NCBI GenBank assembly: GCA_025449845.1
Contig: JANWIP010000017.1
Coordinates: 62,001 to 126,000, forward strand
Length of the DNA stretch: 64,000 nt
Direction: 5' to 3'
Origin: Solirubrobacteraceae bacterium
Lineage (GTDB): Bacteria; Actinomycetota; Thermoleophilia; Solirubrobacterales; Solirubrobacteraceae
Shown: piece by piece, positions 1 to 64,000 of the stretch
Numbering within the stretch: the stretch's first letter is position 1
How the letters are laid out: the number at the start of each line of letters is the position of its first letter
Translations under genes and position numbers: made by a program
The notes under the pieces: model-generated
The model's database searches: none
What the model was told of the DNA's origin: nothing
Seen by the model: only the letters and a program-made list of their open reading frames with translations

Positions 1-1833
1 GCGCGCTGTGCGTTGGTCGCTCACGCCGAGCTGCGCCAGCGCCTCATCGGAGGCCGGACTGGGGGAGAGGACGAGGTTACAGGCGTTGTAGAAGGAACGC
101 ACCGCCAGGTCCATTGCACTCGCCACGCGCGCATCTTGTGAACGCAATGCGGCGTAGGCGGTGAGCTCTGTGTGGTAACTGCCCACCAGCGGCAGTCGCA
201 GACCGCGTGCCACTAGCGCCCCGGCGATTCCGACCGGGCCGGGAGAGCAGACGTGGATCGCGTCGAAGCGGCCTTCGGCGAGCGTCTCCACCGCGACCGT
301 CAGGCTGGGCACGCCGATCTTGAGGCCTGGATAGAAAGGCACCTCGATCTCGGCCACGGCCGACAGGCGCCGGTCGACATCGGCGTCGGTGCCGATCACC
401 TCGATCTCAAAGCCGCGCACTCCGCGCTCGCGGATCTCCTCGATCGTGCGCGTCACGCCGTGCGTGCTGCCGATGCCATCGGCCAGGATCGCCACGCGCG
501 GCGTCTCGTCCTCGCGCGCGTCGAGCTTGGCCTTCTCGTTGCCCAGGAACGCGGTCGCGGGGGCGTATGGGATCGCGGCGATGCAGCCTTCGAACACGCC
601 CGTTGCGGCGGCCATGAGATCGGGGGCGCCGTCGGGGGCGTTCTCGCAGGCGCCTTCGGGGGAGGTGTTTTCGGAGGCGCCTTCGATGGCGCAGACCACC
701 TCACCGATCGCGGCCCGCAGTTTGCGCTCGTGTGCGCGCGAGGCCCGCCGGTAGAGGTCGGAGTGGCTGAAGTGCTCTTGCTGCATATAGGCGATCAGCC
801 CGCGCTCGTCGAGGTGGTCGAGTTCCACGGCGCTCAGCCAGGCGCGCAGCAGCTGCCGGGCATCCTCAGGCGTCAGGTCGTTGCCGGTGGCCCCCTGACG
901 CGCGTCGCCCTCGCACAGCAGTCGCTGCATCATCAGCATCACCGCACGGGGGTTGGGTCCGAGCTCGCCCTTGGCCATGCGCGGTTCGCCCTCGGCCGCG
1001 CGCGGTTCGCCCTTGGCCACGCCCTCGGCCATGCACGGTTCGCCCTCGTGCCCGGCCAGACGCTCCCCCACGGCGCCGCTGCCGAGCGCGCGGGCGGCGA
1101 GGGCGATGGCGGCGTGCGCCCACTTGGCGGCGCTGCCCTGGGCCCCGCGAGCAACCCCTTCGCCGGCTCGCAGGTAATCGAGATACTCAGCCGGTGTCGC
1201 AGCCCAGGGCGCTTCGGTGAAGGTGCGCCCAATATCGACCCCGGCGTGATCGTCGCTACCGCCGATGCCGATCCCCTCGCGCGTGCCGATGTAGATGGCG
1301 GCCGGCCGATTGAGCTCACGGGCGCGCGAGCCGTTGCGTACCTCCCAGATTCCGAATAGGTCGGCCAGATGCCGGCGGTGGCGCGCCGTCAGTGGGGCGC
1401 CGACGTTGTAGTAAGGGTGCGCAAGCGCACAGACGATGTCGTTGCCGTGCAGATACTCGGCGCACTCCTCAACATTGCCGCTGTGAGCCTGTAGCCATTC
1501 GTGGTCTTCGGGCGTAATGCCGTAACAAAGCACGTGCACCGCCTGAGGCTGGCCGCGAAAAGAGGTCGTCAGCTCCTCTGAGATGAATACGTCGCAGCGC
1601 TCGGCGATCTGCAGCACCCCGTCGATGGTGTCGTGGTCGGTGATCGTGACGAAGTCCATACCGCGCCGCTTGGCCAGCTCGTAGACCTCTTCGGGCGGGG
1701 TGGCACACTCGGGCAGTCCAACAGCGCGCTGCACGCCTAGCCGCGATTCCTGGGAGGCCGTGGAGTGACAGTGCAGATCCACGCGCGACCTTGAAGGCTC
1801 GCTTGCCGTTAGCTTGAGATCCGAGGCTGTCAT
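1..1833 (-). CDS. PHP-domain / GT4 glycosyltransferase fusion (3' end cut by window start)
   Basis: 611 codons are visible, running leftward from an ATG at 1833; the 3' end lies outside the window. Residues 1-270 form a PHP metal-dependent phosphoesterase-like domain: HxH at 21-23, the TDHD motif near 65-68, an AHPY motif and a later SDDH motif, all consistent with the metal ligands of the family. From about residue 435 a GT4-type glycosyltransferase N-domain begins (GVTRTIEEI, then a Rossmann-like half with HVCSPGPVG and GSYHTEL). Between them is an Ala/Glu-rich helical linker with a degenerate GEPRMAK-like heptad repeat coded near 958-1050. A -10-like TAGTCT ends 7 nt before the ATG, suggesting a leaderless message. 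It is divergent from the sulfotransferase gene at 1873. The PHP part may be a phosphatase or a regulatory module; the fusion itself is certain from the open frame, the substrate is unknown. Confidence 0.85.
   Translation of the reverse strand, partial: MTASDLKLTASEPSRSRVDLHCHSTASQESRLGVQRAVGLPECATPPEEVYELAKRRGMDFVTITDHDTIDGVLQIAERCDVFISEELTTSFRGQPQAVHVLCYGITPEDHEWLQAHSGNVEECAEYLHGNDIVCALAHPYYNVGAPLTARHRRHLADLFGIWEVRNGSRARELNRPAAIYIGTREGIGIGGSDDHAGVDIGRTFTEAPWAATPAEYLDYLRAGEGVARGAQGSAAKWAHAAIALAARALGSGAVGERLAGHEGEPCMAEGVAKGEPRAAEGEPRMAKGELGPNPRAVMLMMQRLLCEGDARQGATGNDLTPEDARQLLRAWLSAVELDHLDERGLIAYMQQEHFSHSDLYRRASRAHERKLRAAIGEVVCAIEGASENTSPEGACENAPDGAPDLMAAATGVFEGCIAAIPYAPATAFLGNEKAKLDAREDETPRVAILADGIGSTHGVTRTIEEIRERGVRGFEIEVIGTDADVDRRLSAVAEIEVPFYPGLKIGVPSLTVAVETLAEGRFDAIHVCSPGPVGIAGALVARGLRLPLVGSYHTELTAYAALRSQDARVASAMDLAVRSFYNACNLVLSPSPASDEALAQLGVSDQRTAR
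958..1050 (-). repeat. degenerate ~21-bp in-frame repeat in the PHP-GT linker
   Basis: Imperfect repeats encode GEPRMAK/GEPRAAE-like heptads on the minus strand. They lie in the linker between the PHP and glycosyltransferase domains and keep the frame open. Confidence 0.6.
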
Positions 1834-1872
1834 GACGCTGAGACTAGATTCGGCTGCAAAGCGCCACTTTTT

Positions 1873-4059
1873 GTGACGAGCCCGAGATCAGCGTGTGAAG
1901 GAGTGGTGAACGAAAGTACGCCCGAGGAGCGCGATGGGCCTCCGTTTTGCGAGCATCGCGCGGTGTCCGCGGCGCGTTACCTCTTCATCGCTGGCTGCCC
2001 CCGCTCTGGTACCAGCGCCTTGACGTTCCTGCTCAATGAGCACCCTCAGCTGGCGATCGGCTTCGAGCGTTACAAACGCCTACGCGCGCAACTCGATCCG
2101 TTTCACTTCAAAGCCGAGCAGTTTTTCTCACCGCTCACCGCGGAGACCGATATTCGCGGTGAGCTGCTCTATGAGCGCCTGCGTGCGCGCTGGGAGCGCG
2201 GCACGGTGAAGGTGATAGGCGACAAGGTGCCGCTGTACACCCGCGTACTGCCTCAGCTGCTGGATCGCTTCCCCGGGGCGCGCGTGTTGGTGCTCGTGCG
2301 CGACCCGCTTGAGGTGGCGCGCTCGTTTGCTCGCCGCGCGGCCGACCCGCGGGACTGGTGGCCGGCCGAGAACGATCACACGCTGGCGATGAGCATGTGG
2401 AACGAAGCGCTGGCAGCGGTGAAGGCGGTGGATGCGCAGCAGGGCGAGGAAAGGATTTTTAAGGAGGGTAGGGTTGCGTTGCTGCCTTATGAGGCGTTGT
2501 TTTCTGGTGACCAGCGGCGGCTTGAGATGTTGGTGGATTTCGTGGGTGTGCCATTAACGGCGAGGCTGCGCGCGGAGTACGAGCGCCTCGCCAAGCGCTG
2601 GCAGGCGAGATCAGAGGAGGCGCCGTCAGGGGATGCGCCTTCAGCAGATACGCAGCTGTTACAGAATTACGTCGAGAGTCATCGCAACCCAGAGCTGACT
2701 CGCTGGGCGGCGGCGCGGATAGAGCGTCAGCTGGAGATGGCTGGAAAGCCGATCGTGCCCATGCCTGAGGAAGACGAGCCTCCGCTGAGCGCGCGTGAGC
2801 TGCAAGAACGCGAGCGGGAGCGCGAGCAACTGCTGGGCGAGATGCGCAGGCCGGGGCAGCGCGCGCAGGATGAGCTTGAGGTGTTGGAGCGCCGCTACGT
2901 GGAGCAGGCCGGCGAGCTGGCCCGGCGCGGCGAGCGGCTGACGCGGGGGGGCGAGCGGCTAACGCGGGGGGGCGAGCGGCTAACGCAGGGGGGCGAGCGG
3001 CTAACACGGGGGGGCGAGCGGCTGAGGCGGGGAGCGGCCGCGAAGAGCGCGGCGAAGCTGAAGGTGACCTTTCTGGCACCTCACCAGCGCACCACGAGCG
3101 GAGGTGTGTATGTGATCGAGCAGTTCGCGCGCCATCTGGCGCGGGAGCATGAGGTGTGCTTGGCGGTGCGCGAGCGCCCCTCGCGCTCGATCTCTGGGGT
3201 GGAGGTGTGCTGGGCGCAAGCGCTGAACGGCGAGACGCTGCCGCGGGCGGATGTGCTGGTGTATCCGGCGGACATGCGCGATGCATCGCTGCTGGGCGAA
3301 CTGCCAGCGGAGTTGGGGCGGCAGGTGCTGTTCTTTCAGGGCTACGGAACGCCGGGCTCGCCGCTCGTCGAGGCGAACCTGGCGGCGGCCAGCGAGTCGG
3401 TGGCGATCGCGCGCTGGCTGGTGGATCTGGCGCTGGCGCGCGGCCTCCCTTGTGCGTATGTGCCCCAGGGGCTTGACCGCGAGGCGTTCGCGCCGGGATC
3501 GCCGCAGCGCGCCCGCGCGGCGCGGGTGAGCCTGATGACCCACCACCTGGAGTGGAAGGGTCTGGAGGACGCGCTCGCGGCGATGGCGCTTGTGCGTGCT
3601 GAGCGCCCCGAGGTAGAGCTGGCGCTGTTCGGGACCGAGCCTGTGCGCGGAGATGGCGCGGGCGAAGAGGCCGCCGACGGCGCCTGCGATGAGGGCGCGA
3701 TGTTCCTGCAGAGCCCTAGCCGCGGGCAGGTGGCGGAGCTGTTGCGCTCAAGCGCGGTGCACGTAGTGGCCAGCTGGGAGGAGGGCTTCGGCCTCACGGG
3801 AGCTGAGGCGATCGCCTGCGGCGCGGCGCTGGCGAGCACCGACACCAAGGGCAGTCGCGATTACGCCATCGATGGGCACACGGCGTTGGTCAGCGCGCCG
3901 CGCGATCCGCAGGCGCTGGCGCGCAATGTGCTGCGCCTGCTGGAGGACCGGGAGCTGCGCGCGCGCCTGGTGGCAGCCGGGCAGCGTCACCTGCGCACCG
4001 CGATGCCGCCGTGGGAGGAGTCGGCGCGGCGCATGGCGTTTGCGCTGGGTGCAAGCTGA
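1873..4059 (+). CDS. sulfotransferase - GT4 glycosyltransferase fusion
   Basis: 728 residues if translation starts at the GTG at 1873; in-frame GTGs at 1903 and 1906 are alternatives, so the start is uncertain. Residues about 36-290 form a PAPS-dependent sulfotransferase domain: the 5'-phosphosulfate loop CPRSGTS at 42-48 and a 3'-phosphate motif RDPLEVARSFARR. Residues 300-390 are charged and helical and include a five-fold RGGERLT heptad repeat. From residue 396 a GT4 domain follows (SGGVYVIEQFARHLA; C-terminal SWEEGFGLTGAEAIACG with the EX7E-like donor site). One polypeptide thus probably joins sugar transfer and sulfation of a surface glycan. It is followed after 1 nt by the glycosyltransferase at 4061, so the two are likely co-transcribed. 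The domain calls are firm; acceptor and sugar are unknown. Confidence 0.88.
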   Translation: MTSPRSACEGVVNESTPEERDGPPFCEHRAVSAARYLFIAGCPRSGTSALTFLLNEHPQLAIGFERYKRLRAQLDPFHFKAEQFFSPLTAETDIRGELLYERLRARWERGTVKVIGDKVPLYTRVLPQLLDRFPGARVLVLVRDPLEVARSFARRAADPRDWWPAENDHTLAMSMWNEALAAVKAVDAQQGEERIFKEGRVALLPYEALFSGDQRRLEMLVDFVGVPLTARLRAEYERLAKRWQARSEEAPSGDAPSADTQLLQNYVESHRNPELTRWAAARIERQLEMAGKPIVPMPEEDEPPLSARELQEREREREQLLGEMRRPGQRAQDELEVLERRYVEQAGELARRGERLTRGGERLTRGGERLTQGGERLTRGGERLRRGAAAKSAAKLKVTFLAPHQRTTSGGVYVIEQFARHLAREHEVCLAVRERPSRSISGVEVCWAQALNGETLPRADVLVYPADMRDASLLGELPAELGRQVLFFQGYGTPGSPLVEANLAAASESVAIARWLVDLALARGLPCAYVPQGLDREAFAPGSPQRARAARVSLMTHHLEWKGLEDALAAMALVRAERPEVELALFGTEPVRGDGAGEEAADGACDEGAMFLQSPSRGQVAELLRSSAVHVVASWEEGFGLTGAEAIACGAALASTDTKGSRDYAIDGHTALVSAPRDPQALARNVLRLLEDRELRARLVAAGQRHLRTAMPPWEESARRMAFALGAS
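2920..3030 (+). repeat. 21-bp tandem repeat (about 5 copies) coding RGGERLT
   Basis: Near-perfect 21-bp units (2941-2961, 2962-2982, 2983-3003, 3004-3024, with a diverged copy before) sit in the linker between the sulfotransferase and glycosyltransferase domains. Seven codons per unit would lengthen a helix or coiled coil without a frameshift, so copy number may vary between strains. Confidence 0.9.
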
Positions 4060-4060
4060 C

Positions 4061-4921
4061 ATGGCCGACCCCTCAGCGACACCTCAGCCAGGCGTCCCTG
4101 CAGGCGGTCGGAGCGAAGGCAGCGTGGGCATCGCGGTGGTGACCTATCGCCGTGCCGAGCGCCTGCGGCGACTGCTGGAGGCGATCGTGCTGCTTACGCG
4201 CGAGCCTTATGAGCTGGTGGTGGCCGAGGATGGCGGCGAGGACGGCAGCGTGGAGTGGTGTCGCGCCCAGGGGCATGCGGTCGTCAGCGGGCCCAATCGC
4301 GGCGTGGCGTGGAACAAGAACCGCGGCCTTTTCGCGCTAGCGGCGCTCGGCTGCGATCCGCTGCTGCTGATCGAGGACGACGTGTATCCGGTGGCGCCCG
4401 GCTGGGAGCGCGACTGGATCGAAGGCACGCGCCGCTGGCACCATCTCGCCTACCACCATCCCAAGGTCGCCAAGCACACCGTGAGCGGTGCGGGGACGCC
4501 GGCGGACCCCTTCGTGAACCCGGCCGCGACCGCGCAGTGCCTGTCGGTCTCAGCGCGGGTGCTGGGGAAGGTGGGCTTCTTCGATAGCCGTTTTCGTGGA
4601 TGGGGCCACGAGCACGCGGAGTGGACGACGCGCATCAAGCGCGCGGGCTATGGCTTTGAGTCGATCGTCTTAAGCGACGGCCGCGGGGCGAAGGCGCAGC
4701 TCTACCTCTCGGGCGGGCTCACGGCCGAGCATGCTGCGAGCTTTCGCGATGACGCGCAGGCTCGGCGCAACCGCGAGCTGGCCAGGAGCCTGCAGGGCGA
4801 ACCGCTCTACAGACGCCCGTGGCAGAACCTGGCAGAGCGGCGCGAGTTCCTTGCCGAGCAGGCCGCGGGAGGCATCGACGGCAATGCGCTGGCGCGCCGG
4901 CTGGACGGGCGTGGCGCCTGA
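4061..4921 (+). CDS. GT-A (GT2-like) glycosyltransferase, paralogue 1
   Basis: 286 residues from the ATG at 4061, one base after the preceding stop. Residues 21-210 form a GT-A fold: N-terminal VGIAVVTYRR, a first acidic patch VAEDGGEDGS, the strongly conserved NRGVAWNKNRGLF, and an EDDV motif in the DxD position that binds the nucleotide-sugar metal. The acceptor side carries GWGHEHAEWTTRIKRAGYGF. Two close paralogues occur at 33479 and 54387, sharing these blocks and the C-terminal RRPW and FLAEQ motifs. The open frame extends upstream into the preceding gene, but similarity to the paralogues starts only after 4061. The stop codon lies in the first unit of a 17-bp repeat array. Confidence 0.88.
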   Translation: MADPSATPQPGVPAGGRSEGSVGIAVVTYRRAERLRRLLEAIVLLTREPYELVVAEDGGEDGSVEWCRAQGHAVVSGPNRGVAWNKNRGLFALAALGCDPLLLIEDDVYPVAPGWERDWIEGTRRWHHLAYHHPKVAKHTVSGAGTPADPFVNPAATAQCLSVSARVLGKVGFFDSRFRGWGHEHAEWTTRIKRAGYGFESIVLSDGRGAKAQLYLSGGLTAEHAASFRDDAQARRNRELARSLQGEPLYRRPWQNLAERREFLAEQAAGGIDGNALARRLDGRGA

Positions 4922-4989
4922 GCGGGCGTGGCGCCTGAGCGGGCGTGGCGCCTGAGCGGGCGTGGCGCCTGAGCGGGCGTGGCGCCTGA
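4905..4989. repeat. five 17-bp tandem units carrying stop codons
   Basis: Five perfect or near-perfect copies of GCGGGCGTGGCGCCTGA lie at 4905-4921, 4922-4938, 4939-4955, 4956-4972 and 4973-4989. Each ends in TGA, and 17 is not a multiple of three, so TGA recurs in all three plus-strand frames. The first TGA is the stop of the glycosyltransferase; the array ends 2 nt before the end of the convergent gene at 4992. Confidence 0.95.
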
Positions 4990-4991
4990 GC

Positions 4992-6905
4992 TCAGGTGGA
5001 GATGTTTTCGGCGTTGCTTGGCCCCGTGGTGTTGCCCGCACTGCCGCCCCCGGCGCCGGGCGATATCACCGTCAGAGGGTGCAACGGCGTGGCCTTGAGA
5101 TCGAGCTTGGTGGGCCAACGGTGCACGTTCAGGCGCAGCAGCAGCTTGCGCCGCCCGGCCTTCAGCGTCTGGCGCGGCGTCTTGGCGACGACGCGCCCGT
5201 GGCGCTTGGCCAGCAGCTGCACATGCGCTTCGGCGACGAGCTTGAAGGTGAGTTCGAGCATGTCTCCGTGGACGACGCGGGAATGCAGCCCGACGAGCAC
5301 GGCAGCATTGGAGAGCACCTGCGGGGCGGGCGGAGCCGGAGGTATCGGGGCAGGCGGCGGCGGGGCCTGGTTGGCCAGTGAGTCATCCGGAGGCGGTTCG
5401 TCGGCGGGCAGCTGCAGGACGCCGTCGTCGGTGGGCCGGAAGGTGATGACCTGGGAGAAATTGGGGTCGGTGTCCTGGGCCAGCGGTTCGGGTTCGTTTT
5501 CAGGGGCGTAATGGAACAGCCAACCGCGGCTGGTGGCAAGCCAGCAGTCATTGGCGGCGGGGCAGGTGATCGGCCCGGCGTTGCCCCGTCGTCCGACTCC
5601 CTGCGCTTCGCCGAGGATGTCGCGCTCGGAGATCTGCCCTGCGGCTGTGACACGTGCGACATGAGCCTGACCGTCTTCCACATGCAACGTGACCCAGGCG
5701 GCCGAGGCGCCGGGTTCGGCCGCGATGCCTTGCGCCACTTCTCCTGCGGGGAAGGGGTCGCTGCCGCCGAATTCTTCACTGCCGAGCACCTGTTTCCAGG
5801 CGTGTTCGTGGGTCAAGGGGTCTTCGGCGTAGCGCAACGCGATGGTATGCGCAACGCCCGCCCCGGAGTTGCCTGCTTCGGCTCCGTCGGGCCCCGCGAT
5901 GGCCCACAGCTGTGGTGCAGCCGTGTTGCTGCCCGCAGGGCTGTAGTCGCTGCTGAGGGCGAGGGGGCCGAGGGTCGCCGGTTCCACCGGCAGGCCCCCA
6001 GTGTCGGTGCCGTAGTTGGGCAGCGGCGGGCAGAATTCGGTGCCTGCGCAACTGGAGTCGTGCAGGAGCAGGTTGTGAAAGTCGACGCTTGAGCCCGAAG
6101 GGTCGATCTGGTGCAGCAGCGCCGGGTGGTTGGGGTCTTCGTTGCCGTAGACGATCTTCTGTTCTTCTTCGACGGGCAGACCGATGCTCTCGAACAGCAC
6201 GCCCGGACCGGCGAGTGCCATGGAGAAGACTTCGTGATCCTCAGGCGAGTAGACGACGGTCATGCCGTGGCCGTCCCAGTGCAGGTGGAAGGCGCCGAAG
6301 TTGGGCGCCTGGGCCAGTTCGCCGCCAAACCAGCAGTTGCTGGGGCTGAGGCAGGCGGCTGCATTCATGGCGCGGTAGGAGTTGGGCTGGTTGAGCGGCA
6401 TCGCATAGGAGCCGACGACCTTGCCGTTCTGAAAATGACACAGCGACACGCGACTGTATTCGGCTTCGGCCTGCACGATCTGGCCCGGGCGCTGATCGGA
6501 GATCGTCCAGAACTCGTCCGGCCCGGCCCAGGCGATGCGTCCGTTGGTGCCGCCGCAGACGGTGGACAGCACGTGCCAGCCGCGGCCGTCGTAGGCATAG
6601 AGGCCGCACTGGATCGAGGCGCCGGAGCTGGCGGCGCAGGATTCGCCGGTGCCGCTCGTGATGAGCAGGCCGCGGTTGGGCTGCCAGAACTCGATGTCGC
6701 CGACCTGTCCAAGCGGCACGGGGTAGGCGGTGGGCGGTTCGGGGGTGCCGGGCGGGGGGGCCGGTGGGTAGACAGGCGCCAGCTGCCACTTTGCTTCGGA
6801 GGCGCCTGCTTCGGCCGCCGTGGCGGAGGCGGGCGCGAGGGCCAGCAGCATCAGCAGCGTCGGCAGCAGCACCAAATACCTGCCTGGTCTCCTGCGCGGT
6901 CTCAT
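4992..6905 (-). CDS. secreted beta-propeller-like protein with C-terminal beta-sandwich
   Basis: 637 residues. The N-terminus is a signal peptide (RRRPGRY, then a hydrophobic core LLPTLLMLLALAPASATA). The body contains repeated Trp/Gly-rich strands such as DIEFWQPNRGLLIT, RIAWAGPDEFWTI and CLSPSNCWFGG, like propeller blades. A Pro-rich stretch precedes a C-terminal domain of about 90 residues (LELTFKLVAEAHVQLL, HGRVVAKTP) resembling the C-terminus of the phosphoesterase at 27829. The ATG overlaps the stop of the upstream gene (ATGA), so this is the third gene of a coupled minus-strand operon from 11409. No catalytic motif was recognised. A role outside the membrane or at the wall is inferred from the signal peptide only. 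Confidence 0.75.
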   Translation of the reverse strand: MRPRRRPGRYLVLLPTLLMLLALAPASATAAEAGASEAKWQLAPVYPPAPPPGTPEPPTAYPVPLGQVGDIEFWQPNRGLLITSGTGESCAASSGASIQCGLYAYDGRGWHVLSTVCGGTNGRIAWAGPDEFWTISDQRPGQIVQAEAEYSRVSLCHFQNGKVVGSYAMPLNQPNSYRAMNAAACLSPSNCWFGGELAQAPNFGAFHLHWDGHGMTVVYSPEDHEVFSMALAGPGVLFESIGLPVEEEQKIVYGNEDPNHPALLHQIDPSGSSVDFHNLLLHDSSCAGTEFCPPLPNYGTDTGGLPVEPATLGPLALSSDYSPAGSNTAAPQLWAIAGPDGAEAGNSGAGVAHTIALRYAEDPLTHEHAWKQVLGSEEFGGSDPFPAGEVAQGIAAEPGASAAWVTLHVEDGQAHVARVTAAGQISERDILGEAQGVGRRGNAGPITCPAANDCWLATSRGWLFHYAPENEPEPLAQDTDPNFSQVITFRPTDDGVLQLPADEPPPDDSLANQAPPPPAPIPPAPPAPQVLSNAAVLVGLHSRVVHGDMLELTFKLVAEAHVQLLAKRHGRVVAKTPRQTLKAGRRKLLLRLNVHRWPTKLDLKATPLHPLTVISPGAGGGSAGNTTGPSNAENIST

Positions 6906-9421
6906 GCGCGCCTGCTCCCGTGTCTGGGTCGACGCTTGTGGGTGGCGTGCCTGTGCGGTGGCAGTGGGTACTTCGGCCTGGGCAGGTTGTAGATCGGTGG
7001 TCGGTGCGGGAAGTTCACGCGCAGGACCAGTCGCAGCGGTCGGTGCCCGGGCGCGGTAAAGGTCAGGGTGATCGTGGTGTAGAGGCCGCCCTTGCGCGCC
7101 AGCAGCGAGTTGTAGCGGGCGGCGGGGACCAGGTGCAGCTCGAGTACCGATGGTCCGCCGGCGTTTGCGCCGGCGCGTGCGATCTGCGAGACGGCGCTCG
7201 GCCTGTGACTCTTGCGCCTGCGTGAGGGCAAGAGGCTGTGCTTGCCCTTGCGTCGTGCACTGCGCGCGCGTGTCCCCCTCTTGCCCGCCCGCGCCCCGAG
7301 CCCGCCCACGGCGCTGACGGCGCTGGCGCTGAGGCGGCCGGCGCCGGGGACCGTTGCGTACAGCACGAGCGTGCCGTCAGGGGAAGGCGTGGCGGTGGCG
7401 CTGAGGCTCCACGGGATCGCGGCGCTCGGACCCGCGGGCAATGGGCTGATGCTCTGCTGTCCCGGAGCGGCCGGCGAGTGGACCTCTTCGGTGAGGTATA
7501 TGTCGCTGCCCTGGTTGACCACGCCGTAGACGAGGTTGGTGGCGCCCGAGGCCAGTGCAATCGTGTGGCCGTCGCCGTTGAGCGAGGCGGCGAAGACGTC
7601 CTGGTTGGCCGGCTGGCCGTCGTAGCCGAATGTCACGAGGGCGAGCGTGCCGCCCAGCAGGTTGGCCTCGTACATCTGAGTGACGCCAGCCTGGCTGAGA
7701 GTGGGGGTGATCAACGCCGGCGGCGCCAGCGGGAAAGCGATGCGCTCGGTTGTGAAGAGCACGCGCGTGCCGTCGCCGGAGAGCGCGATGCTGGTGACCG
7801 GCGAGGCCAGTTCGCGGTCGGTGAAATCCAGCGAGGCCCAATCGGTCAGCCGCGTGATCGCCTGTGCGCGACCAAGGCCGGGAGCCATATTGACGACGAA
7901 GGCGTTGGCCGGCGGTGGCACGGTCGCGTCGAACAGCCCGAAGTTTGGGTCTTCGCCGAAGTTGGGCTGCGTGGCCAGCAGCGCGACTGTCGCGCCGTTG
8001 GCGCTCAGCTGAGGCGTGACACTCGCCAGTGGATCGCGCAGGCCGGCGCCTGCGCCGAAGCCGGTGGGGCTCTTCGCCTGCGAGGTGTAGCTGCCGTACA
8101 CCGGAGCGGTCCCGGTGTATTCGTTTCCGGAGATGCCCTGGGTGTTCCATTCGAGGTCGAGTCCCCCGCTGCACGCAGGTGGGCATCCGGGCGCGGACGG
8201 GTCATCGCCAGCGAGCACCCTGCGCGTGGGGGCCGCGGGCCCGTCGGCGATTCGTCGCCAAAGCGGTTCGGCGTAGCTGTCTGGGTAGTTGAGGAAGCTG
8301 GGTAGAGGCTTGGCGACGGGGGACTGGGCGGCGATATCGATGCCCATCCACGCCACGGTGCTGCCGTCGGCGCTGATCGCGGCGGTGCTGGCGCTGATGG
8401 CGAAGCGTGCCTGGCCGCCGCCGAGCAGGCTGACGACGCCGCTGGTGGTGGGCCCGGCGAGCGCGGCTCCGTGGGGTACGGGTTGTGGCTGGGGAACGGG
8501 TTGTGGCTGGGGAACGGGTTGTGGCTGGGGGACAGGTTGTAGCGTTGCGCCCTGAGATTCGAATGTCGAGCTCACCAGCGTCGTGGTTTGGGTGTCGAGA
8601 TCGCGCACGGCCACCTGGTAGGGCGGCGTGGGGCAGACCAGCACTTCCGCTTCGCTTTCCAGTTCGCAGGCGCCCGTGAGGTCGGAGGGGCTGAGGACGG
8701 TGAACGCCACCTTGCGCCCGTCGGCGCTGAGCGCGAGGTGGGCGGCGGCCGCCGAGCCGCACGCCTGGCTCCCGGGAACAGGGCTGTAGGTGAGGCCGTC
8801 GGGCGAACCGTCACGCGCGGAGACAAGTGTGAACGCCTGGGATGCTTCGGGTTGCCATGCTGGGGGTTTCGCGGGGGGTGGTTCTGCGGGCGTATGTTCG
8901 GGTGTGCGCTGCATATCGCGCAGATAGACCGAGCTGCAGACATCGGTCCCGTTGGGCAGGCCGGTGGCTGGGTTCTCGTCGGTGGTGAAGCTCACGTACT
9001 GCCCATTGGCGCTGATCGAAGGTGCACCCGAGTCGGTGCCCGCCGCCACAAGTTCGAGGGCGCCGGTGGCGACATCCTTGCGATAGACCCCCGGCCTGGA
9101 AGCGACCGAGCCGGTAAAGGCCACGTAGTGGCCGTCCGCGGAGATCGCAGGGTCATAGGCGTAGTCCGCCTCCAGCCCTGCGGTGGGGCTTGCCGAGACG
9201 AGCCCAAAGGGGGTGAACGTTGCGTGCGCCGGAGTGCAGCAGACAAGCGCGGATGTGAGCGCCAGCACGGGGATGAGTCCCAACGCGGGGATGAGTCGAG
9301 TCATGGTCATTGCGGGAGGGAGTCGAGATCTGGTCATTGCGGGGATAAGTCGACATCTGGTCATCGCGGGGATAAGTCGAGTCATGGAAAGTCCAGAGGC
9401 GAAGAGCGGCCGACGTCTCAT
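6902..9421 (-). CDS. secreted TolB/PD40-type beta-propeller protein
   Basis: Up to 839 residues. At least five PD40-like blades are visible: ISADGHYVAFTG, ISANGQYVSFTT, LSADGRKVAFTV, ISADGSTVAWMG and LSGDGTRVLFTT. This points to a TolB-like propeller of the kind used for protein or glycan contacts. The start is ambiguous because a nonapeptide MTRxRLIPA repeat fills the first 40 residues; the last copy (MTRLIPALGLIPVLALTSAL then CCTPAHA) alone looks like a normal signal peptide, so translation could begin at any repeated ATG. A PQPVPQPQ repeat occurs near residue 290 and the C-terminus is basic and Pro/His-rich. Both ends overlap neighbours by 4 nt, showing translational coupling in a three-gene operon. 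Confidence 0.78.
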   Translation of the reverse strand: MRRRPLFASGLSMTRLIPAMTRCRLIPAMTRSRLPPAMTMTRLIPALGLIPVLALTSALVCCTPAHATFTPFGLVSASPTAGLEADYAYDPAISADGHYVAFTGSVASRPGVYRKDVATGALELVAAGTDSGAPSISANGQYVSFTTDENPATGLPNGTDVCSSVYLRDMQRTPEHTPAEPPPAKPPAWQPEASQAFTLVSARDGSPDGLTYSPVPGSQACGSAAAAHLALSADGRKVAFTVLSPSDLTGACELESEAEVLVCPTPPYQVAVRDLDTQTTTLVSSTFESQGATLQPVPQPQPVPQPQPVPQPQPVPHGAALAGPTTSGVVSLLGGGQARFAISASTAAISADGSTVAWMGIDIAAQSPVAKPLPSFLNYPDSYAEPLWRRIADGPAAPTRRVLAGDDPSAPGCPPACSGGLDLEWNTQGISGNEYTGTAPVYGSYTSQAKSPTGFGAGAGLRDPLASVTPQLSANGATVALLATQPNFGEDPNFGLFDATVPPPANAFVVNMAPGLGRAQAITRLTDWASLDFTDRELASPVTSIALSGDGTRVLFTTERIAFPLAPPALITPTLSQAGVTQMYEANLLGGTLALVTFGYDGQPANQDVFAASLNGDGHTIALASGATNLVYGVVNQGSDIYLTEEVHSPAAPGQQSISPLPAGPSAAIPWSLSATATPSPDGTLVLYATVPGAGRLSASAVSAVGGLGARAGKRGTRARSARRKGKHSLLPSRRRKSHRPSAVSQIARAGANAGGPSVLELHLVPAARYNSLLARKGGLYTTITLTFTAPGHRPLRLVLRVNFPHRPPIYNLPRPKYPLPPHRHATHKRRPRHGSRRA
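9285..9387 (-). repeat. 27-bp tandem repeats multiplying the start / signal-peptide region
   Basis: Units at 9285-9311, 9312-9338, 9339-9365 and a partial at 9366-9387 encode MTRxRLIPA nonapeptides. Most copies carry an in-frame ATG, so the gene has several equivalent candidate start codons. Confidence 0.88.
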
Positions 9422-11409
9422 CGGACCTGCACCCTCAGGTGGACATTGAGGGTATTGCCGACGCGGTCGCGGCTGTGCACGACGACGGTGTAGGTCCCCG
9501 CGGCGGCGTAGGCATGACGCACCTTCAGGCGATGCCGCGCATCGCTGCCGTCGCCGAAGGCGATAGTGGTGTACTTGGCCAGCGCGCCTGAGGCATGATC
9601 GAAGATCCGCAGCGCGACGCCCCGGCCAGCTAGGCGCCTGAGCGTGACTTCGGGCGGGTTGGCGTCGACCTTCAGGCTCGCCTGCGGGGTCATCGTCTGC
9701 TGTCCTTGGCTGTCGGTTGCCAGCACCTGCACCTGGTGCAGGCCGTCACCGAGTGCGCGTGCATCGAGGCGCAGGGAGAGGCCGCTGAGTCGGCGAGATC
9801 TGACGTGGCCGTCGACGAGCAACTCATAGCTGGTGCTGCCAGAGGCCTCGGTTGGGGCTTCCCAGCTGACGGTGGCCCTGCCTGCGCGCACCCAGCCGAC
9901 GGGTGTGGTGGCCTCGAACTGGCCAGGTGGGGCCTTGGCGAAGGCGCCCATCACCTGCTGCTGTTCGGCGGGCCCCTGCACGAATGCGATCAGCGCGTCG
10001 CCGTTGCCCGAGCCGCCCAGCGCGGGGGGACCGACCGGCCCGCTGATGGGGGCGGCAAGCAGCGCTGACTGCCAGGCCCCACCGGAGAAGTCCTCGCGCG
10101 CCGCTATCGCGGGCAGGCCCGAGCTGTCGGCTGAGGGCCACCCGCTGATGCCCCCCCCGATCGGATTGATGCTCGTAAGTGCCCGTGTCGTCGTCGTTGC
10201 CGCCGGCTCCTGGGGGCTGCCAACGCCGCCGAAGGAAAACGGCGAGCTGAACGCTTCGAAGTCGTTGCCGCTGACAAGCTGGGCCGAGCCGCTTGAGTCG
10301 TAGGCAGCACGGAAGTCACCTTTGCTGTCGACCGCCACGCTTGGGGGACCCAGCAACGAGCCGCCTGCGAGCACCTTCGCGCCCTGGAGCTTGGCCCCCT
10401 TGGGGTCAACTTCGCTGGGAAGCGTGTTGAGCAGAATCCGTGGAGTGCCGTAGGGAGAGCCCGCTCCGCCGGCCAGGCGATAGGCGATCTTGGCCTCGCC
10501 GAAGGTGCCCACGGCGATCGCTGGGGCGTCGGCTTCGGACCCGATCGGCTGCCCTTCGGCGCTGGTGGCGCTGACGTCAAGCACGGCCGTGCCGACGCGA
10601 TTGCCGAACAGGCGCCGCGCGAGGATGCGAGCAACCCCGGAGGCGTCGGGCTCCTGCCAGCTCACGACGGCATTGCCGGCCAGGCTGACACCGATCACGG
10701 GCGCGTTTTCAGCGGTCGGATGGCGCATGGTCAGTTGCGGGTGATCGTTGATATTGCCCAGTGATGTCCAGGCGAGCCCCTGGCCGTTGTAGTGGGCGAC
10801 GCGCACGTTGATCAGCTCGTCTCCCGGACGCGAGGGAACGATCGTGGGGTTGTTGAGAAGGTTGTCGACGACGACGCGATAGGCGACGTATGCCTGTCCG
10901 TTGGGGGCCATCGCCAGCGAGGGGTAGGCGGCGCTGCCGTCGCCGATGTCCTTAGGGTCGACCTGCACCGCCGAGCCGAACTGGCTCGCACCGGGGTCGA
11001 TCTCGGCGGACATCAGTTGGTAGTGGGTCACCTGGGAGATGACGGCCCAGGGCTCCGCCCACACCACCAGCACACGTCCGCCGTTACCGGCCGCGATCGC
11101 CGGGAGGCTGGCGCCGAAGGGCTGGCCGTGGTCGACCTGCACAGGAGGCTGCCAGGCACCGTTCTGAAGACGCGCGACGAACAGGTGCGCGTGGCCTTCC
11201 ACCAGCTTGCGATAAAGGATCGCTCCGCTGCCGTCGGGCGCCATCGCGGCGCCGTCGACATCGAGAATCGTGGGGCTCGGACCGTCGATCACATTTGCTG
11301 GCGCCAGCTGCGCGCGGGCGTCTAGGACGCCGATGAGCCCGGCGAAGATGAGCGCACTCGCGAGCGAGAGCGCGAGCACGAGCAGCGCGCGGACATGCAA
11401 AGAGGGCAC
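9418..11409 (-). CDS. secreted propeller-like protein with C-terminal Ig/PKD-type domains
   Basis: 663 residues from a GTG at 11409; no in-frame ATG is better placed. A signal peptide (VRALLVLALSLASALIFAGL) leads into a long repeat region with PAIAAGNGGRVLVVWAE and PSLAMAPNGQAYVAYR, typical of propeller or sialidase-like blades without a recognisable catalytic set. The last 190 residues hold a fibronectin/Ig-like domain (ATVSWEAPTEASGSTSYELL) and a PKD-like domain (IAFGDGSDA, then HAYAAAGTYTV). It is the first gene of the minus-strand operon. An inverted repeat GGGCAC-N6-GTGCCC at 11404-11421 covers the start codon and could mask or pause initiation. Function beyond a cell-surface adhesive or scaffolding role cannot be stated. 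Confidence 0.76.
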   Translation of the reverse strand: MPSLHVRALLVLALSLASALIFAGLIGVLDARAQLAPANVIDGPSPTILDVDGAAMAPDGSGAILYRKLVEGHAHLFVARLQNGAWQPPVQVDHGQPFGASLPAIAAGNGGRVLVVWAEPWAVISQVTHYQLMSAEIDPGASQFGSAVQVDPKDIGDGSAAYPSLAMAPNGQAYVAYRVVVDNLLNNPTIVPSRPGDELINVRVAHYNGQGLAWTSLGNINDHPQLTMRHPTAENAPVIGVSLAGNAVVSWQEPDASGVARILARRLFGNRVGTAVLDVSATSAEGQPIGSEADAPAIAVGTFGEAKIAYRLAGGAGSPYGTPRILLNTLPSEVDPKGAKLQGAKVLAGGSLLGPPSVAVDSKGDFRAAYDSSGSAQLVSGNDFEAFSSPFSFGGVGSPQEPAATTTTRALTSINPIGGGISGWPSADSSGLPAIAAREDFSGGAWQSALLAAPISGPVGPPALGGSGNGDALIAFVQGPAEQQQVMGAFAKAPPGQFEATTPVGWVRAGRATVSWEAPTEASGSTSYELLVDGHVRSRRLSGLSLRLDARALGDGLHQVQVLATDSQGQQTMTPQASLKVDANPPEVTLRRLAGRGVALRIFDHASGALAKYTTIAFGDGSDARHRLKVRHAYAAAGTYTVVVHSRDRVGNTLNVHLRVQVR

Positions 11410-11453
11410 ACGGATGTGCCCATGCTAGGCGGGGGGCGCCGCAGCGAGCAATT

Positions 11454-11536
11454 GGTTCACCACAGTTTCACAGGGCGCAGCCAGCAAGCCGCCCAGGTGA
11501 GCGGCACGAAGGACGTGGGTCACCATTTCTTCACCT
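11454..11536 (+). promoter_or_regulatory. two PHO-box-like direct-repeat pairs in the divergent intergenic region
   Basis: TTCACC at 11456 and TTCACA at 11467 are exactly 11 bp apart; GTCACC at 11519 and TTCACC at 11530 are again 11 bp apart. Actinobacterial PhoP boxes are built of 11-nt direct repeats with a GTTCACC core. A GACATT hexamer at 11556 could be the -10 element for the plus-strand gene. The regulator is inferred. Confidence 0.5.
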
Positions 11537-11632
11537 TTGTCGTGACCTTGGCCACGACATTACATGCGCTCACGGCCCCCGCGGCCGTGTTCTCTCTATG
11601 CCTATCCATCCGCGCATCGCCGGGGCGTCCAA

Positions 11633-14600
11633 GTGAGCCGCGTCCTGAGAACTCTGCTGATCCTCCTCGTGCTGCTCGTTTTCGGTGCGAGCGCGTCTGC
11701 GCTTGCGTTCAGATCTGGCGGGGCGCCACGGCTTGCGTCTAGGTCTGCGCTTGCGTCTAGATCTGGCGGGGCGCCACGGCTTGCGTCTAGGTCTGCGCTT
11801 GCGTCTAGATCTAGCGGGGCGTCCGCGCTTGCGTTCAGATCTGGTGGGCCATCCGCGCTTGCGTCGGCGTTTTCTTCTGAAACGAGCACTTCGGTCACGA
11901 CTACCACCTCCGCTTCAACCTCGTCAGGTCTCTATCCGATTCCGGCCCCAGCGAGCCCCACGGTCGAAACCTCAACCTCAACCTCAACTTTAGCTCCACC
12001 GAGTTCCGCTCCATCGGGGCCCGGAGAATTGGCGCCCTCGGTGGGGACCCCTGCCGTGGTGGGTCAAGACGCGCAACCGACCACGGCAGTCACCGCGCGC
12101 CGGAGCGGACGGCGCAGGCACAAGCGCCATCATGCGAAACGGCGGGGGGCCGCGGACAGCGGTGGCACGCCAGCCGGCCCCAGCGCGCCGAGCGCGGCTG
12201 AAGTCCCGGGTCCTTCGCCGATCGGAGCGACCGTTGGCCTGCCACCGGAACCGCTGGCTGCGGCGGGTATTGGTGGACAGGGCAATCCGCTCGGAGGCTC
12301 CCCGTTCCCTCCTGGACAGCTGCCGAGCTTCTACATCGAAACCTATCGCGTGCCTCCTCGCCTGCTGCCGATCTACCAGTCCGCGGCAGCCCGCTATGGC
12401 GTGCCGTGGGAGGTGCTCGCGGGGATCAACGAAGTTGAGACCAACTACGGGCAGGATCTGTCGGTCTCAAGCGCCGGCGCCGAGGGCTGGATGCAGTTTC
12501 TGCCGCAGACCTGGGCGGAGTACGGCGTTGACGCCGACGGCAAGGGCGTGCGTGACCCCTACGACCCGGCCGACGCGATCTTCGCCGCCGCGCGTTACCT
12601 GCGCGCCGCCGGCGCCGGACAGAGCCTGACGGGCGCGATCTTCGCCTACAACCACTCCGGCCTGTACGTCGAATCGGTGATGTTGCGCGCACGACTGCTG
12701 GCCGGCATCCCACCGGCGCTGCTGAAGGCGTTGACGGCGCTCGGCGAGGGGCAGGGGCGGGCAGGGGCCATTCCTGCCGGCGCGGCTGGTGGCGGTTTGG
12801 CTGGCCGCGGCTCGGCCGGTGGTGGCTCGGCTGGTGGTGGTTCGGCCGGTGGTGGCTCGGCTGGCACGGGCGCCGATTTTGCTCCCTCGCCAAGCGCCGC
12901 CGCGAGGGGCGCGGCCGCCGCAAGTGGGCTCTCCACCGCGCAGTGGCACGAGTTGATGCGGAGAGTCGCGCAGTTGCCCCAGCCGCGCGTGCCGCTGACG
13001 CCCACGAGCGCCTCGCTGCCCGACAGACCGGGCGGGGTCGATCTGCCACCGCCGGCGCAGGCCGGGGCACCGGCGCTCGGTCTCGCGCCGCAGGCCGCTA
13101 CCGGCGATGTCGGGTCCCTTGCCTCGGGGGCCGGGTCGATTGCTCTAAACTCCAGCATCGCGACCCCCTCCGCCAGCCAGGCGTCGGGAGGTCTGAGCTT
13201 TCAGCCGGAACTGGGGCTGCCGGCGGAAGCGGTGAACATGGTCGGTGCGGCGCCGAGGGAAGAAGCGGGCAAGCCGGGCGTCGTCTGGGCGACGGGAGAG
13301 ATCGGGGCGGTTCCCGCGAGTGCCGGCGCTCAGGAGATCGTCAAGACCCAGGTGCTGCTGCACCATGCCGCGGGAGGTCCCGGCTGGCAGATCGTGCCCG
13401 TGCAGGACGAAAGCGGCGGCAAGCTTCCCTGGAGCGGCACGCCCAGCGTCACGGCCAGCGGTGGCATCGTGCTGAACAGCGTCATCGAAAGCGAACCGCA
13501 CAAGCCGCTGGACACGATCGTGACGCGCCTGCATGACGATGTTTTCGCGCAGGCGAGCGCCCCCGCGAGTGGGCCAGGGAAGCCGCTGGAAACGGGAGAA
13601 ACCCTCTACCCCACGGGATCTCAGGCCGCGCCGATCTTTACCGCGATCGACGATGCGGGTCGCACCGGCGCGCTGGTGGTGCCCGCTGGGGCCCCTTCGG
13701 TCACAGGTGTGGTGCACTACGACGGCACGCAGTGGACACGCGAGCAGATCTGCACGCAGTACGTTGCCCAGAACTGCAGCGACGGCGCGAAAGGCCTGCA
13801 GGTCCTCGCGATCGCCGCCGACTCGGCGCAGAACGCCTGGCTGTTGGCCAGCACCGGCGCCGAACCGCTGATGTTGTTTAAGCGCACCGCCGCGAGCACC
13901 GGCCCACCCGTATGGGTACAGAGTCAGCCCGCGAGTTGGGAGCCTAGCCCCGACAAGGTCTTTGCGCGCGCCGGTGGCCAGATGCTGACGGTCACCAGCC
14001 AGGGGGTGTGGGTGGACGCCTCGCTCACCTCTCCGGCGGCGCCCAATACGACCGCCGACCTCTCGCTGCTTGTGGACGCTGCCTCGCCGAACACGATCCT
14101 GGGCAGCTGGTGCTTCCCGCAGGCTGCCTGCGGTCAGGGCTCCCTCGGCGCCCCTTTGCCGAGCAGCTACAAGAGCTTCGCCTGGCCCGGATCGGGCTCG
14201 GCCGATCTGGGGACGCGGATCGTCGCGGGCCTCGGCAGGGGCGCGCTGCTGCGCTTCCAGCACGCCGGTGACTTCCAGTACATCGTGGGCGGCGGCGGCA
14301 ACTCCTCGGGTGACGCGGCATTCGCCACGCCCGAAGAAGGCTGGATCTCCGCCGCGGCGGCCGCGGGCGCCACCCCGAGCGCGCAGGTGGTTCACGTCAC
14401 CGCCAACCCCTCGTCCGCGGCGCTCCAGCCCTGGCCGCTGCCCTTCCGTCGCCCGCTGAGCGCGGTTGCCTCCCAGCCTGGTAGGACGCCTGGCGACCCC
14501 GGCGCGCAGGTGCTGGCGGTTGGCGACCGCGGGCAGGTCGCGCGCTACCTGCCCGGCGAGGGCTGGACGCCCGAATTCCTCCTCAGCGCCGCAGGCGCAC

Positions 14601-17491
14601 GCGAAGAACCGCGCCTGCGCGGGGTGGCGTGGCCCGAGCCGGGACGCGCCTATGCCGTCGGCGACAACGGCTCCATGTGGCTCTGGCGCCAGGACACGGG
14701 TCTGTGGGAGCCCGACCCGGCCAAGCCGCTGAACTTTCACGCAAACCTGACGGCTGTGGCCTTCTCGCCCCTGAATCCTCAGGTCGGCTATGCCGTGGGA
14801 AAGCAGGGGGCGCTGCTCACCTACGACAAGACCTGGACGCAGCAGACGCTGCCGGCGGAAGTGGCTCAGGCCAACTTCACCTCCGTGGCCTTTGCCGGCG
14901 GCGAAGCGCTGGCCACCTACCGCATGGTCGTCGGCGAAAAGGAGGTCGGCGGGTTACTGGTGAACGACGGTTCGGGCTCGGGCTGGCACGTGGACACGGG
15001 AGCGCAGGAACTGCTCGCCAAACTGCCCGACACGAGCGCCAGCGTGCTCTCCAGGGTCGCGGCGCTGCCCGATGGCGGAGCCCTCGCCGCCGGCCCGGGG
15101 GTCGTGATCGAGCGCGATTCCGCGGGCGCTCCCTGGCGCTTCTCCAGCCAGCCGTTGCCCGAGGCGCAGAACATCGCCGCACTCGCCGCGATCCGCGAAG
15201 GGCCAAGCGTGCGCGCGCTCGTCTCGGTGGATCTCGACGCCATCTCCAATCCCAACAACACCACCGCCTCGCTGCTGAAGATCGACAACCCCCCCGGGGT
15301 GGGCTTCGGCCAGCCAGGGCTGCTGATCGGACCGGACCCGTTGCCGGTCAGCGGCTATCTGCTGCGGGAGACCGGCGGCGGCTGGCAGGACCTCGAGCAA
15401 CAGGCCTATCCGAGCGCGCCTTCGCCTGACAACACGGACCTGCCGAACTGGCCCGATGCTGTGCTAGCGCTCGACGTCGCGCCGGACGGCTCCCGTGGCT
15501 GGGCGGTGGGCGGCCAGACGGGCGCGATCGTGCAGCAGTCTTCGATTGGGGGAGCCCAGTTCACAAGCCAGAGCGCAAGCGCGCTGCGGCTCGGTTCCGA
15601 TCTGGCTCCGCCGCAGAGCACCGCTGCGCCGATTGCCGTGCCCGGCGGTCAGGTCACCTTCGCGGTCGGCGGCGACGCACAGTGCGCGGGGCCGTGCGCG
15701 GACTTCGCCAACGAGGGCGTCGGCCCCGACGCCTGGCTGTCAGCCGCGCTCGCGCGCGCCGCGCAGATTCACGGACAGCACGAAGAACTGCGCGCCTTCC
15801 TGTACACCGGAGCGCACGTGGCCGAAGGCGCAGCGCACGCTCTGAGCGGAGTTCCCGGCGGCTTCGCGCGTGAGCAGCAGGCCTACCGTGGCGACCTCGG
15901 CGCGGCGGGTGCGCTGCCGGTGTACGTGACCCCTTCGCCTTCGGATGTCGATTCCAGCGGCAGCCTCGCCACCTTCGCGGCGGCCATGGGCACCGACTCG
16001 CCGCTGGGGAGCGCCCCCGCCGGCACTCCGCAGCCGCCTGCGGGCAGCGGCGCCTACGCGTCGGAAACGGAAGGCAAAGGCGGCAAGGTGCGCGTGATCG
16101 TGCTCGACTTCACCGCGTCCGTGTTGGCTCCGGGCGAGCTCGAATGGGCGGCTGCTCAACTCGCGCAGGCCAGGGCGGCCGGCACTCCGGCGATCGTGAC
16201 CGGCAGCGCTGACATCGCCGATCCCAATGCTCCCAACTACGACGGTCAGGACGCTGCCGCGCTCGGCGGTGTGTTGGTCTCCGGCGGGGCCTCGGCTTAC
16301 CTGTTCGACGCCACCGGCGAAAATCGCGCTGAGCGGATCGGCGCGGGCGCGAACTCGATCCCGGCGCTCGGCAGCGGCACACTCGGCTACGTGCCGCCCC
16401 CCGCCGCCCCCGAAGAATTCCTCGGCGCCGGCGGCTTCCTATTGGTGAGTGTGAACGCCGCCGCACGCGACGCCGCCACCAATCGCGCGCCGGTGAGCGT
16501 GACGCTGACCCCCAACATTTCCCAACTCGGGCTCGACGCGACCAGCGGCACGCTCCTGCGGCGCAGCCAGGTGGCGCTCTTCCAGGGGCTGGCGCGACGG
16601 CCCGCCGGAGGTCTCGAGTTGGCGGGCGGCCTCGGCACGAGCAGCGATATCGCCCCCGACCCCTATGTGCCGATCCCCGAGACCTGCATCGGCGCGATCT
16701 GCTCGCAGTTCATCGCGCCCGAATACACCTTCACCTCCTCGAACCCCGACATCGGCAACTTCGTCGAGCAGGAACCGAGCAACCCCAACCCGCTCGCCGT
16801 CCTGCAGGGTGCTGACAGCAAGCCGCTCGCAGATTCGCACTCGGGCCTGTTCTGTGCCTTCAACTCCGGCACAACCACCGTGACGATCACCACTGGCGGC
16901 CTGGCCTACTCCGAGCAGGTAACCGTTCAGGCCGGCAGCGTGCAGCAGCCTTGTGGCACGGTGCCGCTGGCCCATCCGCCCGCCGCCGTTGTGGGCGCCC
17001 CCGCGCCTCCTCCGGTGGCGCCGGCCCCCGCCTCGCCGCCACCGGCCTCGCCCGCACCCCTGGCGGTGGCGCCTCCGCCTCCGCCTCCGCTCCCTGTCCC
17101 TGTCAAGCCGCTCCCGCCGCTCGTGTCGCATCCGGTGCCGCCCACGCCGTTCTTCTTCAGGCCGGTCGTCGCGGCGCCAATAGTCGCGGCATTGCTGCCG
17201 CCTCCACCAGTCCTGGCCCGCCCAATCCCGCCGTCGGGCGCGGCGACGGTGTCGGTCCCTGCCGTAGCTGCCAAGGAAGAGCAAGAAGACGAGGAGGCCG
17301 TCGAGAATGCGCGCGCCAACATGGCCGCCTATACACCGGGTGAATCGCATCCCCCGGCCATTTCGCTACTGGCGCTGATCGTGCTCGCCGCCGGCGCAGG
17401 CACCGGCATTCGTCGCGCGGGCCGCAGACGGCGCACGCGCGCTACACCTGCCTTTGTGCGTGCTATGGCTGATCGTCGTGGTCGCTGGTGA
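11633..17491 (+). CDS. giant secreted protein: lytic transglycosylase, propeller, phosphoesterase-like and Ig domains
   Basis: 1,952 residues from the GTG at 11633, chosen because it gives a clean signal peptide (SRVLRTLLILLVLLVFGASA); an in-frame ATG at 11564 would add 23 residues. Residues about 20-85 are 16-residue low-complexity repeats. Residues 235-360 form an SLT/MltB-like lytic transglycosylase domain: GVPWEVLAGINEVETNYG with candidate catalytic Glu at 267 or 269, GWMQFLPQTW and the AYN motif IFAYNHS. A Gly-rich linker follows, then YCF48-like propeller repeats (RLRGVAWPEPGRAYAVGDNG), a metallophosphoesterase-like stretch (VTFAVGGDAQ, VIVLDFTAS), an Ig-like domain, a Pro-rich region, a transmembrane helix and an Arg-rich tail. 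It probably cuts and then stays anchored near peptidoglycan. It overlaps the signal peptidase gene by 4 nt. Confidence 0.85.
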   Translation: MSRVLRTLLILLVLLVFGASASALAFRSGGAPRLASRSALASRSGGAPRLASRSALASRSSGASALAFRSGGPSALASAFSSETSTSVTTTTSASTSSGLYPIPAPASPTVETSTSTSTLAPPSSAPSGPGELAPSVGTPAVVGQDAQPTTAVTARRSGRRRHKRHHAKRRGAADSGGTPAGPSAPSAAEVPGPSPIGATVGLPPEPLAAAGIGGQGNPLGGSPFPPGQLPSFYIETYRVPPRLLPIYQSAAARYGVPWEVLAGINEVETNYGQDLSVSSAGAEGWMQFLPQTWAEYGVDADGKGVRDPYDPADAIFAAARYLRAAGAGQSLTGAIFAYNHSGLYVESVMLRARLLAGIPPALLKALTALGEGQGRAGAIPAGAAGGGLAGRGSAGGGSAGGGSAGGGSAGTGADFAPSPSAAARGAAAASGLSTAQWHELMRRVAQLPQPRVPLTPTSASLPDRPGGVDLPPPAQAGAPALGLAPQAATGDVGSLASGAGSIALNSSIATPSASQASGGLSFQPELGLPAEAVNMVGAAPREEAGKPGVVWATGEIGAVPASAGAQEIVKTQVLLHHAAGGPGWQIVPVQDESGGKLPWSGTPSVTASGGIVLNSVIESEPHKPLDTIVTRLHDDVFAQASAPASGPGKPLETGETLYPTGSQAAPIFTAIDDAGRTGALVVPAGAPSVTGVVHYDGTQWTREQICTQYVAQNCSDGAKGLQVLAIAADSAQNAWLLASTGAEPLMLFKRTAASTGPPVWVQSQPASWEPSPDKVFARAGGQMLTVTSQGVWVDASLTSPAAPNTTADLSLLVDAASPNTILGSWCFPQAACGQGSLGAPLPSSYKSFAWPGSGSADLGTRIVAGLGRGALLRFQHAGDFQYIVGGGGNSSGDAAFATPEEGWISAAAAAGATPSAQVVHVTANPSSAALQPWPLPFRRPLSAVASQPGRTPGDPGAQVLAVGDRGQVARYLPGEGWTPEFLLSAAGAREEPRLRGVAWPEPGRAYAVGDNGSMWLWRQDTGLWEPDPAKPLNFHANLTAVAFSPLNPQVGYAVGKQGALLTYDKTWTQQTLPAEVAQANFTSVAFAGGEALATYRMVVGEKEVGGLLVNDGSGSGWHVDTGAQELLAKLPDTSASVLSRVAALPDGGALAAGPGVVIERDSAGAPWRFSSQPLPEAQNIAALAAIREGPSVRALVSVDLDAISNPNNTTASLLKIDNPPGVGFGQPGLLIGPDPLPVSGYLLRETGGGWQDLEQQAYPSAPSPDNTDLPNWPDAVLALDVAPDGSRGWAVGGQTGAIVQQSSIGGAQFTSQSASALRLGSDLAPPQSTAAPIAVPGGQVTFAVGGDAQCAGPCADFANEGVGPDAWLSAALARAAQIHGQHEELRAFLYTGAHVAEGAAHALSGVPGGFAREQQAYRGDLGAAGALPVYVTPSPSDVDSSGSLATFAAAMGTDSPLGSAPAGTPQPPAGSGAYASETEGKGGKVRVIVLDFTASVLAPGELEWAAAQLAQARAAGTPAIVTGSADIADPNAPNYDGQDAAALGGVLVSGGASAYLFDATGENRAERIGAGANSIPALGSGTLGYVPPPAAPEEFLGAGGFLLVSVNAAARDAATNRAPVSVTLTPNISQLGLDATSGTLLRRSQVALFQGLARRPAGGLELAGGLGTSSDIAPDPYVPIPETCIGAICSQFIAPEYTFTSSNPDIGNFVEQEPSNPNPLAVLQGADSKPLADSHSGLFCAFNSGTTTVTITTGGLAYSEQVTVQAGSVQQPCGTVPLAHPPAAVVGAPAPPPVAPAPASPPPASPAPLAVAPPPPPPLPVPVKPLPPLVSHPVPPTPFFFRPVVAAPIVAALLPPPPVLARPIPPSGAATVSVPAVAAKEEQEDEEAVENARANMAAYTPGESHPPAISLLALIVLAAGAGTGIRRAGRRRRTRATPAFVRAMADRRGRW
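11697..11870 (+). repeat. 48-bp in-frame tandem repeat after the signal peptide
   Basis: About three and a half copies of a 48-bp unit encode ALASRSGGAPRLASRS, alternating SGG and SSG forms. They extend the exported N-terminus without altering the frame. Confidence 0.88.
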
Positions 17492-18594
17492 AGCGCCGCT
17501 GTGGTGGTGAGCAGCCGACAACGAGTTGGTCACATATACCTCGTTTGCGGCGCCTACCCTCAGGTCGCGTGCTGATTGGACATGACAGGTTCGCGACCTT
17601 GCGCCCGCGCGCCGGTCGCACTGCCCGCGTGCGTTGCCTCGCTGTGCTGTTGGCGAGTGTTGGCGTGCTGGCTTTCGCCTTCGCTGGCTGCGGTAGCGGC
17701 TCGCACGCGGCCGGGCCGGCTGCCGCCGACGTCAATGGCGCCGTGGCGGCCGGTGCCACCACCGCCAGCACGAGCACCGCCGCCAGCACGAGCACTACTG
17801 GCACTGGCACTACCGGCACGGGCACGAGCACCACGAGCGTCACGCAGTCAGGCTCAACCACGTCGCCCGGTGCGAGCGGGAAGGGAAGCGGGTCAGGAAC
17901 CGGGGCCCCGGCGACAGGTGGCTCCGCCTCCAAGCACGGCTCCAACAACCCCCCGTCGGGCCAGGTATCGATCCCAGGCAAGCAGACCGTGCACGGCGGC
18001 AAACCCAAGACCAAGAGCGGTGCCAGCAGCGGTGCGGGTGCCGGCAGCGGGGGTGCCGCCGGCTCGGGTTCCAGCGGTAGCTCGGGCGCCAGCGCCCCAA
18101 ACGCGAACACCGGCGTGCCCTATGAAATCGCAACGAGCTCGATGGAACCGACCTTCCAGCCGGAAACGAAGATCTACTACGACCCGACTCGCACGCATCC
18201 GCAGATCGGCGAAGTAATCGTCTTCTACCTCCCTGCCGGCGGCGAAGACGGGGCCTGCGGCGAGGCGATGATCGGAGGTCGCGCCTGCGCCAACCCCGAG
18301 CCGGGACAGACGGCGAGCAAGTCGGTCTCGTTCAAGCGCGTCGTAGGCCTGCCCGGCGACAGCATTGCAATCCATGAAGGTCGCGTCATTCGCAACGGCC
18401 AACCGGAGTCCGAACCACCGATCTTCCCGTGCGGGAAGGACGAAAAAGTGGAGTGTGAATATCCAACCCCGATCACGGTGCCAGCCGATCACTACTACGT
18501 GATGGCCGACAACCGCGGGCTCCCCAAGGAGGACAGCCGCATCTTTGGCGCCGTGCCACAGGAATACATCCTTGGCACCGTGGAGGGCGGCTGA
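17488..18594 (+). CDS. signal peptidase I (S26) with a lipoprotein-like N-terminus
   Basis: 368 residues from the GTG at 17488, which overlaps the previous stop (GTGA); in-frame GTGs farther on are alternatives. A hydrophobic segment CLAVLLASVGVLAFAFAGC resembles a lipoprotein signal, though Phe at -3 is unusual. About 140 Ser/Thr/Gly/Lys-rich residues follow as a wall-spanning linker. The S26 domain starts near 205: SSMEPTF with nucleophile Ser about 218, FKRVVGLPGDSI with general-base Lys about 283, and DNRGLPKEDSRIFG near the end. Signal peptidases are normally held by a transmembrane helix; here a lipid anchor is likely. Its place between two very large secreted proteins suggests it processes them, an inference from context. 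Confidence 0.85.
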   Translation: MKRRCGGEQPTTSWSHIPRLRRLPSGRVLIGHDRFATLRPRAGRTARVRCLAVLLASVGVLAFAFAGCGSGSHAAGPAAADVNGAVAAGATTASTSTAASTSTTGTGTTGTGTSTTSVTQSGSTTSPGASGKGSGSGTGAPATGGSASKHGSNNPPSGQVSIPGKQTVHGGKPKTKSGASSGAGAGSGGAAGSGSSGSSGASAPNANTGVPYEIATSSMEPTFQPETKIYYDPTRTHPQIGEVIVFYLPAGGEDGACGEAMIGGRACANPEPGQTASKSVSFKRVVGLPGDSIAIHEGRVIRNGQPESEPPIFPCGKDEKVECEYPTPITVPADHYYVMADNRGLPKEDSRIFGAVPQEYILGTVEGG

Positions 18595-18597
18595 GCG

Positions 18598-21330
18598 ATG
18601 GCACGCGCGGTGAGAGCGGCGCTTGTGCTGGGGGTGGCGCTTGTGTTGAGGGCGGCGCCTGCGCAGAGAGCGGCATTCGCGGTGAGGGCGGCACTTGCAC
18701 TGAGGGCGGCGCCTGCACTGAGGGCCGCGCTTGCGCTCATCGTCGTGGGACTGCTCGCGCTCGCGCCGATGGCCGACGCGGAACCCGGATTTGAATACGG
18801 TGAAGTGACTCGCTTCGGCGGCTTTGACAGCAGCGCCTACAACGGTGGACAGTACGGTGGACCGCTCACGGCCGGGAAGTTCCTCGACCCCACAGGCTTT
18901 GCCGTGGACCCACAGGACAACACGGTTTATGTCGTCGATCGCACCTCGGCGCGCGAACTCAACCCACGCACGGCCTGGCGCATCCAGGAGTTCAGTCCTC
19001 AAGGCGTAGTTCTGGGCACCACGACCTTCACGCTGCCCGACGGTAACTCCGATGCGTCGGCGATCGAGGGGCTGGCGGTCGACCATCACGCTGGGCGCCT
19101 GTACGCGTTGGTCGTAGGGTCTCCGCCCGTCGGCGACAGGAACTCTTCGACGCCGGTCGCGCAGGAGCTGCTTGCATGGTTGACGACGCCGAAGGCCGGA
19201 GGACTCGTGGCGGCCACCGCCGCGGTCGGCGAAAAGGCGCTTACGCTCGATGACGTCAGCTCGCCGTCCCCGGGCAGCCCGGGGACCGTCGGAAGCGTCA
19301 TCAGCGGCGAACCCCAGTTGCTGTCGCCTGGAGCCACGCCGCTGTATTCGCCACAGGGCATCGCGGTGGACCCGCTCGAAGTCAGTGGCGTGGATGACCC
19401 CGTCGCGATTGAGGCCAGCGATCTCTCTGTCTCCGGGCGGGGGTCGCCGATATTCGGTGACACAATCGTGCAGCAGGTGGCGAGCCAGCAGCAAGGCGCC
19501 ACGACAGCCGGCGAGCTTCTTTCCAGCTGGTCCGGTGCGAGCCTGGCCGGGACACTGGGTGCGAGCTGGGGTCCGCGCGGTCTATCCACTGACCCTGACG
19601 GATCGCTCACCGTGCTGCTGGACACGAAGGAACTGAATTCAGCCGACGTATCCGTCATCAGGCTGAAGGCGGACTTCAGCGAAGCCGTTGTGCTGAACGG
19701 CAGCGCGAGTGTGCCGCCGCTCGAAGATTCCGACGAGGCGCCAATGTATATAGATGAATCGCCTTTTTTCACACTTGCGGGAGCCAGGGTCTCTGATCTG
19801 AAGGGCGCCGGTTCCCAGATTGTTCATCTCTCTGCGGCCATCCCCGGTAGCGAAGGTCCCTACGCTTCGGTGTTCTTCCCCAGCGAACCCGTCGACACCC
19901 AGGTCAGCAGCAGCAACAACGCTGGGTCGCAGTACTGGAGATCGGGCGAGAGCAGTACGGAAGGCTTCGAAGCAAACCTCGGCGTGCGGCTACTCGAGCC
20001 TGGCGCGGGAGGGGCAATCACCGACCTTCACGGGGGCACAATCGTCAATACGCTCGGCAACCAGTCCGAACGGGGGCCGTGCAACATCAGCGCTCCCTAC
20101 GCCGCTCTGGCCGCGGGTGCCGAAGGCAAGCTGTGGGTTCTCAACAAGGGCCCCAGAGCGGCACAGCCGAACACGAGCGGACAGGGACGCGAGGTTATCG
20201 AGCTGGCGCCGTCGGCCGGCGAACTCTGTCCGCAACCCGCGGGTACGTTCACGATGACTCCGGCCGGCGGATCCGGCAAGTCCGGGGAAGAAACGCTCAC
20301 CGTTCCCTCGGGTACACAGGTGACCTTCGATACCAGCTCTATCAATCGCCGACACGGCAAGCCCTTCGCCTACGAATGGGACATCGACGGCGACCCCACA
20401 AATGGGGCGGCCCATGATGGCTTCGAGAAGGTCTATGAAATGCGAGCGCCGCACTACTACTACCCGCCTTCCAAGATCACCCATATGTACACCAGCCCGG
20501 GTGAATACAAGGTGCGCGTGCGCATGCGTACCGACTATGGCGTCTATACACCACCGCAATCCGGCACCGTGATCGTCACGCCTGCGCTCACCCACCCCGA
20601 AGCTCGCTTCACCGTCACCCCGTCTGGCGCCCAGCAGGTCACGTTCAACGCCAGTGGCTCCGCGCCCGGCGTCGGCACGATCGTCAACTACCACTGGAAC
20701 TGGGGAGACGGAAGCGAAGAAGACGAAGATCCGCAGACACCCGTTGTTGCTCATGCCTATGCTGCACCCGGTGAATACCAGGTGACGCTGACGGTCACCA
20801 ATAGCGCCTACCAGTCGGCGACATCGGCGCCGCAGGCGGTGACGGTGACCGTGAGGGCATCCGCGCACACGGCGGTCGCGTCCCCGCTCGTTGGCCCACT
20901 CAATGCCATTCCCCTGCCCGGGCTCTATCCAATTCCCCCCGGTCCGGTCAACAGGGCTCCCACACGCCTCTCGCCCCATGTGCGCTTCCGCGCCGGAGCT
21001 CTGAACGTCACACTCGCCTGTCCGGCGACCAAGACGGTATGTGCGGGGATTGTCGACATCGAGACGGTGGCCGCACTTGCGGCCAAGGCGCACAAAGGCC
21101 ATAAGAAGCCAGGCCGGCTGCTGCTTGGGCATGCTGCGTTCAGGATCCTCGGTGGTCACGGCAAGTCGCTGAAGATGCATCTCTCCGCGAGGGGGGCTGC
21201 GCTGCTGACGAGCAGGAAACGCCTAAGCGTGCTCGTGGTCGTGACCGCACACGATCCGTTCGGCGACCCCGGCACGGCGACGGTCAGGATGCTGCTAAGA
21301 GCGCCAGTCGTGCACCGGCGCGGTCGCTAG
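18598..21330 (+). CDS. secreted NHL-like / PKD-domain protein
   Basis: 910 residues from the ATG at 18598, 3 nt after the signal peptidase stop. The first 47 residues are seven RAALAL-type hexapeptides followed by a signal core (ALIVVGLLALAPMADA), so the true start may be a GTG inside the repeats. Residues 60-400 contain NHL-like blades (FLDPTGFAVDPQDNTVYVVD, LYSPQGIAVDPLE). Two PKD domains follow: YEWDIDGDPTNG with YTSPGEYKVRV, and YHWNWGDGSEED with YAAPGEYQVTLTV. The C-terminal 120 residues form a Cys-containing beta-rich domain (VTLACPATKTVCAG). This is an extracellular structural or binding protein; no catalytic site was seen. It is followed by a 37-bp tandem repeat. Confidence 0.8.
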   Translation: MARAVRAALVLGVALVLRAAPAQRAAFAVRAALALRAAPALRAALALIVVGLLALAPMADAEPGFEYGEVTRFGGFDSSAYNGGQYGGPLTAGKFLDPTGFAVDPQDNTVYVVDRTSARELNPRTAWRIQEFSPQGVVLGTTTFTLPDGNSDASAIEGLAVDHHAGRLYALVVGSPPVGDRNSSTPVAQELLAWLTTPKAGGLVAATAAVGEKALTLDDVSSPSPGSPGTVGSVISGEPQLLSPGATPLYSPQGIAVDPLEVSGVDDPVAIEASDLSVSGRGSPIFGDTIVQQVASQQQGATTAGELLSSWSGASLAGTLGASWGPRGLSTDPDGSLTVLLDTKELNSADVSVIRLKADFSEAVVLNGSASVPPLEDSDEAPMYIDESPFFTLAGARVSDLKGAGSQIVHLSAAIPGSEGPYASVFFPSEPVDTQVSSSNNAGSQYWRSGESSTEGFEANLGVRLLEPGAGGAITDLHGGTIVNTLGNQSERGPCNISAPYAALAAGAEGKLWVLNKGPRAAQPNTSGQGREVIELAPSAGELCPQPAGTFTMTPAGGSGKSGEETLTVPSGTQVTFDTSSINRRHGKPFAYEWDIDGDPTNGAAHDGFEKVYEMRAPHYYYPPSKITHMYTSPGEYKVRVRMRTDYGVYTPPQSGTVIVTPALTHPEARFTVTPSGAQQVTFNASGSAPGVGTIVNYHWNWGDGSEEDEDPQTPVVAHAYAAPGEYQVTLTVTNSAYQSATSAPQAVTVTVRASAHTAVASPLVGPLNAIPLPGLYPIPPGPVNRAPTRLSPHVRFRAGALNVTLACPATKTVCAGIVDIETVAALAAKAHKGHKKPGRLLLGHAAFRILGGHGKSLKMHLSARGAALLTSRKRLSVLVVVTAHDPFGDPGTATVRMLLRAPVVHRRGR
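18612..18737 (+). repeat. seven 18-bp tandem repeats inside a signal peptide
   Basis: Seven consecutive 18-bp units of the form GAGGGCGGCGCTTGCGCT run without gaps from 18612 to 18737 and encode hexapeptides such as RAALAL, GVALVL and RAAPAL. Several junctions create in-frame GTG codons, giving alternative starts. Confidence 0.93.
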
Positions 21331-21335
21331 GCCAA

Positions 21336-21420
21336 GGCTGAACCTCGGCTAGGAATGGCTGAACTAGGTGTGGGCTGAACCTCGGCTAGGAATGGCTGAA
21401 CTAGGTGTGGGCTGAACCTC
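21336..21420. repeat. 37-bp tandem repeat downstream of a secreted-protein gene
   Basis: Two identical 37-bp units (21336-21372 and 21373-21409) and an 11-nt partial third begin 6 nt after the stop at 21330. Each holds short motifs TGAACCTCGGCTAGG and TGAACTAGG, so TGA and TAG recur. The unit length is not a multiple of three. No clear terminator hairpin was seen here. Confidence 0.93.
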
Positions 21421-21436
21421 AACTCTACCTCGAGGT

Positions 21437-21538
21437 GTTATCAACGATAACTATGGTTACCGTTCGGTGACAAATTGGAATACGGGATGTGACAAAGTGG
21501 GATAGGGGATGGAATTAATGTGTGACTTGCTATGTCAC
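21437..21538 (+). promoter_or_regulatory. upstream region of the PstS-like gene: GTGAC lattice and palindrome
   Basis: A palindrome GTTATC-AAC-GATAAC lies at 21437-21451. GTGAC occurs at 21467, 21489 and 21522, offsets of 22 and 33 bp, all multiples of 11. The last one pairs with GTCAC at 21534 as an inverted repeat. On the minus strand the units read TTTGTCAC. This is compatible with a tandem-binding response regulator such as PhoP, but no promoter hexamers could be fixed with certainty. Confidence 0.4.
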
Positions 21539-21600
21539 TGGCGATTGCCCCCGTTACCGTGACCTCCGCACAGTCCATCGATCTCTCCCTGATGGGGAGT

Positions 21601-21608
21601 GAAGGAGG
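21601..21608 (+). promoter_or_regulatory. strong ribosome binding site deciding the start at 21619
   Basis: GAAGGAGG at 21601-21608 lies 10 nt before the ATG at 21619. It argues against the earlier in-frame ATG at 21532, which would put non-signal sequence in front of the signal peptide. Confidence 0.8.
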
Positions 21609-21618
21609 TTCGGTTCGA

Positions 21619-23148
21619 ATGAACCGTCATCACAAGCGTCGGCGCTTCGCCACTTTGGCGGCTTGCGTCGGCACCACCGCCGCGCTTGCCGTGCTCGGCT
21701 CTGCCGGGGCCGCGTCGGCGTCGGTGACCTGCGGGGCACCCGGGTTCGCGTCGGGCTCGTCCTTCCAGAGCACAGCTCAGCACTCGGTCTTCCTGACCTC
21801 AGCCGGTTGGGGAGCGCACAGCAGTTGCTCGGTCGCACCTACCGCGTCCACCCTCACCTACACCGCGACGGCCAGCGGCCCGGGTCTGGAAGAGTTCGGC
21901 AACACCGCCGGTCACTTCCTGCCCGAAAAGGACCCGACCGCATTCGGCTCCGGAGCCGCGATCAAGGACAAGAACGGAGACGTCCTCGACTTCTTCGTCG
22001 GCACCGATGACGCTCCGACCCCTAGGGAATTGGGCGAGGCGGCGCTGGCGGCAGGGACGCTGCACAGCCAGAAGGCCGAGATCACGATCCCGATCGCGCA
22101 GGAGCCGATGGCGATAATGCTGAGCCTGCCCGCGGGCTGCAAGCTCCTGGCCGGCAGTTCCGTCGACCTCAACAACACTACGCTCCCACAATTGTGGGAG
22201 GGCACGACTGCTGCCAGCGGCGGAGACCCGGGTGGCGTCCAGGCACAGAACGGCTACGCGATCAATACGTGGGGCGCGTTCTTCTCGCAGTTGGGCTACA
22301 CCAAGATCACGAGCGGCTCGCCGACGAGCGGCCAGTTCCTCGATGAAGAAGGGCTGACCGGCTGCGGACAGGAAATCAAGCCGCAGGTTCGTCAGACGTC
22401 CTCCGGCACCTCATTCGTGTTCAAGAGCTACCTGGCTCAGGTCAACCCCAGCGTGTGGAATGGATTCGCCGCTGACGCACCGACCTGGCCCAACGGCTCG
22501 GTCGTGACGACCAACCTGAAGACTGGCAGCGGAACCGAATTCCTCAAGAACGACACCGGCGGCCACCTCGCGCAGAACACCGCGGCCAACGCCGGCTCGG
22601 TCGGTTACACCAACACGGCCGACGCTGCCTCCTCGACCAACGGGGGCTTCACCAACGCGGCCACGATATCCAAGTTCAGCACCGGCACTCCGGGAACGGA
22701 AAGCCCCGAACACCAGATCGTGTGGGCGGAGGTCCAGAACAACGGCCTCAGCACCTCGGGCGCGACGTACACGGATCCGGTTGTGAGCGGGGGTGTCGGC
22801 AACTGCGAGACCAGCAAGATCCTGCCGGCTGAGGAAGGGTTCCCGTACTCCTACACGGACTCTTGGTACGGCCTGCTTGCCTCCGACCCGAACATCTCCG
22901 AAGACGCCAGTGCCGTCGACTACCCGATCTGCGGGCTGACGTACGACCTGGTGTTCCACCACTACTCGAACAAGCACCTGTATGGCCAGACCACGACGGC
23001 GCACGAAGTCGCCAACACGGTCAAGGACCTGTTCGAATACATCACCGGCCCGGGTCAGAGCGACATCCAGTCGCATGATTACACCCGTTACCCGACAGGG
23101 TTCCAGTCGCACGTCTCATTGGCTGTCAACCCAGGCATCGGCTTCTGA
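21619..23148 (+). CDS. PstS-like secreted phosphate-binding-type protein
   Basis: 509 residues from the ATG at 21619, supported by the ribosome binding site and by the signal peptide that follows (KRRRFATLAACVGTTAALAV, cleavage after ASA). The sequence follows the PBP-like fold of PstS: GSSFQSTAQ, LTYTATASGPGLEEFG, VGTDDAPTPREL, the very PstS-like IPIAQEPMAIMLSLPAGC, LPQLWEGT, SGTSFVFKSYLAQV and AGSVGYTNTAD, with a final YPICGLTYDLVF. These correspond to the phosphate-contacting loops and hinge strands of the family. No pstCAB genes follow, so it may be an orphan binding protein or sensor. The terminator at 23174 indicates a monocistronic message. Phosphate as ligand is inferred. Confidence 0.75.
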   Translation: MNRHHKRRRFATLAACVGTTAALAVLGSAGAASASVTCGAPGFASGSSFQSTAQHSVFLTSAGWGAHSSCSVAPTASTLTYTATASGPGLEEFGNTAGHFLPEKDPTAFGSGAAIKDKNGDVLDFFVGTDDAPTPRELGEAALAAGTLHSQKAEITIPIAQEPMAIMLSLPAGCKLLAGSSVDLNNTTLPQLWEGTTAASGGDPGGVQAQNGYAINTWGAFFSQLGYTKITSGSPTSGQFLDEEGLTGCGQEIKPQVRQTSSGTSFVFKSYLAQVNPSVWNGFAADAPTWPNGSVVTTNLKTGSGTEFLKNDTGGHLAQNTAANAGSVGYTNTADAASSTNGGFTNAATISKFSTGTPGTESPEHQIVWAEVQNNGLSTSGATYTDPVVSGGVGNCETSKILPAEEGFPYSYTDSWYGLLASDPNISEDASAVDYPICGLTYDLVFHHYSNKHLYGQTTTAHEVANTVKDLFEYITGPGQSDIQSHDYTRYPTGFQSHVSLAVNPGIGF

Positions 23149-23173
23149 TCCGCTAACGCGCTTCAGATGCCTG

Positions 23174-23213
23174 CGGCCCGTCGCGCCTCGTGCGCGGCGG
23201 GCCGTTGTCATTT
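23174..23213 (+). terminator. intrinsic terminator after the PstS-like gene
   Basis: A 13-bp GC-rich stem (23174-23186 with 23192-23204, loop CTCGT) is followed by TTGTCATTT. It lies 25 nt after the stop and also upstream of the end of the convergent arsJ gene. Confidence 0.85.
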
Positions 23214-23297
23214 AAGGGCGCGGTGTACTTATGGATGCCGTCTGCTTCGACGGGTGCCATAGCGAGCGTTTCAAGGGCGGCACCCGCCGTCGGGTGT

Positions 23298-24593
23298 TCA
23301 GGCGGTCTGTGAGAGCCGGTTCGGCTGGGGACTTCTTGAGACCTCGGTTGGCAGCAGGAGTGACAGCAGGGCGGCGAGGACGAGGAATGCGGCTGATGTC
23401 CACAGGCATGCGGTGAGCCCGTGCCTTTGGTAGAGCAGTCCTGAGAGGACGGTCCCGGCGAGGCGCCCGATGGCGTTGGCCATGTAGTAGAAGCCGACGT
23501 TCATTGCGACTTTGTCGTTATCGGCGTAGGCGAGGATGAGGTAGGAGTGCACGGCGGAGTTCATCGCGAAGGCGATCCCGAATGGGATCAGTCCGCCGAG
23601 GATCACGACGGTCGGGTTGAGGCCGGCGTTCAGGGCGCCGGCCATCGCGGCGGGGCATAGTGCCACGCTGAGTGCCAGCCAGACGGCGGTCCTGCCGTCG
23701 GGCTCACCGTCGGGGCCGTCGCCGTGGCCGTGGCGGCGTACGAAGCGCGGTGCGGCTGCCTGGACGGCGCCGTAGCCGATCACCCATGTGGCGAGGAGGG
23801 TCCCTACCGCCCAGAAGCTCCAGCCCAGTTCGGAGTAGAGGAAGAACGGCAGGCCGACGACGAACCACACGTCGCGCGCCGCGAACAGGAAGACGCGCGC
23901 CGCGGCGAGGATGTTGACCGCGCGGTTGTTGGAGAACATCTTCGTGAACTTCGCGGTCTTGTCGGGGCGGCCGAGGTGTCCGTGCATCAGAGTCGATGTG
24001 GCGATGAGCGCGATGAGCACGAGCGCCGCGAGGGCCAGCGCGGCGGTCTGGAACCCGAACAGGGTGAGCAGCAGGCCGCCGAGAAAGAAGCCGACTCCCT
24101 TCAGCGCGTTCTTTGACCCGGTGAGGATCGCAACCCAGCGATACAGCGAGGACTGGTCGTTCTCTGCCACGACGAGCTTGACAGCGCTCTTGGAGCTCAT
24201 CTTGGTCAGGTCCTTCGCGATGCCCGAGAGCGCCTGGGAGGCCATGACGTAGGGCACGACCAGCAGCGACGCCGGCGCGAAGCCCAGCATCAGGAGCGCC
24301 AAGACCTGCACGGCGAGTCCCATGAAGAGGGTGATCTTCAATCCCAGGCGGGTCGCGAGCCAGCCGCCGAGGAGGTTCGTGACGACGCCGGCGATCTCAT
24401 ACAGGACGAACAGCGAGGCGACCTGCAGCGGTGTGTAGCCGAGCTGATCGAAGTAGAAGAGGACGAGTGTGCGGGTCGCCCCGTCGACGAGCGTGTCGGC
24501 CCAGTACGCCCCGGTCACGAGCACGTAGTTGCGAAGGTCACCGCGCCGCGGTGGCGCGGTGGCACCGGCGGGCGCTGCCGTGCTGCTAGTCAC
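23298..24593 (-). CDS. arsJ: ArsJ, organoarsenical (1-arseno-3-phosphoglycerate) MFS exporter
   Basis: 431 residues from the GTG at 24593, which overlaps the stop of the GAPDH gene; an upstream in-frame ATG at 24698 lies well inside GAPDH and is unlikely. Twelve or so hydrophobic helices are visible. Characteristic ArsJ stretches include [20 protein letters not shown] near the N-terminus, [20 protein letters not shown], and [19 protein letters not shown] in the central loop. In known systems ArsJ exports the unstable ester that GAPDH makes from arsenate and glyceraldehyde-3-phosphate, removing arsenate from the cell. Direct coupling to the GAPDH gene strongly supports the assignment. It sits in the inner membrane. 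Confidence 0.93.
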
Positions 24594-25641
24594 CGGCCGC
24601 CCTGGCGGAGCGCGCCGTGCGTTCATCCTCAGGGAGACTGTCGGCAACTGCGCGCGCGAGCTCGACCATGCGGTTGGCGTAGCCCCACTCGTTGTCATAC
24701 CACGCGAGGATCTTCACCTGCGTCTCGTCGGTGACCATCGTGGATGGCGCGTCGATGATCCCCGAGCGCGGGTCGTCCTTGAAGTCGACCGACACGAGCG
24801 GCCGCCGCTCATAGCCGAGGATCCCCGCAAGCGGGCCGTCGGCGGCAGCTTCGAGCAGTCCGTTGACCTCCTCCACGGTAGTGGGGCGGCCAACCTCGAA
24901 GACGCAGTCGGTCAGCGATGCGTTGAGCAGCGGCACGCGCACCGCAAGACCGTTCAGCTTGCCCTCGAGCTCCGGGAAGATCAGCCCGATCGCGGTTGCC
25001 GACCCAGTTGTGGTGGGGATCAGCGAGACGCCCGCGGCGCGCGCCCTGCGCAGGTCCTTGTGCGGCGCATCGATCAGCGTCTGCGTGTTCGTCATGTCGT
25101 GCAGCGTCGTGATCTGTCCGTGCCGGATACCGATCCCCTCGTGGATCACCTTCACGACCGGCGCGAGGCAGTTGGTGGTGCATGAGGCCGCTGTCAGCAG
25201 ATCGTGACGTTGGGCGTCGTAGAGGTGGTCGTTGACCCCGACGACCACGTTCAGGGCGCCGGCCTTGACCGGCGCCGCGACTATCACCTTGCGTACCCCC
25301 TGCTGGAAGTAGGGGTCAAGGAGCTCGGGTGTGCGGAACCTGCCAGAGCACTCGAGCACGATCTCGACGCCGAGCTCGCCCCACGGCACATCGCCGGGCT
25401 CGGCGGCGGCGCTGTAGCCGATCTCGGTCCCGTTGACCGTGAGCACCTCCCCATCGCCGCTTACGTCCTCAGACCAACGCCCGTGGATCGAGTCGAACGT
25501 CAGCAGGTGCGCGGCGGTGCCCGCGTCGCCACTCAGCTCGTTGACATGCGTGAACGCGAGCTGCGGCCAGCCCCATGCTGCCCGCAGCGCCAAGCGCCCC
25601 ATGCGACCGAAGCCGTTGATGGCGACCCGTGCGCCGCTCAT
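24586..25641 (-). CDS. ArsJ-associated glyceraldehyde-3-phosphate dehydrogenase
   Basis: 351 residues from the ATG at 25641, chosen because [20 protein letters not shown] matches the normal GAPDH N-terminus; the open frame extends 30 codons upstream into arsC. The NAD-binding GxGxxG is INGFGRMG, the catalytic Cys lies in SCTTNCLAP, the phosphate-binding loops include [20 protein letters not shown], and the C-terminus carries [17 protein letters not shown]. In arsenate-resistance operons this enzyme uses arsenate in place of phosphate to make 1-arseno-3-phosphoglycerate, exported by ArsJ. It overlaps the arsJ start by 8 nt and follows arsC by 16 nt. The dedicated arsenic role is inferred from that context. 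Confidence 0.92.
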
Positions 25642-25657
25642 CGAGCTGTGGCCCGGG

Positions 25658-26335
25658 TCACGACTCACCCCGCCCTGCGAGTACGTCACAGACGTCCCTA
25701 CGCAGGCATTCGCGGGTCTGTCGGTGCGCAAGAGTCAGGATGTGGGAGCGCACGCGTGCACCCGCAAAACCTTCCAGGACCGCGTCGGCGCACGCTCGGA
25801 TCTCCTCTGGGGAGCGGGTCTCGGCGAACTCCCTGGCGAGCGGCGGCAGCAGTCGCGCGAGGCGTAGCTCGTGTGCGGTGCGGTCGCTGCGGATCGCATC
25901 AAGACGCTTGTCGATCAGCTCAACGACGTGCGCCTCGATACCGTCGCGGATCGCGCGGACGTCATCGATCGCCCGGCCGGCTGGGTCGGGTACGTCCCAT
26001 GCCTCCACCATCGCCGGCACGTAGGGGCACGCGTCACCGCAGCCCATCGTGATCGCCCAGTCTGCGTGGAGCTGCATCTCCAGCGAGAGCTTCTGCGGTT
26101 GGCGTGCCGCGATGTCGATGCCGACCTCGCCCATCACGTCGACCACAGCCGGCCAGATCGCGGGAGCGGGCGAGGTGCCGGCAGACTCAGCCCGCACGTC
26201 CTGCGGTGCGTGATGCTCAAAGAACGCCTGCGCCATCTGTGAGCGCCCAGCGTTGTGGTTGCAGACGAACAGCACGCACCGGACCGCTCGCTCCGCAGAT
26301 GGCCGAGGGATGATGGACTCCTCATCGATGTTCAC
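25658..26335 (-). CDS. arsC: arsenate reductase ArsC (LMW-phosphatase type) with C-terminal helical extension
   Basis: 225 residues from a GTG at 26335. The catalytic P-loop CNHNAGRS (Cys 25 to Arg 31) matches thioredoxin- or mycothiol-linked low-molecular-weight phosphatase-type arsenate reductases, and [11 protein letters not shown] near residue 97 carries the further Cys pair used in the reduction relay. [17 protein letters not shown] closes the catalytic domain at about 140. The remaining 85 residues form a helical extension ([20 protein letters not shown] and [18 protein letters not shown]) absent from minimal ArsC. It reduces As(V) to As(III), the ArsM substrate. First gene of the leftward ars operon, divergent from arsR. 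Confidence 0.9.
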
Positions 26336-26388
26336 GGCGCGATCATATTAGATCGACAAACATAATTGTTATTGATATAAGTAGATCG
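26336..26388. promoter_or_regulatory. divergent ars promoter and probable ArsR operator
   Basis: An AT-rich 53-bp gap in otherwise GC-rich DNA. Rightward: TCGACA at 26353-26358, 17-bp spacer, TATAAG at 26376-26381, then 7 nt to the arsR ATG, so arsR is probably leaderless. Leftward: TAATAT (complement of 26345-26350) lies 9 nt before the arsC GTG. A direct repeat TAGATCGA at 26349 and 26382 (33 bp apart) and the ATAA-TTG-TTAT inverted repeat at 26362-26372 are candidate ArsR contacts. ArsR binding here would repress both directions until As(III) is bound. Confidence 0.7.
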
Positions 26389-26742
26389 ATGTCCGTCGAT
26401 CTGGAGTTGGCCCCCAAGCAGAAGCGAGCCGCCGGCGAGCGCTGCTGCGAACCCGTCGTCTACCCCGACGTCCAGCGTGAGGACGCGCTGCGGATGGCCG
26501 AGGTCGCCAAGGCCCTCGGCGACCCGATCCGCCTGCAGCTCGTGGATGTGCTCCGCAAGCATGCCGGCAAGGTCTGCGTCTGCGAGCTCGTGCCATTGTT
26601 CGACATCGCCCAGCCCACGCTCTCACACCATCTGAAGAAGCTCCGCGACGCCGGGATCGTGGACTCGGAGCGCCAGGGCCTGTGGGCCTACTACTACGTC
26701 ATCCCCGACGCACTGAAGGAGCTGTCCGCATGGCTGACATGA
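26389..26742 (+). CDS. arsR: ArsR-family As(III)-responsive repressor
   Basis: 117 residues from the ATG at 26389. A winged helix-turn-helix of the ArsR/SmtB family: EVAKALGDPIRLQLVDVL, then the arsenic-binding VCVCEL motif in the alpha-3 region, the recognition helix QPTLSHHLKKLRDAGIV and the wing ERQGLWAYYYV. An extra Cys pair, ERCCEP at 19-20, could supply a third thiolate. Family members leave DNA on binding trivalent arsenic. It lies at the divergent ars promoter and overlaps arsM by 13 nt, so it probably controls both the arsC-GAPDH-arsJ operon and its own arsM operon. Confidence 0.94.
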   Translation: MSVDLELAPKQKRAAGERCCEPVVYPDVQREDALRMAEVAKALGDPIRLQLVDVLRKHAGKVCVCELVPLFDIAQPTLSHHLKKLRDAGIVDSERQGLWAYYYVIPDALKELSAWLT

Positions 26743-27626
26743 CCGTGGCTGACACGAGCGCCGACTCCTGCTGTGCCCCCGCACAGCAGTCGACGTGCTG
26801 CGAGCCGAGCACCAAGACCGACTGCTGCGGTCATGGCGAGAGCTGCGGCTGCGACGCGGGGACGTCGGACATCCGCGAGAGTGTCCGCGAACGCTACGCC
26901 GCCGCGGCCACACAGGTCACGACGACGGACCCAGGTAGCGGCTGCTGCGCGCCAAGCGAGACCTTCGACGGTGGCAGCGAGGTCTTCGGCGCCGCGCTCT
27001 ACGCGCTCGGGGACCGCGAGCAGCTGCCGGACACCGCCACGCTCGCATCGCTCGGCTGCGGCAACCCCACTGCCGTCGCCGAACTCCACGAGGGCGAGAC
27101 GGTCCTCGACCTCGGGTCCGGCGGCGGGATAGACGTCCTGCTCTCCGCCAAGCGCGTCGGGCCGACCGGCAAAGCGCACGGCCTGGACATGACCGATGAG
27201 ATGCTCGCGCTCGCCCGCGAGAACGCGCGGAAGGCCGGCGTTCAAAACGTGCAGTTCCACAAGGGCTACATCGAGGAGATCCCGCTCCCTGACGAGAGCG
27301 TCGATGTGGTGATCTCCAACTGCGTGCTGAACCTCTCCGCGGACAAGCCACGCGTCCTGCGTGAAGTCGCGCGAGTACTGCGACCCGGCGGGCGCTTCGC
27401 GATCTCCGACGTGATCGCCGACGAGAGCATGGACGACGCCACACGCGCCGACATGCAGGCATATACCGGCTGCATCGCCGGAGCGCTCACCCGTCAGCAG
27501 TTCGCAGCCACGCTGGGCGACGCGGGCTTGACCGACATCGAGATACGCGAGACGCACCGCGTCCACCCGCAGGCCGCCTCGGCGATCATCCGTGCCCGCA
27601 AGCCAAGCGAGCAATGCACTCGTTGA
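26730..27626 (+). CDS. arsM: ArsM, arsenite S-adenosylmethionine methyltransferase
   Basis: 298 residues from the ATG at 26730; GAAGGAG at 26716-26722 is 7 nt upstream, which favours this over the ATG at 26739. The first 50 residues are Cys-rich with three CC pairs (SCCAP, TCCEP, DCCGH) and CGC, a likely As(III)-collecting tail. The SAM-binding motif is [20 protein letters not shown]. The three conserved arsenic-binding Cys positions are represented by [15 protein letters not shown] and YTGCIAGAL. The enzyme turns As(III) into methylated species. Coupled to arsR by a 13-nt overlap and closed by a hairpin directly at the stop codon. Confidence 0.93.
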
Positions 27627-27666
27627 CCGACTGTCTACCCGCGCTATCCGCAGCGGGCAGTCGGTC
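27625..27666 (+). terminator. hairpin terminator overlapping the arsM stop codon
   Basis: GACCGACTG at 27625-27633 pairs with CAGTCGGTC at 27658-27666, and CCCGC at 27638 with GCGGG at 27653. The outer stem begins inside the arsM stop. No long T run follows, so termination strength is uncertain. Confidence 0.65.
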
Positions 27667-27714
27667 GCTCCGGGGCTCTTGATCGGGAGTCGCTCCGGAG
27701 GCTCCTGACCGGGA
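27664..27714. repeat. 25-26-bp imperfect direct repeat
   Basis: GTCGCTCCGGGGCTCTTGAT and GTCGCTCCGGAGGCTCCTGA start the two units at 27664 and 27689; both end in CGGGA. They follow the arsM hairpin in the 202-bp gap before the phosphoesterase gene; nothing else was recognised in that gap except a single GTTCACA at 27727. Confidence 0.75.
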
Positions 27715-27828
27715 GCTTGGCTTCGCGTTCACAAAGCTGCAACATGGCGCGGGTCCGTGTCCCCGATGCTTCGTGACCGGCGGTGAGACCGTCCCGCCGG
27801 CGGACGGTCGAGCGCAGAGGGACATTCG

Positions 27829-29778
27829 ATGATGCCTCGGAACATCCTCATATACGCCACCGTCGTCATTGCGCCCGCAGCGTTGGCGATCGCAGGCCTG
27901 AGCACCACGGTGGCCGATTCCATACCGGCGGGCCAGGCGACCACGCCGATCAAGCACGTTGTGGTGATCTTCGAGGAGAACGCCACCTTCGACCATTACT
28001 TCGGCACCTACCCGCACGCCGTGAACCCGCCAGGTGAGCCGCGGTTCGTGGCGCGGCCCGGAACGCCGGCCGTGAATGGCCTGAGCGAAACGCTGCTGCT
28101 CGACAACCCCAATGCCGCCGATCCTCAGCGCCTGGACCGCGCGCAGCCGCTGACGTGCGACCAGGATCACCACTACAAGGCCGAGCAGCAAGCCTATGAC
28201 GGTGGTCTGGTGGACCAGTTCGTGCAGCACACCGCCGGCAGTGAATGCACCGGCGCCGAACCGGGGCCGACCGGCCAGAACAAGACGACCGTGATGGACT
28301 ACTACGACGGCAACACCGTCACGGCGCTGTGGAACTACGCCCAGCACTACACCCTGGAGGAGAACTCCTTCGGGACGCAGTTCGGACCGTCCTCGCCGGG
28401 GCACCTGAACCTCGTAAGCGGGGAAACGGGCGGGGCGAGCGCGACCAAGCCCAACAGCAGCCTGGCCAACGGCTCGCTGATCGGCAACGCCTACCCACAG
28501 TACGACGACTGCGTGGGGGATGGCAACAAGCCCGGAGGCGTCTCGGAACCGGCGCTCATCTCGATGTCCGGGAGAAACGTGGGCAACCTGCTGAACGCCG
28601 GGAGCGTGAGTTGGGGCTGGTTCCAGGGCGGCTTCACACCCACCGGCATGAACGCCGAAGGCAGAGCTGAATGCCGCACCTCACACGACAACGTGGGCGC
28701 GCAGAAGAGCTACTCCGACTATGTCTCCTACCACGAGCCCTTCCAGTACTACGCCTCGACCGCCAACCCCCATCACCTGCCCCCGACCTCGGTCGGCGCC
28801 GTGGGCGAGAGCGATCGAGCCAACCACCAGTACGACCTCTCGTATTTCAACGGTGCGCTCGCCGAAGGCAACCTGCCCGCTGTCTCCTTCCTCAAGCCTG
28901 CCGCTTACGAGGATGGTCACCCCGGCTACTCGGACCCGCTTGACGAACAGCGCTATCTGGTCGACACCATCAATGCGATCGAGCGCTCGCCGCAATGGTC
29001 CAGCACGGCAGTCATCGTCTCCTGGGATGACTCCGACGGCTGGTACGACCATGTGATGCCGCCGATCGTGCGTTCCTCGGCGTCCCCACAGGACAACCTG
29101 GATGGCCCGGAAAAGTGCGGCACGCTGCCCAGCCCTCTCCCGCCGTCCTTCCAGCAGGATCGCTGTGGCTACGGCCCGCGGCTGCCGCTTCTGGTGATCT
29201 CCCCGTGGGCGCGCGAAAACTACGTCGATAACACCCTCACCGACCAGTCCTCGATCCTGCGCTTCATCGAGGACAACTGGCAACTGGGCCGCATCGGCGG
29301 CAATTCCTCCGACGCCGAAGCGGGCTCGCTGGAAAGCGCCTTTGACTTCAACCCGAGCGACCTCCGCGCTGCCACGGTGATGCTCGATGACACCACGGGG
29401 GAAGTCCTGCCTCCGGCGCGCCCCGGCGAACCGCCCTCATCCACGGCCGGCCCGGGAGCGCCGCCGCCCACCGTCACCGGTCGTCGTGGCCCGGCGAGGG
29501 CCGTCGGCTGTTCGCTCTCACTCGAGAAGCATCATCGCCGTCGCCTCGCGGTCACCTGTCGCTTCACGGCGATCGGTATCCATGGGCGCGCGGCTGTCCG
29601 CATGCGCCTCGTGCGCCGCGGTCGCGTACTCGCAACCGCTCGCGCCTTCCTGCACGATTCCCAGGCCACAACGATCCTGCGCCTCGAGCGCATCCCCAAA
29701 GGCAGCTACACCCTCCGCATCGTGCTCACCAGCCGAGCCGCCGTCCTTGGCTTCGTGCGCTCGGTGAGGGTGGGCTGA
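27829..29778 (+). CDS. phospholipase C / acid-phosphatase-type secreted phosphoesterase
   Basis: 649 residues from the first of two adjacent ATGs at 27829. A short N-terminal hydrophobic segment (ILIYATVVIAPAALAIAGL) should direct export. The phosphoesterase family (phosphatidylcholine-hydrolysing phospholipase C group) is shown by IKHVVVIFEENATFDHYFGT at the N-terminus, NSFGTQFGPSSPGHLNLVSG, EDGHPGYSDPLDEQRYLVD and AVIVSWDDSDGWYDHVMPP, which hold the metal-binding Glu, Asn, Asp and His positions. The last 110 residues are an added beta-sandwich (CSLSLEKHHRRRLAVTCRF, RGRVLATARAFL). Such enzymes free phosphate from lipids or esters and are often induced by phosphate shortage. It follows the ars cassette and precedes the sulfated-glycan genes. 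Confidence 0.88.
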   Translation: MMPRNILIYATVVIAPAALAIAGLSTTVADSIPAGQATTPIKHVVVIFEENATFDHYFGTYPHAVNPPGEPRFVARPGTPAVNGLSETLLLDNPNAADPQRLDRAQPLTCDQDHHYKAEQQAYDGGLVDQFVQHTAGSECTGAEPGPTGQNKTTVMDYYDGNTVTALWNYAQHYTLEENSFGTQFGPSSPGHLNLVSGETGGASATKPNSSLANGSLIGNAYPQYDDCVGDGNKPGGVSEPALISMSGRNVGNLLNAGSVSWGWFQGGFTPTGMNAEGRAECRTSHDNVGAQKSYSDYVSYHEPFQYYASTANPHHLPPTSVGAVGESDRANHQYDLSYFNGALAEGNLPAVSFLKPAAYEDGHPGYSDPLDEQRYLVDTINAIERSPQWSSTAVIVSWDDSDGWYDHVMPPIVRSSASPQDNLDGPEKCGTLPSPLPPSFQQDRCGYGPRLPLLVISPWARENYVDNTLTDQSSILRFIEDNWQLGRIGGNSSDAEAGSLESAFDFNPSDLRAATVMLDDTTGEVLPPARPGEPPSSTAGPGAPPPTVTGRRGPARAVGCSLSLEKHHRRRLAVTCRFTAIGIHGRAAVRMRLVRRGRVLATARAFLHDSQATTILRLERIPKGSYTLRIVLTSRAAVLGFVRSVRVG

Positions 29779-29812
29779 GCGATCCAGGCGATGGCGTGCA
29801 CGGACAATCAAG

Positions 29813-29898
29813 GTGGCCGGCGCTCATGAGCGATGCACGCTTGAGGGCCAATCAGGTTGGCAGGCGCTCATGAGCGATGCACGCCTAAGGGCCAATCA
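29813..29898 (+). repeat. tandem duplication (44 bp between start codons) of a gene start
   Basis: Two near-identical copies at 29813-29855 and 29856-29898 each contain GCTCATGAGCGATGCACGC and GGGCCAATCAG. The two ATGs at 29826 and 29870 are 44 bp apart, so the copies are in different frames. A more degenerate third copy may lie just upstream. Confidence 0.92.
29826..29873 (+). CDS. 15-codon minicistron from the duplicated sulfotransferase start
   Basis: MSDARLRANQVGRRS ends in a TGA that overlaps the ATG of the sulfotransferase (ATGA at 29870-29873). Its first ten residues are identical to the sulfotransferase N-terminus because both come from the same duplicated sequence. It could act as a leader for translational coupling. 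Whether it is translated is unknown. Confidence 0.45.
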   Translation: MSDARLRANQVGRRS

Positions 29899-30715
29899 GG
29901 GTGTCATTACGCCCGGGCCTCCGCCGCAGTGTCCAGCAGGCTGGCACACGGGCCCCCCCGACTTCGTCGGCATCGGCGCCCAGCGCTCGGGCACAACGCG
30001 CTGGTTCGACCTCGTCATTGAGCACCCGCTGATCGAGGCGCCGCCGGCGACGCGCAAAGAGCTGCACTACTTCGACCGCTTCCATCCCGGCGGTTTCACG
30101 GCGAGTGACGCCGCCGCCTATCACGACTACTTCCCGCGCCCCCGAGGCCATTTGACGGGCGAGTGGACTCCTGTCTATCTGGCGGCCCCTTGGGCGCCCC
30201 CGATGCTCGCGGCTGCCGCTCCTGACGCGAAGCTGCTGGTCAGCCTGCGCGACCCGGTCGAGCGCTACCTCTCCGGTCTCCAGCGCCACAACCGTGTGGC
30301 CCGCGCCAGCGACACACCGCTCGACGCCATGGCCCCGCTCGATGCCTTCATGCGCGGTTTCTACCATGCCCAGTTGACCCATCTGCTCGCCCACTTCGAC
30401 CGTTCGCGGGTCCTGATCCTTCAGTACGAGTGCTGCGTGCGCGATCCAGTCGCTCAACTGCGGCGCACCTTCGCCTTTCTCGGCCTGCAGGACACCTCCT
30501 TTCTCCCCGGCCTGGAGGCTCATCCCAATCATCAGCCCGACAAGCCGGCCTTGCATGCCGACGCTCGTCGTGCCCTGGTGCAGGCTTACTCCCCGGATGT
30601 CGCTCGGTTGATCGACAGCTTCCCGGAGATCGATCTCGCGCTGTGGCCGAACTTCGCGCACCTCGTTGCAAGCGGAATGGGAGAGCGGGCGAGCGGAACG
30701 GGGGAGCCGTTATGA
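29870..30715 (+). CDS. PAPS-dependent sulfotransferase
   Basis: 281 residues from the ATG at 29870 (an in-frame GTG at 29813 in the first repeat copy is less likely). Family motifs: FVGIGAQRSGTTRWFDLV with the phosphosulfate loop, KELHYFDRF just after it, typical of heparan/chitin-type sulfotransferases, LVSLRDPVERYLSGLQRH as the 3'-phosphate site, and VLILQYECCVRDP in the third strand. The protein is cytoplasmic and would sulfate a sugar or lipid-linked glycan. The ATGA overlap with the next gene makes it part of the operon leading into the sulfotransferase-GT2 fusion. Confidence 0.9.
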   Translation: MSDARLRANQGVITPGPPPQCPAGWHTGPPDFVGIGAQRSGTTRWFDLVIEHPLIEAPPATRKELHYFDRFHPGGFTASDAAAYHDYFPRPRGHLTGEWTPVYLAAPWAPPMLAAAAPDAKLLVSLRDPVERYLSGLQRHNRVARASDTPLDAMAPLDAFMRGFYHAQLTHLLAHFDRSRVLILQYECCVRDPVAQLRRTFAFLGLQDTSFLPGLEAHPNHQPDKPALHADARRALVQAYSPDVARLIDSFPEIDLALWPNFAHLVASGMGERASGTGEPL

Positions 30716-33438
30716 CCCGTGCGGGAGACGCCGCAACGGGATCTGCGGTGGTCGTGCTGGGGATGGCACGGAGTGGGACCTCGGCGATCACCCGGCTGTT
30801 GGCCCTGCTGGGGGTCCAGTTGGGTTCTGAAGGGGCGCTCATGCCAGCGGCGGGAGAGAACGCGAAAGGCTTCTTCGAGCACCGTCCGATGATGCGGATC
30901 AACAAACAGCTGCTGGAGCGGCTGGGCGGGTCCTGGTCTGAGCCGCCGCGGCTCCCGGACGGTTGGCAGTGGGATGCGGGGCTTGACGATCTGCGCGCGC
31001 AGGCCCGCGAGCTGATCGCAGCCGAGTTCGCGGGTGCCCGGCTGTGGGGGTTCAAGGACCCGCGCACTTCGCTGACGCTGCCTTTTTGGGATGAGCTGCT
31101 CGGCGAGGCCAGGTATGTGATCTGCCATCGCCGGCCGCTTGACAGCGCGCGCTCGCTGGAGAAGCGCAACGGGATCAGACTCGACGAAGGCGTCGAGCTG
31201 TGGACGCGTTATACGGCTTCGGCGCTTGCGCACACGGCGGGGCGCCGGCGCATCCTGGTTGGTTACGAGGAGCTGTTCACCGATCGCGAAGCGCTCGTGA
31301 GAGAGCTTGCCGACTTCCTCGGTGTGGCCGAGCAGGCCGAGAGCCCGCGCCTGCGCGCGGAGGTCGAGGGGTGGATCGAGGAGGGGCTGCGCCATCACGC
31401 CGGTACGCTGCGTGAGCTGCTGGAGCACCCTGCGGTGTCGGCGCAGGCGCAGGCGCTGCACCTGCTGCTGGGGCTCTCTGCTGCCTCGCGCCGCGACGAC
31501 GCCGTGAGCGGCGGCTGCGACGATGCGCTCGACGGCATGGCCCGCACGCTGCTGCGCCGGGCGGACGCGCGGGCGGCCCTGGCTCCGATGGCGGCGGGGT
31601 CACTGGCGGCGGCGGATCGTGACTCCGCTTCGATCACGAACGATCCCTCGCACAACGGCTATGTCTCGCGTAAGCCTCTCCAGCGGCGTGAGGCGCCCAC
31701 GGGCCACGCGGTCGGGGGCATTGACGCCAGCATAGTTGTGGTTTTCGGCGACGATCCTTGGGGCGCCATGGCCTGCATGGAGAGCCTTGCGGAGCTCGCC
31801 CCGGGCTCCCCGCCGCATGAGATGGTGCTGGTTGACAATGCGTCGCTCGGGCTGCGTGCGACTCTTGATGCGCTTGTCGGCGATGTGCAAATCGTCTACT
31901 TGCCCGAGCGCGTCAGCGTAATTGCGGCGCTGCGTGCGGGTGCGGAGGTTGCCACCGGAGAGGTCGTTGTCTGCCTGCCCGCCCCGGCTCTGTTCGCTGC
32001 TGACGCATTTGCTGTCATGTGCAACGAACTGTGTCACGGCCTCGCTGCGGTGGCCTCGGTCGATCCCGAGGCTCACATGGCTCATCCCACAGCGGCCCAC
32101 GCGCTCGCGTTGCGCCGCGATGCCCTGCCTGCGCTCGAGCTGCCCGCGCTCGATGACGTGCCTGACGAGCAGATCATCGCCGCGCTGTGCCTGGAGCTGG
32201 CCGGCAACGGTATGGCCCCAGTGTGCGTCGATGCCCACGTCTCCTCTCCGCCGACGCCCATCTGTCGGCGTGGGCCGGGGGTCGAGCAGATCGAGGTCTC
32301 CGTTGTCATCCCCACCCTCGACGGCGCCTCGCGGGAGGTCCGCGAGTGCCTGCGCGCGGTGCAGGCCACGATTCGCGTGCCCCACGAGATCGTCGTCGTC
32401 GACAACGGCGCTCCGCCGCAAGGATTCACGGCGCCTGTCAACGCTGCCCTGCGTGCGGCCCGTGGGCGCCACCTGGTTGTGATGAACGACGATGTGCGGG
32501 TGCTCGACGGCTGGTGGGAGCCGCTTGCCGACGCGCTCGACGGGGGCGCACCGCTCGTGTTTCCGCTGACCGTCGAGGGGCGCATGCGCTGGGAGTTCGC
32601 CGCCTGGTGCTTTGCGATGCGTCGCGAGACCTTCGAGGACATGGCCAGTGAGCCGCATGAGTTCTTCGATCCCAGCATGGTCCTCTGGTGCCAGGACATC
32701 GATCTGCGCAAGCGCCTCAGCGCTCGGGGCACTCCGCCGCTGTGCGTGCCCGAGTCGCGCATTCGCCACGTCGGCTCGCGCACCGTGCGCGTCGCGGCAC
32801 CTCACCACGCGCTGCGCCTCTGGATCCACGCCCAGGCCGCCGGCGACACCGAGGTCTTTCGCGCGCGCTACCCGCAGGAGAGCGGCGCGCGGGAGCAAAG
32901 CAGCGCACGGGAGGAGAGAGGCACGCGCGAGGAAAGCGGCGCGCGCGAGCACGACGGACTGCCGCCCGCCTCGCCCATCCTCACGCCCGAGCACCTTGAG
33001 CTTGCTCTCGCCGAGGACACCCTTCGCTTCCGCGCCGACGGGCCCGCGTGGGAGAGCCATACGCTGGCCTGGCCGCATGATGCAGGGCACTTCTTCCTCG
33101 CCGGCGAGATGGAGGTTCGCTCGCCGGACTCCGTCCAGGACATCCTCGTGCGCGCCGTCTTCGCCGATGACGAGCGCGAGCTGTACTGGATGGACCTCGT
33201 GCCGGGCGTGCTCGGGACCGGGCGCATCGCCTTCACGCTGCCGCGCGAGCGGGCCCGTCCGATCCGCCTCGCGCCCGGTGAAGCGCCGGCCGACTGGTCG
33301 CGGGTGTGTACCGTGCGCCTCTGCGCCCGCTCGCGTCTGCGCGGAGCGCTGCATCGTGCGCCGGACGCGCCCGGAGCCACGACCGCCGTGCTCACCAACC
33401 TGCGCCTGCTCGCGCTCCCGGCCGAGGTGCTTCGATGA
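30712..33438 (+). CDS. sulfotransferase - tandem GT2 fusion with C-terminal beta-sandwich
   Basis: 908 residues from the ATG at 30712 (ATGA overlap). Residues 10-270 are a sulfotransferase: VVVLGMARSGTSAITRLLAL, GFKDPRTSLTLPFW and CHRRPLDSARSLEKR. Residues about 337-520 form a degenerate GT2-like segment (IVVVFGDDPWGAM, LVDNASLGLR). Residues about 529-710 form a fuller GT2 domain: VSVVIPTLDGASREVRECLR, MNDDVRVLDGWW with the DxD-like site, and LWCQDIDLRKRLSARG. An 18-bp repeat (SAREQS-like) precedes a terminal beta-rich domain (ESHTLAWPHDAGHFFLAGEM). Sugar transfer and sulfation are probably coupled. It is followed by the GT-A gene at 33479. Confidence 0.85.
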   Translation: MTRAGDAATGSAVVVLGMARSGTSAITRLLALLGVQLGSEGALMPAAGENAKGFFEHRPMMRINKQLLERLGGSWSEPPRLPDGWQWDAGLDDLRAQARELIAAEFAGARLWGFKDPRTSLTLPFWDELLGEARYVICHRRPLDSARSLEKRNGIRLDEGVELWTRYTASALAHTAGRRRILVGYEELFTDREALVRELADFLGVAEQAESPRLRAEVEGWIEEGLRHHAGTLRELLEHPAVSAQAQALHLLLGLSAASRRDDAVSGGCDDALDGMARTLLRRADARAALAPMAAGSLAAADRDSASITNDPSHNGYVSRKPLQRREAPTGHAVGGIDASIVVVFGDDPWGAMACMESLAELAPGSPPHEMVLVDNASLGLRATLDALVGDVQIVYLPERVSVIAALRAGAEVATGEVVVCLPAPALFAADAFAVMCNELCHGLAAVASVDPEAHMAHPTAAHALALRRDALPALELPALDDVPDEQIIAALCLELAGNGMAPVCVDAHVSSPPTPICRRGPGVEQIEVSVVIPTLDGASREVRECLRAVQATIRVPHEIVVVDNGAPPQGFTAPVNAALRAARGRHLVVMNDDVRVLDGWWEPLADALDGGAPLVFPLTVEGRMRWEFAAWCFAMRRETFEDMASEPHEFFDPSMVLWCQDIDLRKRLSARGTPPLCVPESRIRHVGSRTVRVAAPHHALRLWIHAQAAGDTEVFRARYPQESGAREQSSAREERGTREESGAREHDGLPPASPILTPEHLELALAEDTLRFRADGPAWESHTLAWPHDAGHFFLAGEMEVRSPDSVQDILVRAVFADDERELYWMDLVPGVLGTGRIAFTLPRERARPIRLAPGEAPADWSRVCTVRLCARSRLRGALHRAPDAPGATTAVLTNLRLLALPAEVLR
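32875..32948 (+). repeat. 18-bp in-frame repeat coding SAREES-like hexapeptides
   Basis: About four copies encode charged hexapeptides (GAREQS, SAREER, GTREES, GAREHD) between the GT2 and beta-sandwich domains, an interdomain spacer of variable length. Confidence 0.8.
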
Positions 33439-33492
33439 GCTTTGGGATTGTGTTCGTGGTCGCTGCCGAGGTGCTTCGATGAGCCTTGGGAT
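33421..33492 (+). repeat. second 44-bp tandem duplication across a start codon
   Basis: Copies at 33421-33448 and 33465-33492 share GCCGAGGTGCTTCGATGAGC and TTGGGAT. Their ATGs at 33435 and 33479 are 44 bp apart, exactly as in the duplication at 29826/29870, but the sequence is unrelated. Confidence 0.93.
33435..33482 (+). CDS. 15-codon minicistron from the duplicated glycosyltransferase start
   Basis: MSFGIVFVVAAEVLR begins at an ATG overlapping the stop of the upstream fusion gene (ATGA) and ends in a TGA overlapping the ATG of the glycosyltransferase (ATGA). Ribosomes could thus pass from gene to gene through two overlaps. Its first five residues copy the true protein start (MSLGI). Translation is not shown. 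Confidence 0.45.
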   Translation: MSFGIVFVVAAEVLR

Positions 33493-34294
33493 CGCGGTCA
33501 TCACCTACCGGCGGCGCGACCGCTTCGAGCCGCTGATGGAGCGCCTCGCCCGCTTCACCGAGGCGCCCTACGAGCTGGTGGTCGCCGACGACGACGGCCG
33601 GGACGGCACCGTGGAGTGGTGCCATGCGCGGGGTATACGCATCATCACCGGCGAAAACCGCGGCGTCGCGCGCAATAAGAATCGTGGGCTCTTCGCGCTG
33701 GCCAGCCTCGGCTGCGACCCGATCCTGATCATGGAGGACGATGTCTACCCGGACGTGCCGGGGTGGGAGGCCGACTGGGTGCAGGCGACGCGGCGCTGGC
33801 ACCATATGTCCTACCTGCACCCGCGCATCGCCGATGCGACCGTTTCGGGCAGGGGCACTCCGGAGGATCCCTTCGTCAATCCGAAGGCCACCGCTCAGTT
33901 GCTTACGATCTCCGCGCGCGCTCTCTCCGAGGTTGGCTACCTCGACAGCCGCTTCATCGGCTGGGGACACGCGCATGGCGAGTGGACCACGCGCATCAAG
34001 CGCGCCGGCTACGGCTTCAAGCCGATCGTCCTTCCCGACGGCACCAAGCCCAAGGCGCAGCTCTACCTCATCGGCGGCCTGGTTGATAACGAGGGCAGCC
34101 GCTGGCGCGACGAGGAATCCGGCCGGCGCAACCGCGAGCTGTACAGGCAGATATACCCCGAGCCGATCTTCCGCCGTCCCTGGCGCTCAGCGCATGAGCG
34201 CGCCGCTTTTCTCGCCGAGCAGAGCCAGGCGGGGATCGACGGCGAGGAGCTTGCCGCGGCACTCGATGCGGCGCTGGACCTCACCGCGGCCTGA
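33479..34294 (+). CDS. GT-A (GT2-like) glycosyltransferase, paralogue 2
   Basis: 271 residues from the ATG at 33479. It has the same blocks as the genes at 4061 and 54387: LGIAVITYRRRDRFEPL, VADDDGRDGTVEW, NRGVARNKNRGLFALASLGC, MEDDVYPDVPGWE with the DxD-position acids, GWGHAHGEWTTRIKRAGYGF and FRRPWRS. It should transfer a sugar from a nucleotide donor to a cytoplasmic lipid-linked glycan. It closes the plus-strand run that starts with the sulfotransferase at 29870. Its end overlaps the convergent methyltransferase gene by 14 nt. Confidence 0.88.
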   Translation: MSLGIAVITYRRRDRFEPLMERLARFTEAPYELVVADDDGRDGTVEWCHARGIRIITGENRGVARNKNRGLFALASLGCDPILIMEDDVYPDVPGWEADWVQATRRWHHMSYLHPRIADATVSGRGTPEDPFVNPKATAQLLTISARALSEVGYLDSRFIGWGHAHGEWTTRIKRAGYGFKPIVLPDGTKPKAQLYLIGGLVDNEGSRWRDEESGRRNRELYRQIYPEPIFRRPWRSAHERAAFLAEQSQAGIDGEELAAALDAALDLTAA

Positions 34295-34997
34295 GCGGCA
34301 CGGGAGCTCCGAGCTGCTCATACAGCGCCATGCCGCCGAAGCGCCCGCGGTAGGCGAGACCCATCGAGTCCTCGCGCTCGGCGAGCGCGCGCGCGACGCC
34401 ATACTCGCCGCTCTCGTTCTGCGGGTGAAAGCAGTCGTGGAACATCACCACGCCGCCTGGCTCGATCCGACCTTCAAGCGCCCGCAGGTCACGCGTGAAA
34501 CCTTCGTAGGAGTGATCGCCGTCGATGAAGACCGTGTCAAAGCGGCCCGGCAGCTGTGCGATCACCGTGGCTGAATCCCCTCGCAGCAGCGTGACCAGCT
34601 CCAGCAGGCCCCGCTCGCGCAGGTTGCCTGCGGCGATCGGCTCGTACTTGTCGTTCAGCTCCACCGAATACAGCGGGCCGCCGCTTCGGTTGGCAGTGCC
34701 GTCGCGCAGGCCCATCGCCAGCACCGCCGTGCTCTTGCCGTGCAGGCGTCCCACCTCCAGGATCGCTCCGCGCGCAAAGAACGCCGCCTCATACAGCTTG
34801 TACTGATCGCCCTCCATCAGCTTGCCTTTGATGCTCGCCACGGCCTCTGGGATGCCCTCGTGCACCGGGCCTAGAAAGCCATGCGCCCCGATCTCGGGCA
34901 CATACAGCGAAGGCTCGAAGGAGCGGTAGATCGGCTCATAGCCGCGGGGACGACGCGACTCGTGCAGGTACACGAAGCGGGAAGCGCTCGCGTCCAT
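34281..34997 (-). CDS. SAM-dependent methyltransferase (Methyltransf_24-like)
   Basis: 238 residues from the ATG at 34997; longer in-frame starts lie inside the upstream gene. The fold is a class I methyltransferase: GAILEVGRLHGKSTAVLAMG for SAM binding, LYSVELNDKY ending in the acidic ribose-binding position, FDTVFIDGDHSYEGFTRDLR and GGVVMFHDCF. The FIDGDHSYEG signature is common in methyltransferases of polysaccharide clusters and in cephalosporin hydroxylase-like proteins. The start overlaps the upstream stop (TGATG), so it is coupled to the three-domain gene at 34997-38248. The substrate is probably a sugar hydroxyl of the surface glycan. Confidence 0.83.
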   Translation of the reverse strand: MDASASRFVYLHESRRPRGYEPIYRSFEPSLYVPEIGAHGFLGPVHEGIPEAVASIKGKLMEGDQYKLYEAAFFARGAILEVGRLHGKSTAVLAMGLRDGTANRSGGPLYSVELNDKYEPIAAGNLRERGLLELVTLLRGDSATVIAQLPGRFDTVFIDGDHSYEGFTRDLRALEGRIEPGGVVMFHDCFHPQNESGEYGVARALAEREDSMGLAYRGRFGGMALYEQLGAPVPLRPR

Positions 34998-37900
34998 CAC
35001 TCCCCTGCCAGCAGCGCCGTCGCGCGTCCGGTGTCCTGCGAGGGCTTGCCGAAGCGCTCGCCGTGGGCGCGCTCGAACAGCACATACTCCGACAGAGCCG
35101 CGCGGATCGCTGAGTAGCGACCAGCCGTCGCGAGCGCCTTGCCTTGCAACCGCTCCAGCAGCTCCCGGTCCCGCAGCAGTCCTGAAAGCGCCTCCACCGC
35201 ACCTGTGGGGCCGAGCGTGTCCACCGCAAGCGCGTTCTCGCCCGGCTCCACGAACTCCCACACGCCGCCCATCGCCGGGACCACCGCGGTGGCGCCGCAC
35301 GCCATCGCCTCCAGCGCCGTGCGTCCGAATGCCTGGTAGACCGACATATCCAGGAACACATCGGACTCGCGCAGCAGCTCCGCCACCTCGCTCCTGCTCA
35401 ACAGGCCCCGGTGGCGCTCAAGCACGCGCTCGGCGCCGGGGTGGATCTCTCGCAGCTCATCGGCATAGCAGCCAAAGGTGCTCACCTGCACCTCGCCCCC
35501 GTGCAGCTCCAGCAGCTCTTCGAGCACCGCGATCGTGGCCAGCGGCTGGCGGCGCGCCGTGCGCGGACGCACCATCGCCACCACCCGCAAAGGGCCGTCT
35601 GCCCGCACCTGCCTGGCGTCCGCGTTGAACAGCTCGCGGTCGATGCTCGGCTCGACCTTGGCCACGAACAGGCCATGGCGCTCGGCCACCACATTGCACA
35701 GCCAATGCGACTTGGCGAACAGCAGCATGTCGGGCAGCGCCGTATATGAGGCCACCGCCTCCTGCGCGATGTAGGGCGCCGTGAAGAAAGGCTCGTAGTC
35801 CTGCACGTAGTAGGCCGCCAGGAAATCCGAGCGCCGTTCGCGGATCGCGCCGAGCAGCGCCACCGACTTGTGGTGCGTTGCGCTGATCACATCGGCGTCG
35901 GCCGTCCGCTCGGCCAGCTCCTGCTCATCGGCGAACGTCTCGAACACCTCCTCGAAGTCCTCATACACCCCCCGCGCGCGCTCCCCGTCCCAGCGCGGCA
36001 GCATGATGCGCGCCGGTACGCCCAGGCCGCGCAGCGCGCGCGTCTCCTGGTAGAGCGAATGCGACCCTCCCGATCCGCCGTGGGCCAGGCCGGGCAGCAG
36101 GAACGCGACGCTCAGCGGCTTGCCCGCGGGGCTGCTCAACAGCTCGGCCGTCGCCCGCGGATTGGCGATGCGCTCTGCCACCGCGGCCCGCACCGGCGCC
36201 AGACTCTCATCGGCCTCCATCCGTGCCACCTGTGCCTGCACCTGCTCGCGGCCATGTTTCTCCAGGAAGGTCTCGTAATTTGCCTGTGCCAGCCGTGTGC
36301 GGCCTTCCGCGCCATAGGAGCGCGACTTGGCATGGTGCACGTAGGCGTCATCCACGACGGCCAGCTCGAAGCCCGCCTCTCGCGCGCGCAGCGAGTAGTC
36401 GTTCTCCTCGCAGTAGCCTGCCGCGAAACGCTCCTCATCCAGCAGCCCCACGCTCTTGATCACCCCACGCTTGATCGTGTAGCAGAAGCCGTTGAGGAAG
36501 GGGAGGGGGGGTGCCGCGTGCGCCGCGATCTGGGCCACGACTGCACCCATGGCGTCCGTCGTCATCCAGCTTGGGAGCGGGTTCTCCGCCCACCTGCTCC
36601 CTTCCCTCACCGTTGGCACCGACTGGTGGCTGGCGGCATTTGACAGCGGTCCCAGGATGCCCATCTCCGCATGACTCTCGCCGCAGGCGACGATGCGCCC
36701 GAGCCAGCCGGGCGTGAGCACCGTGTCGCTGTTGAGCAGCACCACGTAGTCGCTCTGCGACGCCTCGATTCCCCGATTGGCCGCGAGTGTGTAGCCGTGC
36801 GGTGGCTGCTCGCGCTGGATCAGCGTCACCATCGGGTGGCGATCGGCGAAGGCCCGCAGGAAGCGTGACGTCTGCTCGCCGCTGCCGTCGTTCACCACGA
36901 TCAGGCGCAGGGGGCGGTCGGTCTTTGCCAACAGCGACCACAGGCACTCGCGCACCTCTGGGAGCGCGTCGTGCACGCACACCACCACGTCCACGCTCGG
37001 CTCGCCCGGCTCCTGTTCGACCCCTTCCCCGCGCAGGATGCCGCGCAGATCGAGTGGACAGGGCAGCGACAGCGGGTCGCGCTCCTGCTCGCCTGGCAAC
37101 GCGCCTTCCACCAGCGGCAGGTACTGGTCGAGCAGCGTCTGCCACGCCTCGCGCTCACCTCTTGCCTGGGGCTGCGGCACGGTCGGGGTCGCGCCGTTCG
37201 CCTCTTCGCCGCCCTCGGCCTCTGCCTCCTTCCCCCCGCCAGGCGGAAGCTCGCCCTCGTCTCGCATAGGGGCGATCTCCGCGTCAGCTTGCAACCGCGC
37301 GAGTGTGTCCTCCAGGACACGCACCTGTTCCTCTAGCGCGGCCCTCCCCTCCAAATCGTCCTCCAACTCCGCGACCCGCTCGGTCAACTCCCGCACGCGC
37401 CGATGCAACGCGACTGTCTCGCGCGGGTCGGGCGAGCGCATCACCTGTTTGAGCTGCGTCTCGGCCAGGCGCCGCTGGATGTTGGCCCGCTTCAGTTCCG
37501 CGTCGAGCCGCGCCTGCTCGATCGCCTCGCATTGTGCGCGCAGGAAGGCCGGGCGATCGAGCGACTCCAGCAGTTCGCGCAGCGGCGCGCGGGCCGCGAG
37601 CACCGGCTCGCTCACGAGGATCGACATCCCGCTCAGCCCCGGGATCGACCAGCTGCGCCACGGGCTCTCGGACTCCGCCATGAAATCCTCGACCGCCGTG
37701 AGGACGCCGTTGCCCGGCGTGCCTTCCAGCAGCGCATTCTCCAGGTGGTCGTTGAGCCCTGGGCCCAGCTCCATCCGGCCGGGCTTGAGCCCCTGCCGCG
37801 CGTGCGGCTGGCGCTGCGCCTCGGGAATCGCCTGCGGCTCGTAGTAGAGGTCGCGCCGCCCATAGGGCCAGCCGACGTCGTGCAGCAGCATCACCGGCGG

Positions 37901-38248
37901 CTCGTGCCCGTCCTTGAGCGCACGCTGCTCCAGCGCGCGCAGCTCGCTGATCACCGTGTACCAGTTGTGATCTCCGTCGATCAGCGCCAGATCGACCGCG
38001 GCGATCTCGCCCAGCACTTCGAGGCTCTTGCGACGGTGAAAGCGCAGCTGCTCGCCGTATTGCGCTTCCAGCCGGTCCACATTCAGTGTCGGATCGGGGT
38101 CGATCGCGTGCACCACCGCGCCGTTCGCCTGGGCCCAGCGCAGCAGCGGTCCGCTCACCGCGCCTACCTCCACGCCCACCTCCACGATCGCGCCGGGGCG
38201 GATCGCTTCCAGCAAGGGATGGATGAGCAGCTTCAAGAACCAGTGCAT
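34997..38248 (-). CDS. three-domain methyltransferase - GT2 - GT4 enzyme
   Basis: 1,083 residues from the ATG at 38248; an upstream GTG in frame is less likely because the methyltransferase domain starts right at this Met. Residues 15-225: Methyltransf_24-like domain (GAIVEVGVEVGAVSGPLL, DLALIDGDHNWYTVISELR). Residues 250-330: charged coiled coil. Residues about 415-660: GT2 (VDVVVCVHDALPEVRECLW, VVLLNSDTVLTPGWLGRI, CEENDYSLRAREAGFELAVV). Residues about 708-1083: GT4-like (SVAFLLPGLAHGGSGGSHSL, YYVQDYEPFF, VYQAFGRTALEAMACGATAV). The GT4 part closely resembles the separate gene at 39021. A single chain could elongate with two sugars and methylate. Divergent from the gene at 38359. Confidence 0.87.
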   Translation of the reverse strand: MHWFLKLLIHPLLEAIRPGAIVEVGVEVGAVSGPLLRWAQANGAVVHAIDPDPTLNVDRLEAQYGEQLRFHRRKSLEVLGEIAAVDLALIDGDHNWYTVISELRALEQRALKDGHEPPVMLLHDVGWPYGRRDLYYEPQAIPEAQRQPHARQGLKPGRMELGPGLNDHLENALLEGTPGNGVLTAVEDFMAESESPWRSWSIPGLSGMSILVSEPVLAARAPLRELLESLDRPAFLRAQCEAIEQARLDAELKRANIQRRLAETQLKQVMRSPDPRETVALHRRVRELTERVAELEDDLEGRAALEEQVRVLEDTLARLQADAEIAPMRDEGELPPGGGKEAEAEGGEEANGATPTVPQPQARGEREAWQTLLDQYLPLVEGALPGEQERDPLSLPCPLDLRGILRGEGVEQEPGEPSVDVVVCVHDALPEVRECLWSLLAKTDRPLRLIVVNDGSGEQTSRFLRAFADRHPMVTLIQREQPPHGYTLAANRGIEASQSDYVVLLNSDTVLTPGWLGRIVACGESHAEMGILGPLSNAASHQSVPTVREGSRWAENPLPSWMTTDAMGAVVAQIAAHAAPPLPFLNGFCYTIKRGVIKSVGLLDEERFAAGYCEENDYSLRAREAGFELAVVDDAYVHHAKSRSYGAEGRTRLAQANYETFLEKHGREQVQAQVARMEADESLAPVRAAVAERIANPRATAELLSSPAGKPLSVAFLLPGLAHGGSGGSHSLYQETRALRGLGVPARIMLPRWDGERARGVYEDFEEVFETFADEQELAERTADADVISATHHKSVALLGAIRERRSDFLAAYYVQDYEPFFTAPYIAQEAVASYTALPDMLLFAKSHWLCNVVAERHGLFVAKVEPSIDRELFNADARQVRADGPLRVVAMVRPRTARRQPLATIAVLEELLELHGGEVQVSTFGCYADELREIHPGAERVLERHRGLLSRSEVAELLRESDVFLDMSVYQAFGRTALEAMACGATAVVPAMGGVWEFVEPGENALAVDTLGPTGAVEALSGLLRDRELLERLQGKALATAGRYSAIRAALSEYVLFERAHGERFGKPSQDTGRATALLAGE

Positions 38249-38309
38249 GGCGACCCGGGGGCGCAGTGTATGGCCGCCAGCGCGCCGCGCGCGGGGGTCG
38301 GCGGCACGA

Positions 38310-38331
38310 TTCACCGCTTCTTCACATGGCG
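38310..38331 (+). promoter_or_regulatory. PHO-box-like 11-bp direct repeat
   Basis: TTCACCGCTTC at 38310 and TTCACATGGCG at 38321 form two 11-nt units with a TTCAC core, 49 bp before the GTG at 38359. The same spacing to the start (50 bp) is seen for the repeat before the flippase gene at 51632. Confidence 0.45.
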
Positions 38332-38358
38332 CCGAGTGGGTTCGATTGACTTTGGATC

Positions 38359-39024
38359 GTGCCGGATACTTTGGACGACCTCCAGGCACCTTTGGATGAC
38401 CTTCAGGCCCAGCGCATGTCCATGCTGGCCGCCAGCCGCTTCCTTTTGGACGGTCGCAGTTATGGCTATCACGTCGCCAAGGGCAACCGCACCTGGGACA
38501 ACGAGCGCGCTGTCGAGATCCCTGTCATCTGGGATGCCTTGCAAAGCCGTGGACACTCGCGGGGCGTGCTCGAGGTCGGCAACGTGCTGGGGCATTACTT
38601 CCCGATCGCTCATCCCGTATTGGACCGTGACGAGCGACATCGCACCGTCACCTGGAACGAGGACGTGCTCGCTTTTGAGCCGCCTTTCGCGCCTGAACTC
38701 GTCCTCAGCATCTCCACGCTTGAGCACGTCGGCATGGACAAGCGTCCGCGCGATCCCACCCAGTTTCGTCAGGCGCTCGATGCCATTCTTGGCTGGCTCG
38801 CTCCCGGCGGGCGGCTGCTGTTCACCGTTCCGCTCGGCTACAACCGTGGCGTGGGCGAGTACCTCGACGCGCCGCATGCCGCGCGCACGTCCTTGCGCTG
38901 CGCGCGTCGCATCACGCTTGAGAACCTCTGGGTGCAGGCCGCCTACGACGAGGTTCGTGCGTACCGCTACAACCGTCCTTTTACCTGTGCCAACGCCATC
39001 GCCATCGTGGAGTGCACCGCGTGA
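38359..39024 (+). CDS. SAM-dependent methyltransferase-like protein
   Basis: 221 residues from a GTG at 38359; an ATG at 38416 is an alternative that would drop a duplicated LDDLQA motif. The central part follows a class I methyltransferase: GVLEVGNVLGHYFPIAHPVL for the SAM region, LVLSISTLEHVGMDK as motif II and AILGWLAPGGRLLFTVPLGY as motif III. The glycine loop (EVGNVLGHY) is less canonical than in its neighbours. It overlaps the next gene by 4 nt (GTGA), forming an operon with the GT4 and methyltransferase genes to 41311. Methylation of a glycan is inferred from context. Confidence 0.78.
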   Translation: MPDTLDDLQAPLDDLQAQRMSMLAASRFLLDGRSYGYHVAKGNRTWDNERAVEIPVIWDALQSRGHSRGVLEVGNVLGHYFPIAHPVLDRDERHRTVTWNEDVLAFEPPFAPELVLSISTLEHVGMDKRPRDPTQFRQALDAILGWLAPGGRLLFTVPLGYNRGVGEYLDAPHAARTSLRCARRITLENLWVQAAYDEVRAYRYNRPFTCANAIAIVECTA

Positions 39025-40301
39025 GCGCCCCTGCCGCGGTTCTTGAGGAGCCGACCCAGGCATCGATCCGAGCCCGCGTCTTCGAGTTGACCGACGGCCT
39101 GCCGCCTTCTTCGTGGGAGCAGTCGCTCTCTCAGGGTGAGCCTTCGCTCTCGCGTGAGGCGCTCGTGCCGGCCGAGCGCCGGCGGCTGGCTGGTGGGCCC
39201 TTGCCGAGCGTTGCCTATCTGCTCCCCGGACTTCCCCCTGAGGGCTCCGGAGGTTCGCACTCGCTCGTGCAGGAGGCCCGTGGTCTGCGCCGCTTGGGCG
39301 CCGCCGCGCGCGTCTGCGTACCGCAGGACTCGCTGGCCACCGCCGCTGCCGTCTATGGCAACGAGGATGAGCTCTTCACGCCTTACCCCGGCGACTCCGG
39401 CCTGCCCGGGATCGGCGATGCCTCGATGTTCGAGGGCATCTTCGAGGCGCTCGCCGACGCCGGTGTTGTCGTCGCCACCGAGTACCCCTCCGTCGACCTG
39501 CTCGTGCGCCTGGCCCGCGAGCGCCCCGAGCTCGTTTGCGCCTACTACGTGCAGGACTACGAGCCGCTCTTTGCTGCTCCTGAGTCCTCGCGCTCCGATC
39601 GCGCGCTGCTCTCCTATCGCTCGCTGCCCGGCCTGCTGCTGTTCGCCAAGACCCACTGGCTGCGCAATCTCCTGCACGCCGTGCACGGTGTTGCCGTAGC
39701 GAAGGTCGCGCCGAGCCTCGATCGCGGTCTGTTTCACGCAGGGGGACGCTCGTCGCGGGACGGTGAGCTGCGCCTTGCCGCCATGATCCGCCCGCGCACG
39801 CCTCGGCGGCGCCCCGCCGCCACCTTGCGCGCGCTCTCCTTGATCGCGCAGGAGTTGGGTGAGGGAGTGCGCATCGCCACCTTTGGCTGTGATCCTGACG
39901 CCTTCGCCGAGCTTGCGCCCGACGGCATCCCCGGTCTCACTCACCTGGGGCTGCTCAGCCGCATGCAGGTGTCTGCGCTGATGCGCCGCAGTGACATCTT
40001 CATCGACGCCTCCGCCTATCAGGCCTTCGGACGTACGGGCCTTGAGGCGATGGCCTGCGGTGCTGTGCCGCTGCTGCCGCAACTGGGTGGCGTGCACGAG
40101 TACGCAGTCGCCGGCGAGAATGCCTTGATCCTCGACGAGGGCTCTCCCGAGCAGATCGCCGCCACCGTGCTGGCGCTCGCCGACTCGCCTGCGCGGCTTG
40201 CCGACATGAGCCAAGCGGGCGTGCGTGACGCGCGGCGCTTCTCCGTCGAGCGTGCCGCTCGCAGTCAACTCTCGCTGTTCGTGCAGGCCCCCGCGAGATG
40301 A
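39021..40301 (+). CDS. GT4-type glycosyltransferase
   Basis: 426 residues from the GTG at 39021, which overlaps the upstream stop; a GTG at 39012 is another option. The fold begins with VAYLLPGLPPEGSGGSHSLV, continues with YYVQDYEPLF and LLLFAKTHWLRNLLH, and ends with AYQAFGRTGLEAMACGAVPL, the donor-binding EX7E-like segment. The same motifs, in the same order, occur in the C-terminal third of the protein at 34997-38248, so the two are paralogues placed on opposite strands of one divergent region. The enzyme probably adds a sugar to the same glycan. Confidence 0.85.
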   Translation: MSAPAAVLEEPTQASIRARVFELTDGLPPSSWEQSLSQGEPSLSREALVPAERRRLAGGPLPSVAYLLPGLPPEGSGGSHSLVQEARGLRRLGAAARVCVPQDSLATAAAVYGNEDELFTPYPGDSGLPGIGDASMFEGIFEALADAGVVVATEYPSVDLLVRLARERPELVCAYYVQDYEPLFAAPESSRSDRALLSYRSLPGLLLFAKTHWLRNLLHAVHGVAVAKVAPSLDRGLFHAGGRSSRDGELRLAAMIRPRTPRRRPAATLRALSLIAQELGEGVRIATFGCDPDAFAELAPDGIPGLTHLGLLSRMQVSALMRRSDIFIDASAYQAFGRTGLEAMACGAVPLLPQLGGVHEYAVAGENALILDEGSPEQIAATVLALADSPARLADMSQAGVRDARRFSVERAARSQLSLFVQAPAR

Positions 40302-41311
40302 GCGCCAGTCCGTTCGTCGAGCGCCTGCGGGAGCACGCCGCGACCGTCGCTGCGGGTGCGCCGCCTCGCCTGCATGCGTCGGCTGCCTCGGCTGCGTCAA
40401 CTGCATCGGCCGTGTCGGCTGGTTCGGCTGGGTCGGACACGTTGGCTGCGTCTCCTGCATCAGCCCCGTCAACCGCCCCGGGCGAGCTTGCTTTCTGGCA
40501 GAGCCCCATCGTGCGCGCCATCATCAACCGTCGCATCACCGGCGACCCCGAGTTGGGGGCCGAGACCTACTTCGCCCGCCGCCATGGTCCCGCGATTGTG
40601 GCGCCGCACGCGCTGTCGCTGCGCGCCAGCGACGCCAAGCTGGAGCTGGCGCTCGTTGAGGCTGGCTCCTGTGAGCGCCTCACCGGCCTGGACGACGATC
40701 AGGGTCGCGTTGACTTCGCCGGCGGGCGCGTCCCCGAGCCGCTGCGCGAGCGCGTGCGCTTCCAGCTGGGCGCCTTTGAGCAGTGGCAGCCGCCGGAGCC
40801 GCTGGGGGCCATCGTGTGTCGCAGCTTTCTGCATCGCCGCGAGGACCTTGAGGCGGTGCTCGATCGCTTCGCCGCCTTGCTTGAGCCTGGAGGGCTGCTG
40901 TTCGTCGAGGACTTCGTTGGACCTGCGCGCTTTCAGTGGACCGACACGCAGCTGGAAGCGATCAATCGCCTGCTCGCGCAGCTGCCCGCCGAACTGCTCA
41001 CCGATCTGTCGGCCACCGACGGCCGGCGCAAGCGCAGCGTCGAGCGCCCCGACCTGGCCGCTCGCATCGCCGCCAATCCCGAGGAGGCCGTGCGCAGCGA
41101 CGAGATCGTCGGGCTGCTCGACGAGCGCTTCGAGCGGGTTGAGATCTGCCCCTACGGGGGGGCCGTCTTTCACCAGCTCTTCACTCGCATCATGGGCAAC
41201 TTCGCCGGCCGCCCTGACCTCGTTGGTGTGTTGATGGAGGTCGACGCCCTGCTCACCGACAGCGGTGTGCTCAACTCGGACTACGTCTGGGGGGTCTGGC
41301 GGCGAGCTTGA
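40298..41311 (+). CDS. SAM-dependent methyltransferase with Ala/Ser-rich N-terminal repeat
   Basis: 337 residues from the ATG at 40298 (ATGA overlap). Residues 25-62 are a low-complexity Ala/Ser/Thr segment of degenerate ASAAS units. The catalytic part is a methyltransferase: LELALVEAGSCERLTGLDDD takes the SAM-binding position, LGAIVCRSFLHRREDLEAVL follows, then ALLEPGGLLFVEDFVGPARF as the post-motif III strand. The last third (AGRPDLVGVLMEVDALLTD) is helical. The glycine-rich loop is weak, so the substrate class cannot be told. Its 3' end overlaps the convergent deacetylase gene by 41 nt. Confidence 0.76.
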   Translation: MSASPFVERLREHAATVAAGAPPRLHASAASAASTASAVSAGSAGSDTLAASPASAPSTAPGELAFWQSPIVRAIINRRITGDPELGAETYFARRHGPAIVAPHALSLRASDAKLELALVEAGSCERLTGLDDDQGRVDFAGGRVPEPLRERVRFQLGAFEQWQPPEPLGAIVCRSFLHRREDLEAVLDRFAALLEPGGLLFVEDFVGPARFQWTDTQLEAINRLLAQLPAELLTDLSATDGRRKRSVERPDLAARIAANPEEAVRSDEIVGLLDERFERVEICPYGGAVFHQLFTRIMGNFAGRPDLVGVLMEVDALLTDSGVLNSDYVWGVWRRA

Positions 41312-42116
41312 GCGGCGGCTCGTCGCTCCCCGTGTGCAGCGCTCCCGGCAGCGCCCTGTCCCACCACAGGGCGGGCCCCGAGACCCAGTTGTTGGGATGC
41401 ACCACTGCCAGGATCGGCGAGCGGCGGTCAACGAGCAGGTCGATCGGATCGAGCCCTTCCTTCCAGCCTCCCTCGGCGGCGCTGCGATCGGTCAGCCACA
41501 CATCCAGCGGGTGCTTGCGCATCGCGGCATTGGCATCCCAGCGCAGGCCGTAGCGCGACCACTCCTCGCCGAGCAGCAGCACGCCGTTGTGCACCCCCGG
41601 CACGCGCGTATCGCCGTGCGGGCACGCTGAGAGCACCGGCCGCGAGGGCCCGCCGAAGCGCTCGGCGAAGGCCGCGAGCTCATCGTGCAGCAGCTCTCGC
41701 GCGTGCGGAATGAGCGCTTCGGCGTGATCGGCGCCGAGACCGCGGCGCAGCAGCTCGCGCGTGAGCGTCTCGTAGTGCAGGCCCACCGCGTGACCTTCGG
41801 CGGCGATGCTCTCGATGACGCTTGGGTTGGCGGTGCGCCAGCGGAAGTACCACGTGGAGAGCACCCCCAGCTCGCGCTCGATCCTCGCCATGCGCAGCGC
41901 CGAGGCGGGGTGCTGGTCGACATCGTGGCGTAACAGCAGCCTTGGCCTGTCCGCCGCGATCGCCGGGTCCGTCAGCCACGACTCCAGCGACAGGACCGCG
42001 TAGCCCTGCTCCAGCGCGATGCGCAGTAGCTCGTGATAGGCCGCCCAGCGGGCACGTGAGAACGTGCGGCCTAGGCGCCTGCGCGTCCGAGTCGGCTTTG
42101 GTGGAGTGGTTATCAC
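41271..42116 (-). CDS. polysaccharide deacetylase-like (NodB-type) protein
   Basis: 281 residues from a GTG at 42116. The NodB-homology region shows LLLRHDVDQHPASALRMARI (the Asp pair of motif 1), STWYFRW, and GHAVGLHYETL carrying the metal-binding His pair. Later strands include SACPHGDTRVPGVHNGVLL and LDVWLTD. This subfamily occurs in polysaccharide loci and removes acetyl groups from hexosamines, though some members are divergent. No signal peptide is visible, suggesting action in the cytoplasm on a lipid-linked intermediate. It is divergent from the gene at 42170, with a PHO-box-like repeat across the gap, and convergent with the gene at 40298. Confidence 0.8.
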   Translation of the reverse strand: MITTPPKPTRTRRRLGRTFSRARWAAYHELLRIALEQGYAVLSLESWLTDPAIAADRPRLLLRHDVDQHPASALRMARIERELGVLSTWYFRWRTANPSVIESIAAEGHAVGLHYETLTRELLRRGLGADHAEALIPHARELLHDELAAFAERFGGPSRPVLSACPHGDTRVPGVHNGVLLLGEEWSRYGLRWDANAAMRKHPLDVWLTDRSAAEGGWKEGLDPIDLLVDRRSPILAVVHPNNWVSGPALWWDRALPGALHTGSDEPPLKLAARPPRRSPS

Positions 42117-42131
42117 CTGGTTATCACGGTC
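42110..42131 (+). promoter_or_regulatory. PHO-box-like 11-bp direct repeat between divergent genes
   Basis: TTATCACCTGG at 42110 and TTATCACGGTC at 42121 are consecutive 11-nt direct repeats. They overlap the GTG of the deacetylase gene and lie 49-60 bp before the ATG at 42170, which is preceded at 10 nt by a -10-like TACACT (42154-42159). Confidence 0.5.
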
Positions 42132-42169
42132 TCTTCCGGGTGGACAACGGCTTTACACTCCTGCCGGTC

Positions 42170-45100
42170 ATGGGCCAGCACGCCGCCGGCACGGGCGCGA
42201 TCATAGAGATCGAGGAGCCGCCCGCCGTTACCGATCGGCGCGTGGCCCACCTCCAGCGCGAGCTGCGCATCCGCGACCGCGAGGAGCGTGCGGCGCGGCG
42301 CGAGATGGCGCGCCTCACCGAGCAGCTCATTCGTCATTCGCGTGCTGCTCGCGCGCAGGTCGAGCTTGCTCGCTCTGAGGCCGCCGCTGAGCTTGAGCGC
42401 GAGCGCATACGCGCTGGGAGCTTGCTCGGTCAGGAGCGGGCGCAGGCGCGTGTCGAGCTCGACACGCTGCACGGCGAGCTTGCCGAGCGCGTGGGCGTCA
42501 TCGAGCGTCTGGACGGCGACCTGGGGCGAGTGGGGGAGGAGTTGGAGCGTGTCCAGGGTGAGTTGGGTCGGGCCGAGGGTGAGTTGAGGCGTGTTGAGGG
42601 CGAACTGGGTCGGGCCGAGGGTGAGTTGGGGCGTGTTGAGGGCGAGCTGGGGCAGGCCGAGAGCAAGTTGGAGCAGACCGAGAGCGAGTTGGGTCGCGTC
42701 GAGGGCGAGTTGGGGACCTTGCGGGGGCGGCTTGAGGCATCCGAGCGCGCTCGTGCACGCGAGAGCGCCGAGCACAGCGCGCGCGTACGTGAGCTCGAAC
42801 AGACGATCTCGGCGCTGTCGGTGGGGCTGCGCCAGACGCGCGATGACATCGAGCGTGCCGCAGGTTCGCGCGCCTGGCGGTTCGGGCACTTCTTCACCCG
42901 CACCCTTTCGCGCCTCGCGCGGCGACCCGTGCGTACCCAGGGTGCGCTGGTTGCCGCGCTTGCACGCATCGATCGCGTGCAGAGTGCCGTGCGCGCCCTG
43001 CCTGCTGCCACTGCGTCGCAAGTGAATGCTGCCTCGCCTGTCTCGCTCACCCCCGTGGCCGTGGTCGTCTCTGCGCCTACGCCTCTCGCACCCTCGCCCG
43101 CGGTTGGCGAGCCGCGGTTCTCGCCCGAGCAGGAGCGGGAGCTGGCCAGGCGCCGAGCCGCGCTCGCCGAGCGCCTGCGCGCGCGGCTCGGAGCGCCCCC
43201 CGAGCGCGCGGAGTGGCCGCTCGTCAGCATGATCGTCCCTACGCGCAATGGCCTTCACCATCTGCGGCGCCTCTTCGCGGGGCTGCTCGAACACACCTCC
43301 TACCCGGCGTTCGAGGTGATCGTGCTCGACAACGCATCCACCGATGACACGCTTGAATATCTCTCCTCGCTGGAGGGTCGCCTGCCGCTCAGCGTGCTGG
43401 CGAGCAAGGAGAACCTGTCCTTCGCCGAGGCCAACGCGCGCGGCGCGCGGCAGGCGCGGGGGGAGCTGCTGCTGTTCCTCAACAACGACGTCGAGCCCTT
43501 CGAGCCCGATTGGCTCAAGGAGCTGGTGTGCGCCCTGGACAGCGATGGCGTCGAGGCGGTCGGCGCGACGCTGCTGCATCCCGAGGACCTCAGCCTGCCC
43601 GAGCAGACGCCGCCGCTCGTGCAGCATCGCGCCGTGCGCTTTCGTTGGCAGGACGAGATGATCAAGGGCTTCAACCACGGCGATGGCGAGCATCTGTGGG
43701 AGGGCTCGTTCGGGGTGGACGTGCGCGCACCCGCGGTGACCGCCGCCTGCATGTTGATCGCGCGCTCCTCCTTTGAGCGCGTGGACGGCTTCGACGGCGG
43801 TTACCGCTATGGCACCGAGGACGTCGACCTCGGCCTCAAGCTGCTCGTCAGTGGCGCTGAGAGCGTCGGCGTGGGACGCTCGCTCCTCTACCACCGCGAG
43901 TCCTCCACGCAGAACCGCGCCTCAAGCGACTTTCGCCGCCTCAACCGCCTGGAAAACCGGCGCCTCTTTCTGGAGCGTTGGGCGCCGCGGGTGGCGCGCG
44001 AGTACCGCCTCGCGCGACTGCGCCGCGATCCCTTCTGGACCGACGGTGCGGGCGCGCACGTCGCCGTCACCCTCACCAGCCTCGACGTCAAGGACGGCTG
44101 GGGCGATTGGTACTCGGGGCACGAGATCGGCGATGCGCTGGAGCAGCTGGGATGGCAGGTGAGTTATGTGGAGCGCAAAGGTGACAGGTGGTATGAGCTG
44201 CCCGAAGGGCTCGACTACGTGCTCTCGCTGATGGACCCCTTCGACCTGCGCCGCGTGCCCGCGCACGTCACGACGATCGCCTGGATCCGCAACTGGACCG
44301 AGCGCTGGCTGGAGCGCCCCTGGTTTGAGCGCGCCGATCTGCTGCTGGCCTCCTCACAGGGCACGGCCGAGCTGATCGAAGAGCGCACCGGCCGCGCCAC
44401 GATCCGCTTCCCCCTGGCCGTCAACCCCAAGCGCTTTCACCCGCGCGCGCCTGAGGAGCGCTTTGCCGCCGACTATGTCTTCACCGGCAACTGGTGGGGC
44501 AAGGACCGCGACATCCAGCGCGCGCTCGCGCCGCGCGCGGGGGAGCGCCTGGCGATCTACGGCAAGGACTGGGAGCAGGTGCCTGAGTTCGCGCCTCACG
44601 CTCGCGGCGAGTTGCCCTATGAGCAACTGCCGCTGCTTTACCCCAGCGCCAAGCTGGTGCTCGACGACACCCAGGGTCCCACGCTGCCCTACGGCGCGCT
44701 CAATGCCCGCGTGTTCGACGCCCTGGCCTGCGGCACGCTGCCGCTCACCAACTGCGAGGCGGGCGTGCGCGAGCTGTTCGACGCCGACTTCCCCGTATGG
44801 GATTCGCGTGAGAGCCTGCGCGCGAGGCTCGATGAACTGCTCGCCGATGAGGGTCGCCGCGACGCGCTCGTGGCGCGCTACCGCGAGACCGTGCTCACGC
44901 GTCACACCTATGCCCATCGCGCCGCGGAACTGCGCGAGATCCTGGTGGAGCACGAGCAGCGCCTCAGCTTCTGCCTGAAGATCGGCGCCCCCAATCGCGC
45001 CGTCGCCCACACCTGGGGCGATCTGCACTACGCCGAGTCGCTCGCCCGCGAGCTGCGCCGGCGCGGGCATCGCGTACTGGTGCAGACGCTCGATGAGTGG

Positions 45101-45898
45101 GAGGACGAGGCCGGACTCGGCTACGACGTCGTCGTTCACCTCAAGGGCCTCTCGCGCTTTCACCCCAAGCCGGCCCAGTTCAACGTGCTCTGGTCGATCA
45201 GTCACCCCGAGGGTCTCAGCGGCGAGGAGTGCGACGGCTATGACCTCGTCGCCGTCGCCTCGCCGCTCTTCGCGGTCCAGCTGGGCGAGTGCACGCGCAC
45301 GCCGGTGGTCGTCCTTGAGCAGGCCACCGACCCGTGGCTGATGCGCCCCGACCCGCGTCCCGAGCTGGCGCACGAGCTGGTCTACGTGGCCAACTCCCGC
45401 AACGTGCTGCGCCCAATCGCCCGCGACCTGCTGCCCACCGAGCACGACCTGGCCATCTGGGGGCTCGGCTGGGATGGACTGATCGACACCTCCCGCGTAG
45501 TTGCCGAGCACCTGCCCAACTCCGAGCTATGCCATGTCTACAGCTCGGCTGGCATCGTGCTCAACGACCACTGGGATGACATGCGCGAGCACGGCTACAT
45601 CTCCAACCGCGTCTATGACGCGCTGGCCTGCGGCGTGCCCGTGCTCAGCGACGACGTGCCCGGCCTGGCCGAGCGCTTCGGCGACGCCGTCGCCGTCTAC
45701 CGCTCTCCCGCGGAGCTGCACGAGTTGATCGAGCGCTTGCTCACCGACCCCGCTGAGCTCCGTCGCCGCGGCGAGCTGGGGAGAGCCGCGGTGCTGGCGC
45801 GGCACACCTTCGCCCACCGCGTCGATGAACTGCTTGCGATCCTCGCCGAGCGGCTGCGTGAGCCAGCCCACGCCGGCCGTCTGCGGGCCGCGGCCTGA
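42170..45898 (+). CDS. coiled-coil - GT2 - double CgeB-like glycosyltransferase
   Basis: 1,242 residues from the ATG at 42170 (a GTG at 42140 is an alternative). Residues 20-230 are a long coiled coil, the central part made of nine GELGRVE-type heptads. Residues about 350-600 form a GT2 domain: VSMIVPTRNGLHHLRRL, VIVLDNASTDDTLEYL, LLLFLNNDVEPFEPDWLKEL and YGTEDVDLGLKLL. Residues 615-950 and 955-1242 are two Glyco_trans_1_2/CgeB-like domains; each ends in a similar donor segment (NARVFDALACGTLPL and SNRVYDALACGVPVL). Three glycosyltransferase modules in one chain imply stepwise building of a repeat unit, with the coiled coil possibly oligomerising it or holding it to a partner. Confidence 0.87.
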   Translation: MGQHAAGTGAIIEIEEPPAVTDRRVAHLQRELRIRDREERAARREMARLTEQLIRHSRAARAQVELARSEAAAELERERIRAGSLLGQERAQARVELDTLHGELAERVGVIERLDGDLGRVGEELERVQGELGRAEGELRRVEGELGRAEGELGRVEGELGQAESKLEQTESELGRVEGELGTLRGRLEASERARARESAEHSARVRELEQTISALSVGLRQTRDDIERAAGSRAWRFGHFFTRTLSRLARRPVRTQGALVAALARIDRVQSAVRALPAATASQVNAASPVSLTPVAVVVSAPTPLAPSPAVGEPRFSPEQERELARRRAALAERLRARLGAPPERAEWPLVSMIVPTRNGLHHLRRLFAGLLEHTSYPAFEVIVLDNASTDDTLEYLSSLEGRLPLSVLASKENLSFAEANARGARQARGELLLFLNNDVEPFEPDWLKELVCALDSDGVEAVGATLLHPEDLSLPEQTPPLVQHRAVRFRWQDEMIKGFNHGDGEHLWEGSFGVDVRAPAVTAACMLIARSSFERVDGFDGGYRYGTEDVDLGLKLLVSGAESVGVGRSLLYHRESSTQNRASSDFRRLNRLENRRLFLERWAPRVAREYRLARLRRDPFWTDGAGAHVAVTLTSLDVKDGWGDWYSGHEIGDALEQLGWQVSYVERKGDRWYELPEGLDYVLSLMDPFDLRRVPAHVTTIAWIRNWTERWLERPWFERADLLLASSQGTAELIEERTGRATIRFPLAVNPKRFHPRAPEERFAADYVFTGNWWGKDRDIQRALAPRAGERLAIYGKDWEQVPEFAPHARGELPYEQLPLLYPSAKLVLDDTQGPTLPYGALNARVFDALACGTLPLTNCEAGVRELFDADFPVWDSRESLRARLDELLADEGRRDALVARYRETVLTRHTYAHRAAELREILVEHEQRLSFCLKIGAPNRAVAHTWGDLHYAESLARELRRRGHRVLVQTLDEWEDEAGLGYDVVVHLKGLSRFHPKPAQFNVLWSISHPEGLSGEECDGYDLVAVASPLFAVQLGECTRTPVVVLEQATDPWLMRPDPRPELAHELVYVANSRNVLRPIARDLLPTEHDLAIWGLGWDGLIDTSRVVAEHLPNSELCHVYSSAGIVLNDHWDDMREHGYISNRVYDALACGVPVLSDDVPGLAERFGDAVAVYRSPAELHELIERLLTDPAELRRRGELGRAAVLARHTFAHRVDELLAILAERLREPAHAGRLRAAA
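42536..42720 (+). repeat. 21-bp repeats coding a heptad coiled coil
   Basis: About nine units of seven codons (GELGRVE, GELGRAE, GELRRVE, SELGRVE and variants). Conservation is high at DNA level, so the coiled coil seems to have been lengthened by recent tandem duplication. Confidence 0.9.
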
Positions 45899-45902
45899 GC
45901 AG

Positions 45903-46841
45903 ATGCGCATCTGGCTCAGCGATGGTGACCGGCGTCTGCTTGAGGGCAACGGCTACGGACAGGTTTCCGCGGCGGTATCGCGGGGTCTGATCGAACTCGG
46001 GCACGACGTGCAGTTTCAGGAGTTCCCGGGGATGGAGCTCGCGCTGTTCATCTGTCCGCCCGGCAAGATCAAGTTCGGGCGTCAGGTGCGCTGCGCGGCG
46101 ATCACGATGCACGAGCTCGACCATCTCCCCGAGTCAAAGCGCGACTGGGTTGACATCCTCAACCGCCTGGATCTCGTGATCACTCCGACCGGCTGGAACC
46201 GCGAGGTGTGGCAGCGGGCGGGCGTCAGCACGCCGATCGAGGTCGTGCCGCTCGGGATCGACGTCGAGTCCTACTTCCCGATCACCGGTCGGCGCTGCAC
46301 CTTCCTCTGTGTGCATGAGAACCTCGGCGGCGCCAGCTCGCGCGAGGACTGGCGTCAGACCCTGCGCGCCTACCTTGGCGCCTTCACGGCTGAGGACCCC
46401 GTGCGTCTGGTGGTGAAGACCTGGAAGTGGAAGCCGCCGGAGTTCGAGCTCGCCCGTCGTGAGGTTCTCGCCGATCTGGGCTGCGACGAGGATCGGGCCG
46501 CCGAGGTCGAGGTGGTCGACGGCGTGCTCTGCGCCGAGGAGATGCGTGCGCTCTATCAGGGCGCCTGGCTATTCGTCAAGAACGCCAACCGTGAGGGCTG
46601 GTCGATGCCCTGCACGGAGGCGTTGGCCTGCGGCACGCCTGTGGCTGCCACGCGCATCGAGCCGCTGCTCTCGCATCTTCCTGAGCAGACGCGCTGGTTC
46701 GACCTTGGCGACTTCGAGGAGCTCAAGCGGATCCTGGTACGCGAGCACCAGCGCTTCCGCTCGCACCTGCGGACAGCGCAGCGTCACGACTCGGCGGTAA
46801 TGGCCAAGCTGGTGGAGGTGGCCCTTACTGCCAGGAGCTGA
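45903..46841 (+). CDS. GT4-type glycosyltransferase
   Basis: 312 residues from the ATG at 45903, 4 nt after the preceding stop. The order is typical of GT4: GNGYGQVSAAVSRGLIELGH at the N-terminal acceptor loop, DLVITPTGWNREVWQRAG, PIEVVPLGIDVESYFP, VRLVVKTWKWKPP and the donor segment KNANREGWSMPCTEALACGT. It is likely co-transcribed with the large enzyme upstream. Its 3' end overlaps the convergent GT61 gene by 58 nt, one of several long tail-to-tail overlaps in the cluster. Confidence 0.86.
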   Translation: MRIWLSDGDRRLLEGNGYGQVSAAVSRGLIELGHDVQFQEFPGMELALFICPPGKIKFGRQVRCAAITMHELDHLPESKRDWVDILNRLDLVITPTGWNREVWQRAGVSTPIEVVPLGIDVESYFPITGRRCTFLCVHENLGGASSREDWRQTLRAYLGAFTAEDPVRLVVKTWKWKPPEFELARREVLADLGCDEDRAAEVEVVDGVLCAEEMRALYQGAWLFVKNANREGWSMPCTEALACGTPVAATRIEPLLSHLPEQTRWFDLGDFEELKRILVREHQRFRSHLRTAQRHDSAVMAKLVEVALTARS

Positions 46842-48424
46842 CCGAGCAGCGCGTCGATCTCATCCACGTCCACCGTCATGTCCCGCTCGCCGAGCGGCAG
46901 CTGTCTCATGCCGTCTGTTACAGGGCACACCACCTGCGCATAGGGCTGCTCACGGATGCTGGCCAGATTCCAGACGAACGCATTGCCGCCGAAATCGACC
47001 TCCTCGGGCTGCATCTCGATCACCAGCGTGCCTGGGGGGCTGAAGACGAGGTTGGTCAGCCCCGATCCCCAACTGCCGATGACCGCCTCCGCGCCGGCGA
47101 ACAGCTCGATCTGCTGGACGACGCTCAGCTGCTCGGGGTGCACCGTCTGAAAGCCATGGGCGCCTAGCACCTCCACGAGCTGTGGCTCGTTGCTGATGTG
47201 CCGGTTCTTGACCTGCGCCCGTGAGACGAACAGGCGCCGGCGCCCAGTGGTGGGCTCAGTGGTGGGCTCAGCCGGTGCCTGTTCGTCTCGCGCTGGCGTG
47301 GCAAGGGCGGCGAGGGCGGACAGGGCCCCGGGAATCAGGGCGGGCATCCTGGACATGCCGCGCGATACGGCGAACACCTCCGGGAAGCGCGCCAGTCTGC
47401 GGCGCCGCACGGTCAGGATGCGCTCCTTGGGTACTCCCGCCAACGCCAGGGCTTCGTGCTGCCACGGTTCCAGACGCGGACACAGATACATGATCGATCC
47501 GTCATCGAACGGTTTGAAGAGCAGCGCCCTGACAACGCTCTCCACGAGCCAGTGGGAGAAGTTCAGATTTGTCTGCGCACCGAGCACGACCACCCGCTCA
47601 TCGCGGTGTTCGATCACCGTCTCGCGCTCGAAGGCGTTTTGAGCCACCTGCTTGTAGCCCCATCTGGGCGCTCCCAGCGGGTGGCGGATCGAATCGGCGA
47701 GGTACTGGCGCTCGGTGGGGCAGATCAGGAAGCGGTTGGTGTCAACCAGGGCGCCTGGCAGGCGCGAGACGACCAGGCGCTCGGCGATGTAGTCGCCGCT
47801 GTGCTCCACGAAGCGCCGCCGGTGCTCCGCGTGCGCATCCGCGACCCCCTCCTGGACGGAGAAGTGCAGCGGCTCGGAGCGCTCGACGCTCACCTGATCT
47901 GCCAGCACAATCGTCTCAGCCCCATTCCCTTCGCTGAATCCCTCCGTCAGCCCGCGCCGCGGAAACTGGACCTGAATGCTGGGTCGCAGCCGCAGCGCTC
48001 TCGCGTTGGCCTCCGCGGAGGCGATGGCGTTGAAGCGAGTGCCGCTCCACTCCTCGGCCGCCGCGGAGGCGGTCACCTTGAAGGCCCTTGACACCTCGAG
48101 CAAGCCGCTCGAGCGAGAGGCGTCTGGTGAGGAGACCTGGGATGAGGCCATGCAAGACGCGGAGAACGCGGCGGCGATCGAGTGCAGGCCGCCGTCTCTT
48201 ACGCGTGCGGGCAGCTCGACATAGAACCCATGACGACCATCGCCCATGCCCTCTTTCACCAGTGGCTCCCGCGGCATATCGGCGGTGGTCCTCGCAACCA
48301 CTTCACCGTCCACCAGCACGTCCACTTCGACCCTCCCGTCAGGGGTCGACCAATCGTAGGCCCAGCCTACGACGATGCCGTCGAAAACCCCCTCCAGTCG
48401 CCCATCGGGTCCCGTCACGCTCAC
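46784..48424 (-). CDS. GT61 glycosyltransferase with N-terminal VDGE-type beta module
   Basis: 546 residues from the GTG at 48424, overlapping the upstream stop (GTGA). Residues 5-100 form a beta-rich module (GVFDGIVVGWAYDWSTPDGR, VDVLVDGEVVARTTADMPR, DGRHGFYVELP) also found in the AlgX-like protein at 58907. Residues about 290-540 are GT61: NFSHWLVESVVRALLF, RRRLFVSRAQVKNRHISNE, FQTVHPEQLSVVQQIELFAG and VIGSWGSGLTNLVFSPPGT. GT61 enzymes transfer pentoses or hexosamines in plant and bacterial glycans. The module could bind the growing glycan. Third gene of the minus-strand operon beginning at 51632. Confidence 0.87.
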   Translation of the reverse strand: MSVTGPDGRLEGVFDGIVVGWAYDWSTPDGRVEVDVLVDGEVVARTTADMPREPLVKEGMGDGRHGFYVELPARVRDGGLHSIAAAFSASCMASSQVSSPDASRSSGLLEVSRAFKVTASAAAEEWSGTRFNAIASAEANARALRLRPSIQVQFPRRGLTEGFSEGNGAETIVLADQVSVERSEPLHFSVQEGVADAHAEHRRRFVEHSGDYIAERLVVSRLPGALVDTNRFLICPTERQYLADSIRHPLGAPRWGYKQVAQNAFERETVIEHRDERVVVLGAQTNLNFSHWLVESVVRALLFKPFDDGSIMYLCPRLEPWQHEALALAGVPKERILTVRRRRLARFPEVFAVSRGMSRMPALIPGALSALAALATPARDEQAPAEPTTEPTTGRRRLFVSRAQVKNRHISNEPQLVEVLGAHGFQTVHPEQLSVVQQIELFAGAEAVIGSWGSGLTNLVFSPPGTLVIEMQPEEVDFGGNAFVWNLASIREQPYAQVVCPVTDGMRQLPLGERDMTVDVDEIDALLGQLLAVRATSTSLAITAES

Positions 48425-48924
48425 ACCGGCTTCAGCCCCTCGGCGATCAATGCCGGGCACTTCAGGCGCCCGTCGTCCTCGCGGCACTTCCATTGGGCCT
48501 CGACAGACACCGCGACGAAGCCGGCAATTTGCAGAATCTCCTCCAGCGTCTGGAGGTTCCAGGCGCATTTGTGCAGGTCCCCGATGGTATAGCCACGCTT
48601 GTTGCCATAGATCAGGTAGGACCACTCCTTCCAGGTGATGTGACCTTCAGCGAGACACCTGTTGTGGGCTTCGTGGTTATTGGTGACCACCCTGATCTTG
48701 CCTCCCGGCGCAAGCACGCGCTGCCAATGCGCGAGCATCGGCTTGACCTCATGGCGGGCGACGTGCTCGAAGAACCAGTGCGAATAGATCTCCCGCGCCA
48801 CGCCGTCCTCAAACTTGGCCAGCGTGCGTCCGTCATCGACGATGTCCACCTCGTCCAGCATCACTGCGTCGACGTGGACATAGCCCGCGGTGGGCTTCGT
48901 GCCGGCTCCGATCTCGATCTTCAT
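48421..48924 (-). CDS. small SAM-dependent methyltransferase
   Basis: 167 residues from the ATG at 48924. It starts directly at the SAM-binding strand (MKIEIGAGTKPTAGYVHVD), followed by EIYSHWFFEHVARHEVKPML and RVLAPGGKIRVVTNNHEAH. The protein lacks the usual N-terminal helices, so it is near the minimum for this fold, as is common for predicted-SAM methyltransferases in polysaccharide loci. Both ends overlap neighbours by 4 nt, between the flippase-methyltransferase and GT61 genes, so strict co-translation with both is likely. Confidence 0.83.
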   Translation of the reverse strand: MKIEIGAGTKPTAGYVHVDAVMLDEVDIVDDGRTLAKFEDGVAREIYSHWFFEHVARHEVKPMLAHWQRVLAPGGKIRVVTNNHEAHNRCLAEGHITWKEWSYLIYGNKRGYTIGDLHKCAWNLQTLEEILQIAGFVAVSVEAQWKCREDDGRLKCPALIAEGLKPV

Positions 48925-51632
48925 CGCCCTGCCTCCGAACGTCGCGCGAGCACGTGGTGATAGCCGGCGAAGCTATTGCTGAGCCGGCGCCCCGACTGAG
49001 GGCGCGAGTGCGCGCGCGCGAAGCCGGCGCGGCGCAAGGTGCGCACCGTCCCGCCGGGCGAGCGCAGCCGCACCTCGGAGCGGTGACGGCCCAGTGCGCG
49101 TGTCGCGCGCCGCGCGAGCGCCGGTGGCAGTAGTGGCAGTAGTGGCAGCCCTGTGAACTGGTCGCGCAGGTGCAGGCGATTGGGGTTGCGCATCGCCACC
49201 CAACCACCGGGGCGCAGCACGCGGTGGATCTCGCGCATCGCATCGTCGTGAGGCTGCTTGCCGACGATGTAGCACAGTGAGTTGTTGGCCACGATCAGAT
49301 CGAAGCTGCCATCGGGAAAGGGCAGCGCCTGGGCGTGGGCGACGGCGATGCTCAAGTCAAGGCCACGCCGCTGGGCGATGGCGAGGGCCACGCCTATGCG
49401 CTGCTCGTTGGGATCGACGGCCACCACCTCCGCGCCGAGGTGCGCGAAGTAGAGCGACAGCGCGCCGAAGCCGGCGCCGAGGTCGAGCACGCGCAGCCCC
49501 GCGATCGAGCCCATGCCCTCCTTGGCCAACAGCCGCAACAGCACCCGCCCGCGGCCCGCGGCCAGCACGGAGTTAGTGTCGAGGCTCATCATGCCCGTGG
49601 GCGTGTCCAGGCGTTCGCCGCGGCGCTCGCAGTGCTCGATGATGTGATCGCGCAGGTCGTGCGCTATCGGCGCGAACGCGGGCGGGATGGGGGTCTCGGG
49701 CAGCTGCGCCACGAGCTCCTGACGGGGCTGCTCGGCCGCCACCGCCGCCCACTTCTCGCGCGCCAGCCCCCGCAGTCGCCGCGCGGCTTCGTCCAGCTCC
49801 ATCAGCTGCAGGCCATCGACGTCGTCCTCGATCAGCGCGCGGCCGATCACGTCGCGCTGCGCTTCGGGCTGCTTTGAGAGCAGGTAGGCGGCGATGCGCG
49901 CATCGTGCTCGCCGGGCTCGGGCGCGACGCCGATGAGCCGGCGCAGGGCCGTCACGTAATCGTGGCGCAGCTCGCGCTCGCTGCGGCCCAGGCGCTCGAC
50001 CAGCTCGCCCAGTGGCCTGCGATCGCGCTCGATTGCCGCCAGCAGGCTGCGCTGGCGGGGGTCCAGCTGATCGAGCCCCGCGTGTGGGTCCCGCGCACCG
50101 ACACCCCGGCGCAAGGCCGTGCGGGCCAAGCGCCTCAGCAGCTGCCAGTGCTGGCGGGGGACGACGCCGCAGGCGAGGATCGTGCCGAGGTAGGCCACCA
50201 GCGTCGCCAGCATCACCACCGCACGCTCGCCGGGCCACAGCTGCAGGCCGACAGTCTGGACCGCGACCGCGCTCGCAACGGCAGCCGCGAGTCCCAGCAG
50301 CGGGCGGACCTCAAAGCTCAGCGGAGCCTTCATCAAGCCGTGTGCCACCGCGATCCAGATGGCGCAGGTGCTGAGCAGCGCCACGATCATCGCCACGGGC
50401 ACGCCATAGGCGCCCAGCCACGGGATCGTCATCGTGCTAAGGCCGATATCCAGCACGCCCGCGAGCACCGCCCCCGCGGCGTAGAAGAACATGCGCCGGT
50501 CCACCTTCACGATCCGCACCAGCACGATGTAGAGGCCGTAACAGACGAAGCCCGCGCCGGCCAGTGGGATCAGCGGCGCCGCCGAGCGGTAGCGCGAGCC
50601 TGCCAGCAGCACCAGTCCGGGCGCGGCGATATCCAACAGCATCACGATCGTCAGGCCCGCCAACAGGTAGTAGGTGAGGATCGCGCCGCGCACGCGCTCC
50701 TCGCCCACGTGGCGGTAGGTGCTCTGGAACATCACGCCGCGCTCAAGCGGCGCCCAGGCCATCGTGAAGGCGCTGGCGAAGTAGGAAGGGACGGCGGCGA
50801 AGCGGCTGGCCACGCGGTAGATGCCCACCTCGTGCGCCGTGGCGTAGCGCGAGAGCAGCACCACGTCGGCGTTGTGCACGATGAACAGGCACACCACCGG
50901 CACCACCACCTTGGACCCTCGCACCACGATCTGCCCGGCGTCGGCCCAAGAGAACATCAGCGCGTAGCTGCGATGGGCCATGGCGATGCAGGCGGCCGTC
51001 GCCACGAGCGTGCCCACCGCCGTGCCGGCGATGGCGCCCTCCACGCCGAAGCCGGCGAGCACCAGTGGCACCGAGCCGCCGACCACGAACAGCGGGCGCA
51101 GCGCGTTGAAAGTGGCGAAGCGCGCGGGCTTGCGCTCCATGCGCAGCACGTTGACGGCCAGCCGCCACAGCGAGCCCGCCGCCGCCGATGCCGCCGCCCA
51201 GCGCACCAGCATCGCCGCGTGGGTGCCGCTGCGGCCGAGCAGCAAGCCGGCGATCGGCGCGGCCAACGCGAAGCACACCACTGTGCCCACCGTGACGATC
51301 ATCAGGGTCAGCAACATCCCCGTGCCCAACGCGCGCTTGGGTGCTGAGGTGATCCCCTTGTCCTCGCCGACATCGTCGCCTTCGCCCTCGGAGGTGCCAT
51401 ACACGAGCATGAACGTGCCGTGCAAGCTGCCGGTGTTGTAAAGCGTCGTCATGTAGCTGGCGAAGACCATCAACAGCGCCAGGTCGCCGTACTGGCCAGG
51501 TCGCAGCACGCGCGTCAGCACCGCCACGCTGATCAGGCTGAACGGCCCCACTGCTAGCAGGCCGACGATGTAGATCGCCGTGTCGCGCGTCACCCGCCCG
51601 CCGGTGAGCGTCAGCAAGCGGTGGCCCCGCAT
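48921..51632 (-). CDS. Wzx-like polysaccharide flippase fused to a SAM methyltransferase
   Basis: 903 residues from the ATG at 51632. Residues 10-500 contain about a dozen membrane helices in the MATE/Wzx arrangement (TRDTAIYIVGLLAVGPFSL, TRVLRPGQYGDLALLMVF, YATAHEVGIYRVASRFAAVP), the family that flips lipid-linked oligosaccharides across the membrane. Residues 500-690 are a charged soluble linker. Residues about 705-890 form a methyltransferase: LRVLDLGAGFGALSLYFAHL, DLIVANNSLCYIVGKQPHDD and IHRVLRPGGWVAMRNPN. The single open frame is free of stops, so the fusion is real unless a sequencing error joined two genes. It suggests methylation of the glycan at the moment of export. A TAGATT -10 ends 7 nt before the ATG. 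Confidence 0.88.
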   Translation of the reverse strand: MRGHRLLTLTGGRVTRDTAIYIVGLLAVGPFSLISVAVLTRVLRPGQYGDLALLMVFASYMTTLYNTGSLHGTFMLVYGTSEGEGDDVGEDKGITSAPKRALGTGMLLTLMIVTVGTVVCFALAAPIAGLLLGRSGTHAAMLVRWAAASAAAGSLWRLAVNVLRMERKPARFATFNALRPLFVVGGSVPLVLAGFGVEGAIAGTAVGTLVATAACIAMAHRSYALMFSWADAGQIVVRGSKVVVPVVCLFIVHNADVVLLSRYATAHEVGIYRVASRFAAVPSYFASAFTMAWAPLERGVMFQSTYRHVGEERVRGAILTYYLLAGLTIVMLLDIAAPGLVLLAGSRYRSAAPLIPLAGAGFVCYGLYIVLVRIVKVDRRMFFYAAGAVLAGVLDIGLSTMTIPWLGAYGVPVAMIVALLSTCAIWIAVAHGLMKAPLSFEVRPLLGLAAAVASAVAVQTVGLQLWPGERAVVMLATLVAYLGTILACGVVPRQHWQLLRRLARTALRRGVGARDPHAGLDQLDPRQRSLLAAIERDRRPLGELVERLGRSERELRHDYVTALRRLIGVAPEPGEHDARIAAYLLSKQPEAQRDVIGRALIEDDVDGLQLMELDEAARRLRGLAREKWAAVAAEQPRQELVAQLPETPIPPAFAPIAHDLRDHIIEHCERRGERLDTPTGMMSLDTNSVLAAGRGRVLLRLLAKEGMGSIAGLRVLDLGAGFGALSLYFAHLGAEVVAVDPNEQRIGVALAIAQRRGLDLSIAVAHAQALPFPDGSFDLIVANNSLCYIVGKQPHDDAMREIHRVLRPGGWVAMRNPNRLHLRDQFTGLPLLPLLPPALARRATRALGRHRSEVRLRSPGGTVRTLRRAGFARAHSRPQSGRRLSNSFAGYHHVLARRSEAGR

Positions 51633-51682
51633 GCCGGGGAATCTATGGTGGCTCCGCGCGCCGCTGGTGAAAGAACGGTGAA
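51633..51682 (-). promoter_or_regulatory. leaderless promoter with PHO-box-like repeat for the flippase operon
   Basis: Read on the minus strand: TTCACC at 51682-51677 and again at 51671-51666 (11 bp apart), then TAGATT at 51645-51640, then 7 nt to the ATG at 51632. The repeat occupies the -35 area, as expected for an activator of the PhoB/PhoP type. The divergent gene at 51729 has TATCAT at 51712-51717, 11 nt before its ATG. Confidence 0.6.
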
Positions 51683-51728
51683 ACCGCGTATGCGGGCGGC
51701 TGTGCCTGGCCTATCATCGGCCCGCGCG

Positions 51729-54365
51729 ATGGCAGGCTTCCAGCTCCTCACCACCGGCGAGTTGGAGGCGGCGCGGGTACGCTGGCGCGAGCGCACGCCC
51801 GACGGCGCGGCGGCGCGGCTGCACGAGAACGCCGAGCTGGCGGTGAGCGACCCGCGCTACGAGTCGCCACTGGAGCTGGGGCTGGCGAGCAATCTCTTTC
51901 AGGTGCAGGGGCTCCTGCTGGAGGCATCGCTGGCGTTCGCTTGCAGCGGCGAGGAGCGCTATCTGCAGCCGGTCGAGCGCTGCCTGCGGGGCATCGCCGA
52001 TGAGCGCATGCGCAAGGCGCGCCTGCCCAATGAGGTGCACCGCGCGTTTGCGGTGGTGGGCCTGGCGGTGGCGCACGAGCTGTGCGGCGAGGCCATCGAC
52101 CGGGCGCTGCTGCGGGACACTGTTGCGAGCATCACCGCAGAGCTGCACCACGCCGCCGGGCACGAGGAGTGGGGCGATGAAGTGCTCAAGCGCAATGCCT
52201 GGAACCACACCGCGGTGGCCTATGCGGCAATCGGCTGCGGCGGGCTGCTGTGCGCAGAGCACGATCCGCGCGCGCGGGGGTGGTTGGAGGACGCGCTTGG
52301 ACGCGTGCGCCTGTTCTTTGCTGACGGTGTCACCGACGCCGGTATGACACGCGAGGGGCTGGCCTACTGCGGCTTTGCCTTTCGCAACCTCGCCCCGCTG
52401 CTGCTGGCGGCGCGCAACGCCGGTGTGTGGGACTACCGCTCGCCCGAGGAGAACTCCCACTTGGAGCGTCTGCGCAAGGTGCCGCGCTGGTATGCGATCG
52501 AGACGCTGCCCGGAGGACGCTGGTTGCAGCCGATCAACGACTCCTACTGGTCCCCCAAGCGCGCAATGGGTGGCTTCCTGTCCACCTTCGGCGCGCTCGA
52601 TCCGTCGTTGACGGCATGGGTCTACGACATGCTCCTGGGTGCGCGCGGCGACGGTAGCCACGGCCAGGATCGCGGCATGGCCACCTCCAGCCTGTTCGAG
52701 TCGGTCCTATGGGAGCCGGCCCAGGTGCCGACTGACGTGCAGGCGTCGCTGCCGGAGCTGCTGGTCGACCCCGTCGTGGGCTATGTGGCCGAGCGCGTGC
52801 GCCAGCGGCCCTGGAGCGGCTTCTCGCTGAATTGCGGCGAGTTCATCGGCGGCATCCACGACCAATCCGACAACGGCTCCGTCACGCTCTTCGCGGGGAC
52901 GGTGCCGCTGCTGATCGACTCCGGCGCGGCCAACGATCCGGTCGATGGCTCACCCAGCAGCTCGCATGGACACAACGTCGTGCTGATCGACGGTCGCGGG
53001 CAACTGCCCTCCGGCGGTGGCGCGGGCTGCACGGGGACGATCCTCCACGCCGAGCGCTCCCGTGCGGCGACCGTCGTGAGCGCCGATATGACCGCCTCTT
53101 ACTGCGCGCGCGCGTACAACCCCGTCGCTCACGCGCTGCGTCACTGCGTCTATGGCAAGCACCCTTTCACCTATCTGCTGCTCGTGGACGACTTCGCCCG
53201 CCCCAACGGCGAGCAGGCGGCGTTCGATCAGCTCTTTCACACGCCTGCGGCGGGTGCTCGTGAGCGCGTGGGCGACGGCGTGCGTCTACACATCGAGTTT
53301 GCCGGCAAGGCGCGCGGGCTGGAACTGAGGCCGCTTGACAACGGTGCGGACATCTTGGAGGAGACCTTCACACAGCATGACAAGGCCCTGTTCGATCCCC
53401 ACTCGCTGTGGCGCATACGCCGCAAGCGGGAGGGCTGTGTCTTGATGCCGACGCTCGCGCTCCCCTACAGGGAGGGACACGCGCCTGAGGTGGCAGGCGA
53501 GTTTGACGCCGCCGCCGGCCGGGTGACGCTGCGCTGGAGGGTCGATGGGGATGAGGGTGTGGATGTGTTGTCGTTCACTCCTGGCGTGGCCACCGCAGCG
53601 ACCTTCACCCGCGACGGTCAAGCGCCTAAGGATGCGGAGCCTCTGATGGAGGCTCGACCCACAGCAGCGCGTGGCGGGAGTCGCGTGGCCACCGGCGTGG
53701 CCGCGGCCGTCACACGGCTGCGCTCCGCCGCCGGGGGCGCCTCGGACGCGCTCGACGAGCGCGCGCTGCGCAGGCGTCGGCGTCTGCGGCGACTAGTGGA
53801 TGGCATCGAGGCCTTTGAGGCCGAAGGCGAGCCTGCGCTGGCCGGGACGGGCGCGCTGGCCGGGATGGGCGGGGACGGCGCGGAGTCCGAGCGGCGCCTG
53901 GGGCGTGAGTTGCTTGAGCAGCTGGTGTCCTTCGCGGATCTCGATCCCGACGACAGCGTGCTTGAGCTGGGATGCGGGATGGGCCACCTGGCGGCTGCGC
54001 TGCTTCACTACCTGCGCTACGGCTCCTACACGGGCCTTGACCCGAGCGCGGAGTCGGTCGCGTGGTGCCAGGAGCAGCTCACGCCGCGCAACCCGCGCTT
54101 CACCTTCGCGCGCTGGGACCCCGCGCAGGCGCTGCCGTGCAAGGACGAGAGCCTTGACTTCGTCCTGGCCACCTCTTGTACGCCGGAGCTGGCCCGCGTG
54201 CTGCGCGTTGGCGGGGCGGTTTTCCTGACCACCACGCTGGACGGCGGCGACGCGGTGGAGCGTGTCGCGGGAGTAGCGCGATTGACCGTGGATCGCACCG
54301 CGCGCGGCGCCTTCGCCGGTCTGCACTCCCAGCCTGACATCGTGGTCTTGCGTCGCGGGCGCTGA
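51729..54365 (+). CDS. heparinase II/III-like polysaccharide lyase fused to a SAM methyltransferase
   Basis: 878 residues from the ATG at 51729; upstream in-frame starts would overlap the divergent promoter. Residues 1-350 are the helical toroid of the heparinase II/III type (FQVQGLLLEASLAFACSGEE, RNAWNHTAVAYAAIGCGG with the NxxxH-like site). Residues 360-600 are the beta-sandwich (SGFSLNCGEFIGGIHDQSDN, LLIDSGAAND, SSSHGHNVVLIDGRGQ). Residues about 735-878 form a methyltransferase (DDSVLELGCGMGHLAAALL, YTGLDPSAESVAWCQEQL), paralogous to the gene at 56064. No signal peptide is visible, so degradation inside the cell, or a non-lytic sugar-modifying role, must be considered. Lyases in such loci trim or recycle acidic, often sulfated glycans. 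Confidence 0.82.
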   Translation: MAGFQLLTTGELEAARVRWRERTPDGAAARLHENAELAVSDPRYESPLELGLASNLFQVQGLLLEASLAFACSGEERYLQPVERCLRGIADERMRKARLPNEVHRAFAVVGLAVAHELCGEAIDRALLRDTVASITAELHHAAGHEEWGDEVLKRNAWNHTAVAYAAIGCGGLLCAEHDPRARGWLEDALGRVRLFFADGVTDAGMTREGLAYCGFAFRNLAPLLLAARNAGVWDYRSPEENSHLERLRKVPRWYAIETLPGGRWLQPINDSYWSPKRAMGGFLSTFGALDPSLTAWVYDMLLGARGDGSHGQDRGMATSSLFESVLWEPAQVPTDVQASLPELLVDPVVGYVAERVRQRPWSGFSLNCGEFIGGIHDQSDNGSVTLFAGTVPLLIDSGAANDPVDGSPSSSHGHNVVLIDGRGQLPSGGGAGCTGTILHAERSRAATVVSADMTASYCARAYNPVAHALRHCVYGKHPFTYLLLVDDFARPNGEQAAFDQLFHTPAAGARERVGDGVRLHIEFAGKARGLELRPLDNGADILEETFTQHDKALFDPHSLWRIRRKREGCVLMPTLALPYREGHAPEVAGEFDAAAGRVTLRWRVDGDEGVDVLSFTPGVATAATFTRDGQAPKDAEPLMEARPTAARGGSRVATGVAAAVTRLRSAAGGASDALDERALRRRRRLRRLVDGIEAFEAEGEPALAGTGALAGMGGDGAESERRLGRELLEQLVSFADLDPDDSVLELGCGMGHLAAALLHYLRYGSYTGLDPSAESVAWCQEQLTPRNPRFTFARWDPAQALPCKDESLDFVLATSCTPELARVLRVGGAVFLTTTLDGGDAVERVAGVARLTVDRTARGAFAGLHSQPDIVVLRRGR

Positions 54366-54386
54366 GCAAGGCTTCGGACTGGCGCC

Positions 54387-55187
54387 ATGCTTGGTATCGG
54401 GATCGTCACCTATCAGCGGCGGAGCCTGCTTGAGCGGCTCATCGCCAGTGTTGCCGAACTGACCGACAGCCCTCACGAGCTGGTGGTCGCCGAGGACGGG
54501 AGCGAGGATGGGAGCGCCGAGTGGGCTCGTGAGCAGGGTTTGCGCGTCGTCTCAGGGGCCAATCGGGGGGTGGCCTGGAACAAGAACCGCGCACTGTTCG
54601 CGCTCGCCCGGCTTGGCTGCGATCCGCTGGTTCTGCTTGAGGACGATGCCCTTCCGGTGGTTGATGGATGGGAGCGCGATTGGATTGAGGGCACCCGCGC
54701 ATGGCATCACCTGGCCTGTGACCCGAAGGTTGCCCGGCACGCGGTATCGGGCGCGGGGACGCCCACCGATCCGTTCGTGAGCCCGGCGGCGACCGGCTTT
54801 TGCATGTCGATCTCGGCCAAGGTTCTCGATCTGGTGGGCTACTTCGACAGTCGCTTCGTTGGCTACGGGCACGAGCACAGTGAGTGGACCTCCCGAATCA
54901 AGCGGGCCGGATACGGCTTCCAGCCGATCACGCTGCCCGACGGCCGCGGATTCAAGGGTCAGCTTTTCTTGACAGGGGGGCTGGCCTTGGTGAAGGTCAA
55001 GGGTACGGGCACGGCGGCTCAGGCCCGGGCCAACCGCGAGGTAGGGCGGCTGCTCGCCGGCGAGCCGGTCTTCCGCCGTCCCTGGCGCACGTCTGAGGAG
55101 CGAGCCAGCTTTCTGGCGGAGCAGGCAGCAGCCAAGATCGATGGTGCGAGTCTCGCGGCGCGTCTTGACGCCCGTTCATCGGGCTAG
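54387..55187 (+). CDS. GT-A (GT2-like) glycosyltransferase, paralogue 3
   Basis: 266 residues from the ATG at 54387, 21 nt after the upstream stop. It shares with the genes at 4061 and 33479 the blocks LGIGIVTYQRRSLLERL, VAEDGSEDGSAEW, NRGVAWNKNRALFALARLGC, LEDDALPVVDGWERDW, GYGHEHSEWTSRIKRAGYGF and the C-terminal FRRPWRT and FLAEQAAAKIDG. The metal-binding acids in LEDDA are kept. It probably works on the same glycan after the lyase-methyltransferase gene upstream. Its TAG stop lies in the first unit of a 16-bp repeat, echoing the stop-codon array behind paralogue 1. Confidence 0.88.
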   Translation: MLGIGIVTYQRRSLLERLIASVAELTDSPHELVVAEDGSEDGSAEWAREQGLRVVSGANRGVAWNKNRALFALARLGCDPLVLLEDDALPVVDGWERDWIEGTRAWHHLACDPKVARHAVSGAGTPTDPFVSPAATGFCMSISAKVLDLVGYFDSRFVGYGHEHSEWTSRIKRAGYGFQPITLPDGRGFKGQLFLTGGLALVKVKGTGTAAQARANREVGRLLAGEPVFRRPWRTSEERASFLAEQAAAKIDGASLAARLDARSSG

Positions 55188-55220
55188 AGGTTCATCGGGC
55201 TAGAGCTTCATGAGCTAAAG
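55174..55220. repeat. 16-bp tandem repeat carrying stop codons at a gene end
   Basis: GTTCATCGGGCTAGAG occurs at 55174-55189 and 55190-55205, followed by a degenerate third copy CTTCATGAGCTAAAG. The units carry TAG, TAG and TAA. The array fills the space between this gene and the convergent methyltransferase gene. Confidence 0.9.
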
Positions 55221-55970
55221 GTGCTCAACGAAGCAAAGCTCGCAGCCGATCGACACCGCGGACAAATCGGTGGGTGTAACGACCGATCGCTCCTGGATCG
55301 CGGGCAGCAGCGCTGGTAGGTGTCGCAGATTGGGGTCGCGGCCGATCTTCATCTGCATGATGAGCATGCCCACGCTGCGTACGGCCTCGATGAAGTCAAC
55401 GACGGTCATGCGGTTGAGCTGATCGCACATCACCCGCCAGCGCTTGGGGGGGAGTACTTCCTTGAGCTCCGGCGTGGAGCGCCACAGGTGCTCCCATGGC
55501 TCGCGGTTGATGTGGCCTCCTAGCGAGGAGTACCAGAGGGAGTCGGCGAAGATCGCCACGCGGCCTCCTGGGCGCAGCAGGGGGCGGAAGGCGCCCAGCA
55601 CGCCTTTGAGGTCGAAGACGTGCTCGAAGACGCCGTTGGAGACGATCAGGTCGTACTGCTCGCCGGTCAGCGCCGTGTCGTGGATGTTCTGTTCGCGGAA
55701 TTCATAGGCGCTGAACTCGATGCCCTCCTCCTCCATCGCCAGCCGCAGCGGTGCGGGGTTGACGTCGTAGAGGTCCACCGCCACCACCGAGCGCGCGCCG
55801 TGGCGCGCGGCCCACAGGATCTCGTTGCCGATGCCCGAGCCGAACACCAGCAGGTCCTTGCCGGCGGGGTCGCCGTAGGGCAGCAGGTCGCCATCGAGCT
55901 TGCGCTCGCGGTGCAGCAGGTAGTCCTTCAGCTCCACCACCTGCTCGTCATTGAGCTGGGCGACGCTCAC
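55215..55970 (-). CDS. SAM-dependent methyltransferase
   Basis: 251 residues from the GTG at 55970. Class I methyltransferase: KDLLVFGSGIGNEILWAARH for SAM binding, SVVAVDLYDVNPAPLRLAME with the ribose-binding Asp, YDLIVSNGVFEHVFDLKGVL and LLRPGGRVAIFADSLWYSS. The C-terminal part (PKRWRVMCDQLNRMTVVDF) resembles sugar or lipid methyltransferases. It is monocistronic, convergent with the glycosyltransferase at 54387 and divergent from the methyltransferase at 56064. A short palindrome CTCAC-A-GTGAG at 55966-55976 covers the start codon. Confidence 0.85.
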   Translation of the reverse strand: MSVAQLNDEQVVELKDYLLHRERKLDGDLLPYGDPAGKDLLVFGSGIGNEILWAARHGARSVVAVDLYDVNPAPLRLAMEEEGIEFSAYEFREQNIHDTALTGEQYDLIVSNGVFEHVFDLKGVLGAFRPLLRPGGRVAIFADSLWYSSLGGHINREPWEHLWRSTPELKEVLPPKRWRVMCDQLNRMTVVDFIEAVRSVGMLIMQMKIGRDPNLRHLPALLPAIQERSVVTPTDLSAVSIGCELCFVEHL

Positions 55971-56051
55971 AGTGAGGGCACCCTAGATCCCGGCCACGCG
56001 GGGGCTGGTGAAGATGGTGTAAAGGGTTGGACCGCCCGCGATCGGCTCGCA

Positions 56052-56063
56052 TACGATCGGCTC
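56052..56063 (+). promoter_or_regulatory. -10-like element directly before a start codon
   Basis: TACGAT at 56052-56057 ends 6 nt before the ATG at 56064, consistent with a leaderless transcript. A TTGGAC at 56027 could be the -35 element, though the 19-bp spacing is long. Confidence 0.45.
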
Positions 56064-56915
56064 ATGTCGAGCCCTGCCGCGCCTGCCGCCTACACCCTCG
56101 CGGGGGAGAAACGCGAGCGCCTGCTGGGAGCCGCGCGGGCGCTGGAGCGGATCGAGGCCGACCCCGACTACCCGCTGCCCGCGGAGCGCAGCGTCGTGAT
56201 GGCCGAGCAGGCCTCCTTCAAGGCCATCGGCACTGAATTTCTGGCGCACTTCATCGACTTCGGTGGCCTGCGACCCAGTGACGCCGTGCTCGACATCGGC
56301 TGCGGTGGAGGGCGCATGGCGGCCGCGCTGCTCTACTACCTGGACGAGGGCTCCTACCTTGGCTTTGACGTGCACAAGCCTTCGGTCGACTGGTGCCGCA
56401 AGGCGATCGCGCCGCGCCATCCGCGCTTTGACTTCCAGTTCGTGGATCTCGACAACCCGATCTACAACCCTTCCAAGCACAGCGCTTCGGAGTTCGCCTT
56501 TCCTTTTGAGGAGAACAGCTTCGACTTCGCCATCGCCACCTCGCTCTTCACGCACATGTTCATGGGCGAAGTCGCCAACTACCTGCGCCAGGTCTTCCGC
56601 GTGCTGCGCCCTGGAGGTGCGCTGTTCTGCACCGCCTTCCTGCTCACTCCGAGTTCGGTCGCGGAGATGCTGCGCAACCGCGGCGCCGTCAAGTTTCCAG
56701 CCGAGCATCAGGGCTCGCTGATTAACGTGCCCGAGCGCCCTGCTGCTGCCGTGGCGCACTTCGCCGAGCCTCTGCTCGCACTTGCCACGCTCGCGGGGTT
56801 CGTGCCTGAGCGCCAGCTTGCCGGCTTGTGGCCCGCCAGCGGCGCTGGGGTCACCAAGCAGGACATTCTCGTGCTGCGTAAGGTCGACCGCATGGCCAGC
56901 GGGCCGGTGGTGTGA
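56064..56915 (+). CDS. SAM-dependent methyltransferase
   Basis: 283 residues from the ATG at 56064. A helical N-terminus leads to DAVLDIGCGGGRMAAALLYY (SAM loop), YLGFDVHKPSVDWCRKAI with the acidic ribose contact, FDFAIATSLFTHMFMGEVAN and VFRVLRPGGALFCTAFLL. The region GSYLGFDVHKPSVDWC parallels GSYTGLDPSAESVAWC in the C-terminal domain of the lyase fusion at 51729, so the two derive from one ancestor. It overlaps the next gene by 4 nt and starts an operon of two methyltransferases and a dimethylformamidase-like gene. Confidence 0.88.
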   Translation: MSSPAAPAAYTLAGEKRERLLGAARALERIEADPDYPLPAERSVVMAEQASFKAIGTEFLAHFIDFGGLRPSDAVLDIGCGGGRMAAALLYYLDEGSYLGFDVHKPSVDWCRKAIAPRHPRFDFQFVDLDNPIYNPSKHSASEFAFPFEENSFDFAIATSLFTHMFMGEVANYLRQVFRVLRPGGALFCTAFLLTPSSVAEMLRNRGAVKFPAEHQGSLINVPERPAAAVAHFAEPLLALATLAGFVPERQLAGLWPASGAGVTKQDILVLRKVDRMASGPVV

Positions 56916-57571
56916 GCGGTGCCGTGCAATCGCAGGCGCCGCGCAGTGGCGTGAGCGCGCCTGTGCCGTGCCCCATCTGCGGTTCGCCGGAGCTGGTGGA
57001 GTTCTCCGGACGGCCTCATGCGCGCTGCAACGTGTGCAACTCACTTGAGCGCCATCGCAAGCTCGCGCACTCTCAAGCTGCTCTGCTGGAGCACGGTGAG
57101 GGGCGCCGCGTGCTGGAGGTGGGGCCGCTCAACCCACGTGTGTTCGGGGACTATCTGCGGGCGCGGGGGTGGCGCTACACCAGCATCGACCAGTCCGCGC
57201 GGGGCAATCCTGTCGATCCGCGCGACACCAGCTTCGTGGACGGGGAGCTGGACCTCTGTCACCTGGAGGGCTTTGCCGACGCCTCCGTGCAGCTGGTCCT
57301 GGCTCAGCATGTGATCGAGGAGATCGTGGACTTCCAGCAGGCTTTCGCCGAGATCGCGCGCGTGCTCTGTGCGCACGGCACGGCGTTGCTTGAGATTCCT
57401 TTCGACCCCGCCCAGCCGCGCTCGCACAGCCAGCCGCCCGCGGCATTCGGCAATGTCTGGCGCTTTGGCGCCGAGCTGCCCGAGCAGGCCCGCGAGCACT
57501 TCGGGGAGGTCGATGTGCTCTCCTACCGCGAGGGGCGCCATCGCGGTCATCTCTTCATCTGCCGGCCGTGA
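56912..57571 (+). CDS. zinc-ribbon SAM methyltransferase
   Basis: 219 residues from the GTG at 56912 (GTGA overlap). An N-terminal CxxC pair (CPIC at 20-23) and a second (CNVC at 39-42) form a small zinc ribbon, a common front piece of glycan-cluster methyltransferases. The catalytic core shows RRVLEVGPLNPRVFGDYL, VQLVLAQHVIEEIVDFQQAF and ARVLCAHGTALLEIPFDP, a SAM fold with a modified glycine loop. It probably acts on a sugar intermediate in the cytoplasm. Downstream it overlaps the gene at 57568 by 4 nt. Confidence 0.84.
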   Translation: MSGAVQSQAPRSGVSAPVPCPICGSPELVEFSGRPHARCNVCNSLERHRKLAHSQAALLEHGEGRRVLEVGPLNPRVFGDYLRARGWRYTSIDQSARGNPVDPRDTSFVDGELDLCHLEGFADASVQLVLAQHVIEEIVDFQQAFAEIARVLCAHGTALLEIPFDPAQPRSHSQPPAAFGNVWRFGAELPEQAREHFGEVDVLSYREGRHRGHLFICRP

Positions 57572-58926
57572 ACCCGATTGCCGGCGAGAACGCCCTGCAA
57601 GGCGCGAAGGGCTGGTGGGGCAAGCACGCGCCCGCGCATGCAATCGAGGCCTACACCTCGCAGTGCAGCGTCTTTCCCGGCGATCGTCTTGAGTTGCATG
57701 TCTCAACCCGTCCTGCCGCGCGCTACCGCATCGAGGTCTATCGCCTCGGTTGGTACGGGGGCCGGGGGGCGCGCCTGCTGACGCGCCACCCGCGCGAGGG
57801 GGACCTGCGGGGAGTCGCCCGCGAGCTGCCCGCGTCGCGGCCGGGGCCGCAGATCGACTCCGCGCGGTGGCCCGTGACCGACACCATCCCCGTGGGGCGC
57901 GATTGGGTGAGCGGCGTTTACGTCGCCCGCCTGCTGCTCGCTAGCGGCGAGCACGCGGGCCTGGACGCGTTTGCCCCGTTCGTCGTGCGGGCGCCGCTCG
58001 ATGGTCCACGCGCCGCCATCCTCGTGCAGCAGCCCGTGACCACCGCGCAGGCCTACAACAACTGGGGGGGCAAGAGCCTCTACACCTCCAACTCCACCGA
58101 CGAAGAGGCAGCGGTGAAAGTGAGCTTCGACCGTCCCTATGCGGCCTGGTCGGAGCTGGTCGTCAACGCGCGTTGGCCTTTCGTCTGGGACTACCACCTG
58201 CTGCGTTATCTCGAGCGCGAAGGGTTCGATCTCGCCTACACCACCGACATCGATATCCACCGCGAGCCGTGGAGTCTCGCCGGCCATCGCCTGCTGATGA
58301 CCTCCGGCCACGACGAGTATTGGACCAGCGAGATGCGCGACGCCTTCGATACCCAGTTGCGGGCGGGAGTCAACCTCGCCTGCATGGGCGCCAACAGTGG
58401 CTACTGGCAGATCCGCCTGGAGGACGAGGAGCGCACGATGGTGGAGTACCGCTGGCGCGCGCGCGACCCCGAGCCCGATCGCGCGCGCAAGACGGAGCTG
58501 TTTCGCAACCTCCAGCCGCCGCGGCCGGAGTGCGAGCTGTGGGGCGTGCAGTATCAGGACGGGCTGGGCAAGCCGGGGGAAGCGCGCCACTATGAGCTGA
58601 CACGCGATTGTCTTGCGCATCCTTGGATGCAGGGGACCGGCTTCGAGTATCCCGCCACGCTCCAAGGGCTCGTGGGCTACGAGTGGGACGCTCTCCAGCA
58701 GGGCTGTGAGCCGCCCGACGCCACGGTCTTCTTTCACTACGAGCACGAGCTCTCCAACGCCGATCTCATCGCTTGGCGCCATCCTTCGGGCGCGCGTGTA
58801 TTCGCGGCCGGCTCCTTGCAGATCGCCTGGGGTCTGGATGAGTGGGCCTGGCCGGGATATGGGGACGAGCGCCTGCAGCGCTTCGTGCGCAACGCGCTCC
58901 TGGACCTCACGCGCCGGGAGGCGTGA
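57568..58926 (+). CDS. N,N-dimethylformamidase large-subunit-like protein
   Basis: 452 residues from the GTG at 57568 (GTGA overlap). It matches the C-terminal-domain family of the dimethylformamidase beta subunit: YRLGWYGGRGARLLTRHP, TAQAYNNWGGKSLYTSNS, VSFDRPY, DYHLLRYLEREGFDLAYTTD, SGHDEYWTSEMRDAFDTQL and GANSGYWQIRLE. Proteins of this family are widespread in actinobacteria, mostly without a known substrate, and are not restricted to formamide degraders. Placement after two coupled methyltransferases in a glycan locus suggests an amidase or deformylase acting on N-acyl sugars, which is inference. Its end overlaps the convergent gene by 20 nt. Confidence 0.82.
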   Translation: MNPIAGENALQGAKGWWGKHAPAHAIEAYTSQCSVFPGDRLELHVSTRPAARYRIEVYRLGWYGGRGARLLTRHPREGDLRGVARELPASRPGPQIDSARWPVTDTIPVGRDWVSGVYVARLLLASGEHAGLDAFAPFVVRAPLDGPRAAILVQQPVTTAQAYNNWGGKSLYTSNSTDEEAAVKVSFDRPYAAWSELVVNARWPFVWDYHLLRYLEREGFDLAYTTDIDIHREPWSLAGHRLLMTSGHDEYWTSEMRDAFDTQLRAGVNLACMGANSGYWQIRLEDEERTMVEYRWRARDPEPDRARKTELFRNLQPPRPECELWGVQYQDGLGKPGEARHYELTRDCLAHPWMQGTGFEYPATLQGLVGYEWDALQQGCEPPDATVFFHYEHELSNADLIAWRHPSGARVFAAGSLQIAWGLDEWAWPGYGDERLQRFVRNALLDLTRREA

Positions 58927-60292
58927 GCCGGGCCAGGTCCGAGTCCCCGGGAGGGGTGAGCGGGGCCAGGTCCGAGTGGCGCAGCAGGTGCAGCACCACC
59001 CGCGGCAGCTCCAGCTCCAGCTGCGCCAGCGGCAGCTCGCGCGACCAGAAGAACGTCGTGCGGCTCGTGCGCTCGGCCAGCCAGGGGATCAGCGACAGCG
59101 CGGCCGCGTCTCCTACCAACGCCACGCGTGCCTCCTCGTCGCGCTCGGGAGTCGCATAGACGCGCAGATGCGTCTCGCCGGCCTGCGCCAGATGCTGCTC
59201 CACCGGCATCCGCAGCGCGCGCAGCCTACTGGGATCCAGTGCGATGCCCGGCTCGGCGGCCACCTCCAGCTCGCACTCCACCAGCTCTTCGCCTTCCCTC
59301 TGCAGCTGGGGCGCGTCTGCCAGCGTGCCGCGGTAGCCCGGCACCGGTCGCAGGTGCAGCTCGGAGGTCGGCGGCGGACGCAGGGCGGGCACACGCTTGT
59401 GCGCCTCTTTCAGCAGCGCGCGCGCCGCGAAGAAGGCGCCGCGATCGTTCCAATCGGCGTCCGTGCGGTGGTAGGGGCTGCCGCCGCGGCCTGCGTCGCG
59501 CAGCACGCCCAGCAGGTCCAGCAGCTCCACCTCGTCGACCTCGCGCAGTTGCGCGCGCAGCGCCGCCAGGCCTCTGCGTCCGCCTGTGCCTGTGCCCGTG
59601 CTGTCGCCGACAACTTCGCGTTTGCGCGGGATCAGTGCTGGGATGTAGGCGATGCCTAGCTCGGCGCACTGGCGCGCGTTATGCACGAGTGCCGCGGCTG
59701 TCTCCTTCACCTCGCCTTCGCTCACCAGCACGCGGCCCTCCTCTTCCTCCAAAAATAACCACGCCCCGTCACGCACCGCGCGGCGATACTGCATAGGGGC
59801 GGGAGGCTCGGGGACCTTGGCCGACAGCGCGCCGCCGGTTTCGAAGACTACGTCGCTCCAGGCGCCGTCGGCCGTGGGCTTGTGCCAGAAGGAGGGGGCC
59901 GGCGTGAGCGGCACCTGCTCAGGGCCGGCCAGAGCCACGATGCGCCGCCGCGCGGGCGTGCGCAGGCGTTCGGGTAGCTCGATCAGGAAGCCGTGCGCGC
60001 CGTCGTCCAGGTCCATGTCCGCGAGGTCCGGACGCGGCACGTCGGCCACGCCTTCGGCCACGATCTCGCCGTCCACCACCAGCGCCACCGACACGCGCTC
60101 CGCGGGCTGCGCCCGGTCGGCCGCCCAGCCCAGCGCCACGCCGTTGCCGACGCCTTGCAGTAGACCTTCGTAAGCATGGGTCGGGGTCGCGTCTTTGGCC
60201 TTGGCGGCGCGCTTGCTGCGTCTGCTGGCCTTGCTGCTGGCCTTGCGCTCGTCGGCCGTGCGTGCGCCCGCTGTTCGTCCGAGGCCTCGCAT
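58907..60292 (-). CDS. AlgX/AlgJ-like SGNH-type protein with degenerate catalytic residues
   Basis: 461 residues. A Lys/Arg-rich start (residues 1-35) precedes the beta module shared with the GT61 protein (GVALGWAADRAQPAE, ALVVDGEIVAEGVADVPRP, DGAHGFLIELPERL). The rest resembles AlgX/AlgJ-type acetyltransferases: VHNARQCAELGIAYIPALIP and YHRTDADWNDRGAFFAARAL. Where the family has DxHW, this protein has DADW (278-281), and where the GDS nucleophile is expected it has VGDAAALSLI with Ala at 396. Both the His and the Ser thus appear replaced, suggesting a non-catalytic, glycan-binding role. No signal peptide is evident. It ends in a duplicated DSDLARLTPPG motif and shares one base with the next gene. 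Confidence 0.72.
   Translation of the reverse strand: MRGLGRTAGARTADERKASSKASRRSKRAAKAKDATPTHAYEGLLQGVGNGVALGWAADRAQPAERVSVALVVDGEIVAEGVADVPRPDLADMDLDDGAHGFLIELPERLRTPARRRIVALAGPEQVPLTPAPSFWHKPTADGAWSDVVFETGGALSAKVPEPPAPMQYRRAVRDGAWLFLEEEEGRVLVSEGEVKETAAALVHNARQCAELGIAYIPALIPRKREVVGDSTGTGTGGRRGLAALRAQLREVDEVELLDLLGVLRDAGRGGSPYHRTDADWNDRGAFFAARALLKEAHKRVPALRPPPTSELHLRPVPGYRGTLADAPQLQREGEELVECELEVAAEPGIALDPSRLRALRMPVEQHLAQAGETHLRVYATPERDEEARVALVGDAAALSLIPWLAERTSRTTFFWSRELPLAQLELELPRVVLHLLRHSDLAPLTPPGDSDLARLTPPGA
58916..58981. repeat. 33-bp tandem duplication across two convergent gene ends
   Basis: Units at 58916-58948 and 58949-58981 share GGCCAGGTCCGAGT. The duplication gives the minus-strand protein two copies of an 11-residue DSDLARLTPPG tail and places the plus-strand stop codon inside the first unit. 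Confidence 0.88.
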
Positions 60293-61440
60293 CAGCCGCC
60301 TAGCGCCTTCGTGTATATGGCGGCCAATGCCTCCGACTCGCCACGCCAGTCATTGGCCTGCGCGAACGTATGCGAGCTGCGGGCCGCGTCGCTCCAGCGC
60401 CTTGGCTCGCGCAACCGCTGCAAGGCCGCCGCGATCCCTGGAGGGTCATTGGGCGGCACGACCTCGCCGAGCCCATTGCCGCGCACCACCGCCGCGATCA
60501 CCGGCAGGTCGCTGGCCAGCACCGGCACGCCCGCCGCGGCGTACTCGAACAGCTTGTTGGGCAGCGTCAGCTCATAGCTGCGGCACACCGGCTGGATCAG
60601 GCACAGACCGGCCATTGCGCTACCCAGCAGAGCTGGAACGTATGCGGGGGGCACTGGGGGCTCCAGCGCGACGCGGTCCATCACCCCGGCTGCCTGCGCG
60701 CGCGCCACCAGGCTCGCGCGATACCCCGCCGAGCCCGGGCCGACCATGCGCAGGCGGATCGCCTCCGTGAGCGCCAGTGCGTCGATCGTCTGCTCCAGGC
60801 CTCGCCCCGGCATCAGCCCGCCTACGTACACCACGCACGGCGGCTGCTCCGGCCCGCTCGCGGCCTTGGAGGGGATATCGGGGATGTTGCGTACCACCGT
60901 CGGGCGCGCCACGCGGTAGCGGTGCGCGAGTGCATCGGCATACCCCGGGCTGGCCGTCAGCACCGCGTCGGCGAGCCGCACGAACAGCGCCTCGCTGGCC
61001 AGCAGCCACGGCCGCCACTCCCAGCGGCCATTGCGATCGGCCCACAGCTCGTGGCTGTCATACACCACGCGCGCGCCGCACGTCAGCTTGATCGCGACGG
61101 CGCACCACATCGTGTTCCAGTCATTGGCATGCACCAGCGCCGGGCGCTCGCGGCGGGCCAGCGCCAGCGCCTGGCGCGCGAACGAGGCTCCGCTCACGGC
61201 GCGCCTCAGCCGGGCGCCCGGCAGCAGCCCGCGGGTCTTCAGGCGCAGCACCCGCACGCCTTCCACCCGCGACTCGCCCGCCGGCGCCGAGGCCGTGGCG
61301 ACGCCTACCACGAGTGCCTTGCCGCCTAGGGCCTTTTCGGCCACCCGCGCCGCGCGCAGCACGCGCGCGTCGTGGCTGACCGCATTGCGCACCAGCAGCA
61401 GCGTGCGCACCTTGCCGCGATCAGGGCCTATCGCGGCCAC
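60292..61440 (-). CDS. GT4-type glycosyltransferase
   Basis: 382 residues from a GTG at 61440; a GTG ten codons later (VRTLLLVRNAV) is an alternative. The acceptor half has VSHDARVLRAARVAEKALGG and ALVHANDWNTMWCAVAIKL, and the next block VVYDSHELWADRNGRWEW is typical of GT4 enzymes of capsule loci. The donor half carries CVVYVGGLMPGRGLEQTIDAL, YELTLPNKLFEYAAAGVPVL with the EX7E-like pair, and NGLGEVVPPNDPPGIAAAL. It overlaps the downstream AlgX-like gene by 1 nt and the upstream secreted-protein gene by 20 nt, so all three form one minus-strand operon from 62029. Confidence 0.87.
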   Translation of the reverse strand: MAAIGPDRGKVRTLLLVRNAVSHDARVLRAARVAEKALGGKALVVGVATASAPAGESRVEGVRVLRLKTRGLLPGARLRRAVSGASFARQALALARRERPALVHANDWNTMWCAVAIKLTCGARVVYDSHELWADRNGRWEWRPWLLASEALFVRLADAVLTASPGYADALAHRYRVARPTVVRNIPDIPSKAASGPEQPPCVVYVGGLMPGRGLEQTIDALALTEAIRLRMVGPGSAGYRASLVARAQAAGVMDRVALEPPVPPAYVPALLGSAMAGLCLIQPVCRSYELTLPNKLFEYAAAGVPVLASDLPVIAAVVRGNGLGEVVPPNDPPGIAAALQRLREPRRWSDAARSSHTFAQANDWRGESEALAAIYTKALGG

Positions 61441-62029
61441 GGCCCCCGCTGCGGCTGGCGATCAGGCCCACTGCCACGGCCGCCAGCCCGATCAGCACCA
61501 TCAGCAGGTAGCTGGGCAGGGTGGAGCCTGCAGTGTGGGCTGCCGGCACCCCGGCGCCGATTCGCAACGCGGCGGCGCTCACGCCGGGCACCTGCGAGGA
61601 GGAGCCGAAGCCGTTCTCCGAGTGGATCGAGGAGGGGTCGTTGGGTGTGCCTCCGCCGGGGGGCGCTTCTGTCGCTGCTCCGCTCGCCTTGCCTGCGGCG
61701 CCCGTGCCCGTGGCGCCTGCGGAGCCGCCGCCCGCCGAGCCGCCGCCGCTGAGGGCGCCGTTGGCTCCTCCGCCGGGGCTGCCTCCGCTGACGCCACCTC
61801 CGCCGCTGCCACCCCCGCCGGAGGCGCCGGAGTTTTGGCTACCAACATGTAACACCGGGGCCGCGTCGCGTCGGCCAGTATCCAGGGGGATCTGGTAGAT
61901 GACGCCCGCCGGACTGCCGGCTTGTGGATCGGTCCTCTGCACGATCGCGTGGCTTGCCGCCACGGCGTTCTGAGCACTTATCAAAAGAGCCAAAGCCCCT
62001 AAGGCCCCTCCCACCGACGACGCTCTCAT
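61421..62029 (-). CDS. small secreted, Gly/Ser-rich, C-terminally membrane-anchored protein
   Basis: 202 residues from the ATG at 62029, chosen because a signal peptide (SSVGGALGALALLISAQNA, cut after AVA) follows and a TAGATT -10 element lies 7 nt upstream; a GTG at 62086 would put 19 extra residues in front. The mature protein has a short folded part (VQRTDPQAGSPAGVIYQIP), about 80 residues of Gly/Ser/Ala repeats, and a C-terminal hydrophobic helix (YLLMVLIGLAAVAVGLIA) with an Arg-rich tail. That layout resembles cell-wall-spanning proteins. No function is known. It heads an operon with a glycosyltransferase and the AlgX-like protein. Confidence 0.72.
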   Translation of the reverse strand: MRASSVGGALGALALLISAQNAVAASHAIVQRTDPQAGSPAGVIYQIPLDTGRRDAAPVLHVGSQNSGASGGGGSGGGGVSGGSPGGGANGALSGGGSAGGGSAGATGTGAAGKASGAATEAPPGGGTPNDPSSIHSENGFGSSSQVPGVSAAALRIGAGVPAAHTAGSTLPSYLLMVLIGLAAVAVGLIASRSGGRGRDRP

Positions 62030-64000
62030 GGCGACGAATCTAGACCAACCGCCCGCCCTTGATGTGGCTAAATCGTTGCCGTTCACGGCCGGGTTGACGA
62101 TTCCCGAGCACCCCCCTGAGGGCGGCGAAGACGCCCGCCACAGCTCGATCTGGCTGGTGGCCGGTCCTACGGTGCTGGTCCTGGCGCTGCTCGTGCTGGC
62201 GACCGCCTACGCGGGTGCTTTCAAGGTCGGCCAGTGGGCGCCGCCGGCGCTGTTCATCCTGATCGTGTTGCTCACGCTGCTCCTGCGCGGGGGCGCCCTG
62301 GCGCTGCCTGACCGCTGGCTGACGGTGGCCTTGGCCGGCGCCTGGGGGCTGGCGGGATGGGCCGCCCTATCGGCGCTGTGGGCGGCCTCGCCGGGCGCCG
62401 CCCTGGAAGGCGCGGGGCGCCTGGCGATGTACGCGGCGATCCTCACGCTGCCGCTGGTGGCGGTCGGCGACCTGCGCGCGCTGCGCGTGGCCGCGCACGG
62501 CGTTGTGGGGGGCATCGTCCTGATCGCCCTCTATGCGCTGGGGAAGATGCTGCTGGACGGGCCTTCGATCTATCTCGCGGGGCGCCTCAACGGCCCCGTC
62601 GAATACCGCAACGCCACCGCACTGCTCTTCTGCCTTGCCTACTGGCCGCTGATCGTCGTGGCTGCCACCCGCGCGCATGGGCGGGCCGTGCGCGCGGCCT
62701 GCTTCGGCTTCGCCGAGATGATGCTGGGCCTCGCCTTTCTCACGCAGTCGCGCGGCGTCGTCCTTGGGCTCGGCTGTGGCGCGCTGGTCGTGCTTGTGCT
62801 GGGGCCCGATCAGGTGCGCCGCGCCTGGCTGGCGCTGCTCAGCGTCGTGCTGCTCGCCGCCGTCTCACCCTGGCTGCTGACGCCTTACCACGCCTTTGCC
62901 GGCGGCGGCGGGCTCGTGCACAGCTCCGACATCGCCGTGGCTGCCCGCGCGCTGGTGGTGCTCACGCTGGCGGCCGTTGCCATCAGCTTCCTGCTGGCGG
63001 TCTTCGATGCCGGTCTGCGCGTCAGGAGCCCGGCCATGCGGCGCGTGCGCCTGGGGGCTCGCGTCGCGCTCATGGCGGCGGTGCTGCTGGGGCTCGTGGG
63101 GGGCCTCATGGCGGTGCACGGCAATCCCGCCCATGAGCTACAAGTGAAGTGGCGCCAGTTCAAGAGCCTGCAGACGAGCAGCACCGAAGCCACTCGCTAC
63201 ACCTCCGCCGGCGGCCAGCGCTATGACCTGTGGCGTGTGGGCTTGAACGAGTTTCACTCCAACCCGCTCGGGGGCGTGGGGGAGAGCGGCTACCAGTTCG
63301 GTTACTACCGCCAGCGGCGCAGCAATCGCAACCTCGATGACCCTCACGGCCTGCTCTTTCAGATCGCTGCCGAGCTTGGTGGCGTGGGGCTCGTGCTGTT
63401 CATGCTGATCCCCATCGGGCTGTTGGGCTCGGTGCGGCGTTGGTGGGGTCTTGCGCCGCTTGAGGTGCGCCGCACCTGCTGCGGTCTCTGTGCCGCCGGT
63501 GCCACGTTTCTCGGTCAGTCGCTTGTCGACTGGATGTGGCGCATTCCGGGGCTCACCGGGCTGGGTCTGCTCTGTCTTGGGGTGGCCGCCGCCTTGCTGG
63601 CGCGCTCGGCGCAGGCCGCGAGTCTTGCGACTCGTTCGATTGAGGGTCCTTCTGCTCGTCCCGTCGATGGTCCTGCCATTCGTCGCCTTCCCGTGGGGCG
63701 CCTGCTGGCCGCCTGCGCGCTGCTGGTGGCCGTGGCGCTGACGCTCAGCCTCTATCTGTCTGACTTCTACATCCGCCGCGCGCGCGATGAGATTGGGCAC
63801 TCACCTCAGGCGCAGCTTGCCGATGCGCGCACCGCCGCCGGGCTCGATCCTTGGTCCAGCGACCCTCACTATCTGGAGGCTTCGGCCTTCGAGAGCTTGG
63901 GCGATCGTCCCGCTGCTCGTGCGCAGTTGCAGCAGGCGCGGAGCATGGAACCGTCTAGTCAGGTTCCCTACGGTCTGCTCGGCGACTTCGAGGCGCGTGG
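62028..64000 (+). CDS. O-antigen ligase/polymerase (Wzy/WaaL-like) with TPR tail, cut by window end
   Basis: 657 codons are visible from the ATG at 62028; the 3' end lies outside. A hydrophilic N-terminus of about 45 residues is followed by roughly ten membrane helices (VLVLALLVLATAYAGAF, FILIVLLTLLL, LLSVVLLAAVSPWLL). The large extracytoplasmic loop after RYDLWRVGLNEF carries NPLGGVGESGYQFGYY and NLDDPHGLLFQIAAELGGVG, the pattern of the O-antigen ligase family. The last 60 residues (DARTAAGLDPWSSDPHYLEA) begin TPR repeats. It would polymerise or attach the exported glycan. The ATG overlaps the divergent ATG at 62029 within one CATG; a GTG at 62064 is an alternative start. Confidence 0.88.
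   Translation, partial: MATNLDQPPALDVAKSLPFTAGLTIPEHPPEGGEDARHSSIWLVAGPTVLVLALLVLATAYAGAFKVGQWAPPALFILIVLLTLLLRGGALALPDRWLTVALAGAWGLAGWAALSALWAASPGAALEGAGRLAMYAAILTLPLVAVGDLRALRVAAHGVVGGIVLIALYALGKMLLDGPSIYLAGRLNGPVEYRNATALLFCLAYWPLIVVAATRAHGRAVRAACFGFAEMMLGLAFLTQSRGVVLGLGCGALVVLVLGPDQVRRAWLALLSVVLLAAVSPWLLTPYHAFAGGGGLVHSSDIAVAARALVVLTLAAVAISFLLAVFDAGLRVRSPAMRRVRLGARVALMAAVLLGLVGGLMAVHGNPAHELQVKWRQFKSLQTSSTEATRYTSAGGQRYDLWRVGLNEFHSNPLGGVGESGYQFGYYRQRRSNRNLDDPHGLLFQIAAELGGVGLVLFMLIPIGLLGSVRRWWGLAPLEVRRTCCGLCAAGATFLGQSLVDWMWRIPGLTGLGLLCLGVAAALLARSAQAASLATRSIEGPSARPVDGPAIRRLPVGRLLAACALLVAVALTLSLYLSDFYIRRARDEIGHSPQAQLADARTAAGLDPWSSDPHYLEASAFESLGDRPAARAQLQQARSMEPSSQVPYGLLGDFEAR
62030..62042 (-). 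promoter_or_regulatory. leaderless -10 element for the secreted-protein operon
   Basis: On the minus strand TAGATT (62042-62037) is followed by exactly 7 nt and the ATG at 62029. Hexamer and spacing are identical to those before the flippase gene at 51632. Confidence 0.6.

Follow-up and report, generated by a model that had tools for sequence, protein, structure and literature searches.

Start regions of operon genes in the genome of this Solirubrobacteraceae bacterium (the host) have repeatedly been duplicated in tandem, each locus with its own unit. Where stop and start codons overlap (ATGA, GTGA or TGATG) and the copies are spaced by 3n-1 nucleotides, the duplication creates a short ORF ending on the next start, and such ORFs mostly begin on the stop of the previous gene. 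A duplication length of 44 bp is not special; the phase 3n-1 is. On the evidence of sequence comparison, it seems fairly likely that junction duplications are kept when their length preserves termination-reinitiation, and that two 44 bp duplications in the window (the whole 64,000-nucleotide stretch analysed) are two instances of this filter.

The duplications lie at two gene starts in the window, among the following features:

27829-29778, + strand: phosphoesterase-family gene upstream of the first pair (PF04185, E 6.4e-83)
29791-29829, + strand: 12-codon ORF, MACTDNQGGRRS, whose TGA overlaps ATG 29826 (sequence, minicistron list)
29802-29903, + strand: first pair, 44 bp tandem duplication of about 2.2 copies (repeat search)
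29826-29873, + strand: 15-codon minicistron, MSDARLRANQVGRRS, whose TGA overlaps ATG 29870 as ATGA (sequence)
29870-30715, + strand: sulfotransferase gene (PF13469, E 1.1e-13; PF00685, E 6.3e-9), with a rival start at GTG 29813
30712-33438, + strand: sulfotransferase and GT2 glycosyltransferase gene (sequence, domain search)
33407-33494, + strand: second pair, 44 bp tandem duplication of a gene-gene junction with a strong core at 33421-33450 (repeat search)
33435-33482, + strand: 15-codon chimeric minicistron, MSFGIVFVVAAEVLR, whose TGA overlaps ATG 33479 as ATGA (sequence)
33479-34294, + strand: GT2-family glycosyltransferase gene (PF00535, E 1.2e-8)

Direct reading bore out exactly the geometry given by the first-pass annotation: ATG 29826 and ATG 29870 are 44 bp apart, as are ATG 33435 and ATG 33479, and both first copies read 15 codons into an ATGA overlap. 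The repeat search of the window returned 44-nt pairs at 29802/29846 (86 %) and 33407/33451 (84 %). Both are head-to-tail copies with a constant period; the tandem-repeat listing included the first (2.2 copies) and not the second. The two units are unrelated, as had been claimed, with each duplicated stretch matching only itself and no other copy of either present in the whole host genome. This led to the rejection of a shared element behind the duplications, as did the nine host tracts listed below, which matched only themselves in 2.82 Mb of searched sequence.

The two pairs differ in detail. At the first, similarity at an offset of 44 extends beyond 44 nt because there is a third occurrence of CAATCA(A/G)G, and since this motif stands three times at 44 bp steps the duplication may have originated between short direct repeats. 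The ORFs at 29791-29829 and 29826-29873 form two minicistrons in series. At the second, similarity is concentrated in 33421-33450 (28 of 30 bases), while 33407-33420 is weakly similar (9 of 14 bases; Fisher P=0.025 versus the core). The first copy here is the end of the upstream gene, which starts in an ATGA overlap with the preceding gene and ends in the ATGA at 33435. As this first ATGA is a true gene end, the thing duplicated is a gene-gene ATGA junction; the minicistron is therefore chimeric, its N-terminal part coming from the downstream protein and its C-terminal part from the upstream one (MSFGIV...AEVLR). The sulfotransferase, sulfotransferase/GT2 and GT2 genes are co-directional.

No close orthologs of the two window genes were present in 40 relatives, where the best identity to the sulfotransferase was at most 51 % and the GT2 protein had weak matches only; a search for related loci gave one homolog (L061). 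The window holds three paralogous GT2 genes (4121-4920, 33479-34294 and 54390-55187), the outer two sharing 62 % and 55 % identity with the middle one, and the duplication and start-anchored scans listed no start duplication at either of the outer paralogs. Two GT2 genes end in tandem repeats that multiply the stop-codon region, 17 bp in five copies at 4906-4991 and 16 bp in three copies at 55174-55222. Elsewhere in the window, a 48 bp repeat rich in TCTAGATCT-like motifs occupies 11695-11834, within about 900 bp that contain no called genes, and a 37 bp tandem repeat with 100 % matches follows directly after a gene end at 21336-21420.

Duplications were surveyed in a non-random sample of the host genome (92.6 % complete, 2.6 % contamination) comprising 1,221,831 of 3,274,599 bases (37 %), namely a large part of contig 17 together with the opening stretches of many other contigs. 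Genes were called with a simple codon-usage caller, giving 977 in the sample. There were 98 tandem duplications, 61 of them not inside genes, and among these 61 the commonest lengths were 44 and 33 bp (four each), with several other lengths found three times each. This tie led to the rejection of 44 bp as a special length. The first-pass annotation had proposed a survey for enrichment of 44 bp; its outcome counts against that length and not against the phase 3n-1. A further 44 bp repeat, of about 3.2 copies and without an ATGA overlap, lies upstream of a gene at the end of a contig (L060, G000:C15:1-141), and a 20 bp repeat of more than five copies lies just after a gene end (L045, 7096-7208).

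A start-anchored scan (27-base context, at least 20 matches, spacing 14-150) found duplicated starts at 15 of the 977 genes, ten at 3n-1, five at 3n and none at 3n+1. A tract-based version gave 14 start duplications with a similar distribution (9, 5 and 0, respectively). The excess of 3n-1 over 3n+1 was significant under equal odds (10:0, binomial P=0.002) and also after removal of the two window pairs that had prompted the survey (8:0, P=0.008). The host sample contains 17,810 internal in-frame NTG codons, and testing these in the same way produced 31 matches, every one at 3n. Comparable copies at 3n-1 or 3n+1 were absent, which rules out chance similarity for the pairs. Host duplications outside starts were distributed 13:8 between 3n-1 and 3n+1, a contrast with starts of P=0.03 only, in which one 35 bp case (L073) is counted in both groups. 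The numbers are small, and small counts and clustered matches weaken the phase rule. A 40 bp (3n+1) duplication at a gene end (L082, 8108-8188) carries ATGA in both copies; since no called gene start follows and both ATGs open frames of only 22-24 codons, it neither breaks nor proves the rule. In L089 (14969-15074), a 47 bp duplication yields a 16-codon ATGA-coupled ORF. The 23-codon ORF behind it terminates short of the following called gene, and the arrangement may be a relay that has decayed.

All but one of the ten 3n-1 cases, the exception being L073, proved to be coupled by overlap when read letter by letter, with spacings of 29, 29, 32, 41, 44, 44, 44, 77 and 119:

Window sulfotransferase: spacing 44
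Window GT2 gene: spacing 44
hyuA-hyuB (L089): spacing 41, 14 codons
trpA (PF00290) after a pyridoxal-phosphate-enzyme gene (PF00291) (L092): 119 in total, 40 codons
neuB (L094): spacing 29, minicistrons of 10 codons
Nucleotidyltransferase after a GT2 gene (L095): spacing 32, two minicistrons of 11 codons
HAD hydrolase after a GT2 gene (L096): spacing 44, two minicistrons of 15 codons
Alanine-racemase-like gene (L096): spacing 29, chain of 24, 10 and 10 codons
sucD after sucC (L096): spacing 77, 25 codons, TGATG overlaps

These cases combine a stop-start overlap (ATGA or TGATG) with co-directional genes, and in seven of the nine the first ORF of the chain opens on the stop of the upstream gene itself, the exceptions being the first window pair and neuB, whose outermost spacing of 28 (3n+1) is uncoupled. 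The PF00291 gene before trpA is taken for trpB by its place and family; the 40-codon minicistron that follows it contains two copies of a 48 bp (3n) repeat, which keeps the frame. Five of the nine cases lie on a single contig (C13), three of them in one 20 kb stretch, so they are not fully independent. All nine tracts matched only themselves in the 2.82 Mb searched. Pairing with the anti-Shine-Dalgarno sequence was weak at some real starts (trpA -1.8 and the nucleotidyltransferase -0.2 kcal/mol) and stronger at the first copies (-7.1 and -4.2 kcal/mol, respectively), a pattern that would fit a dependence of the real starts on coupling. Uniform conservation of a Shine-Dalgarno sequence among the copies was looked for and not found. 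The earlier suggestion of a start-stop coupling device gains from the phase counts and the nine overlap-coupled minicistrons, its function staying putative, while a special role for 44 bp and a duplication mechanism shared by 44 bp units find no support in spacings that vary among the coupled cases.

A scan independent of duplications looked for series of short ORFs, linked by overlaps of 4 or 1 nt, that lead from an upstream stop to a downstream start. In all sets together, 54 such relay structures were found in 1122 usable junctions (of 1278 co-directional) versus 24.7 in shuffles. The host contributed 28 versus 12.0, and 21 versus 12.0 once seven duplication-derived relays were removed. As the shuffle was a simple mononucleotide one and the background comes largely from short ORFs, this excess is supporting evidence only.

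Eight related genomes (1.6 Mb, 1338 called genes) were sampled for comparison. Start duplications were rarer there, with the start-anchored scan finding five in 1338 genes, three at 3n, two at 3n+1 and none at 3n-1. Start duplications in the sampled relatives therefore neither show nor support the 3n-1 rule. The tract scan returned one start duplication per phase in the relatives; its 3n-1 case, of 20 bp, belongs to G022 and reads MTHSFKR and a stop onto the next ATGA. The 3n+1 cases were a 16 bp duplication in G029, with ATGA in both copies and no called co-directional gene just before, and a 22 bp duplication in G002, with ATGT, located after the end of a gene and ahead of a start called further on; a called upstream stop was present at neither of the two. 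One 3n case (L165, 51 bp) does coincide with an ATGA junction, where it would lengthen the protein by 17 residues.

The sucC-sucD junction could be followed more widely, with gaps estimated from match coordinates. Matches to the two genes were adjacent in 21 of 24 genus genomes, host included; the other three were dropped because the matches were absent, partial or on different contigs. In 17 of the 21 the junction was in direct-overlap phase, with gaps of -19 to 23 nt estimated from coordinates only. The remaining four (host, G009, G010 and G012) had estimated gaps of 43-76 nt, and each was in the phase that a 3n-1 insertion would produce. Reading of these four showed that each contains a minicistron (14, 20, 21 or 25 codons) overlapping its neighbours on either side. 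In G009, G010 and G012 (14, 20 and 21 codons), sucC ends in TGATG or ATGA and the minicistron leads by TGATG onto sucD; the minicistron sequences of these three other species are unrelated. A duplication is visible in G010 (18 identical bases, spacing 62). None was found on reading G009 (44) or G012 (65), indicating either old duplications that have decayed or sequence of another origin. Outside the genus, the overlap phase was seen in 13 of 15 genomes; G038 is in another phase, and G029, with a gap of 102 nt, in the third.

The trpB-trpA junction was in overlap phase in 16 of 23 genus genomes and in another phase in seven, several of which have no long insertion. It is less informative than sucC-sucD, because small gaps occur in two phases without long insertions and the two long ones that were read look most like protein extensions. 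These other long off-phase gaps, in G021 and G019, are best interpreted as a lengthened TrpB and a lengthened TrpA, with the overlap retained. In L202/L203, TrpB of G021 seems to be extended, overlapping trpA by 8 nt, and trpA of G019 may start at TTG, overlapping trpB by 8 nt. Long in-phase gaps also exist in G011 and G017; the reading covered G021 and G019. Orthologs of the other affected genes gave nothing informative in the sampled sequence, that of the nucleotidyltransferase (L183) reaching only about 20 nt upstream of the gene.

These observations suggest a mechanism in which duplication of a junction would keep the stop of the upstream gene in its first copy and the start of the downstream gene in its last. 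With a spacing of 3n-1, the ORF opened by the first start would end on the second overlap, so that ribosomes arriving from the upstream gene could reinitiate on the minicistron, terminate at the following overlap and from there start again on the real gene. A spacing of 3n would merely add N-terminal residues and keep the coupling. With 3n+1, a reinitiating ribosome would cross the real start in the wrong frame, and such duplications would be removed by selection. We infer both the ribosome relay and the selection against other phases, and the minicistron peptides probably have no function of their own. A wider version of this proposal is more tentative and, in our view, possible rather than probable: that operon evolution is rule-governed across the genus, with coupled junctions growing only in relay-keeping steps and minicistrons of arbitrary sequence accumulating as translational repeaters, whose number may tune the SucC : SucD or TrpB : TrpA ratio. 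Should the phase filter itself prove right, translational coupling would be a constraint powerful enough to determine what lengths of inserted DNA operons accept between their genes. The spacing of copies at a duplicated junction, taken modulo 3, would then offer a test from sequence only of whether a gene pair is truly coupled, usable in uncultured bacteria.

Filtering by phase has to be weighed against neutral coincidence, in which the minicistrons are a by-product, formed without selection, of a duplication-prone genome with common NTGA starts and chance 3n-1 lengths. Duplications are frequent in the host (80 per Mb versus 22.5-47.5 in the sampled relatives), and the sampled relatives show no 3n-1 excess. 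The fourth base is A (NTGA) in 41 % of 946 called starts versus 18 % of codons, making the overlap itself cheap, since any 3n-1 duplication at such a start yields one; this bias, present in 99 % of the bacterial genomes studied, has its own explanation (PMC5850271). However, coincidence does not account well for the absence of 3n+1 among the ten non-3n start duplications of the host, for three of three newly read sucC-sucD expansions being phased and open, or for relay structures at about twice the level of the simple shuffle, and we consider it unlikely, though deserving of attention. A more local objection concerns the first pair, where the true start may be GTG 29813 or another codon, the minicistron then being an annotation illusion and the repeat N-terminal coding sequence. 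This GTG is in frame, would give a longer sulfotransferase N-terminus in an open 300-aa frame and was the start picked by the codon-usage gene caller; alignments with the closest homologs begin only around residue 15-25. However, a 44 bp duplication within the gene would shift the frame, and the context of ATG 29826 is repeated base for base over 22 nt at ATG 29870. The upstream gene of the second pair ends at the first copy, so that pair is untouched by the objection, which we judge quite improbable even at the first.

Two further explanations fit poorly. Open frames, and recognisable initiation regions in part of the cases, would suit regulatory leader peptides or functional small proteins, but the sequences differ between loci and, at sucC-sucD, between species, and the second window minicistron and others are chimeras of the flanking gene ends, which makes a peptide function very unlikely. 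Insertion of a dispersed, mobile repeat like the mycobacterial interspersed repetitive units (MIRUs) would explain the geometry of the ends, which is as in MIRUs (PMC12548453), but is contradicted by window units that match only themselves in the host genome and tracts that do so in the 2.82 Mb searched, and its probability is minimal.

Filtering of local duplications by phase can be set beside several known systems. A 2025 review presents MIRUs as repeats that seem to be mobile and whose ORF comes to be coupled at -4 spacing (PMC12548453). The likeness lies in a short ORF at a start codon, coupled at -4 spacing, by which sequence enters while expression is little affected (PMC12548453); ATGA at 29870 and 33479 gives the same 4-nt overlap with the downstream start, the sucD minicistron using a 1-nt TGATG overlap instead. 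However, MIRUs are one repetitive, seemingly mobile family, whereas the sequences described here are local copies of their own junction, with no homologous dispersed family in the host genome or, for the nine tracts, in 2.82 Mb. MIRU units are 77 and 53 bp long, both 3n-1. If the proposed filter is correct, it would provide a simple route to MIRU-like architecture without a mobile element. ATGA and TGATG overlaps and termination-reinitiation are well described (PMC6728339); the difference here is that the two genes are separated by a duplicated minicistron, or at times by a series of two or three, that may act as a relay. Upstream ORFs that deliver ribosomes are similar in that a short ORF serves solely to hand ribosomes to the next gene (PMC12548453), a role that is putative here, but the present ones are born by duplication of a gene's own start region inside operons. 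Bacterial intergenic minisatellites likewise consist of local head-to-tail copies at gene ends, and are frequent in the host, although the start spacings here appear to be filtered to 3n-1 or 3n. Among the matches listed from titles and abstract openings of open-licence PMC literature, none described a 3n-1 rule for locally duplicated coupled junctions.
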